Positions 1-64,000 of a stretch of DNA of 64,000 nt are shown piece after piece (positions within the stretch are counted from its first letter, which is position 1; each line of letters begins with the position of its first letter). The stretch spans positions 674,001-738,000 of the forward strand of contig AP017913.1 in NCBI GenBank assembly GCA_002091395.1, in the 5' to 3' direction. The position numbers and the translations under genes are program-made. This DNA comes from Candidatus Azobacteroides pseudotrichonymphae (GTDB lineage Bacteria; Bacteroidota; Bacteroidia; Bacteroidales; Azobacteroidaceae). The notes beneath the pieces are model-generated. The model had not been told where the DNA came from and ran no database searches. It was given only the letters and a program-made list of their open reading frames with translations.

Positions 1-1
1 T

Positions 2-715
2 AAAGAAATTACTCTTTTAAATCCAAAACCTGGCAATATGTGGGAAAGTAATATGGAAACAAAATCAGCTCATATCACACCTGATTTTATTGCAGAGGTT
101 ATAGATGGAAAACTTGTTTTCACAATGTCAGAAGATAACATGCCAAATTTAAAAATAAATCGAAAATACGGAGAAATGTTATCAGACTACAAATCTGATA
201 AAAATTTTGGGAAAAAAGAAGTGATTACTTTTGTTAAAAACAAAATTGATTCAGCTCAATGGTTTATAGATGCAATTAAGCAGAGAAATATTACTTTGTA
301 TAATACAATGCTTGCTGTTATAAACATACAACAAAAATTTTTTTTAAGTGGAGATGAGAAGACTTTGAAACCAATGAAACTAAAAGATGTCTCTGAAATA
401 TGTGGTTATGATATTTCTACAATTTCAAGAGCAACTATTAACAAATATATTCAAACAGACTGGGGAATTTATCCATTACGATTTTTCTTTTCAGATGCAA
501 TTATAAATGAAAATGGGGAAGAAATATCAACGCGTGAAATTAAAACTATTTTAAAATCATGTATAGAAACTGAAAATAAAAAAAAACCATTTACTGATGA
601 AAACTTAACAAAACTCTTAAAAAGAAAAGGGTATAATATTGCACGTAGAACCGTAGCAAAATATCGTGAACAATTAAATATACCAGTTTCTAGATTACGT
701 AAAGGAATTGAATAA
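2..715 (+). CDS. rpoN: RNA polymerase sigma-54 factor, C-terminal part (5' end outside window)
   Basis: Sigma-54 directs RNA polymerase to -24/-12 promoters and needs an AAA+ activator. The reading frame is open to the left edge (from base 2, reading KEITLLNPKPG) so the gene begins outside the window; the ATG at 38 is internal. The visible part carries the core-binding region, a helix-turn-helix (around DVSEICGYDISTISR, then WGIYPLRFFF), and near the end the diagnostic RpoN box ARRTVAKYRE, which contacts the -24 element. The C-terminus is complete. A 20-bp hairpin follows about 100 bases after the stop. Its retention implies that some sigma-54 promoters and an activator survive elsewhere; I found no convincing -24/-12 site in the window's spacers. 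Confidence 0.96.
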   Translation, partial: KEITLLNPKPGNMWESNMETKSAHITPDFIAEVIDGKLVFTMSEDNMPNLKINRKYGEMLSDYKSDKNFGKKEVITFVKNKIDSAQWFIDAIKQRNITLYNTMLAVINIQQKFFLSGDEKTLKPMKLKDVSEICGYDISTISRATINKYIQTDWGIYPLRFFFSDAIINENGEEISTREIKTILKSCIETENKKKPFTDENLTKLLKRKGYNIARRTVAKYREQLNIPVSRLRKGIE

Positions 716-811
716 TATAAAAATATTATAGTTTATAACTATCGTATTTTTATATGAGTTTACTAGTTGAATTTTAGCTCGATTCTTGTTTTATATATTA
801 AAACATACACA

Positions 812-855
812 TTTTTAATTAATAGTTTTACTGTAGTAAAACTATTAATTAAAAA
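812..855 (+). terminator. 20-bp perfect hairpin between rpoN and ruvC
   Basis: Arms 812-831 and 836-855 are perfectly complementary with a 4-base loop (tgta). It lies 97 bases after the rpoN stop and ends 15 bases before the GTG start of ruvC. It can serve as a terminator for rpoN, but the position also places a strong stem directly ahead of the ruvC start. Confidence 0.6.
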
Positions 856-870
856 AATTAAAATACAGAA

Positions 871-1377
871 GTGTTATACAAACAGAAAGAAAGAATTATT
901 TTAGGTATAGATCCTGGGACTGCGATAATGGGATATGGGGTAATTAAAATACTAAATGATAAACCATTTGTAATAAAAATGGGGATTTTTAAATTGAAAA
1001 AGTGCGAAAATCATTATATTCGACTTCATAACATATTCAATAAAGTAATAGAATTAATAGATGAATTCTCCCCAAATGAATTTGCTATTGAATCTCCATT
1101 TTTAAAAAAAAATGTACAAAGTATGCTTAAACTTGGACGTGCTCAAGGAGCAGCTATGATAGCAGCCTTATTTCGAAATATTCCTATTTACGAGTACGCC
1201 CCACTTAAAATAAAAATGTCAATCACTGGAAATGGTCAAGCATCAAAAGAACAAGTAGCAAATATGCTACATCATTATTTGATAATTTCAAAAAAAGACA
1301 CATATCAATTAGACGCAACTGATGGTTTGGCTACAGCGCTATGTCATTTTTTTCAAAAAAAAATCATTCAAAATTAA
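871..1377 (+). CDS. ruvC: Holliday junction resolvase RuvC
   Basis: RuvC is the endonuclease that cuts four-way DNA junctions after RuvAB branch migration. The protein is 168 aa, near the usual size. Catalytic acidic residues are in place: D14 in LGIDPGT, E74 in AIESP, and D148 and D151 in DATDGLA. The start is GTG at 871. An in-frame TAA at 859-861 and the absence of an earlier start make this the first possible start. The gene stands alone: a 20-bp hairpin ends 15 bases upstream, and a gene-free stretch of almost 1 kb follows. ruvA and ruvB are not in the window. Confidence 0.95.
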
Positions 1378-2324
1378 AAATCAGTATATTCAGTTGTGAA
1401 AACTATTATTAACAGAAATAAAAAATAATTATAAATTAAGTTTCCATTCATACTTCTGACACATACAAAATAACTACGTTAAACATTGGCTATAAAAAAT
1501 TGAATCAGTCATAAAACAATTAAATACATACAAAATTGATAATTTATGACTTAAACGCAATTAGTATTTATTAACTATAAAAACTAAGAGTAATAACTCT
1601 ATTAGTTTAAAAAAAAAAATATGGTGAATTTAGTTACTTCATATTTATTTATTTTTATCAGATTTTTCATTAAAAATCAAAAATTTATTTTAATTGTAGT
1701 CAATATTTAATTATTCATAGAACTCTATTATATTAACTTGAAAACAACCATCTACATCATATCATGAATATTAAATTAATATAGATCATATTATAAAATA
1801 CTACTAGACAAACAAAGCATTCAAAATCTAATGATACACATGTACAATTATTGAATGTATATTATTATAATGCAAATGACAACTAATAAGAATAAAAATT
1901 ACAAGCCAATAGTTATTTAATTATTTTTATAGTTTTATTAAATATTAGAACTGTAGCTTAAATTTTTTATAAAAATTTTAATAAATTAAATTTGAAAATA
2001 TAAATAAATACAAATAACAATCACTATTAACAAAAATTAATTGTCAATATAATTTATATCGCATTAGCTATAAAAATAAACTCCATCTTATACAAAAATC
2101 AAATGTTATTTTTGTGTATATACAAACTATAATATAGCAACCAACCATAACAAACAAAAATTTCAAATAAAAATATTTGGGAAAATTTTTTAAAAACAAA
2201 ATTTTTTTGTATAATATCATTAATCTTATCCTAAATTCAAAATTTGAAATATAAAGTTTTTATACTCAACTACTCTGATTTAACATATATAATAAAGCAA
2301 AGTGTATCAATCTAAAATTGTATT
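1378..2324. other. Gene-free spacer between ruvC and feoB (947 bp)
   Basis: Both flanking genes are on the plus strand. I see only AT-rich sequence with short A/T runs. There is no ORF with a recognisable protein, no tRNA-like cloverleaf, and no strong GC-containing hairpin. The feoB promoter must lie here, but no box could be assigned with confidence. The spacer looks like eroded sequence. Confidence 0.6.
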
Positions 2325-4757
2325 ATGGAACTGCTAAATTTACTTCCTGGCCAAAAAGGAATCATTATAAAAGTACGTGGCAGAAGAAATTTTCGAAAAA
2401 AAATTATAGAAATGGGTTTTGTTTATGGACAAAAAATAGAAGTGATTGCTAAAGCTCCATTGCAAGATCCAATAAATTACAGAATAATGGATTATGAAAT
2501 TTCTCTACGTAAAAGTGAAGCGAAATTAATAGACATAATTACAGAAAAAGAGACTAAGATTGAATTGCAAGAAAAATACAATCCATTAATTATAAATTCT
2601 TCTAGATTATTAAAACTAGCAAACGACCAAAAGCATACAATCAAATTGATATTAATTGGAAATCCTAATTCTGGTAAAACTTCATTATTCAATATTGTAG
2701 CACATAAATATAATAGAGTTGGGAACTATCCTGGTGTTACAGTTGATCCAAAAGAAAGTGTATTTAAATACAAAAAATATACATTTAACTTTATAGATTT
2801 GCCTGGAACATATTCTTTATCAGCATACTCACATGAAGAAATATACGTTCGCAAATATATATATGAATCATCTCCAGATATTGTCGTTAATGTGGTAGCA
2901 GCGTCTAATTTGGAAAGAAATCTTTATTTAACTACCCAATTAATAGACATGGATACTACCATGGTAATAGCTTTAAATATGTATGATGAATTAGAAAAAT
3001 CAGGAAATATACTTGATCACCAGTGCTTATCAAAAATGATAGGATGCCCAATTATACCAACAACTGCAAGATCAGGGAAAGGAACTAAAAAACTTCTCGA
3101 TAAGATTATAGAAGTATATGAAGGTAAAAATCATTGTTCAAGACATATTCATATTTATTATGGAACAGAGATAGAAAAAAGCATTCAACATATAAAATGT
3201 GTACTTCGCAAAGAAAATATTTTTGGAAACGATATTTCTCATCGGTTTTTAAGTATTCAATTATTGGAACACAACAAATTTATAGAAACAATTATTAAAA
3301 ATTTGCCTAATAAAAATGCAATTTTATCTGAACAAGCTATTCATACAAAACATATTGAAAACGATTTTGGAGATAATACAGAAACAATTTTTACGAATGC
3401 TCGTTATGGTTTTATAAAAGGAGCATTGAAAGAAACATATCAAAAAATAAATGACAAACAAACAAAATCAACATGTCTCATAGACAAATTAGTTATGCAT
3501 AGATTTTTAAGTTATCCAATATTTTTTGCATTTATGTTCATTATGTTTGAATGCACATTTTTTTTTGGTAAATATCCTGTTAAATTGATTGAATTAATCA
3601 TACAAAAAACAAGTGAATTTATTGAAATAAATATGGTAAACGGACCTTTAAAAGATTTATTTATTCATGGAATTATAGGTGGAGTTGGCAATGTTATTAT
3701 ATTTATTCCAAATATTATTATTTTATACATTTTCATATCTTTTATGGAAGATTCTGGTTATATGTCTAGAGCTGTCTTCATTATGGATAAATTAATGCAT
3801 AAGATAGGATTACACGGCAAATCATTTATTCCATTTATTATGGGGTTTGGATGCAATGTTCCAGCTATTATGAGTACAAGAATAATAGAAAGTTATAACA
3901 CTAGACTTATTACTATGTTAGTTAATCCATTAATATCATGTTCAGCACGGCTACCAATTTACATTTTATTTATAAGTGCTTTTTTCCAAAATCATGCCGG
4001 GTTATTACTTTTCATATTATACGCTACAGGAATAATAATAGCCATACTTATGGCTATTATTATTAAAAAATTTTTAATAAAACATGATGATTTTCCGTTC
4101 GTAATGGAACTGCCACCATACCGTATTCCAACATGGAAAGCAACGCAACGCCATGTATGGCACAATATTTCTCAATATTTATGGAAAATGAGTGGAACAA
4201 TTTTAATATCTGCAATTATTATTTGGTTTTTAGAATATTTTCCAAAAAAAAACACACAATATTATAATAACAAAATAACTGAGCTTGCTTTGCATAAAGG
4301 AACTAAAAATCAAATTTTACATATTAAAAATCAACAAAATGAAGAACGAAAACAAAACTCTTTTATAGGACATATTGGCCATTTCATTGAACCTTTTGTA
4401 AAACCTTTAGGATTTGATTGGAAACTTGGCACGTGTCTTATCTCTGGACTTCCTGCAAAAGAAATTATAATAAGTACTCTTGGAATTCTGTATAATGATA
4501 GTGGAAATGATAATTTTTTATTAAAAAAACGCTTACAAACAGAAAAAGATTTTAAAGGAAATTTAGCATTTACTCCTTTAAAAGCATTAAGTTTTTTGTT
4601 TTTTGTCTTATTATACTCACCATGTATCGCAACCATTACATCAATTAAAAATGAATCTGGAAAGTTAAAATGGGCTCTATTTACTGTTATTTATACAACA
4701 TCATTAGCTTGGCTTATTAGTTTTATTATCTACCAAATTGGATCATTAATTATTTAA
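2325..4757 (+). CDS. feoB: Ferrous iron transporter FeoA-FeoB fusion
   Basis: This is a GTP-gated inner-membrane Fe(II) uptake system, 810 aa. Residues 1 to about 75 form a FeoA (SH3-like) domain (LLPGQKGIIIKV...), normally a separate protein. The FeoB G domain follows, with the P-loop GNPNSGKTS at 112-120, G3 DLPG at 158-161 and G4 NMYD at 218-221. The C-terminal half is membrane-embedded with the two Gate motifs (around NVPAIMSTR and GLPAKEIIIS). FeoA-FeoB fusions are familiar in Bacteroidales. The gene stands alone between long spacers. It implies iron taken up in the reduced form, as expected in an anoxic niche. No truncation is seen. Confidence 0.96.
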   Translation: MELLNLLPGQKGIIIKVRGRRNFRKKIIEMGFVYGQKIEVIAKAPLQDPINYRIMDYEISLRKSEAKLIDIITEKETKIELQEKYNPLIINSSRLLKLANDQKHTIKLILIGNPNSGKTSLFNIVAHKYNRVGNYPGVTVDPKESVFKYKKYTFNFIDLPGTYSLSAYSHEEIYVRKYIYESSPDIVVNVVAASNLERNLYLTTQLIDMDTTMVIALNMYDELEKSGNILDHQCLSKMIGCPIIPTTARSGKGTKKLLDKIIEVYEGKNHCSRHIHIYYGTEIEKSIQHIKCVLRKENIFGNDISHRFLSIQLLEHNKFIETIIKNLPNKNAILSEQAIHTKHIENDFGDNTETIFTNARYGFIKGALKETYQKINDKQTKSTCLIDKLVMHRFLSYPIFFAFMFIMFECTFFFGKYPVKLIELIIQKTSEFIEINMVNGPLKDLFIHGIIGGVGNVIIFIPNIIILYIFISFMEDSGYMSRAVFIMDKLMHKIGLHGKSFIPFIMGFGCNVPAIMSTRIIESYNTRLITMLVNPLISCSARLPIYILFISAFFQNHAGLLLFILYATGIIIAILMAIIIKKFLIKHDDFPFVMELPPYRIPTWKATQRHVWHNISQYLWKMSGTILISAIIIWFLEYFPKKNTQYYNNKITELALHKGTKNQILHIKNQQNEERKQNSFIGHIGHFIEPFVKPLGFDWKLGTCLISGLPAKEIIISTLGILYNDSGNDNFLLKKRLQTEKDFKGNLAFTPLKALSFLFFVLLYSPCIATITSIKNESGKLKWALFTVIYTTSLAWLISFIIYQIGSLII

Positions 4758-5213
4758 TTAAATAAATTAGCAACGAATTTACAATTTTTTCATTACATTA
4801 AACAACAAATTTATATTATTTATATTTTAATAATAACTTAAAATAAGGGCACATTATACAAACAACATATACTAAATTTACTAAATAAAAAATCTTCAAA
4901 AATAAGCCATCTTGTTAAGATAAACATAAAAAATTAGTTAATTGTACCTTATATTTATACTTGCTATTCTTAATCGTAAAATATTTTCAATTTATTGAAA
5001 ACAGTGAAATTGAATTTCACTATGTAATTTAAATTAATTTCAGTTTTACTTCTATTTAGTAATTTTTGTATAACTAATTGTTGATTTTTTCAATTTTTAT
5101 ATTATACTTAATGCTATTAGTTATAAATGTTTAATTTTTCTTTTTTTAAAAAAATTATGTGTTCTTAACAATTTATTGTACTTTCCTGCAAATTTAAAAT
5201 AATAATTAAAAAA
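4758..5213. other. Gene-free spacer between feoB and FKBP gene (456 bp)
   Basis: No ORF or RNA gene is recognisable. The only structure noted is a short palindrome at 5003-5021 (9-base arms around a single g). It is about 190 bases ahead of the next start and could be an operator or chance in AT-rich DNA. Confidence 0.55.
5003..5021. repeat. Short palindrome (9-bp arms) upstream of FKBP gene
   Basis: agtgaaatt and aatttcact are perfect reverse complements separated by one base. It resembles the dyads bound by small dimeric regulators, but chance is quite possible in DNA of this composition. Confidence 0.3.
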
Positions 5214-6119
5214 ATGAAAGACATAGTAAATTTTTTATCATTAAAAACATTTTTTTTAGTTTTTATGCTGACTTCATGTAATAAACAAAATTTGAAAATA
5301 AAACTAAAAACTAATATTGATTCTATTGCCTATGCACAAGGTGCTCTACTTGCTACGCAAGCAAATCAAATTTTCACTCAATTAGAATTAAAATCGCAGA
5401 ACAAAATTGACTTTATAAAAGGATTTGAAAATGGACTTCAAATAGATATAAAAAATAAAAAAGAAAGCGCTTTTACAGTTGGCAAAATGTTAGGATACCA
5501 AATTGGGACACAATTTATCCCATTTTTAAATAAGCAATTGTTTTACACAGATTCTACAAAAACTATAAATAAAGACATTCTTTTATCTGGTTACATATCT
5601 GTCATCAACGACAATGGTAGCACTCTCCTTTCTAAGGATGAAATTCAGAAGTACTCTAAAAATACCATGCTAGAGAAAATAAGAGGAACTATTATCGAAA
5701 AACAATACAAGAATTTCAAAAAAGAAAATTTAGATTTCCTTGAAAAAAATAAATCTAATAAAAGGGTCATTGTATTACCAAGTGGATTGCAATACAAAAT
5801 AATAAAAAAAGGAAATGGACCGAAACCTAAAGCCAATGATTTGATAGAAATGGATTACTGCATAATGAACATTAAAAAAGAAATTCTTGACAGTTCTGTA
5901 AAAAATACTAAATCAATAAAATTTTCATTACATGAATTAATCAAGGGTTTATTAGAAGGAATTCAATTAATGCCTGTGGGATCTAAGTACATTTTTTATA
6001 TCCCTTACTACCTTGCATATGGCAAAGAAATTAAAAAAAATAACCTTCCTCCTTACTCAACTATCATTTTTGAAGCAGAACTACATAAAATTGTAACAAA
6101 AAACAATGGAAAAAATTGA
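5214..6119 (+). CDS. Lipoprotein FKBP-type peptidyl-prolyl cis-trans isomerase
   Basis: Predicted cell-envelope folding helper, 301 aa. The N-terminus is a lipoprotein signal with lipobox LTSC, giving a lipidated cysteine at 22. A helical FKBP_N-type dimerisation region follows (SIAYAQGALLATQ..., FIKGFENGL). The FKBP catalytic domain is at about 185-297: LPSGLQYKIIKKGNGP, then LDSS, LIKGLLEGIQLMPVG, and LAYG. The Phe/Asp content of the active site is lower than in the best-conserved members, so catalytic strength is uncertain. The last 14 bases overlap the start of the Lrp-family gene, so the two are probably co-transcribed. Confidence 0.88.
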   Translation: MKDIVNFLSLKTFFLVFMLTSCNKQNLKIKLKTNIDSIAYAQGALLATQANQIFTQLELKSQNKIDFIKGFENGLQIDIKNKKESAFTVGKMLGYQIGTQFIPFLNKQLFYTDSTKTINKDILLSGYISVINDNGSTLLSKDEIQKYSKNTMLEKIRGTIIEKQYKNFKKENLDFLEKNKSNKRVIVLPSGLQYKIIKKGNGPKPKANDLIEMDYCIMNIKKEILDSSVKNTKSIKFSLHELIKGLLEGIQLMPVGSKYIFYIPYYLAYGKEIKKNNLPPYSTIIFEAELHKIVTKNNGKN

Positions 6120-6561
6120 TGAATTAGATAAAAAAATTCTGAAAATTATTTCAAAAAATGCACGCATTTCGTTTAAAAACGTGGCAGAAATTTGTAATGT
6201 ATCAAGAGCATCAGTTCATCAACGCATTCAAAAAATGATAGAACTTAAATTAATCGTTGGATCAGGTTATTTCATAAATTACAAACTTTTGGGGTATAAT
6301 ACATGTGCGTATGTAGGAGTAAAATTAGAACGTGGTTCCATGTATAAAAATGTAGTTCCGGAACTAAAAAAAATTTTAGAAGTTGTAGAATGCCATTTTA
6401 CAACTGGTCCATACACCATGTTAATAAAATTATATGCAAAAGATAATAAGCAATTTATGGAATTACTAAATAGTCGTATACAAGAAATTCCAGGTGTTAT
6501 TTCTACAGAAACATTAATTTCTCTTCGACAAAGTTTTAAACGAAAAATACCAACTATTTGA
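6106..6561 (+). CDS. Lrp/AsnC family transcriptional regulator
   Basis: A 151-aa DNA-binding regulator of the feast/famine type. Residues 1 to about 60 form the winged helix-turn-helix (MEKIDELDKKILKIISKNAR..., NVSRASVHQRIQKM). The rest is the RAM/ligand-binding fold (YVGVKL..., CHFTTGPYTMLIKLYAKD). The ATG overlaps the FKBP gene by 14 bases. The effector and target genes cannot be read from the sequence. Retention of a dedicated regulator is of note in a reduced genome, where such genes tend to be lost. Confidence 0.93.
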   Translation: MEKIDELDKKILKIISKNARISFKNVAEICNVSRASVHQRIQKMIELKLIVGSGYFINYKLLGYNTCAYVGVKLERGSMYKNVVPELKKILEVVECHFTTGPYTMLIKLYAKDNKQFMELLNSRIQEIPGVISTETLISLRQSFKRKIPTI

Positions 6562-6603
6562 ATTTGTATAACTTAAGTATTTTAATCTTATTTTAAACTA
6601 TTT

Positions 6604-7020
6604 ATGGGACGTATAATTTCTATTGATTATGGAGAAAACCAAACAGGACTTGCAGTTTCAGATCTTTTAAAAATGATTGCTAGTCCTCTCAATACTATAT
6701 CAAGTCGTGAGGTAATTATATATCTTAAAAACTATACTAAAACTAATGACGTTGAGTTATTTATACTTGGAGAAGCTAGACAAATGAATTACTCGCCTTC
6801 TAAAAATATGGTAAAAATTAGAAATTTTAAAAAAAAATTAAAAGAATCAATGCCATTAATTGGGATAGAAATGGCAGATGAACGATTTACTTCTGTTTTA
6901 GCTCATAGAGCAATGATTGACGGTGGAATAAAAAAAATGAAAAGAAGGGATAAAAAATTAATAAACAAATTAAGTGCAACCATTTTATTACAAACTTATT
7001 TGGAATCACTAAAAAAATGA
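6604..7020 (+). CDS. ruvX: RuvX/YqgF-family nuclease (pre-16S rRNA processing), with changed motif residues
   Basis: RuvX/YqgF proteins have an RNase H-like fold and take part in 5' maturation of 16S rRNA. The protein is 138 aa, normal length. It keeps D8 (IDYG), the GLAVSD motif and the ADERFTS motif with its glutamate. The usual KR in DYGxKRxG reads NQ here (residues 12-13). The last catalytic aspartate, normally in a VDxxSAxxIL context, is N121 (LINKLSATILL). The stop overlaps the def start as ATGA, so the pair is an operon. The fold and length argue for a maintained protein, but nuclease activity is doubtful. Confidence 0.9.
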   Translation: MGRIISIDYGENQTGLAVSDLLKMIASPLNTISSREVIIYLKNYTKTNDVELFILGEARQMNYSPSKNMVKIRNFKKKLKESMPLIGIEMADERFTSVLAHRAMIDGGIKKMKRRDKKLINKLSATILLQTYLESLKK

Positions 7021-7574
7021 TACTCCCAATTTATTTATATGGACATCCAATCTTAAATCAAAAATCCCAAAATATTTCAATAGATTATCCAAATCTAGAT
7101 AATCTATTGAATAATATGTTTGAAACTATGTATAATGCAAATGGAATTGGTATTTCTGCACCTCAAATTGGAGTTATGTATAAAATTTTTGTAATAGATT
7201 TAAGTACTCATGCAAAAAAAGACACAAATTGTTTAAATTTTAAAAAAGTTTTCATTAATCCACAAATAATAGAAAAAAATGGGAATGAAATATCTATAAA
7301 AGAAGGATGCCTTTCAATTCCAACTATACATGAAGATGTAATAAGAAATAATGAAGTTAAAGTAAAATACTTTAATGAAGATTTTCAACTACAGGAAAAA
7401 ATTTTTACAAATTATCCAGCACGTGTTATTCAACACGAATATGATCATTTAGATGGAATTCTTTTCACAAATTATATTTCTAGAATTCGGAAACAAATGA
7501 TTCGCACCAAATTAAATAAAATCATGAACAGAAAAATTGAATGGCCATATCGAACAATAAGGCTTTTTAAATAA
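7017..7574 (+). CDS. def: Peptide deformylase
   Basis: Removes the formyl group from the N-terminal methionine of new proteins. The protein is 185 aa, and all three family motifs are present: GIGISAPQ at 43-50, EGCLS at 96-100 with metal ligand C98, and QHEYDH at 139-144 with ligands H140 and H144 and catalytic E141. It is coupled to ruvX by an ATGA overlap. The last 63 bases overlap the 3' end of ispE on the other strand, so both C-terminal tails are constrained by the same DNA. Confidence 0.97.
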   Translation: MILPIYLYGHPILNQKSQNISIDYPNLDNLLNNMFETMYNANGIGISAPQIGVMYKIFVIDLSTHAKKDTNCLNFKKVFINPQIIEKNGNEISIKEGCLSIPTIHEDVIRNNEVKVKYFNEDFQLQEKIFTNYPARVIQHEYDHLDGILFTNYISRIRKQMIRTKLNKIMNRKIEWPYRTIRLFK

Positions 7575-8312
7575 TCCAAAAACTGCAGAACCTGATCCAG
7601 ATATGCTAGCATAAATAGCCCCTTTAATATACAGTTCATGTTTTATTTTTTGTATTTCTGGATGAAGAAAAAATACAAACTCCTCAAAATCATTAACCAA
7701 AAAATTTTTCCACATACTTGTTGGATAATTAATAATATCAGTTAAAGATTTTACATGAAATTGACATGACACATTGTCATACGCCTCTTTTGTTGAGACG
7801 CTAATATTAGGAGTGCATAAAATTAAATAATATTCATTTAGATCTAATTTTATAGGCGTAAAAATATTCCCACTGCCTTCAGCAAGCAACGGTTTATTTC
7901 GAATAAAAAATGAGCAGTCAGAACCCAATTGTTGCGCATAAATTTCTAATTGCTCTACCGAAAGATGCAAATCAGCAAATTTATTTAACAAACAAAGCAT
8001 AAAAGCTGCATTACTACTTCCTCCTCCAAGTCCACTACCCACTGGAATATTTTTACGCAAAAAAATTGATACTTCAGGTAAATTATAATATCTTTTTAAT
8101 AATTGATAGGCTTTAATTACTAAATTATCTGAAATTTCACAATTTGCTAATATTCCACTTTGAGTAAACGTTGTTTTAGCTGCAGGTACAATTTCTAAGA
8201 TATCATATAAATCGATAGGACATAAAATCGTTTCTATATCATGATATCCATCTGCCCTCCGTTCTCCTATATAAAGGCCTAAATTTATCTTGGCATTTGA
8301 AAAAATAATCAT
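7512..8312 (-). CDS. ispE: 4-diphosphocytidyl-2-C-methyl-D-erythritol kinase
   Basis: This GHMP kinase carries out the ATP-dependent step of the MEP isoprenoid pathway that phosphorylates CDP-methylerythritol. The protein is 266 aa. It has the substrate lysine motif SNAKINLGL (about residues 5-13), the ATP loop PVGSGLGGGSSNAA near 91-104, the QLGSDCSFF aspartate motif and a C-terminal SGSGSAVFG motif. The gene converges on def and overlaps it by 63 bases. Other MEP genes are not in the window. Its presence means the cell still makes its own isoprenoids. Confidence 0.95.
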   Translation of the reverse strand: MIIFSNAKINLGLYIGERRADGYHDIETILCPIDLYDILEIVPAAKTTFTQSGILANCEISDNLVIKAYQLLKRYYNLPEVSIFLRKNIPVGSGLGGGSSNAAFMLCLLNKFADLHLSVEQLEIYAQQLGSDCSFFIRNKPLLAEGSGNIFTPIKLDLNEYYLILCTPNISVSTKEAYDNVSCQFHVKSLTDIINYPTSMWKNFLVNDFEEFVFFLHPEIQKIKHELYIKGAIYASISGSGSAVFGLFKKPYCSIWPFNFSVHDFI

Positions 8313-8421
8313 ACTTTAAACACTAAATGATATTACAATAATCTTTTTACATTTCAGAATTGTTTTTAATCTTATTTAACTGTTGATTAATAATATTCTG
8401 CACAATTTAGAAATAAAATAT

Positions 8422-8482
8422 AATGTTTATAAAAACTGAATATATAGTTTTTTATAAACATTATTTATGATAAATAATGTTT
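8422..8482. repeat. Two mutually exclusive hairpins upstream of ispE
   Basis: Hairpin A (8422-8462) pairs aatgtttataaaaact with its complement, with one bulged base. Hairpin B (8456-8482) pairs aaacattattta with taaataatgttt around a 3-base loop. The right arm of A overlaps the left arm of B, so only one can form. This arrangement resembles an attenuator or switch, but the arms are almost pure A/T. Confidence 0.35.
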
Positions 8483-8781
8483 TTGAATGTTTAGATTATT
8501 GTATTCACATCAAAAACATATAAAAAATATTTTTTTTGCATAAAAGTTAAACTATTATGTTAAATAATAATTCATTGCAAAATATTTATATATCTTAGAA
8601 AAATTTGTTTTTTACAACTGCAAATAAAAAATTAAAATTTTTGATGGAATTGTGCTTCTGTATTTTTTTTAAATAATTAAATATCTAACTGCCAGATACA
8701 TAGTCAAAATACACATTATAAGTAAAAAATGAAGTAAAATTTGTATCAAATACCACATTTAAACACTTTTTGATGTCTAAT

Positions 8782-8859
8782 TTATTTACTGATTTCAAAT
8801 AATAAATTGTTTGTATTTTAATTTAATTTTTTAAATTATTTAAGTCTATCAGTAAATAA
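8782..8859. repeat. 12-bp inverted repeat with 54-base spacer
   Basis: ttatttactgat (8782-8793) is perfectly complementary to atcagtaaataa (8848-8859). No known element is associated with it. Confidence 0.35.
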
Positions 8860-9738
8860 TTAAATATTATTGTAGTTACAAATTTAATTACAATTAATTT
8901 ATTACATCATATTTTAATAATACAATTACACACATCAACTCAACAGTGTTATTAATTCCATACTCTGGTTATTATGTGGCATTTTTGTATTTTCAAAATT
9001 TGCAATAAAAACACATTTCTCATCATATCACAATTACTGTTTTTTTTAAAATTTATATGAACTATAAATTTTTTAGTTATTTTACTAACAATTATTCAAA
9101 ACTTTTTACTTCTAATATTCAATTCTGAATGGTCTCTTCATTACTTATACAATACTCATAATGTAATCAAATAGAAAATAGTATAACTATAAATGATATA
9201 CAACATAAATTATAATTATAAGTTATTTATTTTTTTTATTCATTTTCACTAAAAATTTCATTACTAATAATTCATTATGTTGTAATAATTTTTATTACCA
9301 ATTTTATTATGATTCTACATACACTAGAATTTATAATCTGATTTTTAACATTATTTTTTAACTCAAAATCTTCAATTTAAAAATCAATTAGATTAGTATC
9401 TCTATCTTTAACATCTGTAAAAATAAAAAAAATAAATTTAAACACTTATGATGTTCAAAAAAACATTCATTTTTTTGTATACTTGTAAAATCTTAATGTA
9501 TTAAGCAACAATTTGTATTAAAAAATATTTACTTGGATTTATTTTATAAAAATATAAAATGGTTTTATATTGAATCATAGTTTTAAAGTGATATAAAATC
9601 ATCAATTTATTTATGCTTTAATACACTAACATCAAATTTTTATTCGTGAATATTTATTAATTTTGCTGTCTAATTATTATTTAATCAAATAAATTATACT
9701 TAATCATCTCAATTTTCAGTAGTATAAAAAATCAAATA

Positions 9739-10308
9739 ATGAAAATATTTCAATTGAAAGGATCTAAAAGAAACATTTTTGGTAAAAAGGCAGCAAAAAT
9801 GCATAGAAAAGAATCATTAATACCATGTATACTGTACGGGGGAAGTGAAAATACAATACATTTTAACGTTTCTAAAGACAATGTTCGAAAATTAATATAT
9901 ACACCGATTGTATATCTAGTAAGTCTAAGTATTGAAGAACAGTCTTATCTTTCAATTTTGAAAGAAATACAGTTCCATCCAGTGAGTGATGAAATACTAC
10001 ATATAGACTTCTTGCAAATATTTGAAAACAAACCAACAATTATTAATATCCCAATTGAATTAGAAGGAACTGCAAAAGGAATAAAAGAAGGTGGAAAACT
10101 ATCACTAAAAACAAAAACATTAAAAATTAAAGGCATTTATAAAAATTTCCCTGAAAAAATAATAATTAATGTAGAAAATTTAGAATTAAATAAAACTATT
10201 AAAGTAGGTGATCTTTTTTTTGAAAATTTAGAATTATTAAATGCAAAAGATACGATAGTAGTATCTATTAAATTAACTCGTGCTACAGTTAATCCTGTTA
10301 ATGTATAA
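9739..10308 (+). CDS. rplY: Ribosomal protein L25 (L25/Ctc family)
   Basis: A 5S rRNA-binding protein of the large subunit. The protein is 189 aa, the long two-domain Ctc type. Residues 1-95 form the L25 domain (KRNIFGKKAAKMHRKESLIPCILYG) and the rest is the beta-rich TL5 C-terminal domain (IPIELEGTAKGIKEGGKL). The gene is 8 bases upstream of pth. The rplY-pth pairing is conserved in many bacteria and supports both assignments. Confidence 0.95.
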   Translation: MKIFQLKGSKRNIFGKKAAKMHRKESLIPCILYGGSENTIHFNVSKDNVRKLIYTPIVYLVSLSIEEQSYLSILKEIQFHPVSDEILHIDFLQIFENKPTIINIPIELEGTAKGIKEGGKLSLKTKTLKIKGIYKNFPEKIIINVENLELNKTIKVGDLFFENLELLNAKDTIVVSIKLTRATVNPVNV

Positions 10309-10316
10309 AAATTGTA

Positions 10317-10883
10317 ATGAAATATTTGATTGTAGGTTTGGGAAATGAAGGACAAAAATATGAAAACAGTCGTCATAACATTGGGTTTATGATACTAGAT
10401 GCTTTTGTCAAACCATATAATATTGTTTTTATCCATGGTAATTACGGCAATATAGCACCATTAAGACTAAAAAATAAACATATTTTGTTACTTAAGCCAT
10501 CTACTTGTGTTAATTTAAGTGGAAATGCTGTCTGTTATTGGATTAAAAAAGAAAATATCCAATTAAAAAATGTACTTATATTAGTAGATGATTTAGCTCT
10601 ACCATTTGGATTTTTACGTCTTAAACCTAAAGGAAATGATGGAGGGCATAATGGGCTAAAACATATCCAATACTCTTTAGGAACTAATTTCTATTATCGT
10701 TTACGTTTTGGTATTGGTAATAACTTTTTATTTGGATATCAAGTTAATTATGTATTAAATGCTTTTACAAAAGAGGAAAAAAAACATCTTCCAGAAAAAA
10801 TCAAGCAATCAACAGAGATAATTCATAGTTTTTGTTCATTAGGAGCAGAAATTACAATGAATTTATTTAATAAAAAAATCTAA
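10317..10883 (+). CDS. pth: Peptidyl-tRNA hydrolase
   Basis: Releases tRNA from peptidyl-tRNA that has dropped off ribosomes. The protein is 188 aa, the usual length. Active-site residues are visible: N10 in GLGNEG, H20 in SRHNIGF, the aspartate of VDDLALPFG, and the GNDGGHNGLKH loop. It forms an operon with rplY, with an 8-base gap. It converges on priA across 218 bases that hold no strong terminator, only an A/T palindrome. Confidence 0.97.
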   Translation: MKYLIVGLGNEGQKYENSRHNIGFMILDAFVKPYNIVFIHGNYGNIAPLRLKNKHILLLKPSTCVNLSGNAVCYWIKKENIQLKNVLILVDDLALPFGFLRLKPKGNDGGHNGLKHIQYSLGTNFYYRLRFGIGNNFLFGYQVNYVLNAFTKEEKKHLPEKIKQSTEIIHSFCSLGAEITMNLFNKKI

Positions 10884-11101
10884 ACATATTTAATATATAA
10901 AATCTTCAAAATTTGAATTTACATAATTAAAATAATTTTAGCTAAAAACTAATACATCTCATTTTAGAAATATTTTTTATAATTATACAGCATTTGTATT
11001 TATCATAAATAAATTCGTATAAAAAGCAATTATAAGTTTAGCAATTTTATACACATAATATTTCAAGTAAATTTTTAAAAATTTTGATTTTTTATTAAAA
11101 T

Positions 11102-13105
11102 TCATACTGGGTCTACGTCATAGTGAACAATACCACGCCTAAAATATGAAACATTAAATATTTGCATATAAATTTCTTTTAATATTTTACGTACAAAACT
11201 TGGAGAACTATTAATTTCAATTTTTAATAGTATTTTTCGAACATAAAGCCCCTTTGTCTTACCTACTATTGGCCTATCATGACCAACAACTCTATCATTC
11301 CCGAAATTTTTTTTCAAAAAATAAATGTATCCATCAGATAATTTACAAAGTAACTTTTCGTCACTATTATAAAGAAATATATGTATTAATCTAAATAATG
11401 GCGGATATTTAAATAATACTCTATCCTTTATTTGCATATCGTACATATTTCTATAATCATGTCGAATAATCATCTTAATCAACTGATGATCTGGATGAAA
11501 AGTTTGAATAATAACTTCGCTTTGAATTTTGTTACCACATACTTTTCCTAATATTTGCAATATTAATTGATAAGTTCTCTCATATGCCCTAAAGTCAGGA
11601 AAATTCATTAAAACATCAATATTAAGTATAGCAATCAAGCCAACTTTACTCATATTTAACCACCTAGAAACCATCTGAGTTCCAATTAAAATTTGTGTTT
11701 GTCCACTTTCAAAATTAGAAATTACCTTTTTTAATGAACTTTTTTGTTTTACTGTATCAAAATCCATACGATCAATTACTACATTGTTGAAAATCATTTT
11801 AATTTCTTCCTCTACTTTTTCTGTCCCATACCCAATTGATTTTAAATGAATATTTCCACATTTAGGGCATTCTTTAGGGAGAGAATAATTTTTCCCACAA
11901 TAATGACAAACTAATTGATTATTTTTTTTATGATAAATAAGACTTATATCACAAAAATGACATTTAGGAGTCCAATAACAAATTTTACAAAAAATACGAA
12001 ATGAAAATCCTCTCCGATTTTGGAATAATAGTACTTGAACACCATTCTCTAATTTTTGTTTTATACGTTTTATTAGTAAAGGGGAAAAAATTGGTTCATT
12101 TCCCAACCTTTTTAATCCTTTTACATCTACAATAGTATATAATGGTTTGATTTGTGGCAAATAATCATACAATTTGATATATGCATATTTCCCTATTTGA
12201 GCATTATAAAACGACTCTATTGAAGGCGTTGCACTTCCTAAAAGTACTTTAGCACCATGTATAGTCGCTAAAAAAATTGCTGCATTACGTACATGATAGC
12301 AAAAAGAAGCTTTTTGTTGTTTATAATTTGGATCATGCTCTTCATCTACAATAATTAATCCCAAATTTTTAAAAGGTAAAAATATAGAAGAATGAACTCC
12401 TAATATAATTGAGTACACATCATTATACAAAAGATTATTCCAAATTTCTATTTGTTTACTCAAATTTATTTTTGAATGATAAACTCCTACAATGTTGCCA
12501 AAATAGTATTTTAAACGATTAATGACACACGTAGCCAGTGCAATGTCTGGTAATAGATACAATATTTGTTTTTTTTGTCGCAGCATTCTTTCAATAATTT
12601 GTATATAAATTTCTTTTTCTCCTAAAAAAATATTTTTATGCAAAAGGCAAATATCCTTTTTTTGAAAATTATACATAATATTGTCAATTATTTTTTTTTT
12701 TGATCTATTCAAGGCAGAAGAAAACACAGGTAATACATTACAATTTTTCAATTGACTATCTACTGTATGAAAAGACGAAGGAATCGCTTTTTTAAAAACT
12801 TCACCCAAAGTACATAAATAATAATCTGAAATCCATTTCCAAAAACGCAATTGTGATCGCAAAACTACAGGCAAAATACTTTCTATAGAAAGTATAGGTT
12901 TTATTTTTTCTAAACTAACAATTGGTGATGGATTTTTTTTTAAATATAAAACTAAACCACGACGAGGTTTATTACTTTTACCAAATTTTACCAACACTAA
13001 ACTACCAACTAAAACCTGTGTTTCCATTTCAGTAGGAACAAAATAAGTGAATGTGCCTTCTAAAGGTATAGGTAAAACAATTTCTATATACAATTTATTT
13101 TTCAA
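11102..13105 (-). CDS. priA: Primosomal protein PriA with degenerate ATPase motifs
   Basis: PriA recognises stalled forks and reloads the replicative helicase. The protein is 667 aa, shorter than usual for the family. The N-terminal 3' DNA-binding domain is present (LPIPLEGTFTYFVP), but the stretch between about residues 105 and 150, where the winged helix is expected, is much reduced. The Walker A position after LLH reads KNIFLGEKE (157-165) where GVTSSGKTE is usual, so the P-loop lysine is lost. DEEH (254-257) and GSATPS (290-295) remain. Motif VI reads GKVCG (520-524) in place of GRAGR. All eight zinc cysteines (373, 376, 382, 385, 400, 403, 413, 416) and the C-terminal YDVDP remain. The frame is intact for 2 kb, so this looks like a maintained protein without helicase ATPase activity. 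Confidence 0.93.
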   Translation of the reverse strand: MKNKLYIEIVLPIPLEGTFTYFVPTEMETQVLVGSLVLVKFGKSNKPRRGLVLYLKKNPSPIVSLEKIKPILSIESILPVVLRSQLRFWKWISDYYLCTLGEVFKKAIPSSFHTVDSQLKNCNVLPVFSSALNRSKKKIIDNIMYNFQKKDICLLHKNIFLGEKEIYIQIIERMLRQKKQILYLLPDIALATCVINRLKYYFGNIVGVYHSKINLSKQIEIWNNLLYNDVYSIILGVHSSIFLPFKNLGLIIVDEEHDPNYKQQKASFCYHVRNAAIFLATIHGAKVLLGSATPSIESFYNAQIGKYAYIKLYDYLPQIKPLYTIVDVKGLKRLGNEPIFSPLLIKRIKQKLENGVQVLLFQNRRGFSFRIFCKICYWTPKCHFCDISLIYHKKNNQLVCHYCGKNYSLPKECPKCGNIHLKSIGYGTEKVEEEIKMIFNNVVIDRMDFDTVKQKSSLKKVISNFESGQTQILIGTQMVSRWLNMSKVGLIAILNIDVLMNFPDFRAYERTYQLILQILGKVCGNKIQSEVIIQTFHPDHQLIKMIIRHDYRNMYDMQIKDRVLFKYPPLFRLIHIFLYNSDEKLLCKLSDGYIYFLKKNFGNDRVVGHDRPIVGKTKGLYVRKILLKIEINSSPSFVRKILKEIYMQIFNVSYFRRGIVHYDVDPV

Positions 13106-13382
13106 TATAAAATTATAAACAATACATAAATATTTTTAATTCTAAAATTTTGTAAATTACTTCGTACATTTCAAATATTACTTTTTCTAAATTTCATTAT
13201 TAAATGAAATATTTTATCACAAAATTATTTTTTGATTAATGAGCATCCCACTTCCACAATTAACTATAACTTGTAAAATTCTACCACTTTATCAAAAAAT
13301 AAAATGTAGTAAATTAGTTTATAACTTTTTTCAAAAAAAATTTTATTTTTAATACGTACTCAAACGTGATCAGGAATTTTTG

Positions 13383-14003
13383 CTATTTTCTACTAAAATC
13401 TGCTGAAATTTCACCCCATTTTTTAGTATCCCACTTAAAAACTAGATCTATATAACAACTATTGTTTCTTAGCCATTTTTCTGCCTTATAAATTAAATTA
13501 AAAATGCATATATTTTTATCCGATTGTTTTAATTTCGTTTTACATTTTCTATTTTGAACCCATGAAATAGCAACTTTACTATCAGAGTAAATAGGAATCA
13601 AAAAACTTTTCTGCTTAATCCATGTTAGTCCATGTACAATTGCCAAAAATTCTCCTATATTGTTAGTTCCATCTTGAAATGGGCCAACATGAAATATTTC
13701 TTCTTTTGTTTTCATATAAATACCCCTATATTCAATTCTGCCAGGATTTCCACTACACGCAGCATCTACTGATAAACTGTTAGAATCAATTTCTAACATT
13801 CCCCCCACCCCAGATTTTATGTCTGTATAAAATTGAGGACCTAATTCATATGCTTTTTTTGCTTCTTGATGTGAAAAAAAAGATTTATAAGACGAATTAT
13901 TAAATTTATCCACTTGTTTTTTACATTCATCCCATGTTTCATAAACACCTGGTTCAAACCCATGCCAAACCACATACCATTTTCGTTTTAAATTATTCTT
14001 CAC
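13383..14003 (-). CDS. rnhA: Ribonuclease HI with N-terminal viroplasmin domain
   Basis: Degrades the RNA strand of RNA-DNA hybrids such as R-loops and primer remnants. The protein is 206 aa. Residues 1-50 form the caulimovirus-viroplasmin (hybrid-binding) domain (KWYVVWHGFEPGVYETWDEC), a fusion common in Bacteroidales. The RNase H fold follows with D in SVDAACSGNP, E in NNIGEFLA, D in YSDSKVA and the final D in ADFSRK, so the DEDD set is complete. The gene is separate from neighbours, with 277 bases before priA and a gene-free region upstream. Confidence 0.94.
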   Translation of the reverse strand: MKNNLKRKWYVVWHGFEPGVYETWDECKKQVDKFNNSSYKSFFSHQEAKKAYELGPQFYTDIKSGVGGMLEIDSNSLSVDAACSGNPGRIEYRGIYMKTKEEIFHVGPFQDGTNNIGEFLAIVHGLTWIKQKSFLIPIYSDSKVAISWVQNRKCKTKLKQSDKNICIFNLIYKAEKWLRNNSCYIDLVFKWDTKKWGEISADFSRK

Positions 14004-14932
14004 ACAAACATATTAATAGTAATAAAATCCAGTTCAAACATACTACGAATTAAATTTTTTAGTTATAATAATTTAAACAAATTATTATAACGCTTCTAGT
14101 TTTATCATTACTAGCATAAACAATTAAAACCAACGAATGTACAAAATACTGTTCTAAAAGATTACAAATCTAACATAGAGACATGTTAACTACAATTAAA
14201 TAATAAATATTAAAATTGCATTTTTTAAAATTATTTTAATGTATTTAATAATATAAATTGGTATACTATTCTTACTTATTGAACTCATTTTTATTATAAA
14301 TATGACAACAATGAAAACAAATTAACTGTTGTAACAAAATTATAACAAATAATCAATTCTAAATTGATTTAGAAAAAATTTTAAGATAGTAATTGTAATT
14401 TATTTTTCGATGTTTAATACACAAAAGTTTTTAACATGAAAATTATGTAGCATAATAAAATTAACAATATCAAAATTTTAGTTTTAAAACTTAAAATTGT
14501 AAATTTTAAAACTAAAATTGATTACTCGAATTATATTAATAAATCAACTACAAATAGTCACAATAAAAATTAATAATTTACAATATATATATATATACAT
14601 ATAGCTATATTAATTTTATTCCAAATTCAACGAAAAAACTATTACATAACAAAACTTTTAATATATTAACATTGAGTACATAATTATTTTATTCCACTAA
14701 TTTCATAATAAATAATGGGTATATAAAAAATTTTTTATCAAAATGTTAACTAAATTAGAAAATTAAATATAAAGTTAATTTCTATTAAAAATTTAATGCC
14801 TTTAAGCAAGTGCTTTTATATGATTCTTATATTTTTATAGTCAAAAAAAATATCATTTGGATGATACTAACTAATTGTTAATTCTACATTTTATATTTCT
14901 AATATTTATTTTTTTATTTTTATAATATTATT
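14004..14932. other. Gene-free spacer between divergent RNase H and thiG (929 bp)
   Basis: No ORF, tRNA or TPP-riboswitch core was recognised ahead of thiG. It contains an AT inverted repeat at 14474-14519 and a short alternating TA tract near 14585-14595. Promoters for both flanking genes are expected here. Confidence 0.6.
14474..14519. repeat. 16-bp inverted repeat, 14-base loop
   Basis: Arms 14474-14489 and 14504-14519 are perfectly complementary (aattttagttttaaaa and its complement). It is nearly pure A/T and is not followed by a clear T tract belonging to a nearby gene. Confidence 0.35.
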
Positions 14933-15712
14933 ATGACAAAAGATTTATTGAAAATTGCAGGATTAACACTAAACAGCCGAATTTTTATAGGGAGTGGGAA
15001 ATTTTCTAACAATAAACTTATTCCTAAAATAATAAAAGCTTCACAAGCTCAAATAATAACAGTAGCCGTAAGAAGATTTGATTTTAACAATCCCAATGAA
15101 AATATCATTAAATACATACCTAATAATATTTTTTTAATGCCTAACACTTCAGGAGCAACTGATGCAAAAGAAGCAATTAGAATAGCAAGAATAGCACGTG
15201 CTAGTGTAAAAACAGATTTAATAAAAGTAGAAATAATGACTGATAATAAATATTTGCTACCTGATAATTACCAAACAACAAAAGCATGTGAGCTTCTTGT
15301 TAAAGAAAAATTCAAAGTATTTGCTTATATGAATGCAGATTTGTATACTGCACGTGACATGCAAAATGTTGGAGTATCAGCAATTATGCCATTAGGAGCA
15401 CCAATAGGAACAAATAAAGGGCTTAAAACAAAAGAAATGATAAGAATTTTAATTGAAGAGATAAATACTCCTATAATAGTTGATGCTGGAATTGGAAAGC
15501 CTTCTGATGCTTGTGAATGCATGGAAATGGGTTGTACTGCTATTATGATTAATACTGCTATATCTTCAAGCAATAAACCAATTCTTATGGCATCAGCTTT
15601 TAAGGATGCTGTAAAAGCTGGAAGAAAGGCACATCTTGCTAAACTTGGAATAATTTCAAATACTGCAATTGCATCATCACCTTTAACAAATTTTTTATGT
15701 AAAAACCATTAG
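14933..15712 (+). CDS. thiG: Thiazole synthase ThiG
   Basis: ThiG forms the thiazole ring of thiamine from deoxyxylulose phosphate, dehydroglycine or iminoglycine, and ThiS-thiocarboxylate. The protein is 259 aa, full length. The Schiff-base lysine is K98 in DLIKVEI. The phosphate-binding elements MPLGAPIGTNKGL and VDAGIGKPSDA are intact. The usual partners thiS, thiH, thiF, thiC and thiE are not beside it, and it stands alone in empty DNA. Whether a whole pathway survives elsewhere cannot be told here. Confidence 0.95.
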   Translation: MTKDLLKIAGLTLNSRIFIGSGKFSNNKLIPKIIKASQAQIITVAVRRFDFNNPNENIIKYIPNNIFLMPNTSGATDAKEAIRIARIARASVKTDLIKVEIMTDNKYLLPDNYQTTKACELLVKEKFKVFAYMNADLYTARDMQNVGVSAIMPLGAPIGTNKGLKTKEMIRILIEEINTPIIVDAGIGKPSDACECMEMGCTAIMINTAISSSNKPILMASAFKDAVKAGRKAHLAKLGIISNTAIASSPLTNFLCKNH

Positions 15713-15829
15713 TATTTTTTGTTTTTATTTTAAAATATTTTAATACCAACAAAAAGTGATTTTAAAAAATTCAAAAAGTCAAAAATTACACCCATAATGA
15801 TTGATAATTATTTTTAATATTATGCGCAT

Positions 15830-16066
15830 ATGTTAACCCATTTTATCGAAAAATTCATCATAAAAACAACAAATTATCATTTTGCACAAATGATTGTTAG
15901 ACATGCAAAGCCCAAACATATATTCTATAGTTGCTTAATCATTAAATTACTACTGTTATTCGGATTCAGTGCAATAATTGTATCTATTATTTATAAACAA
16001 ATAAATAAAACAGAATTAAGCGATTTAAAGAAAATATATCAAAATATACGTGGATTTATAGAATAA
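15830..16066 (+). CDS. Small hypothetical protein with one membrane segment
   Basis: A 78-aa ORF starting at ATG 15830. I recognise no family. The sequence has one hydrophobic stretch (about residues 31-52, IFYSCLIIKLLLLFGFSAII). The N-terminal half is rich in His and Phe, and the C-terminal tail is charged. Its base composition is a little less A/T-run-rich than the spacers. It lies 117 bases after thiG on the same strand and converges on the amidase gene. It may be a real small membrane protein or a chance ORF. Confidence 0.4.
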   Translation: MLTHFIEKFIIKTTNYHFAQMIVRHAKPKHIFYSCLIIKLLLLFGFSAIIVSIIYKQINKTELSDLKKIYQNIRGFIE

Positions 16067-16085
16067 TTTAATACGTGAATGAAAA

Positions 16086-16147
16086 TATTCGTAAGTTGCA
16101 AGTTTATACTTGATTTACGTGTGGAAAACGTAGTCACGATACGAATA
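16086..16147. repeat. Possible three-way-junction RNA or terminator structure
   Basis: Outer stem tattcgta (16086-16093) pairs with tacgaata (16140-16147). Inside are two hairpins: caagt/acttg (16099-16112) and tacgt/acgta (16116-16132). It sits just after the small ORF and about 120 bases past the 3' end of the amidase gene, in a patch richer in CG steps than its surroundings. It could be a terminator or a small structured RNA. Confidence 0.3.
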
Positions 16148-16265
16148 AATTTTTTGAAAATATATTTTACTAATTTGTAAATATACAAACGGCTGCAACA
16201 ACTCAATTATTCAATTCACATTTGTTAATATGTATTACAATTGTTTTTCTACTTCACACTAATTT

Positions 16266-17350
16266 TTAACACTTGTCTTCATTTTTAATACAAACAACAA
16301 AAGCTCCATCAAATACTTCTAACAATGTCTTCTGAACTTTCAATGCTTCATCATAGTCTGACAATGATTCGCAAGTATACTTATATAAACCACCAACTTC
16401 GTAACAACTAACTTTATAACCTTTAAATTGAGGGCTATTTTCAGGTAATTTACTAGATGAAGCAAAAATTTGCACTTTATAAATTTTATCACCAGTATTA
16501 TTTTTTATCGATTCCAATTGATCATTTTTATCTAAAGACGAAGTTTTACAAGTGATTTCAGTAGGAATTTTTATATTACAATCAATATAATCTGCTTTGT
16601 ATTTTTCAAAAGCTGAGCAAATAGCCATCGCATATCTTTTTTGTCCATTTTCACTCAATAAATACATTTCAGCCTCTGGATTAGTTATAAAGTCAAGTTC
16701 TACCAGTACTCGTGGCATATGCGCCTTACGCAAAATTAAATATTCTGCCTGCTTAACTCCACGATCTGCCCATGAAACACAAGATTTTAATTCATTACAT
16801 AAAGTAACTGCAAATTCAATGCTCCGATCTATAAATTGATTTTGTATATATTTGGAAATGATACGATATTCGGATTTTTTATCATGAAATTTACCATCGT
16901 CACTATTATAAATGTCTTCAAAACCAACAACTGCATTTTCTCTTCTAGCAACTTCCAAATTTTCATGATCTTTTGAACCTCCAAAAGCATAAACCTCTAA
17001 CCCACGAACATCTGTATTAGTTGACGCATTAACATGAATAGATATAAACAAATCGGCTTTCAATCTATTCGCAATACCAACTCGTTCTGGCAAATCAACA
17101 AATTTATCTGTATCTCGTGTATACACTACTTCTACATTAGAATTACTCTTACTAATATAGTCCCCAACTAATAAAGAAATAATAAGCGTGATGTCTTTTT
17201 CTTGACTTTGCACACCTATCGCCCCTGAATCATACCCGCCATGGCCTGGGTCAATAACTAAAACAAACTTTTTTTTTTTAAATCAACACTTGATGAAGTA
17301 ACCATCTGAGTAACAATAAGCAATATTATATACAGTAATTTTTTATACAT
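16266..17350 (-). CDS. N-acetylmuramoyl-L-alanine amidase, frame interrupted at an 11-A run
   Basis: Peptidoglycan amidase (Amidase_3) that cleaves septal or old wall. The first open frame from ATG 17350 gives a signal-like start (MYKKLLYIILLIVTQ). It then reaches an A11 run (plus-strand T11 at 17269-17279), after which the protein continues in another frame: VLVIDPGHGGYDSG..., SIHVNAS, VELDFITNPE. Without a one-base shift, translation would have to start at GTG 17213, losing the signal and the zinc histidine of DPGHGG. With A12 the whole is one ORF of about 361 aa. The C-terminal 80 residues (KVQIFASSSKL...) resemble a SPOR peptidoglycan-binding domain. It is either rescued by slippage at poly(A), a recent pseudogene, or a homopolymer sequencing error. 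Confidence 0.8.
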
Positions 17351-17712
17351 GAATCACCAAATTATTAAAGCACTACTATTCAAAATAGTATAAAATCAAC
17401 AAAAATCACACAACACATTTTCTCAAAAATTTTGCACTTTCAAAAATACATTACATCAATGGCAACATTCATTAAAACTCAATAATAGATAGTTTATGAT
17501 TAATTCAACATTTCCAATCAAAAGAACTATACTATCCAAATGTTTCAGAAATACTTTTAAAATATTTACATCAATATTTGATTTTTTAATCACTAATTTG
17601 ATGCCAAAATATAATGCCAAATGTAAACATTATAAATAAAAACCACTTAACTTTGCAAGTTAAGTAAAATATTTGAATTACACGAATTTAATAAACATCT
17701 CATTAACAATTA
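17351..17712. other. Spacer between divergent amidase and radical SAM gene (362 bp)
   Basis: No gene is recognisable. It includes a 9-bp-arm hairpin (17645-17665) 47 bases ahead of the radical SAM start. Promoters for both flanking genes should lie here. Confidence 0.55.
17645..17665. promoter_or_regulatory. Operator-like dyad upstream of radical SAM gene
   Basis: acttaactt and aagttaagt are perfect complements around a 3-base loop (tgc), 47 bases before the ATG. The position fits an operator or 5'-UTR stem. Confidence 0.35.
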
Positions 17713-18609
17713 ATGTGTAAATTCTTATATCTAATAAAATGGTTTATAAAAGTCCATTTACATTGTAAGAAAATACCGTTACAAACGGTATTATTTGTTT
17801 CTAATAAATGCAATTTGTCATGTAAACATTGTTCGATTTTTCAATCGAATAATTTATACATAAAATCATATGGGCAAATTAAAAGGGAATTAGAATATTC
17901 TTATTCCCTTGGTTCGCGTTTTATAGACTTTGAAGGTGGAGAACCAACTTTATGGAATGATGGGAATAAAAATCTGAATAGCTTGATCAAGCTAGCTAAA
18001 TCAATCGGATTTTATACCACTACAATTACTACTAATGCTCAAATTCCTTTTCAATGGGTAAAATCAGACTCGATTTGGGTAAGTTTAGATGGAATAAAAA
18101 ACTATCATGATAACATACGGGGGAAAGGTTCATTCAATCGTTTGCTCAAAAACATTTCAACAATCAACCATAGCAAATTAAATGCAAATATGGTAATTAA
18201 TTCACAAAATTATAATTCAGTTGAAGAAACTATAAATTTTGTTAAGAATCATTCTCGTATACAATCTATTTCATTAAATTTTCATATACCAGATGTATAT
18301 ACAAAATATTTACTTTTAGATTGGGACAAACGGTCAAAAATTATTGACTTAATTATTCATATGAAAAAATTAGGGTACCCTATTATGAATTCAATTTCCG
18401 GACTAAAATTTATGAAAAAAAAATTTTTTAAAAAACAATGTTGGATTTCTAATTTCATTATGCCAGACGGAACAAAATTTAGTGGATGCCAATGGAAAAA
18501 TATAAACTGTAATCAATGTGGACTATCAATGTCTGGAGAAATGAGTGCAATTTTCAATTTGAAACTTGACACAATATTAGCAGGGATAAAATTAAGGATA
18601 ACTAGTTAA
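17713..18609 (+). CDS. Radical SAM protein, function unknown
   Basis: A 298-aa protein with the [4Fe-4S]/SAM motif CNLSCKHC (CX3CX2C) at about residues 34-41, followed by FEGGEPTLW, the SAM-amino-group motif. A partial TIM barrel follows. A C-terminal cysteine group (GCQWKNINCNQCG) could ligate an auxiliary cluster. The substrate is unknown; no precursor-peptide gene or partner enzyme is adjacent. It has more codons ending in G or C (for example cgg ggg, tcg, ctg, ctc, atc aag) than its neighbours, and at least five short palindromes fall inside it, which may point to acquisition by transfer. rplS follows 112 bases downstream. Confidence 0.85.
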   Translation: MCKFLYLIKWFIKVHLHCKKIPLQTVLFVSNKCNLSCKHCSIFQSNNLYIKSYGQIKRELEYSYSLGSRFIDFEGGEPTLWNDGNKNLNSLIKLAKSIGFYTTTITTNAQIPFQWVKSDSIWVSLDGIKNYHDNIRGKGSFNRLLKNISTINHSKLNANMVINSQNYNSVEETINFVKNHSRIQSISLNFHIPDVYTKYLLLDWDKRSKIIDLIIHMKKLGYPIMNSISGLKFMKKKFFKKQCWISNFIMPDGTKFSGCQWKNINCNQCGLSMSGEMSAIFNLKLDTILAGIKLRITS

Positions 18610-18721
18610 ACTATAATTCTGGCTTGTGAATTTGGATTTGTAATAAAGTGTCGTTAGCTTTGCCACCTCATACGAAATAGACTATGTTTCCAATAACATA
18701 TTATAAAATTGATTATAATTT

Positions 18722-19090
18722 ATGGATTTAATTAAAATAGCAGAACATGAATTTCCAAATTTGCATAAAAAATCATATCACAATTTTAAAAGTGGAGATA
18801 CAGTAACTGTATCATATCGTATAATTGAAGGAAATAAAGACCGTGTTCAACAATACAAAGGAGTTGTGATCAAAATAACTGGACATGGATCTTCTAGAAA
18901 TTTTACAGTTAGAAAGATTTCTGAAAACATAGGTGTTGAGCGTATTTTCCCAATAAATTCACCATTTATAAATGATATAGTTTTAAATAAAATCGGTAAA
19001 GTACGACGAGCTAAATTGTATTATTTGCGCAAATTAGTAGGTAAAAAAGCAAGAATTAAAGAAAAAAGAATTCAGAAGATTAGTAAATAA
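18722..19090 (+). CDS. rplS: 50S ribosomal protein L19
   Basis: Large-subunit protein at the subunit interface. The protein is 122 aa and full length. Family motifs are [22 protein letters not shown] (residues about 22-43), [15 protein letters not shown] and [11 protein letters not shown], ending in the basic [22 protein letters not shown]. It stands outside any ribosomal-protein cluster, which is normal for rplS, but its usual partners rimM and trmD are not adjacent. Confidence 0.97.
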
Positions 19091-19641
19091 TATACTAATT
19101 AATTTCAATACTTTTGTCGTTATGTATAAAAGGTTATTATCATTACATTTTGTAAGACTGTCATCAATATAACTGTACAAAGTTATTTAATTTTTAAGTA
19201 TAAAGACGCATTGTTTGTACATTTTTGAGTAAATTTCTTACTCAACTACAGCTTGTTATTAACATGAATAAATACTTTAATAAATATTGTTAATAGATTT
19301 GCATCTATAATTAAAAAAAACAATACAACAACAAATGATTATGATATTTATAAGCATTCCAACAAAAATCTACTCAATTAAAAACATTTAATAAAGAACT
19401 AAATGTTTAATATTTTTGATTTACCAGAAACAAAAAAGATTTTTGAAATTCAAAATTTCATAATTTAGGAATACTCATATATAGTTGGAATAAAAAATCT
19501 GTTCCAAAAATATAACATTTTATAGTAGCATAAATAACATTGCATAACCAAACTATAACACTATCCACAATTATAAAAAATTATTGGCAACCCAATTCAA
19601 ATATATACAAATAAAAATCAAAACAACAAACAATCTACATG
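19091..19641. other. Spacer between rplS and tRNA-Asp (551 bp)
   Basis: No gene is recognisable. It contains an 8-bp hairpin at 19225-19245 and a 7-bp hairpin at 19444-19460, neither with a convincing T tract. Confidence 0.55.
19225..19245 (+). terminator. Hairpin downstream of rplS
   Basis: ttgagtaa/ttactcaa arms with a 5-base loop, about 135 bases after the rplS stop. No T tract follows, so termination is uncertain. Confidence 0.3.
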
Positions 19642-19716
19642 CGGTATGGACGGGACTCGAACCCGCGACCCCATGCGTGACAGGCATGTATTCTAACCAA
19701 GCTGAACTACCACACC
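19642..19716 (-). tRNA. tRNA-Asp (anticodon GTC)
   Basis: Read on the minus strand the sequence folds as a full cloverleaf: acceptor GGTGTGG with CCATACC (one G-T pair), a D arm, anticodon stem CATGC/GCATG enclosing loop CTGTCAC (anticodon GTC), and T arm with GGTTCGAGTCC. The discriminator base is G, as expected for tRNA-Asp. The CCA end is not encoded and must be added by nucleotidyltransferase. It is a single isolated tRNA. Confidence 0.96.
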
Positions 19717-19943
19717 ATCTACATTTATTTATCTCAATCAAAACCGTCACATTTTTTACGCGATATTAGAACAACTATCGCATCAAATAAGAACACAACA
19801 ACAAATATAATAACGTTAAGTTATATTAACAAATTACAACATTAATCGAATTATCATAGAGACATAATGATATGATTTTTTCATAAAAAAATAACTAAGT
19901 GACTTTTCAGATAATGTATCACACAATAGACTTTCAAAATATA

Positions 19944-20567
19944 TCAAATAAAACAATTAAATAACTCAAAAATAGCCAAAAATATTACAATAATACCTAT
20001 TCCTTTATTTATAAAATATAATCTTTTTATACTAAAAACTTTTCGAAATTTTGATACTAAAAAAGTAATTACAAACCACCATAACAAATTGCCGATAAAA
20101 ATAAATAATAATAATACACAAATTTTAGTATTTCTTTCTAAGAATATGTTAAATCTGTCAAACAAACTAACATATAGAAATATAATAAATGGATTAGAAA
20201 GAGATAATAAAAATACAGTTAGAATATTTTGTGTATATGAGTTTATCCTTTTTTTTACTAAACTTGCCAAGTTTATATTTTTATATGGTTTTTTAAAAAA
20301 AATATATGTACCAAAAATTATAAGTATAATACTCTCAAAAAATTGTAGGTTTATTTTGTTTTTTTCTACAAAACCATCAACAACTCGCATACTTGTACAA
20401 GCAATTGTTGCATATAAAAAATCTGAAAAAGATGCGCCAACTCCGGAAAAAAATCCATACCATCTACCACTACATATTGTTTGTTGAATACACAACAATC
20501 CAACTGGTCCAATCAATGTAGATACAACTATCCCAATAATAAGCCCTTTATACGCAATACAAAACAT
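19944..20567 (-). CDS. LysE/RhtB-type exporter family membrane protein
   Basis: A 207-aa membrane protein with about six hydrophobic segments. The N-terminal GIVVSTLIGPVGLLCIQQTI carries the GPVG pattern of the LysE amino-acid exporter superfamily. A second half-repeat includes LSLSNPFIIFLYVSLF, the typical NP motif. Substrate specificity cannot be predicted. It is a single-gene unit whose 3' end faces the tRNA-Asp gene, and it is divergent from mutA with about 165 bases between starts. Confidence 0.8.
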   Translation of the reverse strand: MFCIAYKGLIIGIVVSTLIGPVGLLCIQQTICSGRWYGFFSGVGASFSDFLYATIACTSMRVVDGFVEKNKINLQFFESIILIIFGTYIFFKKPYKNINLASLVKKRINSYTQNILTVFLLSLSNPFIIFLYVSLFDRFNIFLERNTKICVLLLFIFIGNLLWWFVITFLVSKFRKVFSIKRLYFINKGIGIIVIFLAIFELFNCFI

Positions 20568-20731
20568 GTAAAAATGTTTTTTTAATTTAAACTTCGCATG
20601 AAAATCAAATATTATTAATATCTTAATAGTGATATATAAATACTAAATTCGTTTATAATAATCGTCTATATTTTGAATAAAAATATTCATTAAAACTTCT
20701 TTTCAAATATTTCATTAAATCAAGCTATTTT

Positions 20732-22594
20732 ATGACCAATTCTAAAGAAAAACTTTTTCAGGAATTTACTCCAATATCAACTGAAGAATGGATGAAAAAA
20801 ATAATTTCTGACCTTAAAGGTGCTGATTTTAAAAAAAAATTAATTTGGAAAACCGACGAAGGATTCGAGGTAATGCCTTTTTACCGTTCAGAAAACATTA
20901 CTAGTATAAAAGCAATTGAGTCAATCCCTGGAGAGTTTCCGTACATTCGAGGAACATGCAAATCTAGTAACAAATGGTTTATTCGTCAAGACATTATAGT
21001 AACAGACTCTTTTAAAGCAAATAAAAAAGCATTAAATATTTTAAATAAAGGTGTTACTTCTTTAGGATTTGAAATACCTAGTGAAAAAATCAATGTAGAA
21101 AATATCTCAACTCTTTTGACTAATATTTTGCCTAGACATATTGAACTCAATTTCAATACTTGTAACATGAAATCAGTAGAATTAATTAATATTTTAGTTA
21201 AATATTTCAAAAAAAATAATTTTGATTTAACTCAAATACATGGTTCAATTAATATTGATTTCATTGGACCTATTTTAACAAAAAGTATAATTAAAAATGA
21301 ATGGATTGATCAAATGAGTTTGGCTATAAATGCATCTTCAGAAATGCCATTTTTTAGAGTATTATCTGTAAATGCTTATTTACTAAATAACGCTGGTTCA
21401 TCTATAACTCAAGAATTAGGATATGCCTTAGCATGGGGTAATGAACTATTAAGCAAATTGCACGAAAAAAAAATTGATTTAAAAACTATCTCTAATAAAA
21501 TCAAATTTAATTTTGGTATTAGTACAAATTTTTTTATGGAAATTGCTAAATTTCGAGCAGCTCGATGGTTATGGGCAATAATAACAAAGGCTTACAAAAC
21601 AAACTATCAGTGTGATATTGGAACAAAAATTAACATTTTTGCGCAAACTTCACTATTCAACCAAACTATTTATGACATTTACACAAATTTACTTCGCACT
21701 CAAACTGAAGCAATGTCAGCAAGTCTTTCTGGAGTTAATTCATTACTAGTTACACCATTTGATATGTGTTCGAAAATACCTGACAATTTTTCAGAACGTA
21801 TTGCACGTAATCAACAATTACTACTTAAAGAAGAATGTCACTTTGATAAAGTGCTAGATCCATCAGGAGGATCTTATTATATAGAGTCACTTACAAAATC
21901 TATTGCTCAAAAATCATGGGATTTATTTCTTAAAACAGAAGAAAATGGATTTTACAAATTGACAAAAAATGGTGATATTCAAATATCAGTAAATAAAAAT
22001 GCTAGTAAACAATTTACAGATTTAGCAAAATGCAACAAAGTGTTGATCGGAACAAATCGATTCCCAAATTTTTCTGAAAAAATTCACAACAAAATTCAAA
22101 CTGCGAATGTGATCTATGATTGTGATTGTTCTACTAACAAACACATTTCAATTTTAAATATGAAACGTTTAGCTAATGAATTCGAGTCATTACGTACATC
22201 AACAGAAAAAGCTACAAAAAAAATAAAAGTATTCATTTTGCAAACCGGGAACTCATCTATACATCTAGTACGATCCAAATTTTCTTCAAATTTCTTTGCA
22301 TGTGCTGGATATGAAATAATCAACGACCATTTTGTGTTTGAAACTATAGAAGAAGGAATTGCAACTGCAAGAAAAGAAAATGCAAACATCATTGTACTTT
22401 GTTCTAGTGATGACAAATCATCTGTTTTTGCAATGAAAGCAAATGAGTTGATCTCTTACAGAGAAATTTTAGTCATTGCAGGAGCTCCTACATGCATAAA
22501 AGAACTAAATAAGAAAGGAATTACAAATTTTATCACTGATAAAAATAATATGTTGGAAACTTTACAGCGTTTTAATAAATTGTTAATTAATTGA
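20732..22594 (+). CDS. mutA: Methylmalonyl-CoA mutase small subunit
   Basis: The small, non-catalytic subunit of the adenosylcobalamin-dependent mutase that interconverts succinyl-CoA and methylmalonyl-CoA. The protein is 620 aa, full length. It has the mutase barrel (IRGTCKSSNKWFIRQ, SANAYLLNNAGSS, FFMEIAKFRAARWLW) and a C-terminal domain of the B12-binding fold that lacks the DxHxxG ligand motif, as expected for this subunit. It sits 14 bases ahead of mutB. No cobalamin riboswitch is visible upstream. Residues FRVLSVNAYLL and LDPSGGSYYIE are family landmarks. Confidence 0.95.
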   Translation: MTNSKEKLFQEFTPISTEEWMKKIISDLKGADFKKKLIWKTDEGFEVMPFYRSENITSIKAIESIPGEFPYIRGTCKSSNKWFIRQDIIVTDSFKANKKALNILNKGVTSLGFEIPSEKINVENISTLLTNILPRHIELNFNTCNMKSVELINILVKYFKKNNFDLTQIHGSINIDFIGPILTKSIIKNEWIDQMSLAINASSEMPFFRVLSVNAYLLNNAGSSITQELGYALAWGNELLSKLHEKKIDLKTISNKIKFNFGISTNFFMEIAKFRAARWLWAIITKAYKTNYQCDIGTKINIFAQTSLFNQTIYDIYTNLLRTQTEAMSASLSGVNSLLVTPFDMCSKIPDNFSERIARNQQLLLKEECHFDKVLDPSGGSYYIESLTKSIAQKSWDLFLKTEENGFYKLTKNGDIQISVNKNASKQFTDLAKCNKVLIGTNRFPNFSEKIHNKIQTANVIYDCDCSTNKHISILNMKRLANEFESLRTSTEKATKKIKVFILQTGNSSIHLVRSKFSSNFFACAGYEIINDHFVFETIEEGIATARKENANIIVLCSSDDKSSVFAMKANELISYREILVIAGAPTCIKELNKKGITNFITDKNNMLETLQRFNKLLIN

Positions 22595-22608
22595 TTAATT
22601 AAAAAAGT

Positions 22609-24753
22609 ATGAAACCCAATTTCAAAAATATTGATATTAATTCATTTAAATTTTCATTACAAAATAATACAAAGCAAACTGTTAAAAATAACATAGAAAA
22701 TAATTGGAGTACTCCAGAACAAATATCTGTAAAATCAATTTACACTAAAAATGATTTAAAAGATGTAGAACATTTAGAATACGTCTCCGGAATCCCTCCT
22801 TTCTTAAGAGGCCCTTATTCTGGCATGTACACTATGCGACCTTGGACTATTCGTCAATATGCTGGATTTTCTACTGCTGAAGAATCAAATTCATTTTACA
22901 AAAAAAATCTTGCTTCTGGACAAAGGGGACTATCAGTTGCATTTGATTTGGCAACACACAGAGGATACGATGCAGATCATCCTCGTGTAATTGGCGATGT
23001 TGGAAAAGCTGGAGTTTCCATTTGCTCGCTTGAAGATATGAAAATACTTTTTGACGGAATACCATTAAAAGATACATCTGTTTCTATGACTATGAATGGA
23101 GCTGTCCTACCTATATTGGCGTTTTATATTAATACAGGATTAGAACAAGGAGCTAAATTAGAAGAATTAACAGGAACTATTCAAAACGACATATTAAAAG
23201 AATTTATGGTACGAAATACCTATATTTATCCACCTGAATTTTCTATGCGTATAATTGCCGATATATTTAAATATACTTCCAAAAAAATGCCAAAATTTAA
23301 TTCTATTTCAATTTCTGGATACCATATGCAAGAAGCAGGAGCAACGGCTGATATCGAATTGGCTTATACTCTTGCCAATGGAATGGAATATTTAAAAACT
23401 GGTATTGAAGCAGGCATTCATATAGATACTTTTGCTCCACGTTTATCTTTTTTTTGGGGAGTAGGCATGAATCATTTTATGGAAATTGCTAAAATGCGAG
23501 CTGGTCGCTTACTATGGGCAAAAATTGTAAAAAGTTTTGGGGCCAAAAATCAAAAATCTCTTGCTCTACGTACACACAGTCAGACATCTGGATGGTCATT
23601 AACTGAACAAGACCCATTCAATAATGTAGGAAGAACTTGTATAGAAGCTATGTCAGCAGCCTTAGGCCATACACAATCGTTGCATACAAATGCTTTAGAT
23701 GAAGCTATTTCTCTTCCAACTGATTTTTCTGCAAGAATTGCACGCAATACACAAATTTATCTTCAAGAAGAAACCTACATTAATAAAGTGATAGATCCTT
23801 GGGCAGGATCTTATTATATAGAATATCTAACAAAAAAATTAGCAAACAAAGCTTGGACATTAATACAAGAAATTCAAAAATTAGGAGGCATGACAAAAGC
23901 TATAGAAACAGGAATTCCTAAAATGAGAATTGAAGAAGCAGCTGCCCGAACTCAGGCACTTATTGATTCTGGAAAACAAATAATAATCGGTGTTAATAAT
24001 TATAAATTACAAAAAGAAGATCCAATTAATGTTTTGGAAATAAACAATGAAACCATTCGCTCACAACAAATTAAGCGATTAAATGAATTGAAATCTCAAC
24101 GGAATAATAACTCTGTACAAGAAGCACTAATGGCAATTTCCAATTGTGTCAAAACAAAAAAAGGTAATTTATTGCATTTAACTATTAAAGCAGCAAAAGT
24201 TCATGCAACTTTGGGAGAAATATCTGATGCTTGTGAAAAAATCTGTGGAAGATATAAAGCAACAATAAAAATTATTTCAGGAGTATATGCATCAACGACA
24301 AAAAATACTGATTTTCAAAAAGCACAAAAATTGGCATCTAAATTTTCTTTAAAAGAAGGTCGGCAACCACGTATTATGATCGCAAAAATAGGACAAGATG
24401 GACATGATCGTGGAGCTAAAGTAGTAGCTACTTGCTATGCCGATTGTGGATTTGATGTAGACATATGTCCGTTATTTCAAACTTCAAAAGAAGTTGCATA
24501 CCAAGCTATGGAAAATGATGTACACGTATTAGGAGTATCTTCTTTAGCAGGAGGACATAAAATTTTAATTTCTCAATTAATTAAAGAATTAGAAAAATTA
24601 GGTAGAGAAGATATTATTGTAGTCGCTGGAGGAGTAATACCTGTACAGGATTATGATTTTTTATATAAAATTGGAGTAGCAGCTTTGTTTGGGCCAGGAA
24701 CACCAGTGATATCAACAGCTATAACTATCCTAAAACTTTTGTTAGATGATTAA
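22609..24753 (+). CDS. mutB: Methylmalonyl-CoA mutase large (catalytic) subunit
   Basis: Catalytic subunit, 714 aa. The substrate barrel includes [32 protein letters not shown], and [15 protein letters not shown]. The C-terminal cobalamin domain carries GQDGHDRG, supplying the DxHxxG histidine that ligates cobalt, then GVSSLAGGH and VAGGVIP. In Bacteroidales this runs from succinyl-CoA to methylmalonyl-CoA on the way to propionate. The gene follows mutA by 14 bases and overlaps the PAP2 gene by 8 bases. It implies B12 uptake or synthesis elsewhere. Confidence 0.97.
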
Positions 24754-25333
24754 ATCAATTCATAATTTACTTGAACAAGAACTTCAATTCGAGAAAAAAT
24801 TATTTTTTTTCCTGAACAAAAACGGATGTACATTTTTTGATTATTTTTTTTGGTTATGTTCTTCTACATGGATAGAAGTATGTACATATATTAGTTGTGT
24901 ATGTTTTTTTTTGAAAAAAAAAAGTTATAAAACAATTTTATTAGAAATCTTATCAATCATTTTAGTTTTTTTTGTATGCCATGTAACTTCATCATTTTTT
25001 TTTAAACCGATTTTTCATCGGTTTCGTCCATCTTATCACCCATTTTTTAAAACACATGTAAATATTATATTTGAACACATAAAAAATCCATATGGATTTA
25101 TCTCTAGTCATACTACTAATGCTTTTGGATTTGCGATATTTACGTCTCTCATTTTTCGAAATCATCTTTATACATGGATGATTTTATTATTCGCTTGTAT
25201 TATTGGATATTCTCGTATTTATTTAGGTGCACATTTTATTTTAGATGTTATAATTGGAATATTTGTAGGCTTATTATTAGGTTATTTAGTATATAACCTA
25301 TATAAGTATATAAAACACATTTACATAAAATAA
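24746..25333 (+). CDS. PAP2-family membrane phosphatase
   Basis: A 195-aa integral-membrane protein of the PAP2 (type 2 phosphatidic acid phosphatase) family, probably acting on an undecaprenyl or lipid phosphate. The three motifs are KPIFHRFRP (motif 1), SSHTTNAFG (motif 2, the PSGH equivalent) and [12 protein letters not shown] (motif 3 with catalytic His and Asp). Five or so hydrophobic segments separate them. Its ATG overlaps mutB by 8 bases, so it is probably translated with the mutase operon although the functions are unrelated. It could be an undecaprenyl-diphosphatase of the BacA-independent type. Confidence 0.87.
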
Positions 25334-25492
25334 TTTAGGAATAAATATGTAAATAATTTTATTATGTTTTTAGACAAAAAAAATGAAAATAAAAAAGCTG
25401 TAAAAGAAACTAAAAAAATAATATTTGTTTAAATTTAAATTATGGAATTTTTATAAAAAAGCTAATGAAGTAACAGTAATTTATTATGCCAA

Positions 25493-25538
25493 CACATTTT
25501 AAAATACAAAGTATACATACTTTGTATTTTAAAATGTG
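25493..25538 (+). terminator. 22-bp perfect hairpin between PAP2 gene and dnaG
   Basis: Arms 25493-25514 and 25517-25538 are perfect complements with only 2 bases between them. It lies 160 bases after the PAP2 stop and 69 before dnaG. No T tract follows, so it may end the mutAB-PAP2 transcript by structure alone or stabilise the mRNA end. Confidence 0.55.
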
Positions 25539-25606
25539 AAAGACTAACTGATAATACAAATTTAAGATGTTTCCAAAATTTTATTTATATATTATTTTTT
25601 TTTAAA

Positions 25607-27679
25607 ATGATTGCACATTCTACTATAGAACGTATACAATTAGCATCACAAATTTATGAAGTTGTTTCTGATTTTATTGCGCTGCAAAAACGAGGGGTCA
25701 ATTATGTAGGATTGTGTCCTTTTCATGAAGATAACACACCATCTCTTTATGTTTCACCTGCTAAGAACATTTACAAATGTTTTGCTTGTGGAGAAGGAGG
25801 CACACCTATTCATTTTATAATGAAACATGAACAACTTTCATATCCAGAAGCTTTAAAATATTTAGCACGAAAATACGGCATTATGATTTATGAGCTTGAC
25901 AAGATTAATGAACAAGTACAAATTCAAGACGACTACAAAGCAATGTTTATTCTTAATAATTTTGCCCAAAAAACATTTTCTTCTAACTTGTTTGAAACAA
26001 AAGAAGGAAATCTATTAGGACTCTCTTATTTTAAAAAAAGAAATTTCAAAGAAAATATAATACAAAAATTTCAACTTGGATATGCTGATTCTCAATGTGA
26101 TTCTTTTTCACAGAAAGCTCTAAAAACTGGATATAAACAAAAATATCTTGAAAAGAATGGACTAAGTATTATAAATAAAAATAATAATATTATTGATCGT
26201 TTTAATGGAAGGATTATTTTCCCTATACATACCTTGTCAGGTAAAATAATTGCTTTTGGCGGCCGCATTTTAAAAGAAGGGAAGGAAGAAGCTAAATATA
26301 TTAATTCACCAGAAAGTGAGATTTATTGCAAAAGCAATGAGCTATACGGTATCTATTTTGCTCGTCAAGAAATAATTAAGCAAAATAATTGTTATCTGGT
26401 AGAAGGATATAGTGACGTTATTTCCATGTTTCAAGCAGGTATAAAAAATGTTGTCTCTTCCTGTGGAACATCTCTAACTAACAAACAAATTCAATTAATT
26501 AGACGTTTCACTGAAAATGTAACTATAATTTATGATGGTGATATTGCTGGAGTTAAAGCTACATCACGAAGTATAAATTTGCTATTAGCAGCTTGTTTAA
26601 ATATCAAAATCGTACTACTACCAAAAGATGAAGATCCGGATTCATTTATACTAAAACAATCAGCTGATTCGTTTAAAGAATATATTAAAAATAATGAAAT
26701 AGATTTTATTCAATTTAAATTGAACCCTTTAATTAATGATGTAAAAGATGATCCTATTCACAAAGTCCGCGTAATTACTGAAATAATAGATACTATTGCA
26801 CTAATACCTAAAGAAATTGTTAGATTAATTTACATAAAAGAATGTTCTTATTTAGTAGGAATAGATGAGCATACTATAATACATGATGTCACAAACAAAA
26901 GACGAAAATTTTTTCTTCAAAAAAATAAAAATGAAAGGCTACAGTTCCTGACTGAAAAACAAAAAAACGATCACAATGGAAGTAGTACACTGTTACTAAA
27001 TCAAAGTTACAATAATTCTCCTTTTCACGAATATGAGAAAGAAATAATGTACTACGTTATTCGATATGGAGAGCAATACTTTCATTACAAATATACTGAC
27101 AAAAAAACTAATAAATCAGAATGGATCGGTATAAATGTAATTGAATTTATCGTTTTTGATTTAGAAAAAGATAAAATGAAATTACATCATCCACTATATA
27201 GAAAAATACTAAAAGCAGGATATACAAAATGGAGGGATGAAAATTTTGTTGCAGAAAATTATTTTAAACACCATCCAGATATTGAAATAAGTCGCTTTGC
27301 TGCTAATATTTCAACTGACAAATACATTGAAAGTAAAATTCATTCAAAATATAATGAGATTGATGATGAGTGTACAGAAATCACAAAACGTAGTGGTAAA
27401 AACAAAATGCTTCTTAAAGAAGTCCCGTATGTAGTATTAAATTATAAAAATTCAATTTTAAAATATCATATAGAAATTATAAATAAACAAATCAAATTGG
27501 CAGAACAAGAAAATAATTTTAATAAACAAATCAAATTAATTCAGCAACTCAATAAGTTATTGGAACCACAGAAAAATATAGCTGTACTTTTGCACGAACG
27601 AATTATAACAAATTATAATAGTAAAGTATTTTCATCCATGTTGGCTTCTAGTAATACTGGTTACAATGAGAATAAATAA
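25607..27679 (+). CDS. dnaG: DNA primase
   Basis: Makes RNA primers at the replication fork. The protein is 690 aa. The N-terminal zinc finger uses C37, H40, C58 and C61 (CPFH...CFAC). The RNA polymerase core follows with FGGRIL, EGYSDV (TOPRIM glutamate), and YDGDIAG plus DEDPDSF (TOPRIM aspartates). The C-terminal 230 residues form the helicase-binding part and are divergent, as is common. The last 14 bases overlap the ftsK start, suggesting co-transcription. Confidence 0.96.
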   Translation: MIAHSTIERIQLASQIYEVVSDFIALQKRGVNYVGLCPFHEDNTPSLYVSPAKNIYKCFACGEGGTPIHFIMKHEQLSYPEALKYLARKYGIMIYELDKINEQVQIQDDYKAMFILNNFAQKTFSSNLFETKEGNLLGLSYFKKRNFKENIIQKFQLGYADSQCDSFSQKALKTGYKQKYLEKNGLSIINKNNNIIDRFNGRIIFPIHTLSGKIIAFGGRILKEGKEEAKYINSPESEIYCKSNELYGIYFARQEIIKQNNCYLVEGYSDVISMFQAGIKNVVSSCGTSLTNKQIQLIRRFTENVTIIYDGDIAGVKATSRSINLLLAACLNIKIVLLPKDEDPDSFILKQSADSFKEYIKNNEIDFIQFKLNPLINDVKDDPIHKVRVITEIIDTIALIPKEIVRLIYIKECSYLVGIDEHTIIHDVTNKRRKFFLQKNKNERLQFLTEKQKNDHNGSSTLLLNQSYNNSPFHEYEKEIMYYVIRYGEQYFHYKYTDKKTNKSEWIGINVIEFIVFDLEKDKMKLHHPLYRKILKAGYTKWRDENFVAENYFKHHPDIEISRFAANISTDKYIESKIHSKYNEIDDECTEITKRSGKNKMLLKEVPYVVLNYKNSILKYHIEIINKQIKLAEQENNFNKQIKLIQQLNKLLEPQKNIAVLLHERIITNYNSKVFSSMLASSNTGYNENK

Positions 27680-30005
27680 TGTAACAAAAATGAACACAAA
27701 CTCTAATTTTTCAAAAATCAAAACACCCTTTAAAGGTAATATTGTAAATTATTTTGCAGGATTAGTTATACTGATATTTACAGCCTATGCTTGCATTTCA
27801 ATGTTTTCATTTCTTTTTTATGCTAGCACTGATCAAAGTAAAATAGAAGGGATCTCTTTACTCCATTTCAAACCCATAAATGGGATTAAAAACTGGTGTG
27901 GGTTACGAGGTGCTATTCTAAGTAATATTTTAATAAATGAGTGGTTTGGTATTTCTACTTTTTTTCTATTAGTATTCACTACTTTTTCCGCATTAAAATT
28001 AATGAGAATATGTAATATTAACTTGATGCATAATTTTATATTATATTTATCATTGACAATTTGGTCATCAATAACTTTAACTTTTTTTCTGGGAAAATTT
28101 TTTCTCAAAACAGCTATATATATAGGAGGCAAACATGGCCTATTTATTTCAAACTTATTAAATTACAACTTTGGAGTTCCAGGGACTTTCCTAATTATAT
28201 TTTTGTTCTTTTTTATTATCATTGGAATTATTAATATAAATATTATCCTATCTCTGATAAATTTAAAAAAAAATAAAAAAGAAAATAAAATGAATTCACA
28301 AATAGTAACCACAAAAAAAATAGAAAGTATTCCAGATATACAATCATTTCATATAGACGAAAATTTTACAACAAAAAACAATGATTTTGAAATAATTAAA
28401 CCAGAAGAAGAACCTTTTTTTACAACAAAAAACAGTGATACTTATAATTCAAATGCAAGTGTGAATACTAAAATTGATATTTTAAATAAAATTAAAGAGT
28501 ATGATCCAACTTTAGAGTTATCTAATTATAAATATCCACCAATAGATATATTAAAAGAATATAGCATTAATGAATTTGAAATCAATATAGAAGAGCAAAA
28601 AACTAACAAGAATAGGATTCTTTCCACATTGAATAGTTTTGGCATAAAAATTGTAATGATAAAAGCTACTGTAGGGCCAACTATTACTTTATACGAAATT
28701 CAACCTGAAGCAGGAGTTCGTGTTTCCAAAATACGAAATTTAGAAAATGATATTGCACTACGGTTATCAGCTTTGGGGATTCGAATTATTGCTCCTATCC
28801 CAGGTAAAGGCACAATAGGTATAGAAGTTCCTAATAATAATCCACAGACTGTATCTATTAAATCAGTTATTTCTTCTAAAAAATTTCAAGAAGCCAAATT
28901 TGATTTGCCAATAGCTTTAGGAAAAACAATTACTAATGAAACTTTTATTTTTGATTTATGCAAAATGCCACATTTACTAGTAGCTGGAGCTACAGGTCAG
29001 GGAAAATCTGTTGGTCTGAATGTTATTATAACTTCATTACTTTATAAAAAACATCCATCACAATTAAAATTTGTCCTTATTGATCCAAAAAAAGTAGAAT
29101 TCAACATCTATTCAAAAATAGAAACCCATTTTCTTGCTAAACTGGAAAATGAAAAAGAACCTGTAGTTACTGATATTACTAAAGTTGTTCAAACACTAAA
29201 TTCCTTAACAAAGGAAATGGATGACCGCTATAGCCTTTTAAAAAAGGCACATGTTCGTAATATTAAAGAATACAATGAAAAATTTATAAATCACAATCTT
29301 AATCCACTAAAAGGGCATCAATATATGCCTTATTTTGTAGTAATCATAGACGAATTTGGTGATTTAATTATGACAGCAGGAAAAGAAGTAGAATTGCCAA
29401 TTGCTCGTATTGCTCAATTAGCTCGTGCTGTTGGAATACACATGATTATAGCAACTCAACGACCATCAGTAAGCATCATTACAGGCATTATTAAAGCAAA
29501 TTTCCCTGCTCGCGTAGCATTTCGTGTTTCTGCCATGGTAGATTCTCGAACAATTCTTGATGCATCTGGAGCTAATCAACTTGTTGGTAAAGGAGACTTA
29601 TTATTTTCTCAAGGAGGTGATTTAATACGAGTTCAATGTGCATTTATAGACACTTCAGAAGTAGAAAAAATTGTTGGATATATTAATACACAACAAGGGA
29701 ACACAAGTGCCAAAATCTTGCCAAAATACATAAACGAATCAAATATAGGAAAATCAGAACAAGTAGTTTATTCATCAGAACGAGACCCCTTATTTACTGA
29801 TGCAGCCAGATTAATAGTTATCCACCAACAAGGGTCAACTTCTTTAATTCAGCGTAAATTTGAAGTCGGGTACAACCGTGCTGGCAGATTAATGGATCAA
29901 TTAGAAGCAACAGGAATTGTTGGCGCGGCACAAGGTAATAAAACACGTGAAGTACTCATCGGAGATGAGTATCACTTAGAACAAATTCTTAATTCATTGA
30001 AATAA
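27666..30005 (+). CDS. ftsK: DNA translocase FtsK/SpoIIIE
   Basis: Septal DNA pump that clears chromosomes and activates Xer recombination. The protein is 779 aa. The N-terminal membrane region spans about residues 25-200, followed by a short linker. The motor has Walker A GATGQGKS near residue 441 and Walker B VVIIDEFGD. The C-terminal gamma winged helix (SLIQRKFEVGYNRAGRLMDQLE) reads KOPS-type DNA. The chosen ATG overlaps dnaG; a second ATG 24 bases downstream is an alternative. xerD, its usual partner, is present at 60.6 kb. Confidence 0.96.
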   Translation: MRINNVTKMNTNSNFSKIKTPFKGNIVNYFAGLVILIFTAYACISMFSFLFYASTDQSKIEGISLLHFKPINGIKNWCGLRGAILSNILINEWFGISTFFLLVFTTFSALKLMRICNINLMHNFILYLSLTIWSSITLTFFLGKFFLKTAIYIGGKHGLFISNLLNYNFGVPGTFLIIFLFFFIIIGIININIILSLINLKKNKKENKMNSQIVTTKKIESIPDIQSFHIDENFTTKNNDFEIIKPEEEPFFTTKNSDTYNSNASVNTKIDILNKIKEYDPTLELSNYKYPPIDILKEYSINEFEINIEEQKTNKNRILSTLNSFGIKIVMIKATVGPTITLYEIQPEAGVRVSKIRNLENDIALRLSALGIRIIAPIPGKGTIGIEVPNNNPQTVSIKSVISSKKFQEAKFDLPIALGKTITNETFIFDLCKMPHLLVAGATGQGKSVGLNVIITSLLYKKHPSQLKFVLIDPKKVEFNIYSKIETHFLAKLENEKEPVVTDITKVVQTLNSLTKEMDDRYSLLKKAHVRNIKEYNEKFINHNLNPLKGHQYMPYFVVIIDEFGDLIMTAGKEVELPIARIAQLARAVGIHMIIATQRPSVSIITGIIKANFPARVAFRVSAMVDSRTILDASGANQLVGKGDLLFSQGGDLIRVQCAFIDTSEVEKIVGYINTQQGNTSAKILPKYINESNIGKSEQVVYSSERDPLFTDAARLIVIHQQGSTSLIQRKFEVGYNRAGRLMDQLEATGIVGAAQGNKTREVLIGDEYHLEQILNSLK

Positions 30006-30496
30006 TAAAAAATCATAATTTAAAATATAATAAATAATTTTATACAAAAAAACTTAATTGAATTTAAATCAAGCTCAATAATAACATTATATAAAATGTT
30101 AAAAAATATACAATAAAATATATCAAATAACTCAATAAATTTTAAAAGAAAATAATTTTTTTTAAGAACTCTTAATAAAAAGTATAGTTTAATAAAAGCC
30201 GAATATTGTATCACCAACAACTAGAAATAAATGTAATCAAATTAACTTAGTAACTAAAAATTATGAAAATAAAATTTTTAGAAAAAATCATACTACGGAT
30301 TGATTATTGCAAAATTCTATAAAAGTTATATCTTTTTAAAAGATTAATATTAATGACTAATTTTTTTAATAACATATTAAACACAATACGATTGTATAAA
30401 AACAATAGATTTAAAACAAATTTTAATAAAATCACATTTAATTTAATTAATTCAATTCTCATTAATAATTTAATATAAAATATAACTTTATGAAAT
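30006..30496. other. Gene-free spacer between ftsK and trxB (491 bp)
   Basis: Low-complexity A/T sequence. Two minus-strand ORFs of 66-68 codons here are strings of Leu, Ile, Phe, Asn and Lys and look like composition artefacts. No RNA gene or hairpin of note. Confidence 0.55.
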
Positions 30497-31474
30497 ATGG
30501 ATATAATCAATAATTCTTTTATTCAAAATAAAGAACGAATAAAATGTTTAATAATCGGTTCTGGCCCAGCTGGGTACACTTCGGCTATATATACTGCTAG
30601 AGCTAATTTAGCACCAATTTTATATGAAGGTTCTATTCCTGGAGGACAACTAACAACTACTTCTAAAATTGAAAATTTTCCAGGATATCCAAATGGAATT
30701 AGTGGAATCGAAATAATAAAAAATTTTAAAAAACAAGCACAAAAATTTGGTGCTGATATTAGAAGTGGTATAGTCACTGATTGCGATTTATCTAAAAATC
30801 CATATAAAATTATTATTAGTTATAACCATACCATAGAAACAGATACTTTAATAATCTGTACAGGGTCTACACCTAAATACTTAGGAGTACCTGATGAACA
30901 AAAATATGCAGGCAAAGGAATTTCATTTTGTGCAGTATGCGATGGATTTTTCTATAAAAAAAAAATAGTTGCTGTAATAGGTGGCGGGGATTCAGCCTGT
31001 GAAGAAGCTTTATACCTGTCAAATTTGGCAAAAAAAATATATCTAATTGTAAGAAAAAATTATTTACGCGCTTCTAAAATTTTACAAAATAAAGTAACAA
31101 ACAACTCTAAAATAGAAATATTTTTCAACACACATGTAATTGGATTTTCTGGAAAAGAATATGTAGAAGAAATCAATTTAATTAAAAATAAAGGAGAAAC
31201 CAATGAGAAAAAATTGAATATGGTAATCGATGGCGTTTTTTTGGCTATTGGACACAAACCAAACTCCGAAATAGTTAAAAACTATATACTAGTTAATACG
31301 AATGGTTTTATTAAAACAAAACAAGGGACTACTAGAACTAATTTGCCTGGAATTTTTGCAGCAGGAGACGTTGCCGACCAAAATTATCAGCAAATTATTA
31401 CGGCAGCTGGAGCAGGCTGTATCGCTGCAATTGAAGCAGAACGATATTTAAAAAAAAATAAGAACAATATATAA
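30497..31474 (+). CDS. trxB: Thioredoxin reductase
   Basis: NADPH-dependent flavoprotein that reduces thioredoxin. The protein is 325 aa. FAD site IGSGPAGYTSA is at about 19-29, the redox disulfide is C145/C148 in CAVCDG, the NADPH site is GGGDSACEEA, and the second FAD motif is GIFAAGDVAD. The start at 30497 leaves about 15 residues before the FAD strand, as usual. It lies 21 bases upstream of the aminotransferase gene on the same strand, so the two may be co-transcribed. Confidence 0.97.
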   Translation: MDIINNSFIQNKERIKCLIIGSGPAGYTSAIYTARANLAPILYEGSIPGGQLTTTSKIENFPGYPNGISGIEIIKNFKKQAQKFGADIRSGIVTDCDLSKNPYKIIISYNHTIETDTLIICTGSTPKYLGVPDEQKYAGKGISFCAVCDGFFYKKKIVAVIGGGDSACEEALYLSNLAKKIYLIVRKNYLRASKILQNKVTNNSKIEIFFNTHVIGFSGKEYVEEINLIKNKGETNEKKLNMVIDGVFLAIGHKPNSEIVKNYILVNTNGFIKTKQGTTRTNLPGIFAAGDVADQNYQQIITAAGAGCIAAIEAERYLKKNKNNI

Positions 31475-31495
31475 GTAATTTAAAATAATTTTTAT

Positions 31496-32674
31496 ATGAT
31501 ATCCAAGAGATTATCTTCTTTATCACCTTCTGAGACGTTAATAATGTCTCAGAAAAGTACCGAATTGAAAACAAAAGGTATTGATGTAATTAATTTAAGT
31601 GTCGGAGAACCGGATTTTTTTACACCAACTTTTATTAAAAAAGCTGCTAAAATAGCAATTGATGAAAATTATTCTTTCTATTCACCTGTGCCAGGATATC
31701 TATCGCTAAGAAATGCTATCACTAAAAAATTAAAACGAGAAAATAATTTAAAGTATACAACGGAACAAATCGTTTGTTCTAATGGCGCTAAACAATCAAT
31801 ATGTAATGTATTACTATCTATTATTAACAAAGGAGATGAAGTAATTATTCCATCACCATACTGGGTTAGTTATGTGGAAATGGTAAAATTTGCAGAAGGA
31901 ACAAATATAATCATCCCTACAAATATTGAACAAGACTTCAAAATTACTCCAGAACAATTAGAAAATGCTATTTCATCTCAGACAAAGGCAATTATTATTT
32001 GTTCCCCTTCTAATCCCACTGGAAGTATTTATTCAAAAGATGAATTAAAAAATTTTTCTAAAATACTAGAAAAGTATACGAATATCATTATTATTTCTGA
32101 TGAAATTTATGAACATATAAATTATATAGGAAAACATGAAAGTATAGCACAATTTAAAAATATTCATGATAGAGTAGTTATAGTTAATGGAATATCTAAA
32201 GCATATGCAATGACAGGTTGGAGATTAGGGTGGATAGCTGCTCCAACTTGGATTGCTGATGCTTGCAGCAAATTACAAAGTCAATACACATCTGGAGCAA
32301 GTTCTATCACTCAAAAAGCAGCTGAAGCTGCATATAATGGAAATTTAGATTGTGTAAAAATCATGTGCAAAATTTTCAAACACAGACTAAATTTAATGAT
32401 AAAATTATGTTTAGATATCCCAGGATTTAAAATAAACTATCCGCAAGGTGCTTTTTATTTATTCCCGGATTGTTCCAAATATATAGGAAAATCATTTCGT
32501 GGATGGAAAATAAAAAATTCAACCGATTTAACAATGTATATTTTAGAAGAAGGACATGTAGCTTCTGTAGCTGGAAATGCATTTGGCGCACCCAACTGTG
32601 TACGTTTTTCTTATGCTACTAGTGATGATAGATTAATAGAAGCAATGACTAGAATAAAAAATATTCTACAATAA
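31496..32674 (+). CDS. aspC: Aspartate aminotransferase (class I/II, PLP-dependent)
   Basis: A 392-aa fold-type I aminotransferase, subgroup Ib (aspartate/prephenate type). Motifs are NLSVGEPDF near the start, CSPSNPTGS, ISDEIYEHI (Asp contacting the PLP ring nitrogen), and NGISKAYAMTGWRLGW with the Schiff-base lysine K235. The C-terminal arginine lies in CVRFSYAT. It is likely to transfer amino groups between aspartate and 2-oxoglutarate, linking nitrogen and fermentation metabolism. It follows trxB by 21 bases. Confidence 0.93.
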   Translation: MISKRLSSLSPSETLIMSQKSTELKTKGIDVINLSVGEPDFFTPTFIKKAAKIAIDENYSFYSPVPGYLSLRNAITKKLKRENNLKYTTEQIVCSNGAKQSICNVLLSIINKGDEVIIPSPYWVSYVEMVKFAEGTNIIIPTNIEQDFKITPEQLENAISSQTKAIIICSPSNPTGSIYSKDELKNFSKILEKYTNIIIISDEIYEHINYIGKHESIAQFKNIHDRVVIVNGISKAYAMTGWRLGWIAAPTWIADACSKLQSQYTSGASSITQKAAEAAYNGNLDCVKIMCKIFKHRLNLMIKLCLDIPGFKINYPQGAFYLFPDCSKYIGKSFRGWKIKNSTDLTMYILEEGHVASVAGNAFGAPNCVRFSYATSDDRLIEAMTRIKNILQ

Positions 32675-32681
32675 ATTGTAG
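32666..32681 (+). terminator. Hairpin straddling the aminotransferase stop codon
   Basis: ctacaat (32666-32672) and attgtag (32675-32681) are complementary around 2 bases and include the TAA stop. It is short, and may be structural or chance. Confidence 0.3.
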
Positions 32682-33130
32682 TTTTGAATAAATTAATAAT
32701 TAAAATTTTTATTTTTTACTTTAAATAAAGTAATGTAAAATCATTTTACACTGTTTTTTGTAATACAAAAAACCAATAAAAAATACATTCAATTTCTGTT
32801 TGTAACAAAATTTTTATCTGCATAATAATCGAATAGCTACTAGAGATGATTATTTTTGAATATAATTTCAAATATTTTTGAAAAAATTAATATTAAAAAT
32901 TAATAAATAATTCCATACAATTCAATTATAAAAGTGAATTGTAAATAAAATAAAGATATGCTAAATATAACATACAATATATTTTGATTTTTTATAAACT
33001 TTACATTGTATTTTATATTTTTCTGATATCTACTATACATTCAAATGTTTTACAACAATTAACCATAAAATAGATATTAATGTTATTCGTTTTTATAGTA
33101 ATATTAGTTTTTTATTAAAATATTAATTAT
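32675..33130. other. Spacer between aminotransferase gene and nusB (456 bp)
   Basis: Contains the candidate terminator at 32753-32773. The rest is A/T sequence with no recognisable gene. Confidence 0.55.
32753..32773 (+). terminator. Candidate terminator of trxB-aminotransferase unit
   Basis: gttttttgt and acaaaaaac are perfect 9-base complements with a 3-base loop, about 80 bases after the stop. The stem itself holds the T-rich run. Confidence 0.4.
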
Positions 33131-34039
33131 ATGATTAATCGTACTCTCATTAGAATTAAAGTTTTACAAATTTTATACTCTTATTATCAAAAAGGGAACA
33201 AAGAATTAAAATCTGCAGAGAACGAACTAAACTATAGTCTGTTAAAAACGTATTATCTATATCACTATCTCCTGCTACTTATTGTGAAACTTACTGATGC
33301 TGAACAAGAAAAATTAAATGAGTCTAAACTCAAATATTTTGTATCTAAAAAAGAACAAAAATTTAATAGAAAACTCGCTAATAACATTTTGGCACAAAAA
33401 TTAAGAACTCATTTCGAACTCATACAATTTATAAATAAGTACGATTGTAAAGAAAACGATAACAACAATTATTTTATAAAAATAATACTTGATGAAATTA
33501 ATCAATCTAACAACTACATGAAATATACTTCATTAAGAAATACTTATAGTGATTATGAATTTTGGGAAGATGTGTTTAAACAAATAATTTTAAAAAGTTT
33601 TACAGTATCTGAATGGCTAGAACAAAAAAATATATATTGGAATGATGATTTAGAAATAATTACCGTTTTTGTATTAAAAACTCTCAAACAATTTCAATAT
33701 AAAATTGATTCTAATACAATTTTATTCCCTATGTTTAAAAATATTGAATCCAAAGAATTTGCCATAAAACTTTTACAAACTTCAATAATAGAAGGAAATA
33801 AAAATTCAGACTTAATTAATATTCACATGAAAAATTGGGATAAAAAACACATTGCAATGGTAGATCTTATTATTATGCAAATGGCTCTTTCTGAAATAAA
33901 CAACTTCCCTTCAATACCTTTAAAAGTAACTCTAAATGAATATATAAATTTAGCACATTACTATAGTACTCCAAAAAGTGCTCCGTTTGTTAACGGAATA
34001 CTACAAGCAATTATACATTCATTAAAAATAAATAAATAA
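33131..34039 (+). CDS. nusB: Transcription antitermination factor NusB (long form)
   Basis: NusB binds boxA RNA with NusE and supports rRNA antitermination. At 302 aa it is about twice the E. coli size; this long form is typical of Bacteroidota, in which extra helices sit N-terminal to the NusB fold. The start MINRTLIRIKVLQILYSYY and the C-terminal HIAMVDLIIMQMALSEI, VTLNEYINLAHYYSTPKSAPFVNGIL are the recognisable NusB parts. The stop lies in the loop of a hairpin that also covers the end of the convergent CoA-transferase gene. Confidence 0.94.
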   Translation: MINRTLIRIKVLQILYSYYQKGNKELKSAENELNYSLLKTYYLYHYLLLLIVKLTDAEQEKLNESKLKYFVSKKEQKFNRKLANNILAQKLRTHFELIQFINKYDCKENDNNNYFIKIILDEINQSNNYMKYTSLRNTYSDYEFWEDVFKQIILKSFTVSEWLEQKNIYWNDDLEIITVFVLKTLKQFQYKIDSNTILFPMFKNIESKEFAIKLLQTSIIEGNKNSDLINIHMKNWDKKHIAMVDLIIMQMALSEINNFPSIPLKVTLNEYINLAHYYSTPKSAPFVNGILQAIIHSLKINK

Positions 34040-34060
34040 TATCTTTTATTTTTAATGAAT
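34017..34060. terminator. Bidirectional terminator reaching into two converging genes
   Basis: Arms 34017-34032 and 34045-34060 are perfect 16-base complements with a 12-base loop. The left arm is coding sequence of nusB, its stop is in the loop, and the right arm reaches the first base of the opposite gene's stop codon. Both strands carry A-rich then T-rich arms, as needed for termination in both directions. Confidence 0.65.
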
Positions 34061-35541
34061 CACAATTTTACATTTTTCATATCTCCACCATTACTAATAG
34101 CATCATGAAATGATAAAGCAGAAGAAATTTTGTGCGGTGTATGTCCTTTTTGTCCAAGCAATAAATATTTAAATAAAAGATCTTTATATTGATCATCTAC
34201 ACAATTATTAATAATAGTCTTTGCTCGTTGAACAGGAGAAAGTCCTCGCAGGTCAGCAACTCCATGTTCAGTAATTAAAATTTTAACTGAATGTTCATTA
34301 TGATCCACATGCGACACCATAGGAACAATAGTAGATATTCTACCATCTTTAGCTGTAGAAGGCATTGTAAAAATAGAAAGATAAGCATTTCTGCAAAAAT
34401 CTCCACTTCCACCAATTCCATTCATCATTTTAGTTCCTCCTACATGTGTTGAATTAATATTGCCAAAAATATCAGCTTCTAAAGCAGTATTAATAGAGAT
34501 TAAACCTAAACGACGCACTATTTCTGGATTATTAGATATCTCTTGTGGACGAAGTAATAATTTATCTTTGAAAAAATCCCATTCATCATATACTTTATTT
34601 AACATTGGAGTAGTAAGTGACAATGAACAACCACTTGCAAACCTAACTCTATTCATTTCCATCAACTCAATAACAGCATCTTGAATTACTTCAGTATAAA
34701 TTTCAAACTTAGGAATCTCTTCATTTAAACCTATAGCACTCAAAACTGCATTAGCAATATTGCCTACTCCTGATTGAATAGGCAAAAAAGAAAGAGGGAT
34801 ACGCCCAATGGTCATTTCCATACGTAAAAAATTAGCAACATTCTTTCCTATCTGTTTAGTCAAATTATTTGATAAACTGAATGGAGATATTTCATTAGGA
34901 AGATTTGTATCAATAATACCTATTATTTTTTCAGGATCTATTTGTATATATGGGACACCTATTCTATCATTTACAGAATATATTGGAATTTCCTTCCTAT
35001 TAGGAGGATCAAAAGGTTCATAAATATCATGTACACCAATTAGTTTTTTAGGATGATATTGATTTAATTCTATAATAACTTTATCTGCTAAACGAGCTAT
35101 AGTAGGAGAAACACCAACAGCAGAAGTAAGAATAATTTTTCCATTTTTGGTAATATCACAAACTTCCAAAATAGCGTAATTAGGTTTTGGCAGAAATCCA
35201 TATCGTAAATATTGTGCAAATTCTGAAAGATGTAAATCAAAATAATGCATATTATAATTATTTAAAGCATTTCTCGAATCTATATTAGACTGATAAGGAG
35301 TGCGAAAACTAATAGAATTGGCACGAGATAATACACCATCTGCGGATTCTCCAGTAGAAGCACCAGTATATAATCCTATTTTAAAAAAAAATCCTTTAGA
35401 GTGTTGCTCCTCAGCTTTAGCTGCTAAAGCCCTAGTTACAGCCTTAGGACACCCAGTAGCAGTGAAACCACTTAAACTAATTATATCATTATTTTTTATT
35501 AATGTGACAGCTTCCTCAGCTGTCATGTTTTTACAAAACAT
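34060..35541 (-). CDS. Acetyl-CoA hydrolase/CoA-transferase (succinate:acyl-CoA, Cat1 type)
   Basis: A 493-aa family I CoA-transferase of the Cat1/ScpC group. Glycine-rich CoA-binding patches are IQSGVGNIANAV and the C-terminal HGVADLRGLSPVQRA. The catalytic glutamate is about residue 284 in IYTEVIQDA. Members transfer CoA between succinate and acetyl-CoA or propionyl-CoA. With MutA/MutB in the same window, propionyl-CoA:succinate transfer closing the propionate cycle is the likely job, though acetate:succinate transfer is possible. A 20-base gap separates it from convergent nusB. Confidence 0.9.
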   Translation of the reverse strand: MFCKNMTAEEAVTLIKNNDIISLSGFTATGCPKAVTRALAAKAEEQHSKGFFFKIGLYTGASTGESADGVLSRANSISFRTPYQSNIDSRNALNNYNMHYFDLHLSEFAQYLRYGFLPKPNYAILEVCDITKNGKIILTSAVGVSPTIARLADKVIIELNQYHPKKLIGVHDIYEPFDPPNRKEIPIYSVNDRIGVPYIQIDPEKIIGIIDTNLPNEISPFSLSNNLTKQIGKNVANFLRMEMTIGRIPLSFLPIQSGVGNIANAVLSAIGLNEEIPKFEIYTEVIQDAVIELMEMNRVRFASGCSLSLTTPMLNKVYDEWDFFKDKLLLRPQEISNNPEIVRRLGLISINTALEADIFGNINSTHVGGTKMMNGIGGSGDFCRNAYLSIFTMPSTAKDGRISTIVPMVSHVDHNEHSVKILITEHGVADLRGLSPVQRAKTIINNCVDDQYKDLLFKYLLLGQKGHTPHKISSALSFHDAISNGGDMKNVKL

Positions 35542-35660
35542 ATTTTTTCAAAAATTAATAAAACAAAAGTTAACAAGTATTTATACTTCTTTATTTAGGA
35601 TAAAATTTTATGATCCCATAAAATGAAAAATACTCCTAATAATATTAAAATATTAATTCT

Positions 35661-36308
35661 TTAATTTTTAACTATTTCACAATAATCACCAATATATAAA
35701 ATATAATCCGACATTTGTTTAATTTCTTTTTTGTCATGACTAACTATTAATGTAGTTACGTCAAACATATGATGAATTTTTAATATTAATTTTCTAATTG
35801 TTTTTTTTATAACTTCATCAAGAGCTGAAAACGGTTCATCAAGCAATAAAATTGTTGATTTCTTTGCTAAAGAACGTGCTAATGCTACACGTTGCTTTTG
35901 CCCTCCAGATAAATTTTCAGGCTTTTGATTTCGAAAAGACTCTAATTCAAAAATTTTCATCAATTGATTAATAAATTTTATATCTTTTTTTTTTTGAGCA
36001 AAAAATATATTTTCTTCTACAGTCATATTAGGGAAAAGAACATAATCTTGAAACATAAAACTAATATTTCTTTTTTGCGGACTAATATTAATTTTATTAA
36101 AAGAATCAAAAACTGTAATATCATTTATTCGAATAATCCCTCTATCTGGCTTTAATAACCCTGCAATCATTCGTAGTATAGTAGTTTTCCCAACACCTGA
36201 CTTTCCAATCAAAAAAATAAGTCCTTTATCAGGAATTCTAATATTTAATGATAATTTTCGGTTGCCGTCAGAAGTAAATATTTTTCGTTCCACATTTATA
36301 TAAATCAT
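35661..36308 (-). CDS. modC: Molybdate-type ABC transporter ATP-binding protein
   Basis: A 215-aa ABC ATPase: Walker A GKSGVGKTT at 35-43, Q-loop around FMFQDYVLFPNMTVEEN, signature LSGGQKQR, Walker B LLLDEPFSALD and the switch histidine in VSHD. It is shorter than E. coli ModC, with no C-terminal molybdate-binding domain. Its start overlaps modB by ATGA. Specificity for molybdate rests on the ModB partner; tungstate or sulfate transport cannot be excluded. Confidence 0.87.
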   Translation of the reverse strand: MIYINVERKIFTSDGNRKLSLNIRIPDKGLIFLIGKSGVGKTTILRMIAGLLKPDRGIIRINDITVFDSFNKINISPQKRNISFMFQDYVLFPNMTVEENIFFAQKKKDIKFINQLMKIFELESFRNQKPENLSGGQKQRVALARSLAKKSTILLLDEPFSALDEVIKKTIRKLILKIHHMFDVTTLIVSHDKKEIKQMSDYILYIGDYCEIVKN

Positions 36309-36985
36309 ACCTTCGATCCAATTGTAAAATTTTTGTTAATACTATAAATTAATATTAACAATATAAATGAAATAAAAAATAATATTAAAGAATAACGATT
36401 TGCAACAGAATAATTACAGATCTGAACTTCGTCATAAATAGCAATAGAAGCAATACGAGTTTCACCAGGAATATTTCCACCTATCATTAATACAATACCA
36501 AATTCTCCTATACAATGGGCAAAAGTTAATGCGACACCAGTAATTATATATGGTTTAATATTTGGCAATAAAACTTTAAAAAATGTCACCATTTTAGACT
36601 TTCCTAAAGTATATGCTGTTTCACGATAACTAATTGGAAGAGAATGAAATCCATTTTGTAAAGATTGTACCATAAAAGGAAACCCGGCTATAATACTTGC
36701 TACCAATATACCAAAAAATGAAAATGCCAAACGCATATCAAATAAATTTTTAAAAAATTTTCCAAGTGCGTTATGTGGACTAAACGCCACTAGTAAATAG
36801 TAACCTATTACTGTAGGTGGCAAAACTACTGGCATACAAATTAGAGCTTCAAAAAAAATTTTCAATCGTGATTTTGAATAAGCTAAAACATAAGAAACCC
36901 ACATTCCTATTATCAAAAGACACAAAGTAGTCATAAACGCTAACTTACCAGTAAGTAAAAGCGTACTAACAAAATCAGTATCCAC
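36305..36985 (-). CDS. modB: Molybdate ABC transporter permease
   Basis: A 226-aa membrane permease with about five to six hydrophobic segments. The motifs PVVLPPTVIGYYLL, the EAA-like loop YRETAYTLGKSKMVTFFKVLLPN, and AHCIGEFGIVLMIGGNIPGET are those of ModB. The start is GTG at 36985. Translation is coupled to modC by ATGA. The usual periplasmic binding protein gene modA is not adjacent: the 427 bases upstream contain no ORF for it. Mo uptake implies a molybdoenzyme (nitrogenase or a pterin enzyme) outside the window. Confidence 0.9.
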   Translation of the reverse strand: MDTDFVSTLLLTGKLAFMTTLCLLIIGMWVSYVLAYSKSRLKIFFEALICMPVVLPPTVIGYYLLVAFSPHNALGKFFKNLFDMRLAFSFFGILVASIIAGFPFMVQSLQNGFHSLPISYRETAYTLGKSKMVTFFKVLLPNIKPYIITGVALTFAHCIGEFGIVLMIGGNIPGETRIASIAIYDEVQICNYSVANRYSLILFFISFILLILIYSINKNFTIGSKV

Positions 36986-37412
36986 TTAACAATTAATTTT
37001 TAAAAAAAGTAATCTATTATAAACTTCAATTTATATAGTAAAAACTATATAAACACAAACTGCCTAATTTTAAAGTCTTGAATTAACTAAAGAATGAAAA
37101 ATGCTAAAAACAAATTAGATAAATTCTGAAACAATCACTTTTTTTTATAAAACACAGTAAAAAATACAACAACTAATCAATTTATTGATAACAAAAAAAC
37201 TGCTAGCGGAAACATAAAATCGCTCAGTTTTAAACTGATCAGAAAAATTAAAAATGACAAAAATCTGATTTTTTATTCTAGAGATCCGACTCGCAAGTTA
37301 ATACAAATTTTCTTTTTTACAAAAAGTTTGAAAAAAATCAATCAAACTGTACCATAAATGATAAAAAAACTTATTATAAATAATACACTTAAAAAACAAA
37401 TTTTATAATAAA
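36986..37412. other. Spacer between nadB and modB (427 bp), with dyads
   Basis: Both flanking genes are on the minus strand. I searched for a modA remnant in all minus frames and saw none. A palindrome at 37030-37053 lies 45 bases before modB; a 7-bp palindrome is at 37224-37238 and overlaps ctgatcag. The patch 37275-37300 is slightly richer in G+C. Confidence 0.5.
37030..37053. promoter_or_regulatory. Operator-like palindrome upstream of modBC
   Basis: tttatatagt and actatataaa are perfect 10-base complements around aaaa, 45 bases before the modB start. The TATATA half-sites recall ModE-type molybdate operators, but the AT content of the genome makes such matches cheap, and no modE gene is in the window. 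Confidence 0.35.
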
Positions 37413-38990
37413 TTATAATTTTAATAATTTAGTTTTTGGATAATCAACAGTATAATGTAATCCTATGCTCTCCTTTCGTCTCATTGCTTGTTTTACAACT
37501 AGATACCCAATACATGCAATATTACGCAATTCACAAATATTACGAGAAATAACTGATTTTGAAAATAAATTTTCCGTTTCTTCATAAATTGCTTTTAAAC
37601 GGTTCATAGCAAATTTTAAACACAAATTAGAGCGAACAATACCTACATAATTACTCATAATTGTCTCTATTTCTTTAATATTCTGCTCTATTAAAATTTT
37701 ATCTTCAGATAAAAAAAATCCTTTATTACTCCACATAGGAATATTTTCATTAAAAACATACTGACTAAATTTTTCAATTGAATGCTTAGCAGCAGCATCA
37801 GCATAGACAATAGCTTCAATTAATGAGTTAGATGCTAAACGATTAGCTCCATGTAATCCAGTACAAGAACATTCACCAGCAGCATATAATCTACAGATGT
37901 TTGTTTTAGCTTTTTCGTCTACTACAATGCCTCCACATAGATAATGAGCAGCTGGAGCGACAGGAATATACATTTTAGTAATATCAATTCCAATATTCAA
38001 ACATTTTTCATAAATAGTAGGATACGATTTTTTAGTTTCTTCTACATTTTTATGAGTAAGATCAAGATAAACAAAATTGCTTCCGTTTTTTTTCATTTCT
38101 GTATAAATAGCACGCGCAACAATATCACGTGGAGCTAATGACCCACGATAATCGTAATTGTGCATAAACTCTTTACCTTCTTTTGTTCGCAAAATTGCTC
38201 CATATCCACGCAAAGCTTCAGAAATTAAAAAAGATGGACGTTCTGTTGGATTATATAAAGCAGTCGGATGAAATTGAACAAATTCCATATCGCGAATTCG
38301 CCCTTTTGCTCTGTAAACAATAGCAATCCCATCTCCTGTAGAAATTATAGAATTAGTTGTGATTTGATAAATATTTCCAATTCCACCTGTACAAATCATG
38401 GTTATTTTTGAAAGGAAAGTATGAACTTTATTTGTTTCTTCACATAAAACATAAGCTCCATAACATTCAATATTTGCATCATTTTTTATGACTTCTATTC
38501 CTAAGTGCTGTTGAGTTAAAATTTCAATAACAAAATGATGATCAAATACAAAAATATTTTTATGTTTTCTTACAGCATTAATTAATTTTTTTTGTATTTC
38601 TTGTCCAGTACTATCTTTGTGATGAAGAATACGAAATTCAGAGTGTCCACCTTCTTTATGCAAAGAAAATACGCCTTGAGAATCTTTATCAAAATTTACT
38701 CCAAAACGAATCAATTCTTTTATTTGTTTTGGAGCTTCATAGACAACTTTTTTAACTATATTTTTATTACAAATTCCATCTCCTGCAATTAAAGTATCAT
38801 TAATATGTTTTTCAAATCCATCACAAGGAAGTGTTACAGAAGCAATTCCTCCCTGTGCATAAAAAGTATTACTTTCTTCTAAAGTACTCTTGCAGAGAAG
38901 TGCTACATTACCAATATTTGCAACTTTTAGAGCATAACTCAAACCAGCAATACCAGAACCGATAACTAAAAAATCAAACCTGTGTACCAT
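37413..38990 (-). CDS. nadB: L-aspartate oxidase
   Basis: FAD enzyme that oxidises aspartate to iminoaspartate for NAD synthesis; under anoxia fumarate is the electron acceptor. The protein is about 525 aa from the ATG at 38990 (MVHRFDFLVIGSGIAGL), which gives the usual short lead into the FAD motif. An ATG 45 bases earlier is possible but adds an odd hydrophobic tail. Other motifs are FVQFHPTALYNP, RGSLAPRDIVARAI and the HGANRLASNSLIEA flavin loop. nadA and nadC are not adjacent. It is divergent from the FabK-like gene with 113 bases between. Confidence 0.94.
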   Translation of the reverse strand: MVHRFDFLVIGSGIAGLSYALKVANIGNVALLCKSTLEESNTFYAQGGIASVTLPCDGFEKHINDTLIAGDGICNKNIVKKVVYEAPKQIKELIRFGVNFDKDSQGVFSLHKEGGHSEFRILHHKDSTGQEIQKKLINAVRKHKNIFVFDHHFVIEILTQQHLGIEVIKNDANIECYGAYVLCEETNKVHTFLSKITMICTGGIGNIYQITTNSIISTGDGIAIVYRAKGRIRDMEFVQFHPTALYNPTERPSFLISEALRGYGAILRTKEGKEFMHNYDYRGSLAPRDIVARAIYTEMKKNGSNFVYLDLTHKNVEETKKSYPTIYEKCLNIGIDITKMYIPVAPAAHYLCGGIVVDEKAKTNICRLYAAGECSCTGLHGANRLASNSLIEAIVYADAAAKHSIEKFSQYVFNENIPMWSNKGFFLSEDKILIEQNIKEIETIMSNYVGIVRSNLCLKFAMNRLKAIYEETENLFSKSVISRNICELRNIACIGYLVVKQAMRRKESIGLHYTVDYPKTKLLKL

Positions 38991-39103
38991 AATAAAAAAC
39001 AAATAATTGGTAATAATAATATAAATGTTAAACAAAATTAAATAAAAAGAATTACCTTGAAGCGTATATTCGTTCCTGTTTCACCATTTACTAAAACATA
39101 GTT

Positions 39104-40180
39104 ATGAAGTCTTTTTTTATCGGAAATAAAAAAATTGAAGTGCCAATCATACAAGGAGGGATGGGAATAGCCGTTTCGTTATCAAGTTTAGCTTCAGCTG
39201 TAGCCAATGAGGGTGGTATTGGCGTAATTTCATGTGCAGGACTTGGTTTAGTATATCCAAAAATCTCAGATAATTATTTTGAAAATTGTATTTTTGGATT
39301 AAGAGAAGAAATACGCGAAACTCGTAAAAAAACAAACGGAATTATTGGAGTAAATATTATGGTAGCATTATCTAATTTTTCAGATATGGTTAGTTTATCT
39401 ATTGACGAAGGAATAGATATTATTTTTTCAGGAGCAGGATTACCACTTGATCTGCCTCTATACTTAACACAAAAAAGTAAAACAGCTTTAGTCCCAATTG
39501 TGTCATCTACAAGAGCAGCCAAAATTATTTGTAATAAATGGAGTAGAAATTATAATTATTTACCAGATGCTATAGTTGTTGAAGGGCCGAAAGCAGGTGG
39601 GCATTTAGGATTTAAAAAAAATCAACTTGATGATGAGAACTATTCACTAGAAAAATTAATTCCAGAAATTGTTACTATAGCAAATCAATATAAATCACAA
39701 AAAAATATTCCTGTAATTGCAGCTGGAGGTATTCATAAAGGTGAAGATATTTATCATTTTATAAAATTAGGTGCATCTGCTGTACAATTAGGAAGTATGT
39801 TTGTAACAACAAAAGAATGTGATGCGTCAAATATTTTTAAAAAAACGTACATTAATTCTTCTAAAGAAGATATTGTAATTATTGACAGCCCTGTTGGTAT
39901 GCCTGGTCGAGCAATAAATAACGAATTTATTCAAAAGATAAATAATGGTAGCGAAAAACCTCGTAAATGCAGGTTTCACTGCATTAAAACTTGTAATTAT
40001 ACTCAAAGCCCTTACTGTATTATTAAAGTGCTATATAATGCAGCTAAAGGCAACATGAAAAAAGGATATGCATTTGCAGGAGCAAATGCATATTTAGCAA
40101 AAAAAATAACAACAGTAAAAGAAATCTTTGAGACACTAAAATCAGAATATATAATATCTAAACAATATCATAACACTTAA
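39104..40180 (+). CDS. Nitronate monooxygenase / FabK-like FMN enzyme
   Basis: A 358-aa FMN-binding TIM-barrel protein of the NPD family. Motifs are VPIIQGGMGIAVS at the start, FSGAGLPLDLP, VEGPKAGGHLG and the phosphate-binding VIAAGGIHKGEDIYHFIKLGASAVQLGSMF. The family includes nitronate monooxygenases and the enoyl-ACP reductase FabK. In a strict fermenter a reductase or an unknown oxidoreductase role is as likely as nitronate oxidation. The C-terminal part has a cysteine group CX3CX3CX7C (CRFHC...TC...YC) not expected in classical FabK. It is divergent from nadB. Confidence 0.8.
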   Translation: MKSFFIGNKKIEVPIIQGGMGIAVSLSSLASAVANEGGIGVISCAGLGLVYPKISDNYFENCIFGLREEIRETRKKTNGIIGVNIMVALSNFSDMVSLSIDEGIDIIFSGAGLPLDLPLYLTQKSKTALVPIVSSTRAAKIICNKWSRNYNYLPDAIVVEGPKAGGHLGFKKNQLDDENYSLEKLIPEIVTIANQYKSQKNIPVIAAGGIHKGEDIYHFIKLGASAVQLGSMFVTTKECDASNIFKKTYINSSKEDIVIIDSPVGMPGRAINNEFIQKINNGSEKPRKCRFHCIKTCNYTQSPYCIIKVLYNAAKGNMKKGYAFAGANAYLAKKITTVKEIFETLKSEYIISKQYHNT

Positions 40181-40627
40181 CATTTAGGATTAATAATCAA
40201 CTTGATTCGATTGATTTCTTGTAACATAAAAATTACATAATCTATACTAACAGTAACAGTAATAAATACGCTTCATTCGATATAGATATTATGCGCAACA
40301 ATGATTGTTTCATAACAATTGTGATGTGACTCTATGGATAAAAATTCAAAATCTTAATAGATAACCAAACAAAAAAATAGATTTACTATTTTTTCGTAGA
40401 AATACTAGTTAAAATACACTGGCAAAAAAATGGCAGACATGAATATAATCTACAATATTTCATACAGTACCCCAATTTTTATATAAATAAAATGATACAT
40501 AAAATTTCAATCATGAAAACAACAAATATTAAAATATACTTACACTCTTGTCAATTTCAAAAAGCATAAACTCTCACATACATTAATTTTCATTTTTATA
40601 TTATTAATTTTTTCATTATTCAATTTA
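40181..40627. other. Spacer between convergent FabK-like gene and hppA (447 bp)
   Basis: Holds the candidate two-way terminator at 40372-40394. No ORF or RNA gene is recognised. Confidence 0.5.
40372..40394. terminator. Candidate bidirectional terminator
   Basis: aaaaaatag and ctatttttt are perfect 9-base complements with a 5-base loop, roughly midway between two converging genes. Each strand ends the stem in a T run. Confidence 0.5.
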
Positions 40628-43018
40628 TCACTTAAGAACCCTTGTTTTATAAAATGATCTCCATACAAAAAATAATCCAAATATTAAAAATATTGCAGCA
40701 ATAATATACATAGAAGAACTTCTTCCTTCCTGTTTCATTTTAATACATATCTCAGTAGCTAATAATCCAAATAAAGTTGAAAATTTGATAATTGGATTTA
40801 AAGATACTGATGACGTATCTTTAAATGGATCTCCTACTGTATCTCCAACTACTGCAACTTCGTGTAAAAAAGTATTTTTTTCTTTCAATTCAACCTCTAC
40901 AATTTTTTTTGCATTATCCCAACTACCGCCAGCATTTGCCATATATATTGCTTGAAATAAACCAATTATAGCAATAGAAATTAAATACGAAACAAAAAAA
41001 TTTGAATCAATAAAAGCAAACGCCAATGTTAAAAATATTAATGCAAGAAATATATTCCACATGCCTTTTTGAGCATACTGTGTACAAATTTTTACTACTG
41101 ACTTAGAATCTTCAATACTAGCTTCGCTTTTCTCCATATTAAAAGTTTCTTTTATGAACTTTACAGCATTGTAAGCACCAGTAGTAACTGCTTGTATAGA
41201 TGCTCCACCAAACCAAAAAATAACTGCACCTCCACAAATTAATCCAAGAATTACCGGAGCATCAGTTAATGATAAACTTAATAATCCAATTTTTTCTAAC
41301 AGAAGAATAATAGAAAATATCATTGTAGTAGCTCCTACAACTGCAGTACCTATCAACACAGGTTTAGCAGTAGCTTTAAAAGTATTTCCTGCAGAATCAC
41401 TAGATTCTAAATAATATTTGCTTTTTTCAAAATTAGGGATGAATCCATAATCATTTTCAATAGATTTAGCTATATTCGGTATTTGTTCTATTCGAGAAAG
41501 CTCAAAAACTGATTGAGCATTATCTGTTACAGGACCATAACTATCTACAGCAATGGTTACTGGCCCCATGCAAAGAAATCCAAAAGCAACCAACCCAAAA
41601 GCAAAAATCGTAGCATGACAACCAAATATCTCATTTAGTCCTGTTTGAGCAGTAAGATAAGCAATAGACATCAAAATCACAATTAATAATCCAGTCCAAA
41701 AAGCGCTAAAATAACCAGCTACAATACCTGAAAGAATATTTAATGAGAATCCACCTTCACGAGATGCAGTGACAATTTCTTTCACATGAGCAGATTTAGA
41801 ACTTGTAAACATTTTTGTAAATTCTGGAATAAGTAATGCAGCTAATGTTCCACAACTAATTATAATAGCTAATTTCCACCACAAAGTTTCATTTATATCT
41901 CTTAACAACAAATAACTAACAAAAAAACTTGCAGAAATACACAATGTAGATGCAATAATAATTAATCTCATTAAAGGTGACTCAAAATCAAAATTTTTTT
42001 TATTATTATATAGTCTCTTAGAGATCCTTTGATTAATAAAAAATGAACATCCTGACAAAAAATCCATTAAAAACCTCATTCCAAATATCCACACTATCAA
42101 TTTTGCTCGCATGCCTACATTTGGAACTGATAATGTAATAAAAGTAATAAGAGCCACCCCTGTAACTCCATAAGTTTCGAATCCATCAGCCGTAGGGCCA
42201 ACACTATCTCCAGCATTATCACCAGTACAATCAGCTATAACACCTGGATTTCGTGGATCATCTTCCTTAATCTTAAAAGCAACTTTCATTAAATCTGAAC
42301 CTATATCAGCAATCTTAGTAAAGATACCACCTGCAATTCGTAATGCACTTGCCCCTAAAGATTCTCCAATTGCAAAACCTAAAAAACAAATACCAACAGT
42401 ACTACGTGGAACAAACAAAAGAATAATCACCATCAATACCAATTCCAATGAAATAAGAAACAAACCAACGCTCATCCCAGCTTTCAATGGTATATTGACT
42501 ACATCTAAAGGATGTGCACTAAGCGAAGCAAAAGCCGTACGTGAATTGGCATAAGTATTTACACGAATACCATACCACGCAACCATATACGAACCAGCCA
42601 TCCCAATTATAGAAAATAACAGGACTTGCAACACAACAAGAAATGGCTGACCAAGTAACTCAAAAAAATAAACACATAAAACACTACCTATTAATGCAAA
42701 CAACATTAAAAGAAATTTTCCTTGTTGAAACAAATAAGTTTTACAAGTAGTATAAATAATAGAAGATACTTTAAGCATAGAATCATGAGATGACAATTGC
42801 TTCACTTGTCTGAATAATAGTAAACTAAATCCCAATGTTCCAGCAATAATTAATGCTCCATAAAATAAAAAATTCCAAGGAGAAATAGACACCCCACAAA
42901 ATAGATGAAAAATTCCTTGATGAAGATCAGGAATTTCTAAGCTTACTTCACTTGCGTACAAATTTCCATCATATAAAACACTTATCAATAACAAAAATAT
43001 ATTTTTCAGTATTTTCAT
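40628..43018 (-). CDS. hppA: Membrane-bound ion-translocating pyrophosphatase
   Basis: A 796-aa polytopic membrane protein that couples PPi hydrolysis to pumping of H+ and/or Na+. The substrate motif is EDDPRNPGVIADCTGDNAGDS, followed by GPTADGFETYG; the second acidic site lies in DSAGNTFKATAKP, and the C-terminal one in NAGGSWDNAKK with DTVGDPFKDTSS. This GPTADGFETYG version differs from the classical plant or R. rubrum form. Lys occupies the position that separates K+-independent from K+-dependent enzymes, followed by Ala rather than Thr at +3. The N-terminus has a signal-like hydrophobic stretch. It can recover energy from PPi in fermentative cells. Confidence 0.93.
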   Translation of the reverse strand: MKILKNIFLLLISVLYDGNLYASEVSLEIPDLHQGIFHLFCGVSISPWNFLFYGALIIAGTLGFSLLLFRQVKQLSSHDSMLKVSSIIYTTCKTYLFQQGKFLLMLFALIGSVLCVYFFELLGQPFLVVLQVLLFSIIGMAGSYMVAWYGIRVNTYANSRTAFASLSAHPLDVVNIPLKAGMSVGLFLISLELVLMVIILLFVPRSTVGICFLGFAIGESLGASALRIAGGIFTKIADIGSDLMKVAFKIKEDDPRNPGVIADCTGDNAGDSVGPTADGFETYGVTGVALITFITLSVPNVGMRAKLIVWIFGMRFLMDFLSGCSFFINQRISKRLYNNKKNFDFESPLMRLIIIASTLCISASFFVSYLLLRDINETLWWKLAIIISCGTLAALLIPEFTKMFTSSKSAHVKEIVTASREGGFSLNILSGIVAGYFSAFWTGLLIVILMSIAYLTAQTGLNEIFGCHATIFAFGLVAFGFLCMGPVTIAVDSYGPVTDNAQSVFELSRIEQIPNIAKSIENDYGFIPNFEKSKYYLESSDSAGNTFKATAKPVLIGTAVVGATTMIFSIILLLEKIGLLSLSLTDAPVILGLICGGAVIFWFGGASIQAVTTGAYNAVKFIKETFNMEKSEASIEDSKSVVKICTQYAQKGMWNIFLALIFLTLAFAFIDSNFFVSYLISIAIIGLFQAIYMANAGGSWDNAKKIVEVELKEKNTFLHEVAVVGDTVGDPFKDTSSVSLNPIIKFSTLFGLLATEICIKMKQEGRSSSMYIIAAIFLIFGLFFVWRSFYKTRVLK

Positions 43019-43385
43019 AAATAAAAAACAAAATTACAAATTTAATTAGCAGAAATACTTAAATGAATTACTTTTACATAAATATACGTAATTTTAGTTA
43101 CCAACTGGTATAATTTTAAACAAAATGTTGCTTCAAAACAAATTAACTTTTATTTAAAAGTTTTTAAAAAAATTTTTATTACTATTATTAACAATATATT
43201 TTTATTTTAATGTTTTCTTCCACAACAAATCGTATATTTTTTACACAACAACAAAAAATATAATAAACAACTGATACAGTTATCATCTTTAACATGAAAT
43301 TAAAAACAAAAACCGTTTAAAGTATTATGGTATAAATTTTACTAATATGCAAAAACAAGTAATTATAAACTATTATATTTCAAAG

Positions 43386-43456
43386 AAATTAAGCGATAAA
43401 ATGTCTTTAAATCACTATAATCAATAGTGATTTAAAGACATTTTATCGCTTAATTT
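43386..43456. repeat. Perfect inverted repeat, 33-bp arms, 5-base loop
   Basis: Arms 43386-43418 and 43424-43456 are fully complementary and enclose aatca; a G-T pair extends it by one. It is the longest perfect hairpin I found in the window. It lies about 810 bases beyond the mutS stop and 370 before hppA, so it is not a simple end-of-gene terminator. No transposase or gene is inside. Confidence 0.85.
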
Positions 43457-43506
43457 TAACAAATTCTTACAAAAGAAACTTTTAATAAAAAGTTCACTAT
43501 CAACTA

Positions 43507-43531
43507 AATTAATGCTAGATTAGCATTAATT
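43507..43531. repeat. Second palindrome near the long hairpin (11-bp arms)
   Basis: aattaatgcta and tagcattaatt are perfect complements around gat, 50 bases from the 33-bp-arm repeat. Confidence 0.55.
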
Positions 43532-44263
43532 CAAATTTTGAAAAAAAAACTAACAATGAACTTAAATATTAGCACTAATAAAATTTTTAAATAATATAAA
43601 ATACAAGAATATAGTTTTAAAACGTGTCAACATTTAAAATTTTAAAAAAAAATGCTGCATAATCTCTAAATAGAATTATCAATTCATTAAATTTTTTATG
43701 TAAAAAAATAAAAGAACACATAAAAAATCTACTTTAATTAAGTAAACCATAATTAAAATTAAAAAATGAAAATACATTACCATGCTAAAGCATTTTATAA
43801 TATGCAGTAAATAAAAAATCTTATAAACACTTAAAAATATATTTCACTAACAATATTCTTATACGATAAAATAAAATAGTATTACATAAGTTTATTTACA
43901 ATAAATAATATCAAAAATATAGGTTAGTAAAGAATCACACTTCACCAAATATTATAAAAACTTCGTACATTAATTTAATGATTTACAATGTATAAAGTTA
44001 TGTTGAACAGCTATAAAAACCAGATACTATCAACTAATTTACATGGAACTAAAATTATATGTCTTCAACAAAAAACAAATAAACACAATAATTAAATGTA
44101 TATTAATTATCATGAAAAAATAATTTTAATTATAAACATATATATTAAATAATAACTATTATTCAATATATATGAATAAACCCATTTTTTCTTAAAAAGA
44201 AATATGATTTTTCTAGAATATGAAATAATTACTCATCAATTTGTTTCATCATTTTTAATTAAA

Positions 44264-46882
44264 CTAATGTTTATACTTATTTATAATTTGCTTTATATCA
44301 CTTAATTTGTTTAATGCTTCTATAGGTGTCAAATTGTCAATGTCTAAATGTATTATTTCACTACAAATTTGTAAAAATATAGAATTTTCCAATTTTGGAA
44401 AATTCATTTGACAATTATCATGCACTTTAACTAACTGATCTGTATACGAAATATTTTTCCCTCTTTTACTATTTATTTCTAATTGATAAAGAATTTCATT
44501 ACTTCTTTTAACGATACTCTTGGGTATCCCAGCAATTTTTGCAACATGAACACCAAAACTATGTTCACTAGCACCTTTCATTAACTTACGTAAAAAAATA
44601 ACTTTATCATCAAACTCTTTTACTGAAACATTATAATTTTGTATTCTTTTAAAATATAACTCCATTTCATTCAACTCATAATAATGAGTTGAAAAAAGGG
44701 TTTTAGGATGCATCATAGGATGTTCGTGAATATACTCTATAATAGACCACGCAATAGAAATGCCATCATAAGTAGAAGTTCCGCGACCTAATTCATCAAA
44801 AATAACTAAACTTCTATCAGAAAGGTTATTTAGAATATCAGCAGCTTCATTCATTTCTACCATAAAAGTAGATTCGCCTAAAGAAATATTATCGCTTGCC
44901 CCTACACGTGTGAAAATTTTATCTACTAATCCTATTTTAGCTGAATCAGCAGGAACAAAAGAACCTATTTGAGTCATCAGAGTGATTAAAGCAGTTTGAC
45001 GTAAAAAAGCCGATTTTCCTGCCATATTTGGTCCAGTGATAATAACAATTTGTTGCTCATCATTACTTAAATAAACATCATTAGGAATATACGGTTCATC
45101 AGCTGGAAGCAAAGTTTCCACAACTGGATGTCGTCCATTTTTAATATCAATGATTTTACTATCATTTATTTGAGGACAAGTGTAATTATTTTGTTCAGCA
45201 ATTTTAGCAAAAGCTAAAAGACAATCTATTTGTGCAATTAAATTAGCATTAATTTGAATAAAATTGATATATTCTGACAGTTCTAATACAAGATTACTAA
45301 AAATATTGATTTCTATTTCAAAAATTTTTTCCTCTGCTCCTAATATTTTTTCTTCATATACTTTAAGCTCTTCTGTAACATAACGTTCAGAATGAACTAG
45401 TGTCTGTTTACGAATCCAACTAGATGGAATTTTATTTTTGTGAGAATTGCGAACTTCTATATAATAACCAAATATATTATTATAACCTATTTTTAAGGAA
45501 GATATTCCGGTTTGTAAAATTTCTCGTTTTTGCATTTTCAATAAATAATCTTTCCCAAAAAAAATAATTTGCCTTAATTCATCCAATTCTTTATTTACTC
45601 CTGTAGCTATTACATTACCTTTATTCAATAAAACTGGTGGGTCTGAAACTATTATTTTTTTAATATCTTCCTTAATTTTAAAACATGGATTTAATTTTTC
45701 TCCGATTTGTTTTAACCCAATTAAGGAACAATCTAAACATATTTTTTTCACTATAATAATAGAATCCAAAGCGATTTTAATTTGAACAACTTCACGTGGA
45801 TTAACTTTACCTATAGATATTTTAGATACAATGCGCTCTAAATCTCCTATTTGGCTAAGCTGTTTTTCTAATAATTCTCTTATAAAAGAATTATGAAAAA
45901 TAAAATTTACTATGGAAAGACGTTCTTCAATTTGTTTAATTTCTTTAAGTGGAAATACTATCCATCGTTTTAACATTCTTGCTCCTGGCGGTGTAATAGT
46001 CTTATCTAGTATTTTCAATAATGACTCTCCACCTTCATTCATTGGATTTAATAACTCTAAATTATGTATAGTAAATTTGTCTAAACGTACATATTGATCT
46101 TTTTCTATTTTAGTAATTGTAGTAATGTGATTAGTATGTGTATGATGTGTTAGATCCAAATAATGTAAAACAGCACCAGCTGCAACAATTCCATTAGATA
46201 AATATTGTATTCCGAAACCTTTCAAATTTTTTGTTTCAAATTGTTTATACAAACGATTTTTTGCTGTATCCTCAGTAAAAACCCAATCCTCCATTTCAAA
46301 TGTTAATAATTTATCTCCAAAAAAATCTCTAAAAATTTTCAACTTGCTACGTTCTAAGAGCACTTCTTTAGGTGCAAAATGACTAAATAATTTATCTATG
46401 TAACTATTATTCCCTTGTGCAATCAAAAATTCACCAGTAGAAACATCTAAAAATGCTACTCCACAAATGTTTTTATCAAAATGTACAGCAGCAAGAAAAT
46501 TATTTTCCTTGTAATTCAATACATTTTCATTAATAGAAACACCAGGAGTAACAAGCTCAGTAACACCTCTTTTAACTATTTGTTTAGTTGTCTTAGAACT
46601 TTCAAGTTGATCACAAATAGCTACTCTTTTCCCAGCTTTAATTAATTTAGGTAAATAAATATCTATTGCATGACATGGAAACCCAGCTAGTTCTACCATT
46701 TTACAAGAGCCATTGGCTCTACGAGTCAAAGTAATACCTAATATTTCTGATGTAATCACTGCATCAGTCGAAAAAGTTTCATAAAAATCGCCAACACGAA
46801 ATAATAAAATGGCACCAGGGTATTTTGATTTAATTTCAAAATACTGATTCATTAACGGAGTTTTAACTATTTCTTTAGGCAT
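44264..46882 (-). CDS. mutS: DNA mismatch repair protein MutS
   Basis: Recognises mismatches and starts repair with MutL. The protein is 872 aa, full length. The N-terminal mismatch-binding motif has Phe and Glu in [10 protein letters not shown]. The ATPase has Walker A GPNMAGKS near residue 615, Walker [14 protein letters not shown] and the HYYEL signature. The C-terminal helix-turn-helix is followed by a 100-aa tail with SDIKQII. Keeping an intact mutS is of note in a reduced AT-rich genome. mutL is not in the window. Confidence 0.97.
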
Positions 46883-46988
46883 ATTTAACTTAAAACACTA
46901 AATTATCAATACAATTTTCAAATTCATTTACAAAAAACTTACAAACACTATAATAACATTTCAAAATTTTTATTACATAATAACTTTG

Positions 46989-47013
46989 AGTGATATAATT
47001 TTACTATATCACT
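46989..47013. promoter_or_regulatory. Dyad about 107 bases upstream of mutS
   Basis: agtgatata and tatatcact are 9-base perfect complements with a 7-base loop. It is a possible operator or 5' stem for mutS. Confidence 0.35.
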
Positions 47014-47324
47014 GAATCAAACTTTTTCTATAAAACCAAACATAACATTTTATTAATTATACAATTACAAAATGACATTTAATCACATATTTTTATATTA
47101 CATAAACCATTTTGACAACCAATATTTTCAACTTAAAGCATTTTTAATTAGTATGATCTAAAATCATTTCATTAATTAGAACCTTGCCAACCAAATTAAA
47201 TATTAATAAATGGTAACCAAAACAAATTTTATTTCATTTATACAAATAAATATCAATACTTCAATTATGTGTTCGTTATTAATTAATATTCGAAATGATT
47301 TATTAAATTTTTATAATTATCACA

Positions 47325-47348
47325 AGTTCAATGTATAAATATTGAACT
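47325..47348. repeat. 8-bp hairpin in the spacer
   Basis: agttcaat and attgaact with an 8-base loop. No associated feature. Confidence 0.3.
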
Positions 47349-47943
47349 AAACGCTCTACATGCAAGCATAAAAACATTATTGAATAATTCATGCATAGAT
47401 TTATTCAAAACAAATTTCAAATTCAATTTATTGATACAGATTTGGCTTTAAAAATAATACTTGTTGCTTTTTACAAAAAATAAAAAAGATTTAATTAACC
47501 AAGAAATTATCAAAATTACAAATAACAATTTTTTATATATAAATTCTTGATTAGTTCGTTATTTAATTATATCTCCTACAAAATATTATAAATGCATCAC
47601 AGTGCATAAAATACAATCCAAGCAACAAATTGTAATAAAAACAAATACACTTCTATTTTAATTATTGAAATAAAAAGTGCACAAATTTGTCGCCTTAAGT
47701 AAAATTAAAGATTTAATAAAATTTATATTTACATATTATGATAAATTAATAAAATAAATATTATCATTAATTACAATCATTAAAAATTCATAAATCAATT
47801 AAAACTAACTTAAAAATTAACAATACAATTACGTATCAAATAATAAATTATCAGTAATATAAAAAGCTTTGTCCAAAATTTTACAAAGTAATTTCATTGT
47901 AATTTTTCTAGTATAAATTTCGAAAAACACTAAATTTTAAGTT

Positions 47944-48063
47944 TTAATTTTTATCATATTCTTGTGGTAAAAATAAAAAAGCAAAAACTAATAAAATAAA
48001 CACTTCAATCATAATAAAAATTAGCATATAAATGTACGAAATCCAATAATTTATACTTATCAT
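47944..48063 (-). CDS. Possible 39-aa membrane peptide at the end of the nuo cluster
   Basis: A short ATG ORF begins 10 bases after the nuoN stop on the same strand and ends at TAA. The peptide is almost wholly hydrophobic for residues 6-33 (WISYIYMLIFIMIEVFILLV within it) and ends in the polar tail PQEYDKN, as in a single-span membrane protein. I do not recognise a family. The tight spacing to nuoN supports a real gene, but a 40-codon ORF is not rare by chance in this DNA. Confidence 0.4.
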   Translation of the reverse strand: MISINYWISYIYMLIFIMIEVFILLVFAFLFLPQEYDKN

Positions 48064-48073
48064 TTATGTTCTA

Positions 48074-49510
48074 TCATGATATTCCAAAACTTAAAACTTC
48101 AATATACTTATAAATAGCACTAAAAACTCCAACAATAAAAATTCCAACTGTACAAATTGTCAAATTAATCCAATTATAAATATTTATTTTATACTTCTTA
48201 AATGTGATCTCTTCTTTTTTTTCTAAAAACATTGCTTTAACAATAAGCAAATAATAATAAATAGATATTACAGTATTCAACAATGCAATAAAAACTAAAA
48301 TATATTGTTTTTGTTCAACTGCCACCATGAAAATTATAAATTTACTAAAAAATCCTGCAAAAGGAGGAATACCTCCCAACGAAAATATAGCAACCATCAT
48401 TACAAAAGCCAGCAAAGGATTGGATTTATATAATCCGTTAAAAACTTTTATTCGAGTATCACCATTCTCAATAAATTCAACAATAGAAATTATTCCAAAA
48501 ATCGCTAAGTTAGAAAATAAATAAACCACTACATAAAAAATAGTGGCAGTCATACCTTGTACTGTTCCGGCAATAATTCCTAAAAGAATATACCCTACTT
48601 GTGAAATAGAAGAAAAAGCAAAAAAACGTTTGATATCACTCTGATGAATAGCGAACAAATTTCCTACAATAATTGTAACAACTGATAAACACGACAAAAT
48701 ACTACGCCATATTACTTCGATGTTCCCAAATACTTTGTATAAAACAAAAATCAAAGTAAATACAGCTGCTCCTTTAGAAACTACAGACAAATAAGCTGTA
48801 ATACTAGTAGGAGCTCCTTCATATACATCTGCTGTCCACAAGTGAAAAGGCACTAAAGACAATTTGAACGCCAAAGCACTAAAAAAAAATATAAATCCTA
48901 ATATTATCAAAGGATCTTTATTGACATTAAAAACTATATCTGAAAAATAAAAACTCTCCAGAGTTCCATACAGAAAAGACAAACCAAATAACATAACACT
49001 AGAGGATAAAGCTGATATTAGAATATATTTTACGCCTGCTTTTGCTGATTTTTTTTTATTCTTATCAAAAGCAATTAAACAAGCTAAAGGAAGAGAAGCC
49101 ATTTCTATTCCGACATATAATACCATAAAATTTCCAGCCGAAATCATAAGATACATTCCAAATAATGAAACAAGTGAAATAATATAAAATTCACTCTGTT
49201 TAAGAATTCTGTCTTTTGATGACAACCAACTATTTGATTGCAAAAAAACAAGAAATGTAGCTACATTGAGGATATTTTTTACAAATGAAGTGAGATTAGA
49301 TGTCATATATATTCCGCCAAAAATTTCGCCATGCATTGCATAATACGGTATGAAATTACATACAGTTACAATTGCGAATCCTATAATTGCTATTTTTTGA
49401 AAAAATATTCCCCATTTTTTAGGTGAAAAAATATCATATAAAAACAAAATTACTAGTAGAATTATTAACCTTACTTCCTGTCCTATATATAGAAAATTAC
49501 TAAAATTCAT
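48074..49510 (-). CDS. nuoN: NADH-quinone oxidoreductase subunit N
   Basis: Antiporter-like membrane subunit of complex I that takes part in proton (or sodium) pumping. The protein is 478 aa with about 14 hydrophobic segments. The conserved middle includes GIEMASLPLACLIAF with the key glutamate, KYILISALSSSVMLFG, AFKLSLVPFHLWTADVYEGAPT with lysine and histidine residues of the channel, and the KRFFAFSSISQVGYIL helix. It is 18 bases downstream of nuoM. Confidence 0.96.
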   Translation of the reverse strand: MNFSNFLYIGQEVRLIILLVILFLYDIFSPKKWGIFFQKIAIIGFAIVTVCNFIPYYAMHGEIFGGIYMTSNLTSFVKNILNVATFLVFLQSNSWLSSKDRILKQSEFYIISLVSLFGMYLMISAGNFMVLYVGIEMASLPLACLIAFDKNKKKSAKAGVKYILISALSSSVMLFGLSFLYGTLESFYFSDIVFNVNKDPLIILGFIFFFSALAFKLSLVPFHLWTADVYEGAPTSITAYLSVVSKGAAVFTLIFVLYKVFGNIEVIWRSILSCLSVVTIIVGNLFAIHQSDIKRFFAFSSISQVGYILLGIIAGTVQGMTATIFYVVVYLFSNLAIFGIISIVEFIENGDTRIKVFNGLYKSNPLLAFVMMVAIFSLGGIPPFAGFFSKFIIFMVAVEQKQYILVFIALLNTVISIYYYLLIVKAMFLEKKEEITFKKYKINIYNWINLTICTVGIFIVGVFSAIYKYIEVLSFGIS

Positions 49511-49528
49511 AATGACAATTTATAATTA

Positions 49529-51007
49529 TTAATCAAATTTATTTTGAAACAGAAGTGCTAATCCATTACTAATCATTTGATATGGCCACAATGGGTATAT
49601 TCCAATAAGGACAATCCCAGTGATCAAACAAATTGCAGATAATTTTTCATGCCACGTTGCATCAATTAAATCAATGTGACATTTTTCTTTTAAAACTCCG
49701 TAAAAAATCTTGCCTATCATTTGAAGTATATAAACAGCAGCAATAACAATAGAACAACAAGTAATAATCGTTAATGTTCTATGAAATAAATCTGAATGTT
49801 GAAATGAACCGACAAAAATAGTCATCTCAGAGATAAATCCACTTAATCCAGGAAGACCTAAAGAAGTTAACCCGGCGATTACATAACAAACTGATATAAA
49901 TGGCATAACTTTCATTATTCCTCCTATTTTTCTAATATCACGAGTATGCATTCGTGTATAAATTGATCCAATCAAAGAAAAAAATAACGCAGTCATCAAT
50001 CCGTGAGATAACATTTGCATAAATGCACCAATTGTAGCTGTTTTATTCATCATTAAAATAGCGAACAATACCAATCCACAATGACTCACTGACGAATATG
50101 CATTTATATATTTTAAATCTGTTTGAACAACGGCATTAAATGCCCCGTAAATAACACCAATGCATGTCAATATTAAAAATAACCAACTTAATTCATCAGC
50201 AGCATCCGGCAATAAACATATTGCTACACGAAAACACCCATACCCACCAAGTTTCATTAATACACCTGCATGAAGCATAGAAACAGCTGTTGGAGCAGAA
50301 GCATGACCATCAGGAGACCATGTATGAAAAGGGAATAAAGCACTTAAAATACCAAATCCTAAAAAAGTTGCTACAAAAAATAAACGTTGATACATTATTG
50401 GAATATACAATTTTGCTATTTCTAAAATATTCATTGTTACAGCTCCAGATGTATAATAAATTCCAATAATTCCAAATATTAAAAAAGCTGACCCTCCCAT
50501 TAGCATCAAAGTCAATTTCATAGCTGAATATTCTTTTTCTCCTGATCCCCATAATCCTATCAATAAATACATAGGTATTAAAGCTATTTCATAAAAGAAA
50601 ACCATAGTAAAAAGATCAATAGAGATAAAAAATCCAAATACACCAACTAATAACAAACAATACCAAATAAAATATTCTCTTGCCATATTTTCTATATTCC
50701 ATGAAGAAAAAATCCCTGTGAACATAATAACAATAGATAATATCAACATTAATATTGATATTCCATCTACACCAACAGTATAAGAAATATTCAAAGAAGG
50801 ATACCATTTAGTACTAGATAAAAATAGCATTCCAATATTAGAAATATTGGAATGCTGGAAAAATATGATAGTTAATACAGCAACTAATACAACCAAAACA
50901 GATGCCCCCACTATCATTACGGTTCGTACAAAATTTATTCTTTTGCACAAGAACAACGCAGTAATCATCAGTAATGGAACAATTACAAATAAAGACAATA
51001 TATTCAT
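49529..51007 (-). CDS. nuoM: NADH-quinone oxidoreductase subunit M
   Basis: Antiporter-like membrane subunit, 492 aa. Family marks are FFYEIALIPMYLLIGLWG with the channel glutamate, FPFHTWSPDGHASAPTAVSMLHAGVLMKLGGYG, and DLKYINAYSSVSHCGLV. A perfect 14-bp-arm hairpin occurs inside the coding sequence near the 5' end (50826-50856). Upstream, 544 bases separate it from nuoL and contain another hairpin close to the start, so expression of nuoMN may be set apart from the rest of the cluster. Confidence 0.96.
   Translation of the reverse strand: MNILSLFVIVPLLMITALFLCKRINFVRTVMIVGASVLVVLVAVLTIIFFQHSNISNIGMLFLSSTKWYPSLNISYTVGVDGISILMLILSIVIMFTGIFSSWNIENMAREYFIWYCLLLVGVFGFFISIDLFTMVFFYEIALIPMYLLIGLWGSGEKEYSAMKLTLMLMGGSAFLIFGIIGIYYTSGAVTMNILEIAKLYIPIMYQRLFFVATFLGFGILSALFPFHTWSPDGHASAPTAVSMLHAGVLMKLGGYGCFRVAICLLPDAADELSWLFLILTCIGVIYGAFNAVVQTDLKYINAYSSVSHCGLVLFAILMMNKTATIGAFMQMLSHGLMTALFFSLIGSIYTRMHTRDIRKIGGIMKVMPFISVCYVIAGLTSLGLPGLSGFISEMTIFVGSFQHSDLFHRTLTIITCCSIVIAAVYILQMIGKIFYGVLKEKCHIDLIDATWHEKLSAICLITGIVLIGIYPLWPYQMISNGLALLFQNKFD
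50826..50856. repeat. 14-bp perfect hairpin inside nuoM coding sequence
   Basis: agcattccaatatt (50826-50839) and aatattggaatgct (50843-50856) with a 3-base loop, at about codons 51-61 of nuoM. Unlike most dyads here it includes several G-C pairs. Confidence 0.6.
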
Positions 51008-51551
51008 TCAAATATTTCAATTTTTATACATAAATCTAAAAATATTTCGTTAGATAGTTATAATAAACTATCTAATTTTATTTCTTACAAAACACATTTA
51101 AGATTGATAAAATTTTCACTTAAAATTCACTTAAATAAAAAATTAAGATTAGATTTTCAATCTATTAAAGTTTCAAATTTTAAAAAAAAATACGTTTTTG
51201 TTTTAATACAAACTAAAACTAATCATAATATAAAAACACTACAAAAACACTTTAGCATATTATAATCCGCAGCAATTCAACAAATAATATCTACACACCC
51301 ACATTAAACAATATATTTTATATATTTTGAAAAAATAAAACTGAAAAACAATTATTTGATTCATTATCATAATTATAATGTTATAAAATTTTTAAATATA
51401 ATCTGAAACAACAATTTTAACAATTATAACTACTATATAAGATATCTTTCCTACAAACATTGCAATTGTCATAATCAATAGATTTTTCTGTTAATATTAC
51501 ATTTTTAATTTTTACTATATTACAACAAAAAATTATACGTTTCTATAATTT
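51008..51551. other. Spacer inside the nuo cluster between nuoL and nuoM (544 bp)
   Basis: No ORF is recognised. A 10-bp hairpin lies at 51050-51075. The remaining sequence is A/T runs. Such a gap is unusual in an operon whose genes normally abut. Confidence 0.55.
51050..51075 (-). promoter_or_regulatory. Hairpin 43 bases upstream of nuoM
   Basis: ttagatagtt and aactatctaa are perfect 10-base complements with a 6-base loop. On the minus strand it is in the leader of nuoM: a possible processing or stability element. Confidence 0.4.
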
Positions 51552-53480
51552 TCAAACTACGCCTAACAAAATAAAGCTAATAGCTGTTAATCCTATTACC
51601 CCTGCTAAAAATATCAATATATAAAATTGTAATTTGCCGGATTGTAATAACTTTATTGAAAATGAAATTTTTTGTATTATCAAACCCAATTCATTTATAC
51701 TATTATCAATAACATGCTTATCAAACCATTTAATAGGGATACAAATACACTTAAAAATAACTATTCTTGTCATCCATAGCCAAATTTCATTCAGATAGAA
51801 CCTGTGTAATACTATTTTATAAAATTTACCACAAAAAATAGCAATTTTAGTAGACTTATCATTTTTTTTCAAATACAAAAATGTCGCTGATACAATTCCA
51901 ATTATAATTACAATAATACTCATAAAAGCAACAGTCCAATCAATACGAGTATGGAACGACATACTATCAGTACTAATAAAGATAGAAAACGGCACCAACC
52001 CCCCGAATACGGAAAAAAGACTTAATACAATTAAAGGAACCAACATTAGAATCGATGATTCATGTAGTTCAACATAATTAACATTCAATTTTTTTACATG
52101 ATTCCAAAAAACAAGAAAATATAAACGAAACATATAAAACGATGTTAATCCAACAATTATCAACAATATCCAAAAAACAATCGGTTGAGTATAGAATGCT
52201 GCAGTCAATATCTCATCTTTACTGTAAAATCCAGAAAAAGGAGGAACACCTACAATAGATAAGCAAGCTATAAAAAAAGAAATACTAGTTACAGGCATAT
52301 ATTTGTGCAAACCACCCATATTATTTATATCATTAGTATGAACTAAATGAATTACTGACCCAGCACCTAAAAATAATAAAGATTTAAAAAAAGCATGTGT
52401 AAAAAGATGAAACATTGAAGCCATATAAGCTGAGCCATTACATCCACCATATCCTGATATTCCTATAGCAACCATCATATATGAAATTTGTGAAATAGTA
52501 GAAAAAGCTAATACACGTTTTATATCATTTTGAGTAATGGCAACAATTGATCCAAATAAAGCAGTAAAAGTTCCAATAAATACTATCATTTTCAAAACAT
52601 CATGAGAAGCAAAAAAATAAACAGGAAACAGTCTTGCAATTAAATATACACCAGAAACAACCATTGTAGCTGCATGAATCAAAGCCGATGCAGGAGTTGG
52701 TCCTTCCATTGCATCAGGCAACCAAATATGCAAAGGGAAAATTGCTGATTTACCAGCAGCACCTATAAAAATTAAAGCAAATACCCAAGTAATGACAGAT
52801 AATCCACAGAATACCTCGCCTTTCATAAGTGTAGTTACCAATGCGGCATTATTTTTTATTAACATATTAAAATTAAACGTTTTTGTATAATAAGAAAGGA
52901 TAAGTATTCCTACTAAAAATCCAAAGTCTGCAAACCGAGTGACAATAAATGCCTTTTTGCTTGCAACTACTGCCATAGGCCTAGTATAATAAAACCCTAT
53001 CAATAAATATGAACTTACTCCAACTAATTCCCAAAAAATATACATTTGAAAAATGTTTGTTGCTAACACTAATCCTAACATAGAAAAAACAAATAAAGAA
53101 AGAAAAGCGTAATAACGTTGTTCTCCACTTTCTCCACGCATATACCCCAGACTATAAATATGTACAATAAACGATACAGTTGTAATAACTACTAACATCA
53201 TTATTGAAATTGGATCTAATAAAATACCAAGATCGATTTGTAGTTTATCTGTAAAATGGAACCATTTAAAATTTAGTGGAATAATTTCTCTCCATACTTT
53301 GTTTGTCTTCCCAATTTTAAAAAAATATTGATAAAATATAACATAGGCTATGACAACACATACACCAACGCCTATCGTTCCAATAAGTCCAGACAAATAT
53401 GACTTTATCCTTTTACCTAACAATCCTAACAAAAAGAAAATAACAAAAGGAATAATTATAATTAATGAGCTATATTCCAT
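51552..53480 (-). CDS. nuoL: NADH-quinone oxidoreductase subunit L
   Basis: Largest antiporter-like subunit of complex I, 642 aa, with the long C-terminal lateral helix. Marks are FWELVGVSSYLLIGFYYTRP, GAAGKSAIFPLHIWLPDAMEGPTPASALIHAATMVVSGVYL and NDIKRVLAFSTISQISYM. It follows nuoK after 173 bases and precedes nuoM after 544. Confidence 0.97.
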   Translation of the reverse strand: MEYSSLIIIIPFVIFFLLGLLGKRIKSYLSGLIGTIGVGVCVVIAYVIFYQYFFKIGKTNKVWREIIPLNFKWFHFTDKLQIDLGILLDPISIMMLVVITTVSFIVHIYSLGYMRGESGEQRYYAFLSLFVFSMLGLVLATNIFQMYIFWELVGVSSYLLIGFYYTRPMAVVASKKAFIVTRFADFGFLVGILILSYYTKTFNFNMLIKNNAALVTTLMKGEVFCGLSVITWVFALIFIGAAGKSAIFPLHIWLPDAMEGPTPASALIHAATMVVSGVYLIARLFPVYFFASHDVLKMIVFIGTFTALFGSIVAITQNDIKRVLAFSTISQISYMMVAIGISGYGGCNGSAYMASMFHLFTHAFFKSLLFLGAGSVIHLVHTNDINNMGGLHKYMPVTSISFFIACLSIVGVPPFSGFYSKDEILTAAFYTQPIVFWILLIIVGLTSFYMFRLYFLVFWNHVKKLNVNYVELHESSILMLVPLIVLSLFSVFGGLVPFSIFISTDSMSFHTRIDWTVAFMSIIVIIIGIVSATFLYLKKNDKSTKIAIFCGKFYKIVLHRFYLNEIWLWMTRIVIFKCICIPIKWFDKHVIDNSINELGLIIQKISFSIKLLQSGKLQFYILIFLAGVIGLTAISFILLGVV

Positions 53481-53653
53481 AATATTTTTTACAAATTATT
53501 TAATAAATAATTTTAGTTATCTTTGTTAATGTTTAAATACATATTCATCACTGATATACTTCAACAAAGTATTTAGTAATAAATTAAACCCATTAACACA
53601 TAATACATTTTATCATAAAAATAATTTCGTTAATTTACTAATTCAATTGATGA

Positions 53654-53938
53654 TCAAATTTCAATATTACCTATTGTACGATAAGCATTGATAATTATTG
53701 CTAAAGCCACTACTGTTTCAGAAGCTGTGATAACTATTCCAAAAAAAGTAAAAAACATTCCTTCAAATTGATTAGGAAATAAATACCTATTAAATACAGC
53801 AAAATTTATTTCAACCGCATTCAACATTAATTCCAATGAAACAAGAACAGCAATCATATTTTTTCTAGTAATAAATCCATAAATCCCAATAAAAAACATT
53901 AACGTACTAATTATTAAATAATATTCCATTTTTATCAT
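53654..53938 (-). CDS. nuoK: NADH-quinone oxidoreductase subunit K
   Basis: Small three-helix membrane subunit, 94 aa (an alternative ATG three codons in, MEYYLI, is likely). The two glutamates of the proton path are seen in VSLELMLNAVEINF and TASETVVALAI. Spacing to nuoJ is 290 bases, longer than usual for this pair. Confidence 0.95.
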   Translation of the reverse strand: MIKMEYYLIISTLMFFIGIYGFITRKNMIAVLVSLELMLNAVEINFAVFNRYLFPNQFEGMFFTFFGIVITASETVVALAIIINAYRTIGNIEI

Positions 53939-54228
53939 AACAATCCGTAAAATTATATTATAAATTTAATTTAATTAAATGCACAATTAATTAAAAATCT
54001 TGGTAAGCTAAACAAAAATTGCATTAATAAAAAATTAATATTATTAATCACTAAAATAAAAATTTTACATAAAATTCACTATAAAATTATTACTACTACA
54101 CACATAATGAATTCATTTATTTTTTTTTGTGAAAATCAATTCATAACTATTTTAGTATGAATAATCAATTCAATATACGATCCAAAATTATGATTAATTG
54201 TATTCATAAATTTGACTACATATGGCTA

Positions 54229-54750
54229 TTATTCACTCTTCGCAATTAATATGCCACCTATAATACAAACAAACAGAAGTAAACTCAACACTTCAAATGG
54301 TAAAAAATATTGGTATTTTTCTACACCAATTAAATATTTACCAATCAATTTCATATCAATTTCCATATCACCTTCTATCATACAATTATTTGTATAAATA
54401 AATTGATGATTCAATAAAGCAAATGAAGTAACCAAAACTCCAGATAGTGTAATCACAGTAGCAATAATACATTTTATACTTCTATTTCGTTTAAAAGCTT
54501 TAACATTGCTATCAGTAAGAAAAACAGCAAATATAAACAATATCACAACTCCACCAACGTATACAGATATTTGAATAGCAGCTAAAAAATGGTAATTTAG
54601 AAACAAATAAAATCCAGCTGTACATAACAATACTAAAAACAAATAAGTGATCGATCTAAATAAATTTCTTGACAATACAGCCAACATAGATAATATTATA
54701 CTTATCACTCCTAACAAAACAAACACCATAAAACTAACAATTGAACTCAT
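54229..54750 (-). CDS. nuoJ: NADH-quinone oxidoreductase subunit J
   Basis: Membrane subunit, 173 aa, with five hydrophobic segments. The family mark is AIQISVYVGGVVILFIFAV (the pi-bulge helix region). Start overlaps the nuoI stop by ATGA. The last part FEVLSLLLFVCIIGGILIAKSE matches the C-terminal helix. Confidence 0.94.
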   Translation of the reverse strand: MSSIVSFMVFVLLGVISIILSMLAVLSRNLFRSITYLFLVLLCTAGFYLFLNYHFLAAIQISVYVGGVVILFIFAVFLTDSNVKAFKRNRSIKCIIATVITLSGVLVTSFALLNHQFIYTNNCMIEGDMEIDMKLIGKYLIGVEKYQYFLPFEVLSLLLFVCIIGGILIAKSE

Positions 54751-55214
54751 ATTTTACCATTTTTTATTAAAGAAGAATTTTCTTTATTCAATTTTTTATA
54801 TAATCTTGACCGATTAAAAATTGCATGTTCAAACCCAGTTTCCCATGTAATTGCATTTTGTGGACAATTAGTAGTACAGATAGAACAAAAAGTACAACTT
54901 CCAACATCATATATATATTTATCCAAAACTCTCTTACAACTACCAGTAATTTCGCTTAATTCATTTTTTGTAATTATTTTAATAGTGCCATTAGGACAAT
55001 TCAGTTGACAAATACCACAAGCTGTACACCTATGCTGATTCTTCCAATTGTGAAACATTACAAGTGTTCCACGAAATCTGCTATATGGAAATACTTTCCC
55101 TCTATTTTCTGGGTATTGCTCAGTTAATTTCTTTCGAAAGAAATTAAGTATTGTGACATACATTCCTTGTATTAAATACAAAATGTTTACAACAATATTT
55201 TTAATATGATTCAT
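54747..55214 (-). CDS. nuoI: NADH-quinone oxidoreductase subunit I (2x[4Fe-4S])
   Basis: Peripheral ferredoxin-like subunit that carries clusters N6a and N6b. The protein is 155 aa from ATG 55214, chosen because it overlaps the nuoH stop by ATGA; an upstream start at 55229 would add five residues. Two complete motifs are [12 protein letters not shown] and [12 protein letters not shown]. With nuoE, nuoF and nuoG absent here, NuoI and NuoB would be the remaining iron-sulfur subunits and the likely entry for electrons from ferredoxin or another donor. Confidence 0.95.
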
Positions 55215-56284
55215 AAATACATCATCCAAAAAAACATAAATAAAATATTAACTAAACTAATAGGCATTAAAATCTTCCATTCTAACTTTAAAAGTTGATC
55301 TATTCTTAAACGAGGCATTGTCCAACGTACCCATAGTGCTAGAAATATACAAACAAATATTTTAGAAAATAACCATATTATTGGTGGAATATGATCCATG
55401 ATTTCATTAAATAAATCCCAACCGATAATATGCAATGGCATCCACCCTCCCAAAAATAATGTACTCGCAATAGCAGCAACAATAAACATATTCAAATATT
55501 CAGCTAAATAAAAAAATCCAAATTGAATTCCAGAATATTCAGTATGATAACCAGCTGTTAATTCGGACTCAGCCTCTGGCAAATCGAAAGGACCGCGATT
55601 AGTTTCTGCATGTCCTGAGATTAAATAAACAATAAAAGCAATAATTGTAGGAATTCCACCTCTGAATATATTCCATACATAAAATTGTTGTTCTACAATG
55701 ACAGACAATTTTAAAGACCCAGAAAGTATAACAATAATCATCAATGACAGTCCACAAGACAGTTCATAAGAAATCAATTGTGCCCCAGAACGCATAGCAC
55801 CAATTATTGTATATTTGTTGTTAGAAGCCCAACCAGCTAATAAGATCCCTACAACTCCAATTGAAGAAATAGACAAAAAATAAAACACTCCCATATTAAA
55901 ATCTATTACATGTAACCCCCGATCAAATGGAATAGCTCCAAACGTACACATAGAAGCAATAATTACAAGATATATAGCCAACCGAAACAAAAAAACATCA
56001 ACCCCATTTATTTTGATCACTTCTTTTAATAGTATTTTGATCATATCAGCTACTGGTTGGAAAATTCCAAAAGGACCTACACGCATAGGACCTAAACGAC
56101 ATTGGAAAAAAGCACAAATCTTTCGTTCTAAATAAATAAGCACAAGTGCCAATACTGCATAAAATACTAAAATAAAAATACCTACTAAAAAAAAATCAAT
56201 AAATAAAACACAACTATCTGTAAAATACACATGAAGAAATTTATCAACACAATTCAAAACTATACTGAAATGAAACATAATCAA
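55211..56284 (-). CDS. nuoH: NADH-quinone oxidoreductase subunit H
   Basis: Membrane subunit at the quinone site, 357 aa, eight or so helices. Marks are [32 protein letters not shown] and [23 protein letters not shown]. The N-terminus ([16 protein letters not shown]) is slightly longer than average. It begins 41 bases after nuoCD and overlaps nuoI by 4 bases. Confidence 0.96.
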
Positions 56285-56325
56285 TTAATTAGATATTACC
56301 ATAAAATTTTTAAAATTTTTTTTAT

Positions 56326-57927
56326 TTATCTGTCAATACATGGAACAACGTAATCTAAAGAACCACCAAGCATGACTAGATCTGCTATTTTTGTTCCTAT
56401 AGCAATGCTTTTCAATGCATTTACCAATGGTATACAAGGAGAACGAAATTTAACACGATAAGGATATTTATCACCTCTACTACAAATAAATATGCTAAAC
56501 TCTCCCCTAGCACCTTCTACACGTTGATAAAATTCTCCTTCAGGAAGTTTAATAATAGTTTTTGTCTTAGTTACATAAGCACCACTAGGTATATTATCTA
56601 TCAACTGTTCTATAATTTTTAAAGACTCTTCTATTTCATCTAGTCTAACAATATAACGATCAAATGTCAATCCATCTGTTCTGAGTATTTCTTTAAAATC
56701 AACATATTTATAAGCAGAATATGGGTCTATCTTACGGACATCATTACTCCATCCAGAAGCACGGCCAGTTGGGCCAGTAGCTCCTAATGAAATGGCTTGC
56801 TCTTTACTCAAGTATCCAACATTTTTCATTCTCCCATTCGCAATAGGATTATTCGTAAACAAAAAATGATGCTCTTTCAACATTTTACGCATATACGGGA
56901 TAAATCTTTTTATTTTTCGTTGAAAATTCGGATGAATATCATTAATTATTCCACCAATTACATTATAATTAGCCATTAAACGAGCTCCACAAGTCTCCTC
57001 AAAAATACTCATAATATTTTCTCTATCTCTCATCCCATATATAAAAGCAGTGATTGATCCCATATCCATTGCCATACATCCCCATCCTAATAAATGAGAG
57101 GCAATACGAGTCAGTTCATCAATGATAATACGAACATAACTCGCACGATCTGGGACCTCCAAGCCCAATCCTTTTTCTACAACTAGACACATTCCATGCC
57201 GATTAATACTACCAGAAAGATAGTCTAATCTCTCAGTCAAATGCAACAGTTGCTGATAAGTATAGGTTTCACACATTTTTTCAATACCACGATGAATATA
57301 CCCAAAATTTGGATCTATTTTTTTAATAATTTCACCATCTAACACAATACGTAAATGAAGGACACCATGAGTAGATGGGTGTTGAGGCCCAAAATTTACA
57401 ACAAAATCATTTTTTTCAAAAATACTATCACCATCATTTATTTTTTCCATATCAGTCAATTTTTCGTTAGAAAATGGAATATGATTTACTTCCAAACTAG
57501 GATCATAATCTTTCCGAAATGGATAACCGCACCAATCCTGACGTAAAAACAAACGACGCATATCAACATTATTGATAAATTTAATGCCAAAAAAATCATG
57601 AATTTCTCGTTCATACAACCCTGCTGATTGCCACAAATCAAAAATAGAGTCAAAATGTGGATTTTTTCTATCATTTGTATGAGTTTTCACTAATACTGTA
57701 TAAGCTGGAAATTGAGTAGAAGACAAATTGTAAATAACACCAAAACTATCCTCATAATCTACTCCAATAATGTCCACAAGAAAGTCAAACAATAATTTTT
57801 CGTTGTTTTTCAAAAAAACAACCGTCTGTCTAAGTTTTTCTTTTGAAATTGAAACTGTATAGATTTTATCTGTTATTTTAGAAACACTTAAAGAAAATTG
57901 CATCAATAATTCTTCAATAATTTTCAT
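56326..57927 (-). CDS. nuoCD: NADH-quinone oxidoreductase fused subunits C and D
   Basis: A 533-aa fusion. Residues 1 to about 155 match NuoC (AGLYEREIHDFFGIKF, RRLFLRQDWCGYPFRKDY). From about 170 the NuoD (49 kDa) part follows: VNFGPQHPSTHGVLHL with the quinone-site histidines, IGYIHRGIEKMCE-type helix, and the C-terminal GGSLDYVVPCIDR. The NuoCD fusion is common in Bacteroidota and E. coli. Downstream genes follow closely (nuoH after 41 bases). Confidence 0.96.
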   Translation of the reverse strand: MKIIEELLMQFSLSVSKITDKIYTVSISKEKLRQTVVFLKNNEKLLFDFLVDIIGVDYEDSFGVIYNLSSTQFPAYTVLVKTHTNDRKNPHFDSIFDLWQSAGLYEREIHDFFGIKFINNVDMRRLFLRQDWCGYPFRKDYDPSLEVNHIPFSNEKLTDMEKINDGDSIFEKNDFVVNFGPQHPSTHGVLHLRIVLDGEIIKKIDPNFGYIHRGIEKMCETYTYQQLLHLTERLDYLSGSINRHGMCLVVEKGLGLEVPDRASYVRIIIDELTRIASHLLGWGCMAMDMGSITAFIYGMRDRENIMSIFEETCGARLMANYNVIGGIINDIHPNFQRKIKRFIPYMRKMLKEHHFLFTNNPIANGRMKNVGYLSKEQAISLGATGPTGRASGWSNDVRKIDPYSAYKYVDFKEILRTDGLTFDRYIVRLDEIEESLKIIEQLIDNIPSGAYVTKTKTIIKLPEGEFYQRVEGARGEFSIFICSRGDKYPYRVKFRSPCIPLVNALKSIAIGTKIADLVMLGGSLDYVVPCIDR

Positions 57928-57959
57928 TGCTTACTTTTTTCATAAAATATTTTCTATTT

Positions 57960-58520
57960 CTACTTTGATAACTTAAAAAAATTTTGCATTTTGATTTTCC
58001 GAGCTAATTGCATCATGCCATAAATCATAGCATTTGGACAAGGAGGACAACCAGGAATATAAACATCCACTGGAATAATTTTGTCAACTCCAAGAACTAC
58101 ATTATAAGAATTTTTAAATGGACCACCACTAATCGCACAATTTCCAAAAGCCATAACATATTTTGGATCAGCCATCTGATTATATAAGCGCTTCAATACT
58201 GGAGCCATTTTATAAACAATAGTTCCACAACAAAAAACCACATCTGCTTGCCTAGGACTATTTCGTGTAATTTCCCACCCAAAACGAGCAAAGTCATAAC
58301 GAGCAGCGCCTAAACACATAAACTCTATAGCACAACAACTGGTAGCAAATGTTAATGGCCAAACAGAATTAGAACGACCCCAATTTATTAAAGTATTTAA
58401 TTTAGTTAAAACAACGTTTGTATCATTTGCAATTAATTCTTTCAAACATTCCTCAATGTATTCGTTATCTTTAAAATCCTCATTCTTTATATTTCGTATA
58501 TAAATGTTATCTATTCCCAT
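57960..58520 (-). CDS. nuoB: NADH-quinone oxidoreductase subunit B
   Basis: Carries cluster N2 next to the quinone site. The protein is 186 aa from ATG 58520; a TTG 21 bases earlier is less likely. Cluster ligands are visible: [10 protein letters not shown] (tandem CC), [12 protein letters not shown] region, [10 protein letters not shown] and [11 protein letters not shown]. The start overlaps the nuoA stop by 10 bases. A 32-base gap leads to nuoCD. Confidence 0.96.
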
Positions 58521-58864
58521 TGTAATACCCCCTTTCCCCAAGCATAAATCAATCCAAATATCAATACAACGAAAAAAAACATTATATAATATAAACTATC
58601 TTTCCCTAAATCTTTGATAATACCTGCCAAAGGAAATAATAACACAGTCTCTATATCAAACACCATGTAGAGAATAGCAAAAAGATAATAACCAACCTTA
58701 AACTGTCCCCAAGAAGCTCCTCTTGTAGGAATTCCGCATTCATATGGCTCTCCTTTCAAAGAGTTTGTAGATTTTGGAGAAAGCGCACACGATATAAATA
58801 AAGCTCCAGTTACCATGAAAATAGCCGCCAGCAAAATAGTAAAAAATAGAGCAGAATTAGTCAT
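58511..58864 (-). CDS. nuoA: NADH-quinone oxidoreductase subunit A
   Basis: First gene of the cluster: a three-helix membrane subunit, 117 aa from ATG 58864. An in-frame ATG at 58894 would add ten residues; the shorter form matches the usual family length. Marks are [12 protein letters not shown] and [24 protein letters not shown], with the acidic residues of the quinone-linked loop. A candidate promoter and a 5' stem-loop precede it. Confidence 0.94.
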
Positions 58865-58898
58865 ACACAAGTACAAATTTGCTTTTATAAACATTTAT

Positions 58899-58920
58899 GT
58901 TATACATAAAAATGTATAAC
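58899..58920 (-). promoter_or_regulatory. Stem-loop in the nuoA leader
   Basis: gttatacat and atgtataac are perfect 9-base complements around aaaa. On the minus strand it is near the expected 5' end of the nuo mRNA, about 35 bases before the preferred nuoA start, so it could protect the transcript or bind a regulator. Confidence 0.4.
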
Positions 58921-58934
58921 CAAGTATACTACAT

Positions 58935-58963
58935 GAAAAGTAGATATATATCCACAATACAAA
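58935..58963 (-). promoter_or_regulatory. Possible Bacteroidales-type promoter of the nuo cluster
   Basis: On the minus strand TTTG (58963-58960) is followed after 17 bases by TACTTTTC (58942-58935), close to the -33 TTTG and -7 TAnnTTTG consensus of Bacteroides. Spacing is short by about 2 bases. Weak evidence. Confidence 0.25.
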
Positions 58964-59529
58964 TAAAACTACTATGGCAATTTAACAAAATTTTAAAAAA
59001 ATATCTAGATATACAGTCATTAATATTTTCCATCAATTAAAAATACAGATTACAATTTTTGACCATTAAATCAATAAACAGAATAACATAACATTTATGA
59101 CATGCATTTTTAGTTCAAAAATTGAATTAAAAACCATAAATTCAATTAATCAATCATTCTTTTAATTTAAATTTTAAACACCTAAACGTAATTAGTTATA
59201 CAATAACAGAAAAAATTATAAAAGAACAAACTAGTTATATGACAAATACAACCAACTACAAAATAAAATAATAACTAAGATTACATATTTAACATTTACA
59301 ATTAAAACTCATTGTTGTCATACTATAGTTTATTTCATTTTAAAATATATTTTTTTAAAAATTGACATTAGTAAAGCTAATTATTTTATATTAAACGTTA
59401 AATTATTATAAGCACTGTATAAAAATAATTTTATTTCATTTTTTATTAACTAATGAGACTATTACTACATTTGCGTAAAAATGTACATCATAACAGCACA
59501 AACTACTCATATATGAAACAATTAATGAA

Positions 59530-60333
59530 ATGACAAAAAGTATTACAAGTACACAAAATTTTCGCATTAAAAATATTCAAAAACTACGAACAAAAGTATA
59601 CGAACGTAGATTACAAAAACTTTTCATTATAGAAGGTGTACGAGAACTTGACTTAGCCATACTAGGAAAATACATAATAGATTCAATATACATTTATTCA
59701 GAATTGTTTGAAAAATACAATTATGCTAAAATTATAGACAATATCAATATGGATATTGTTTATAAAACTAATAAAGCAGTTTTTGAAAAAATTGCCTATC
59801 GAAACAATTCTCAAGGGATTTTAGCACTAGCAAAACCAAAACTACACTTACTAAAGGATTTATATTTATCAAATAATCCTTTTGTTATTGTATTAGAATC
59901 GATAGAAAAACCAGGAAACCTCGGAGCTATTCTTCGTACAGCTGACGCTGCTAAAATTGATGCAGTAATAATCTGCAATAAATCAACTGATATTTATAAC
60001 CCAAGTGTTATTCGAACAAGTATTGGCTGTGTATTTACTATCCAAATTGCTATTGGCTCTAATAAAGAAATTTTTACTTACCTAAAAAAAAAATCCATCC
60101 AAATAATTGCTACTAAAATTGATGCATTTGAAAGCTATTACAATACAAACTTTACCTCTTCTTCAGCAATCATAATAGGAGCAGAAGCAAATGGATTAAC
60201 TGACTTTTGGATAAACAATGCTCACAAACAAATAAAAATTCCAATGCGTGGCACTATAGATTCTTTAAATGTTTCAACATCTACTGCAATCATTATTTTT
60301 GAAGCTATACGGCAAAGATACTGTATTAAATAA
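59530..60333 (+). CDS. TrmH/SpoU-family RNA 2'-O-methyltransferase
   Basis: A 267-aa SPOUT enzyme that methylates ribose in rRNA or tRNA with SAM. The N-terminal substrate-binding part starts ITSTQNFRIKNIQKLRTKVYERR and leads to FIIEGVREL. The knotted SPOUT domain has VLESIEKPGNLGAILRTADAAKIDAVI (motif 1), GAEANGL (motif 2) and IPMRGTIDSLNVSTSTAI (motif 3). It is RlmB/TrmH-like, but the target nucleotide is unclear. A strong terminator hairpin follows. Confidence 0.92.
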   Translation: MTKSITSTQNFRIKNIQKLRTKVYERRLQKLFIIEGVRELDLAILGKYIIDSIYIYSELFEKYNYAKIIDNINMDIVYKTNKAVFEKIAYRNNSQGILALAKPKLHLLKDLYLSNNPFVIVLESIEKPGNLGAILRTADAAKIDAVIICNKSTDIYNPSVIRTSIGCVFTIQIAIGSNKEIFTYLKKKSIQIIATKIDAFESYYNTNFTSSSAIIIGAEANGLTDFWINNAHKQIKIPMRGTIDSLNVSTSTAIIIFEAIRQRYCIK

Positions 60334-60363
60334 AATCAATACGCACTTCAATGTTAAATCGAA

Positions 60364-60413
60364 TAAGATAAACGGCATATTTTTAGAATATTAAAAATAT
60401 GCCGTTTATCTTA
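60364..60413. terminator. Strong bidirectional terminator (22-bp arms)
   Basis: Arms 60364-60385 and 60392-60413 are perfect complements with a 6-base loop (gaatat). The stem has a GC-containing core (aaacggcat). It lies 31 bases after the methyltransferase stop and about 205 bases past the 3' end of xerD, which converges from the other side. Confidence 0.8.
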
Positions 60414-60617
60414 AATTTTCGTTACACTAAACTTTTTTATCAATTAAAACTAACACAAACATTTAAAAATATCTTTGGGTAATAAAGTAACCAAACTATC
60501 TATACTAAAATCTACTCAGAAGTATTGAAAACAACATAACAACTATTAGTTTTAATTAGTTTCCATTCAAATCGCTAATCAACGTTTAAACGTATTTATA
60601 ATACTTTATTCATTATT

Positions 60618-61505
60618 TTAAGCTCTTGGATGAGCTTGATTATATATTTTTTTCAATTCTTCAAAAGTCAAATGTGTATAAATTTCAGTAGAAGCAAGAT
60701 TTGAATGTCCCAATAACTCTTTAACAGCATTCAAATTTGCTCCATTATTCAACATACTAGTAGCGAATGTGTGTCTTAATACATGAGGTGACCTTTTAGA
60801 CAAATATGGAACGTTTAACAATTTTTTTTTTACAATATAATATACAATACTATGATTTAGTGAACGCCCATCTCTTCTCAAAAAGAACGATACTTTTTTA
60901 AGAGTTGGAATTGCTCTATCTCTGATGTTTTGATATGATTTTAAAACATCTTTCAATATTGTTGAAAACGGTATTAACCTTTGTTTATTCTTTTTCCCAG
61001 TTATTTTTAATAAACACATATCAAAATCAACATCTTCATCTTTTAACCTAATCAATTCAGAGCAACGAATGCCAGTCGTATAAAAAACATCCAAAATAGT
61101 GTTATCTCGTTTATTTTCAAAATTTTCTTCATCTAATGAATTTAATACCAAACATTTAATTTCCTTATCTCTAATAAAATGAGGAAGTATTTTATTGGTT
61201 TTTACTCCAACAATTGCTTCGATCGGATTTAAGTTTATTAATTTTTTTCTACACAAATATCGAAAAAATGATTTTAATGAACTTAGTTTTCTATTAACAG
61301 AACGCGGCGAATACCTTTTTCCCATTAGAAAAACGACCCATTCCCTAACAAAAGACGCCCCAATATTGTAAAAAGGAATATCTTTTCTAGCATAAATAAA
61401 CCTTTTGAATTGCAACAGATCACTTCTATAAGCGTCTATAGTGCAACCAGAATATTTTTTCTCGTATTGCAAATACGAGAAAAAATGTGCCATTTGATCC
61501 TCCAT
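60618..61505 (-). CDS. xerD: Tyrosine recombinase XerD/XerC type
   Basis: Resolves chromosome dimers at dif with FtsK's help. The protein is 295 aa. The N-terminal SAM-like core-binding domain (HFFSYLQYEKKYSGCTIDAYRSDL) precedes the catalytic domain: arginine in TTGIRCSELI, lysine in TGKKNKQR, HVLRHTFATSML, GHSNLASTEIYTHL with the nucleophilic tyrosine in EIYTHL. All catalytic residues are present. There is no integrase-like context, so a housekeeping Xer role is likely. It is divergent from the DUF721 gene. Confidence 0.93.
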   Translation of the reverse strand: MEDQMAHFFSYLQYEKKYSGCTIDAYRSDLLQFKRFIYARKDIPFYNIGASFVREWVVFLMGKRYSPRSVNRKLSSLKSFFRYLCRKKLINLNPIEAIVGVKTNKILPHFIRDKEIKCLVLNSLDEENFENKRDNTILDVFYTTGIRCSELIRLKDEDVDFDMCLLKITGKKNKQRLIPFSTILKDVLKSYQNIRDRAIPTLKKVSFFLRRDGRSLNHSIVYYIVKKKLLNVPYLSKRSPHVLRHTFATSMLNNGANLNAVKELLGHSNLASTEIYTHLTFEELKKIYNQAHPRA

Positions 61506-61554
61506 GTCAAAAGCGACAATTTAATATTTTTTAATAAAAATTATATTATTTCAA

Positions 61555-61590
61555 CACAAAAATTTTTATAATAATTATAGTATTTTTGTG
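61555..61590. promoter_or_regulatory. Inverted repeat between divergent xerD and DUF721 gene
   Basis: cacaaaaat (61555-61563) and atttttgtg (61582-61590) are 9-base perfect complements separated by 18 bases. It lies in a 110-bp spacer that must hold promoters for both genes, so it could be a shared operator. Confidence 0.35.
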
Positions 61591-61615
61591 AAATTGTGTT
61601 TCATAAAATTTTAAC

Positions 61616-61918
61616 ATGTTTAGTATGCAACAAATAAATCCACAATCAATAAAAAACATTTTAAAAAAATTTTTTAAAGAAAATCCAAAAATAACAAACA
61701 AACTTGATGAAGCACATCTATTAAGTTATTGGAATAATTGTACAGATCCAATAATTCGTTACTATACACACAATGTCTTCATTAAGAATCGCACCTTTTA
61801 TGCAGAATTGAAATCACCTGCATTAAAAAACGAATTAATGATGCAGAGAGAAGAAAAAGTTAAAGAACTCAATAAAGTAGTCGGCAAAAGTATTATTGAT
61901 CGCATCGTTTTTATTTAA
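61616..61918 (+). CDS. DUF721 family protein (DciA-like)
   Basis: A 100-aa protein of the DUF721 family, whose DciA members help load the replicative helicase in bacteria without DnaC. Marks are LLSYWNNCTDPIIRYYTHNVFIKNRTFYAELKSPALKNEL and the final KVVGKSIIDRIVFI. The start is ATG 61616; a second ATG three codons in is possible. The 3' end overlaps that of the Rel/Spo gene by 4 bases on the opposite strand. With PriA's ATPase motifs lost, other loading routes such as this become relevant. Confidence 0.85.
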   Translation: MFSMQQINPQSIKNILKKFFKENPKITNKLDEAHLLSYWNNCTDPIIRYYTHNVFIKNRTFYAELKSPALKNELMMQREEKVKELNKVVGKSIIDRIVFI

Positions 61919-64000
61919 TTTCTAGTACGAGCAATACTCTTCATGCCTGCAATTTCCCCCAATTTAAGAGAAATTGTATGAATGTCATGCACATTTTGAA
62001 TAAAAATTTCAATTATACCTTCAAAGACTCCATCATTAGCAGCAATTGATATTTTACGCGTATTTATGACTAAATCATGAGTAATGACTTGCATTATATC
62101 ACTCAACATACCAATTCTATCTATGCCCTTAAGCTCGAGTGCAACGATAAAAGATGAAACTCTATGCCCTGCCCAATTACAAAGAATTAGCCGATTGCCA
62201 AAATGTGTTTTAAGAAATATTGCTTTTTTACACAGCTTTTTATGTATTTCTAATTGACCATCATCACGAACAAACCCAAAAACTTCATCACCAGGAATAG
62301 GACGACAACAAGATTTAACAATAAAATTCTTTTGGAATTCTTCCTCTTTTAGTATAAAAATTTCATTTTTATTTGTTTTTTGAAAATTATTCATGAATGA
62401 ATTTTCCAATTCTTTTGAAGAAGACAACGAATTAACAACTGATTTTGAATGACGTACTGAAGAAAAATTCTCAATGCTATTTTTTAATATTGAATACGGA
62501 TTTTTTGGCAATTGTACTTGTTTTTCATCTAAAGCAAAAAATAAAAATTCTCTTTTTGAATACCCATAAAAATCACAAAACTTGTCTACACTTTGTGTGT
62601 CAACTTTAATGCCAAAAAGAGCAAAATAATTGTTTAACAATTTTTCACCTTTTTGTATTTGTATTTTTTTCTGTTTCCTTATAGTGGATTCTATTTTTGT
62701 TTTAGCGGTAGCTGTTGTAACAATATTTAGCCATTCTTTTTTAGGCAACTGTGACTCTGATATTAATATTTCTACTTGGTCTCCACTTGCCAATAAATGA
62801 CTCAAAGAAGCTAATCTATGATTAACTTTGGCTCCAATACAGTGATTACCTATATCTGAATGTATTTCATAAGCGAAATCTAAAACAGTAGCACTTTGTG
62901 GTAAAGTCTTAATATCACCTTTCGGTGTAAAAACAAATATTTCATCACTGTACAAATTTAATTTGATTGTATCTAAAAAATCCATTGCATTAGGAGTTGG
63001 TACTCTTAAAATCGCTCGTATTTTCTCAAGCCAAAGATCTAATTCATTCTGTTGAAAATTAAAATCGCTACCTTGTTCTTTATACTTCCAATGAGACGCA
63101 AAGCCTTTTTCTGCCACTTCATCCATTTGAAAACTTCTAATTTGTACTTCTATCCACTGTCCATTTGGCCCCATTACAGTCAAATGAAGAGATTGATAAC
63201 CATTTGCTTTTGGATGACTAACCCAATCACGAAGTCTATCAGGACGCAATTGATACAAATCAGTTACTATAGAATAAATATCCCAACACTGTTTTTTTTC
63301 TGTATATCTAGAATCAGATTCAAAAATAATTCTAACAGCAAAAATATCATAAATATCACTAAAGCTTATCCCCTTTGTTTGCATTTTACTCCAAATAGAA
63401 TAAACAGATTTCGTTCTTTTTTGTATTTTATAGTAGTACCCTAACTTGTTAAGTTCTTCCTTAAGTGGCATTATGAATTGATCATATATTTTACCACGAT
63501 TATGAGATGTAATCTTTAGTTGCTCATCTATTTGCTTGTACTCTCTCGGATATTCACTCTGAAAACTCAAATTCTCTAATTCAGTTTTAATAGAAAACAA
63601 ACCTAAACGATGTGCCATTGGTGCGTATAAATACAAAGTTTCACCAGCAATTTTATATTGTTTAACAAGAGGAAGTGAACATAAAGTACGCATATTATGC
63701 AGTCTATCAGCAATTTTGACTAGAATTACCCTAATATCGCTTGACATAGTTAATAACAACTTTCTCATATTTTCTGCTTGAATAGAAACATTTTTTGAAA
63801 AATTTCCACCAGAAATTTTAGTTAATCCACCAACTATTTGAGCAATTTTTCTTCCAAAAAGGAATTCCACATCATCTATTGTTCGATCTGTATCTTCAAC
63901 GACATCATGAAGTAAAGCAGCAGAAATTGAAGTAGACCCTAATCCCATTTCTTTACTCACAATTAAAGCAACGGATAATGGATGCAAAATAAATGGCTCG
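61915..64000 (-). CDS. rel: Bifunctional (p)ppGpp synthetase/hydrolase, Rel/Spo homologue (5' end outside window)
   Basis: Stringent-response enzyme. The frame is open to the right edge (EPFILHPLSVAL...), so the N-terminal 50 or so residues are missing; the apparent start at 63987 is only an internal leucine codon. The HD hydrolase motif is intact (LLHDVVEDTD, then KIADRLHNMRT). The synthetase domain follows (DIYDIFAVRIIF, WVSHPKANGYQSLH). TGS domain: IFVFTPKGDIKTLPQSATVLDFAYEI. The zinc-finger-like CCRPIPGDEVFGF and the ACT domain lie at the C-terminus. Both activities seem possible. The 3' end overlaps DUF721 by 4 bases. Confidence 0.95.
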   Translation of the reverse strand, partial: EPFILHPLSVALIVSKEMGLGSTSISAALLHDVVEDTDRTIDDVEFLFGRKIAQIVGGLTKISGGNFSKNVSIQAENMRKLLLTMSSDIRVILVKIADRLHNMRTLCSLPLVKQYKIAGETLYLYAPMAHRLGLFSIKTELENLSFQSEYPREYKQIDEQLKITSHNRGKIYDQFIMPLKEELNKLGYYYKIQKRTKSVYSIWSKMQTKGISFSDIYDIFAVRIIFESDSRYTEKKQCWDIYSIVTDLYQLRPDRLRDWVSHPKANGYQSLHLTVMGPNGQWIEVQIRSFQMDEVAEKGFASHWKYKEQGSDFNFQQNELDLWLEKIRAILRVPTPNAMDFLDTIKLNLYSDEIFVFTPKGDIKTLPQSATVLDFAYEIHSDIGNHCIGAKVNHRLASLSHLLASGDQVEILISESQLPKKEWLNIVTTATAKTKIESTIRKQKKIQIQKGEKLLNNYFALFGIKVDTQSVDKFCDFYGYSKREFLFFALDEKQVQLPKNPYSILKNSIENFSSVRHSKSVVNSLSSSKELENSFMNNFQKTNKNEIFILKEEEFQKNFIVKSCCRPIPGDEVFGFVRDDGQLEIHKKLCKKAIFLKTHFGNRLILCNWAGHRVSSFIVALELKGIDRIGMLSDIMQVITHDLVINTRKISIAANDGVFEGIIEIFIQNVHDIHTISLKLGEIAGMKSIARTRN

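Follow-up and report, generated by a model that had tools for sequence, protein, structure and literature searches.

Why do bacteria conserve the helicase of PriA although Escherichia coli grows without it? The priA gene on chromosome 1 of 'Candidatus Azobacteroides pseudotrichonymphae' ProJPt-1, an endosymbiont of a termite-gut protist, bears on this question. The original prediction, made on the 64,000 nucleotides of DNA analyzed here (the window), was that this PriA has the fold of all its domains but destroyed ATPase motifs, and that it persists as a fork-binding loading platform. We examined the gene, its sister in the genome CfPt1-2 (G003 in our genome numbering) and its relatives across the Bacteroidales.

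The open reading frame at positions 11102–13105 (minus strand) spans 667 codons with zero stops, and a profile search identifies its product as PriA. The protein matches TIGR00595 with 455–456 bits (cut-off 230.35), contains the 3′-DNA-binding domain (PF17764, 81 bits) and the PriA zinc ribbon (PF18319), and matches PRK05580 with 540 bits. The ProJPt-1 genome is closed, with 250x coverage (PMC5478533). In this genome (99% complete), the gene is the one TIGR00595 match above the cut-off; two other weak PriA-profile matches are RecG and UvrB, and no second intact priA was found. Translation more likely begins at the TTG at 13093–13091, giving 663 aa, than at the upstream TTG (13105) from which the reading frame had earlier been counted, because the former lines up with the initiating ATG of 'MYIEV' in relatives, and CfPt1-2 also has TTG there. 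In both Azobacteroides symbionts, an ATG start appears to have become TTG (13091–13093), which may mean low expression of priA. Directly upstream on the same strand lies a gene for RNase HI with a Cauli_VI N-terminal domain (13383–14003, minus strand), and this gene order is preserved in CfPt1-2 although the genomes are heavily rearranged. Elsewhere in the window, the DciA gene, next to a RelA/SpoT homolog, is conserved in CfPt1-2. The features are listed in Table 1.

Table 1 Positions of the priA features and of the dciA gene in the window
Feature	Position	Strand	Basis
priA coding sequence, most likely start TTG (663 aa)	11102..13093	-	Profiles; start from the relatives' ATG and the CfPt1-2 TTG
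3′-DNA-binding domain, residues 8-109, kept	12779..13084	-	PF17764; 17/17 congener-invariant columns unchanged
Winged-helix/linker remnant, residues 111-150	12656..12775	-	Short genus-wide, intact PriAs included
Motif I (Walker A) destroyed, KNIFLGEKE for GVTSSGKTE	12611..12637	-	Alignment
GVHSS for G[VA]RS[SA], R to H, common to CfPt1-2	12386..12400	-	Alignment
Motif II DEEH, kept	12335..12346	-	Alignment
Aromatic-rich loop degenerate, YKQQKASFCYHVRN for YKQQDPAPRYHARN	12284..12325	-	Alignment
Motif III GSATPS, kept	12221..12238	-	Alignment
Cysteine-rich region, 8/8 zinc ligands kept	11858..11989	-	PF18319; alignment
Motif V destroyed, SRWLNMS for SKGLDF[DE]	11648..11668	-	Alignment
Motif VI destroyed, ILGKVCGN for V[AS]GR[AT]GRR	11531..11554	-	Alignment
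C-terminal domain, residues 572-667, kept	11102..11392	-	8/9 invariant columns
DciA, candidate DnaB loader, not adjacent to priA	61616..61918	+	PF05258; CfPt1-2 ortholog w=0.12

The window protein was aligned with 49 further PriAs from the genus and the order, 29 of them from intact congeners. All 29 have G-V/I-T-x-x-G-K-T-E, G[VA]RS[SA], [SA]KGLDF and GR[AT]GR. In the ProJPt-1 protein the P-loop (residues 157–165) lacks the GK[ST] of active helicases, the conserved arginine of G[VA]RS[SA] is a histidine (residues 236–240), motif V is destroyed (480–486) and motif VI (518–525) reads GKVCG where GRxGR is expected. The aromatic-rich loop is lost as well, with QQKASFCYHVRN in place of QQDPAPRYHARN. 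Motif II (254–257) is that of an active helicase, and so the degenerate Walker B of Deinococcus-type pseudohelicases is absent here; motif III (290–295), motif IV and all eight zinc cysteines are also retained. Alignment with the intact congeners therefore reproduces the changes to Walker A, GVHSS, motif V and motif VI as they were originally quoted, together with the persistence of DEEH, GSATPS, the cysteines and the open frame. In lacking the Walker A lysine while being conserved and full-length, the protein resembles the Deinococcus-type pseudohelicases.

The PriA of CfPt1-2 reads KNISLGEIE, GVHSS, YKGLNIN and EKVKRQ at the corresponding positions, so that GRxGR is again missing, and a lysine is missing from its P-loop both at the catalytic position and beside it. 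Both symbionts share the R-to-H change and five derived residues of the P-loop, and the loss thus predates their split. The lysine is absent from two independently sequenced, complete genomes, which rules out sequencing error.

We consider it very probable, judging from sequence, that the single functional PriA of ProJPt-1 neither binds nor hydrolyzes ATP, does not unwind DNA, and is kept as an ATP-independent fork platform that reloads DnaB. The 3′-DNA-binding domain, the helicase-lobe surface, the C-terminal domain and the zinc region would bind branched forks or D-loops, and PriA would hand the lagging-strand template to a DnaB loader, most likely DciA. Replication would then restart with no need to unwind the nascent lagging strand first, and forks that need removal of this strand would be served by another helicase, such as UvrD, or be left unrepaired. 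The genome encodes RecA, RecG, a UvrD-type helicase, AddA and DciA, the last being the putative partner of PriA. Such a platform has precedents. E. coli PriA with the K230R substitution has no ATPase or helicase activity, yet it can still assemble primosomes and sustain stable DNA replication (PMC7326373), and the substitution stops PriA from unwinding D-loops (PMC4752480). The PriA of Deinococcus radiodurans is naturally without ATPase activity and binds forks and DnaB (PMC4504706). The part of the platform prediction that concerns the missing motor motifs, the conservation of the protein and the retained zinc and DNA-binding parts is borne out by observation; that the ProJPt-1 protein has no ATPase activity, binds forks and recruits DnaB or DciA is inferred.

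Degenerate PriAs also occur elsewhere in the order. DNA patterns for PriA motifs were searched in 393 Bacteroidales genomes (≥95% complete), with the P-loop pattern found in 366 and the motif VI pattern in 358. Following up the genomes with no match gave 13 with a degenerate PriA: the two Azobacteroides genomes, eight of a family numbered f76, and G277, G264 and G135. In the remaining no-match genomes, PriA is intact with codon or residue variants, is cut off by the end of a contig, or is missing from the assembly. The genus adds two further cases. In G011 (L037) the lysine is replaced by glycine, motif II reads DREH and motifs V and VI are lost, leaving I, II, V and VI degenerate. In G036 (L036) the P-loop is intact while motifs V and VI are lost, a hint that motif VI may be the first to disappear. 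A further scan of genome contigs matched only intact, distant PriAs or fragments.

All eight sampled genomes of f76, from two genera and 2.2–2.4 Mb in size, encode PriAs in which the P-loop and motifs V and VI are degenerate (L099–L103, L105–L107). In some of these the aligned lysine stays and the flanking G and T are lost, and in G264 and G135 the lysine is retained and motif VI is lost. Loss of ATPase activity is accordingly less certain in the lysine-keeping PriAs of f76, G264 and G135 than in those of ProJPt-1 and CfPt1-2. The f76 PriAs are under strong purifying selection (dN/dS of 0.09 and 0.12 in two pairs). The family probably belongs to the Porphyromonadaceae (Porphyromonas-like), since the dipeptidyl-peptidase 11 of one of its genomes (G413) matches PDB 4xzy with 1471 bits over 720 residues, and we take this group of structures to be from Porphyromonas. 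In G135 (L090) the P-loop SSGKTQ is intact, motif V reads SRWLDF and motif VI SEKACR; its KG-to-RW change in motif V is the same as in the window PriA, apparently by convergence.

All 15 degenerate PriAs keep 8/8 zinc cysteines and 13–15 of the 15 residues of the 3′-DNA-binding domain that are invariant in 64 intact PriAs. In a FastTree phylogeny from which the columns of the helicase motifs were excluded, degenerate and intact PriAs are interspersed (INDEPENDENCE). A mixture-model tree of the genus places ProJPt-1 with CfPt1-2 (100%) and G036/G011 in different supported clades, and a single origin of the degenerate PriAs of the genus is rejected (AU, p = 1e-5). These trees suggest at least about five separate motor losses in the Bacteroidales, with long branches making the placement of f76, G277 and G264 unsure. 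The original prediction saw motor loss specifically as the end state of a reduced genome. That explanation is weakened, and a reduced genome is not needed for the loss, because the same kind of loss is found in Bacteroidales genomes of ordinary size (2–3 Mb), and throughout the sampled members of f76. Within the open-access literature, to which the search was confined, no PriA pseudohelicase was reported from Bacteroidales or Porphyromonas.

One wider reading of the repeated losses, which we hold only tentatively, is that unwinding is needless or harmful where DciA loads DnaB, with selection acting on fork recognition and the zinc region only. If true, the conserved core of PriA would be structure recognition and loader docking, and unwinding an optional add-on. 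A variant of this, compatible with the fork platform and adding a reason for it, is that the motor is a liability that is repeatedly removed where DciA or RecG remodels the fork. It draws on the suppression of recG defects by E. coli priA300, which also stops D-loop unwinding (PMC4752480, PMC7326373), on the independent motor losses in the Bacteroidales, and on the finding of DciA in G000, G003, G011 and the Thermus and Deinobacterium control genomes. However, most Bacteroidales PriAs are intact, as judged by the P-loop pattern, and ProJPt-1 has RecG, so that the argument from suppression is not forced. In addition, DciA (PF05258) had no match in G036, the DciA data cover G000, G003, G011 and G036 among the degenerate lineages, and neutral loss of a dispensable activity fits the pattern equally well. 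We regard a motor removed as a liability as rather improbable.

The pattern of retention separates loss of the motor from decay of the gene. Of 172 columns that are invariant in the intact congeners, 52 lie in nine helicase motifs and 120 elsewhere. The window PriA retains 34/52 of the motif columns versus 111/120 of the others (Fisher p = 2e-5), including every invariant column of the 3′-DNA-binding domain and the zinc region and all but one in the C-terminal domain; CfPt1-2 retains 39/52 versus 112/120. In a leave-one-out control, intact members kept 52 of 52–54 motif columns. Based on G/A/R/P columns alone, the window PriA keeps 11/21 in motifs versus 24/25 elsewhere. The RecG (GDVGSGKT, DEQH, QLRGRVGR) and UvrB (GVTGSGKT, DESH) of ProJPt-1 are intact, with GKT and motif VI preserved. 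Together with the G/A/R/P columns, these two proteins rule out AT drift or global motif decay.

Loss of repair genes is known from other small symbionts, and priA could be eroding toward a pseudogene as selection relaxes in a reduced genome. The branch of the ProJPt-1 PriA is long (0.62, versus 0.23 for CfPt1-2), the sister retains more motif residues, and the start codon has turned TTG; the faster branch and the fewer motif residues suggest that relaxation continues in ProJPt-1. Against decay, the frame is open in both genomes, although about 20 stops are expected on one lineage without selection. Since the split of the two genomes, dN/dS has been 0.23 (NG86) or 0.14 (YN00), only rough values because dS is close to saturation, but not the value near 1 that decay would give. 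PriA is as well conserved between the two (identity 0.636) as intact RecG (0.644) and nearly as well as UvrB (0.68), among 37 reciprocal-best pairs of which several of the lowest-ranked may not be true orthologs. The zinc and DNA-binding residues are kept, and the related loss in the Porphyromonas-like genomes is under strong constraint. Based on dN/dS and the RecG-level identity, we conclude that priA is not decaying; with the open frame and the stop expectation added, a pseudogene is ruled out, and decay toward one is quite unlikely.

Still less credible is that ATP is bound or hydrolyzed via a shifted or unconventional P-loop and that a weak helicase remains, for although DEEH, GSATPS and motif IV are kept and the window protein has a lysine one position further on (GEKE), CfPt1-2 has GEIE without any lysine there, motif V and the arginines of motif VI are lost as well, and K230R by itself abolishes the ATPase of E. 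coli PriA (PMC4504706).

A fork platform without a motor is not new in kind, PriA pseudohelicases having been known since 2015. The D. radiodurans PriA (Lopper et al. 2015, PMC4504706) is likewise a full-length ortholog, encoded by a gene that has been kept, in which the Walker A lysine is replaced; loss of ATPase activity was measured in that protein, whereas for ProJPt-1 we infer it. In Deinococcus-Thermus PriAs the lost motifs are I (K to R) and II, while the ProJPt-1 protein loses I, V, VI and the aromatic-rich loop, keeps II, III and IV, and lost its motor recently, among the intact PriAs of its clade. E. coli K230R (priA300) also lacks the Walker A lysine and is the engineered proof that the ATPase is dispensable for primosome assembly (PMC7326373), but it is one laboratory substitution with the other motifs and the winged helix intact. 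The intact congeners (such as L033, L011 and L050) share the domain order and the eight cysteines of the window PriA, many of them with a short winged-helix region, yet have every helicase motif intact. Actinobacterial PriAs (NCBIfam PRK14873 models) are described as lacking the helicase motifs and are believed to be helicase-dead; the match of the window protein to PRK14873 is far weaker than to PRK05580 (103 versus 540 bits), and the actinobacterial loss is much older. New here are a motor loss that is recent, bracketed by the phylogeny and different in its motif signature, and, on sequence evidence, the recurrence of such losses in a single order in which the DNA-binding and zinc parts remain fixed. 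The recent loss, the intact close relatives and the further losses in the order amount to a natural experiment, in which a motorless clade separates the selected parts of PriA (3′-end binding, zinc region, C-terminal domain) from the dropped parts. The losses in other lineages point to tractable organisms for studying restart without unwinding.

The prediction that all domains persist stands for the 3′-DNA-binding domain, the zinc region and the C-terminal domain, but the winged-helix region is almost absent. It comprises 58 aa, versus about 210 in other families, and a winged helix was not found in it. The shortening had been noted and is real, but it is genus-wide and shared by many intact congeners and is thus not diagnostic; since intact PriAs of the genus are short too, winged-helix loss as part of the motor-loss event is ruled out. 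An AF2 model of the window protein (mean pLDDT 75) has as its best Foldseek match chain 8fak_H, fork-bound E. coli PriA (TMq 0.83), with pLDDT under 50 at the P-loop (159–162) and the aromatic-rich loop (258–266), among other places. The predicted match supports a PriA fold, although it is partly imposed by an AF2 input alignment of mostly intact PriAs. Within the genus the winged-helix shortening is graded, from 58 to about 150 aa (L005–L053, residues about 100–156), in proteins whose motors are intact.
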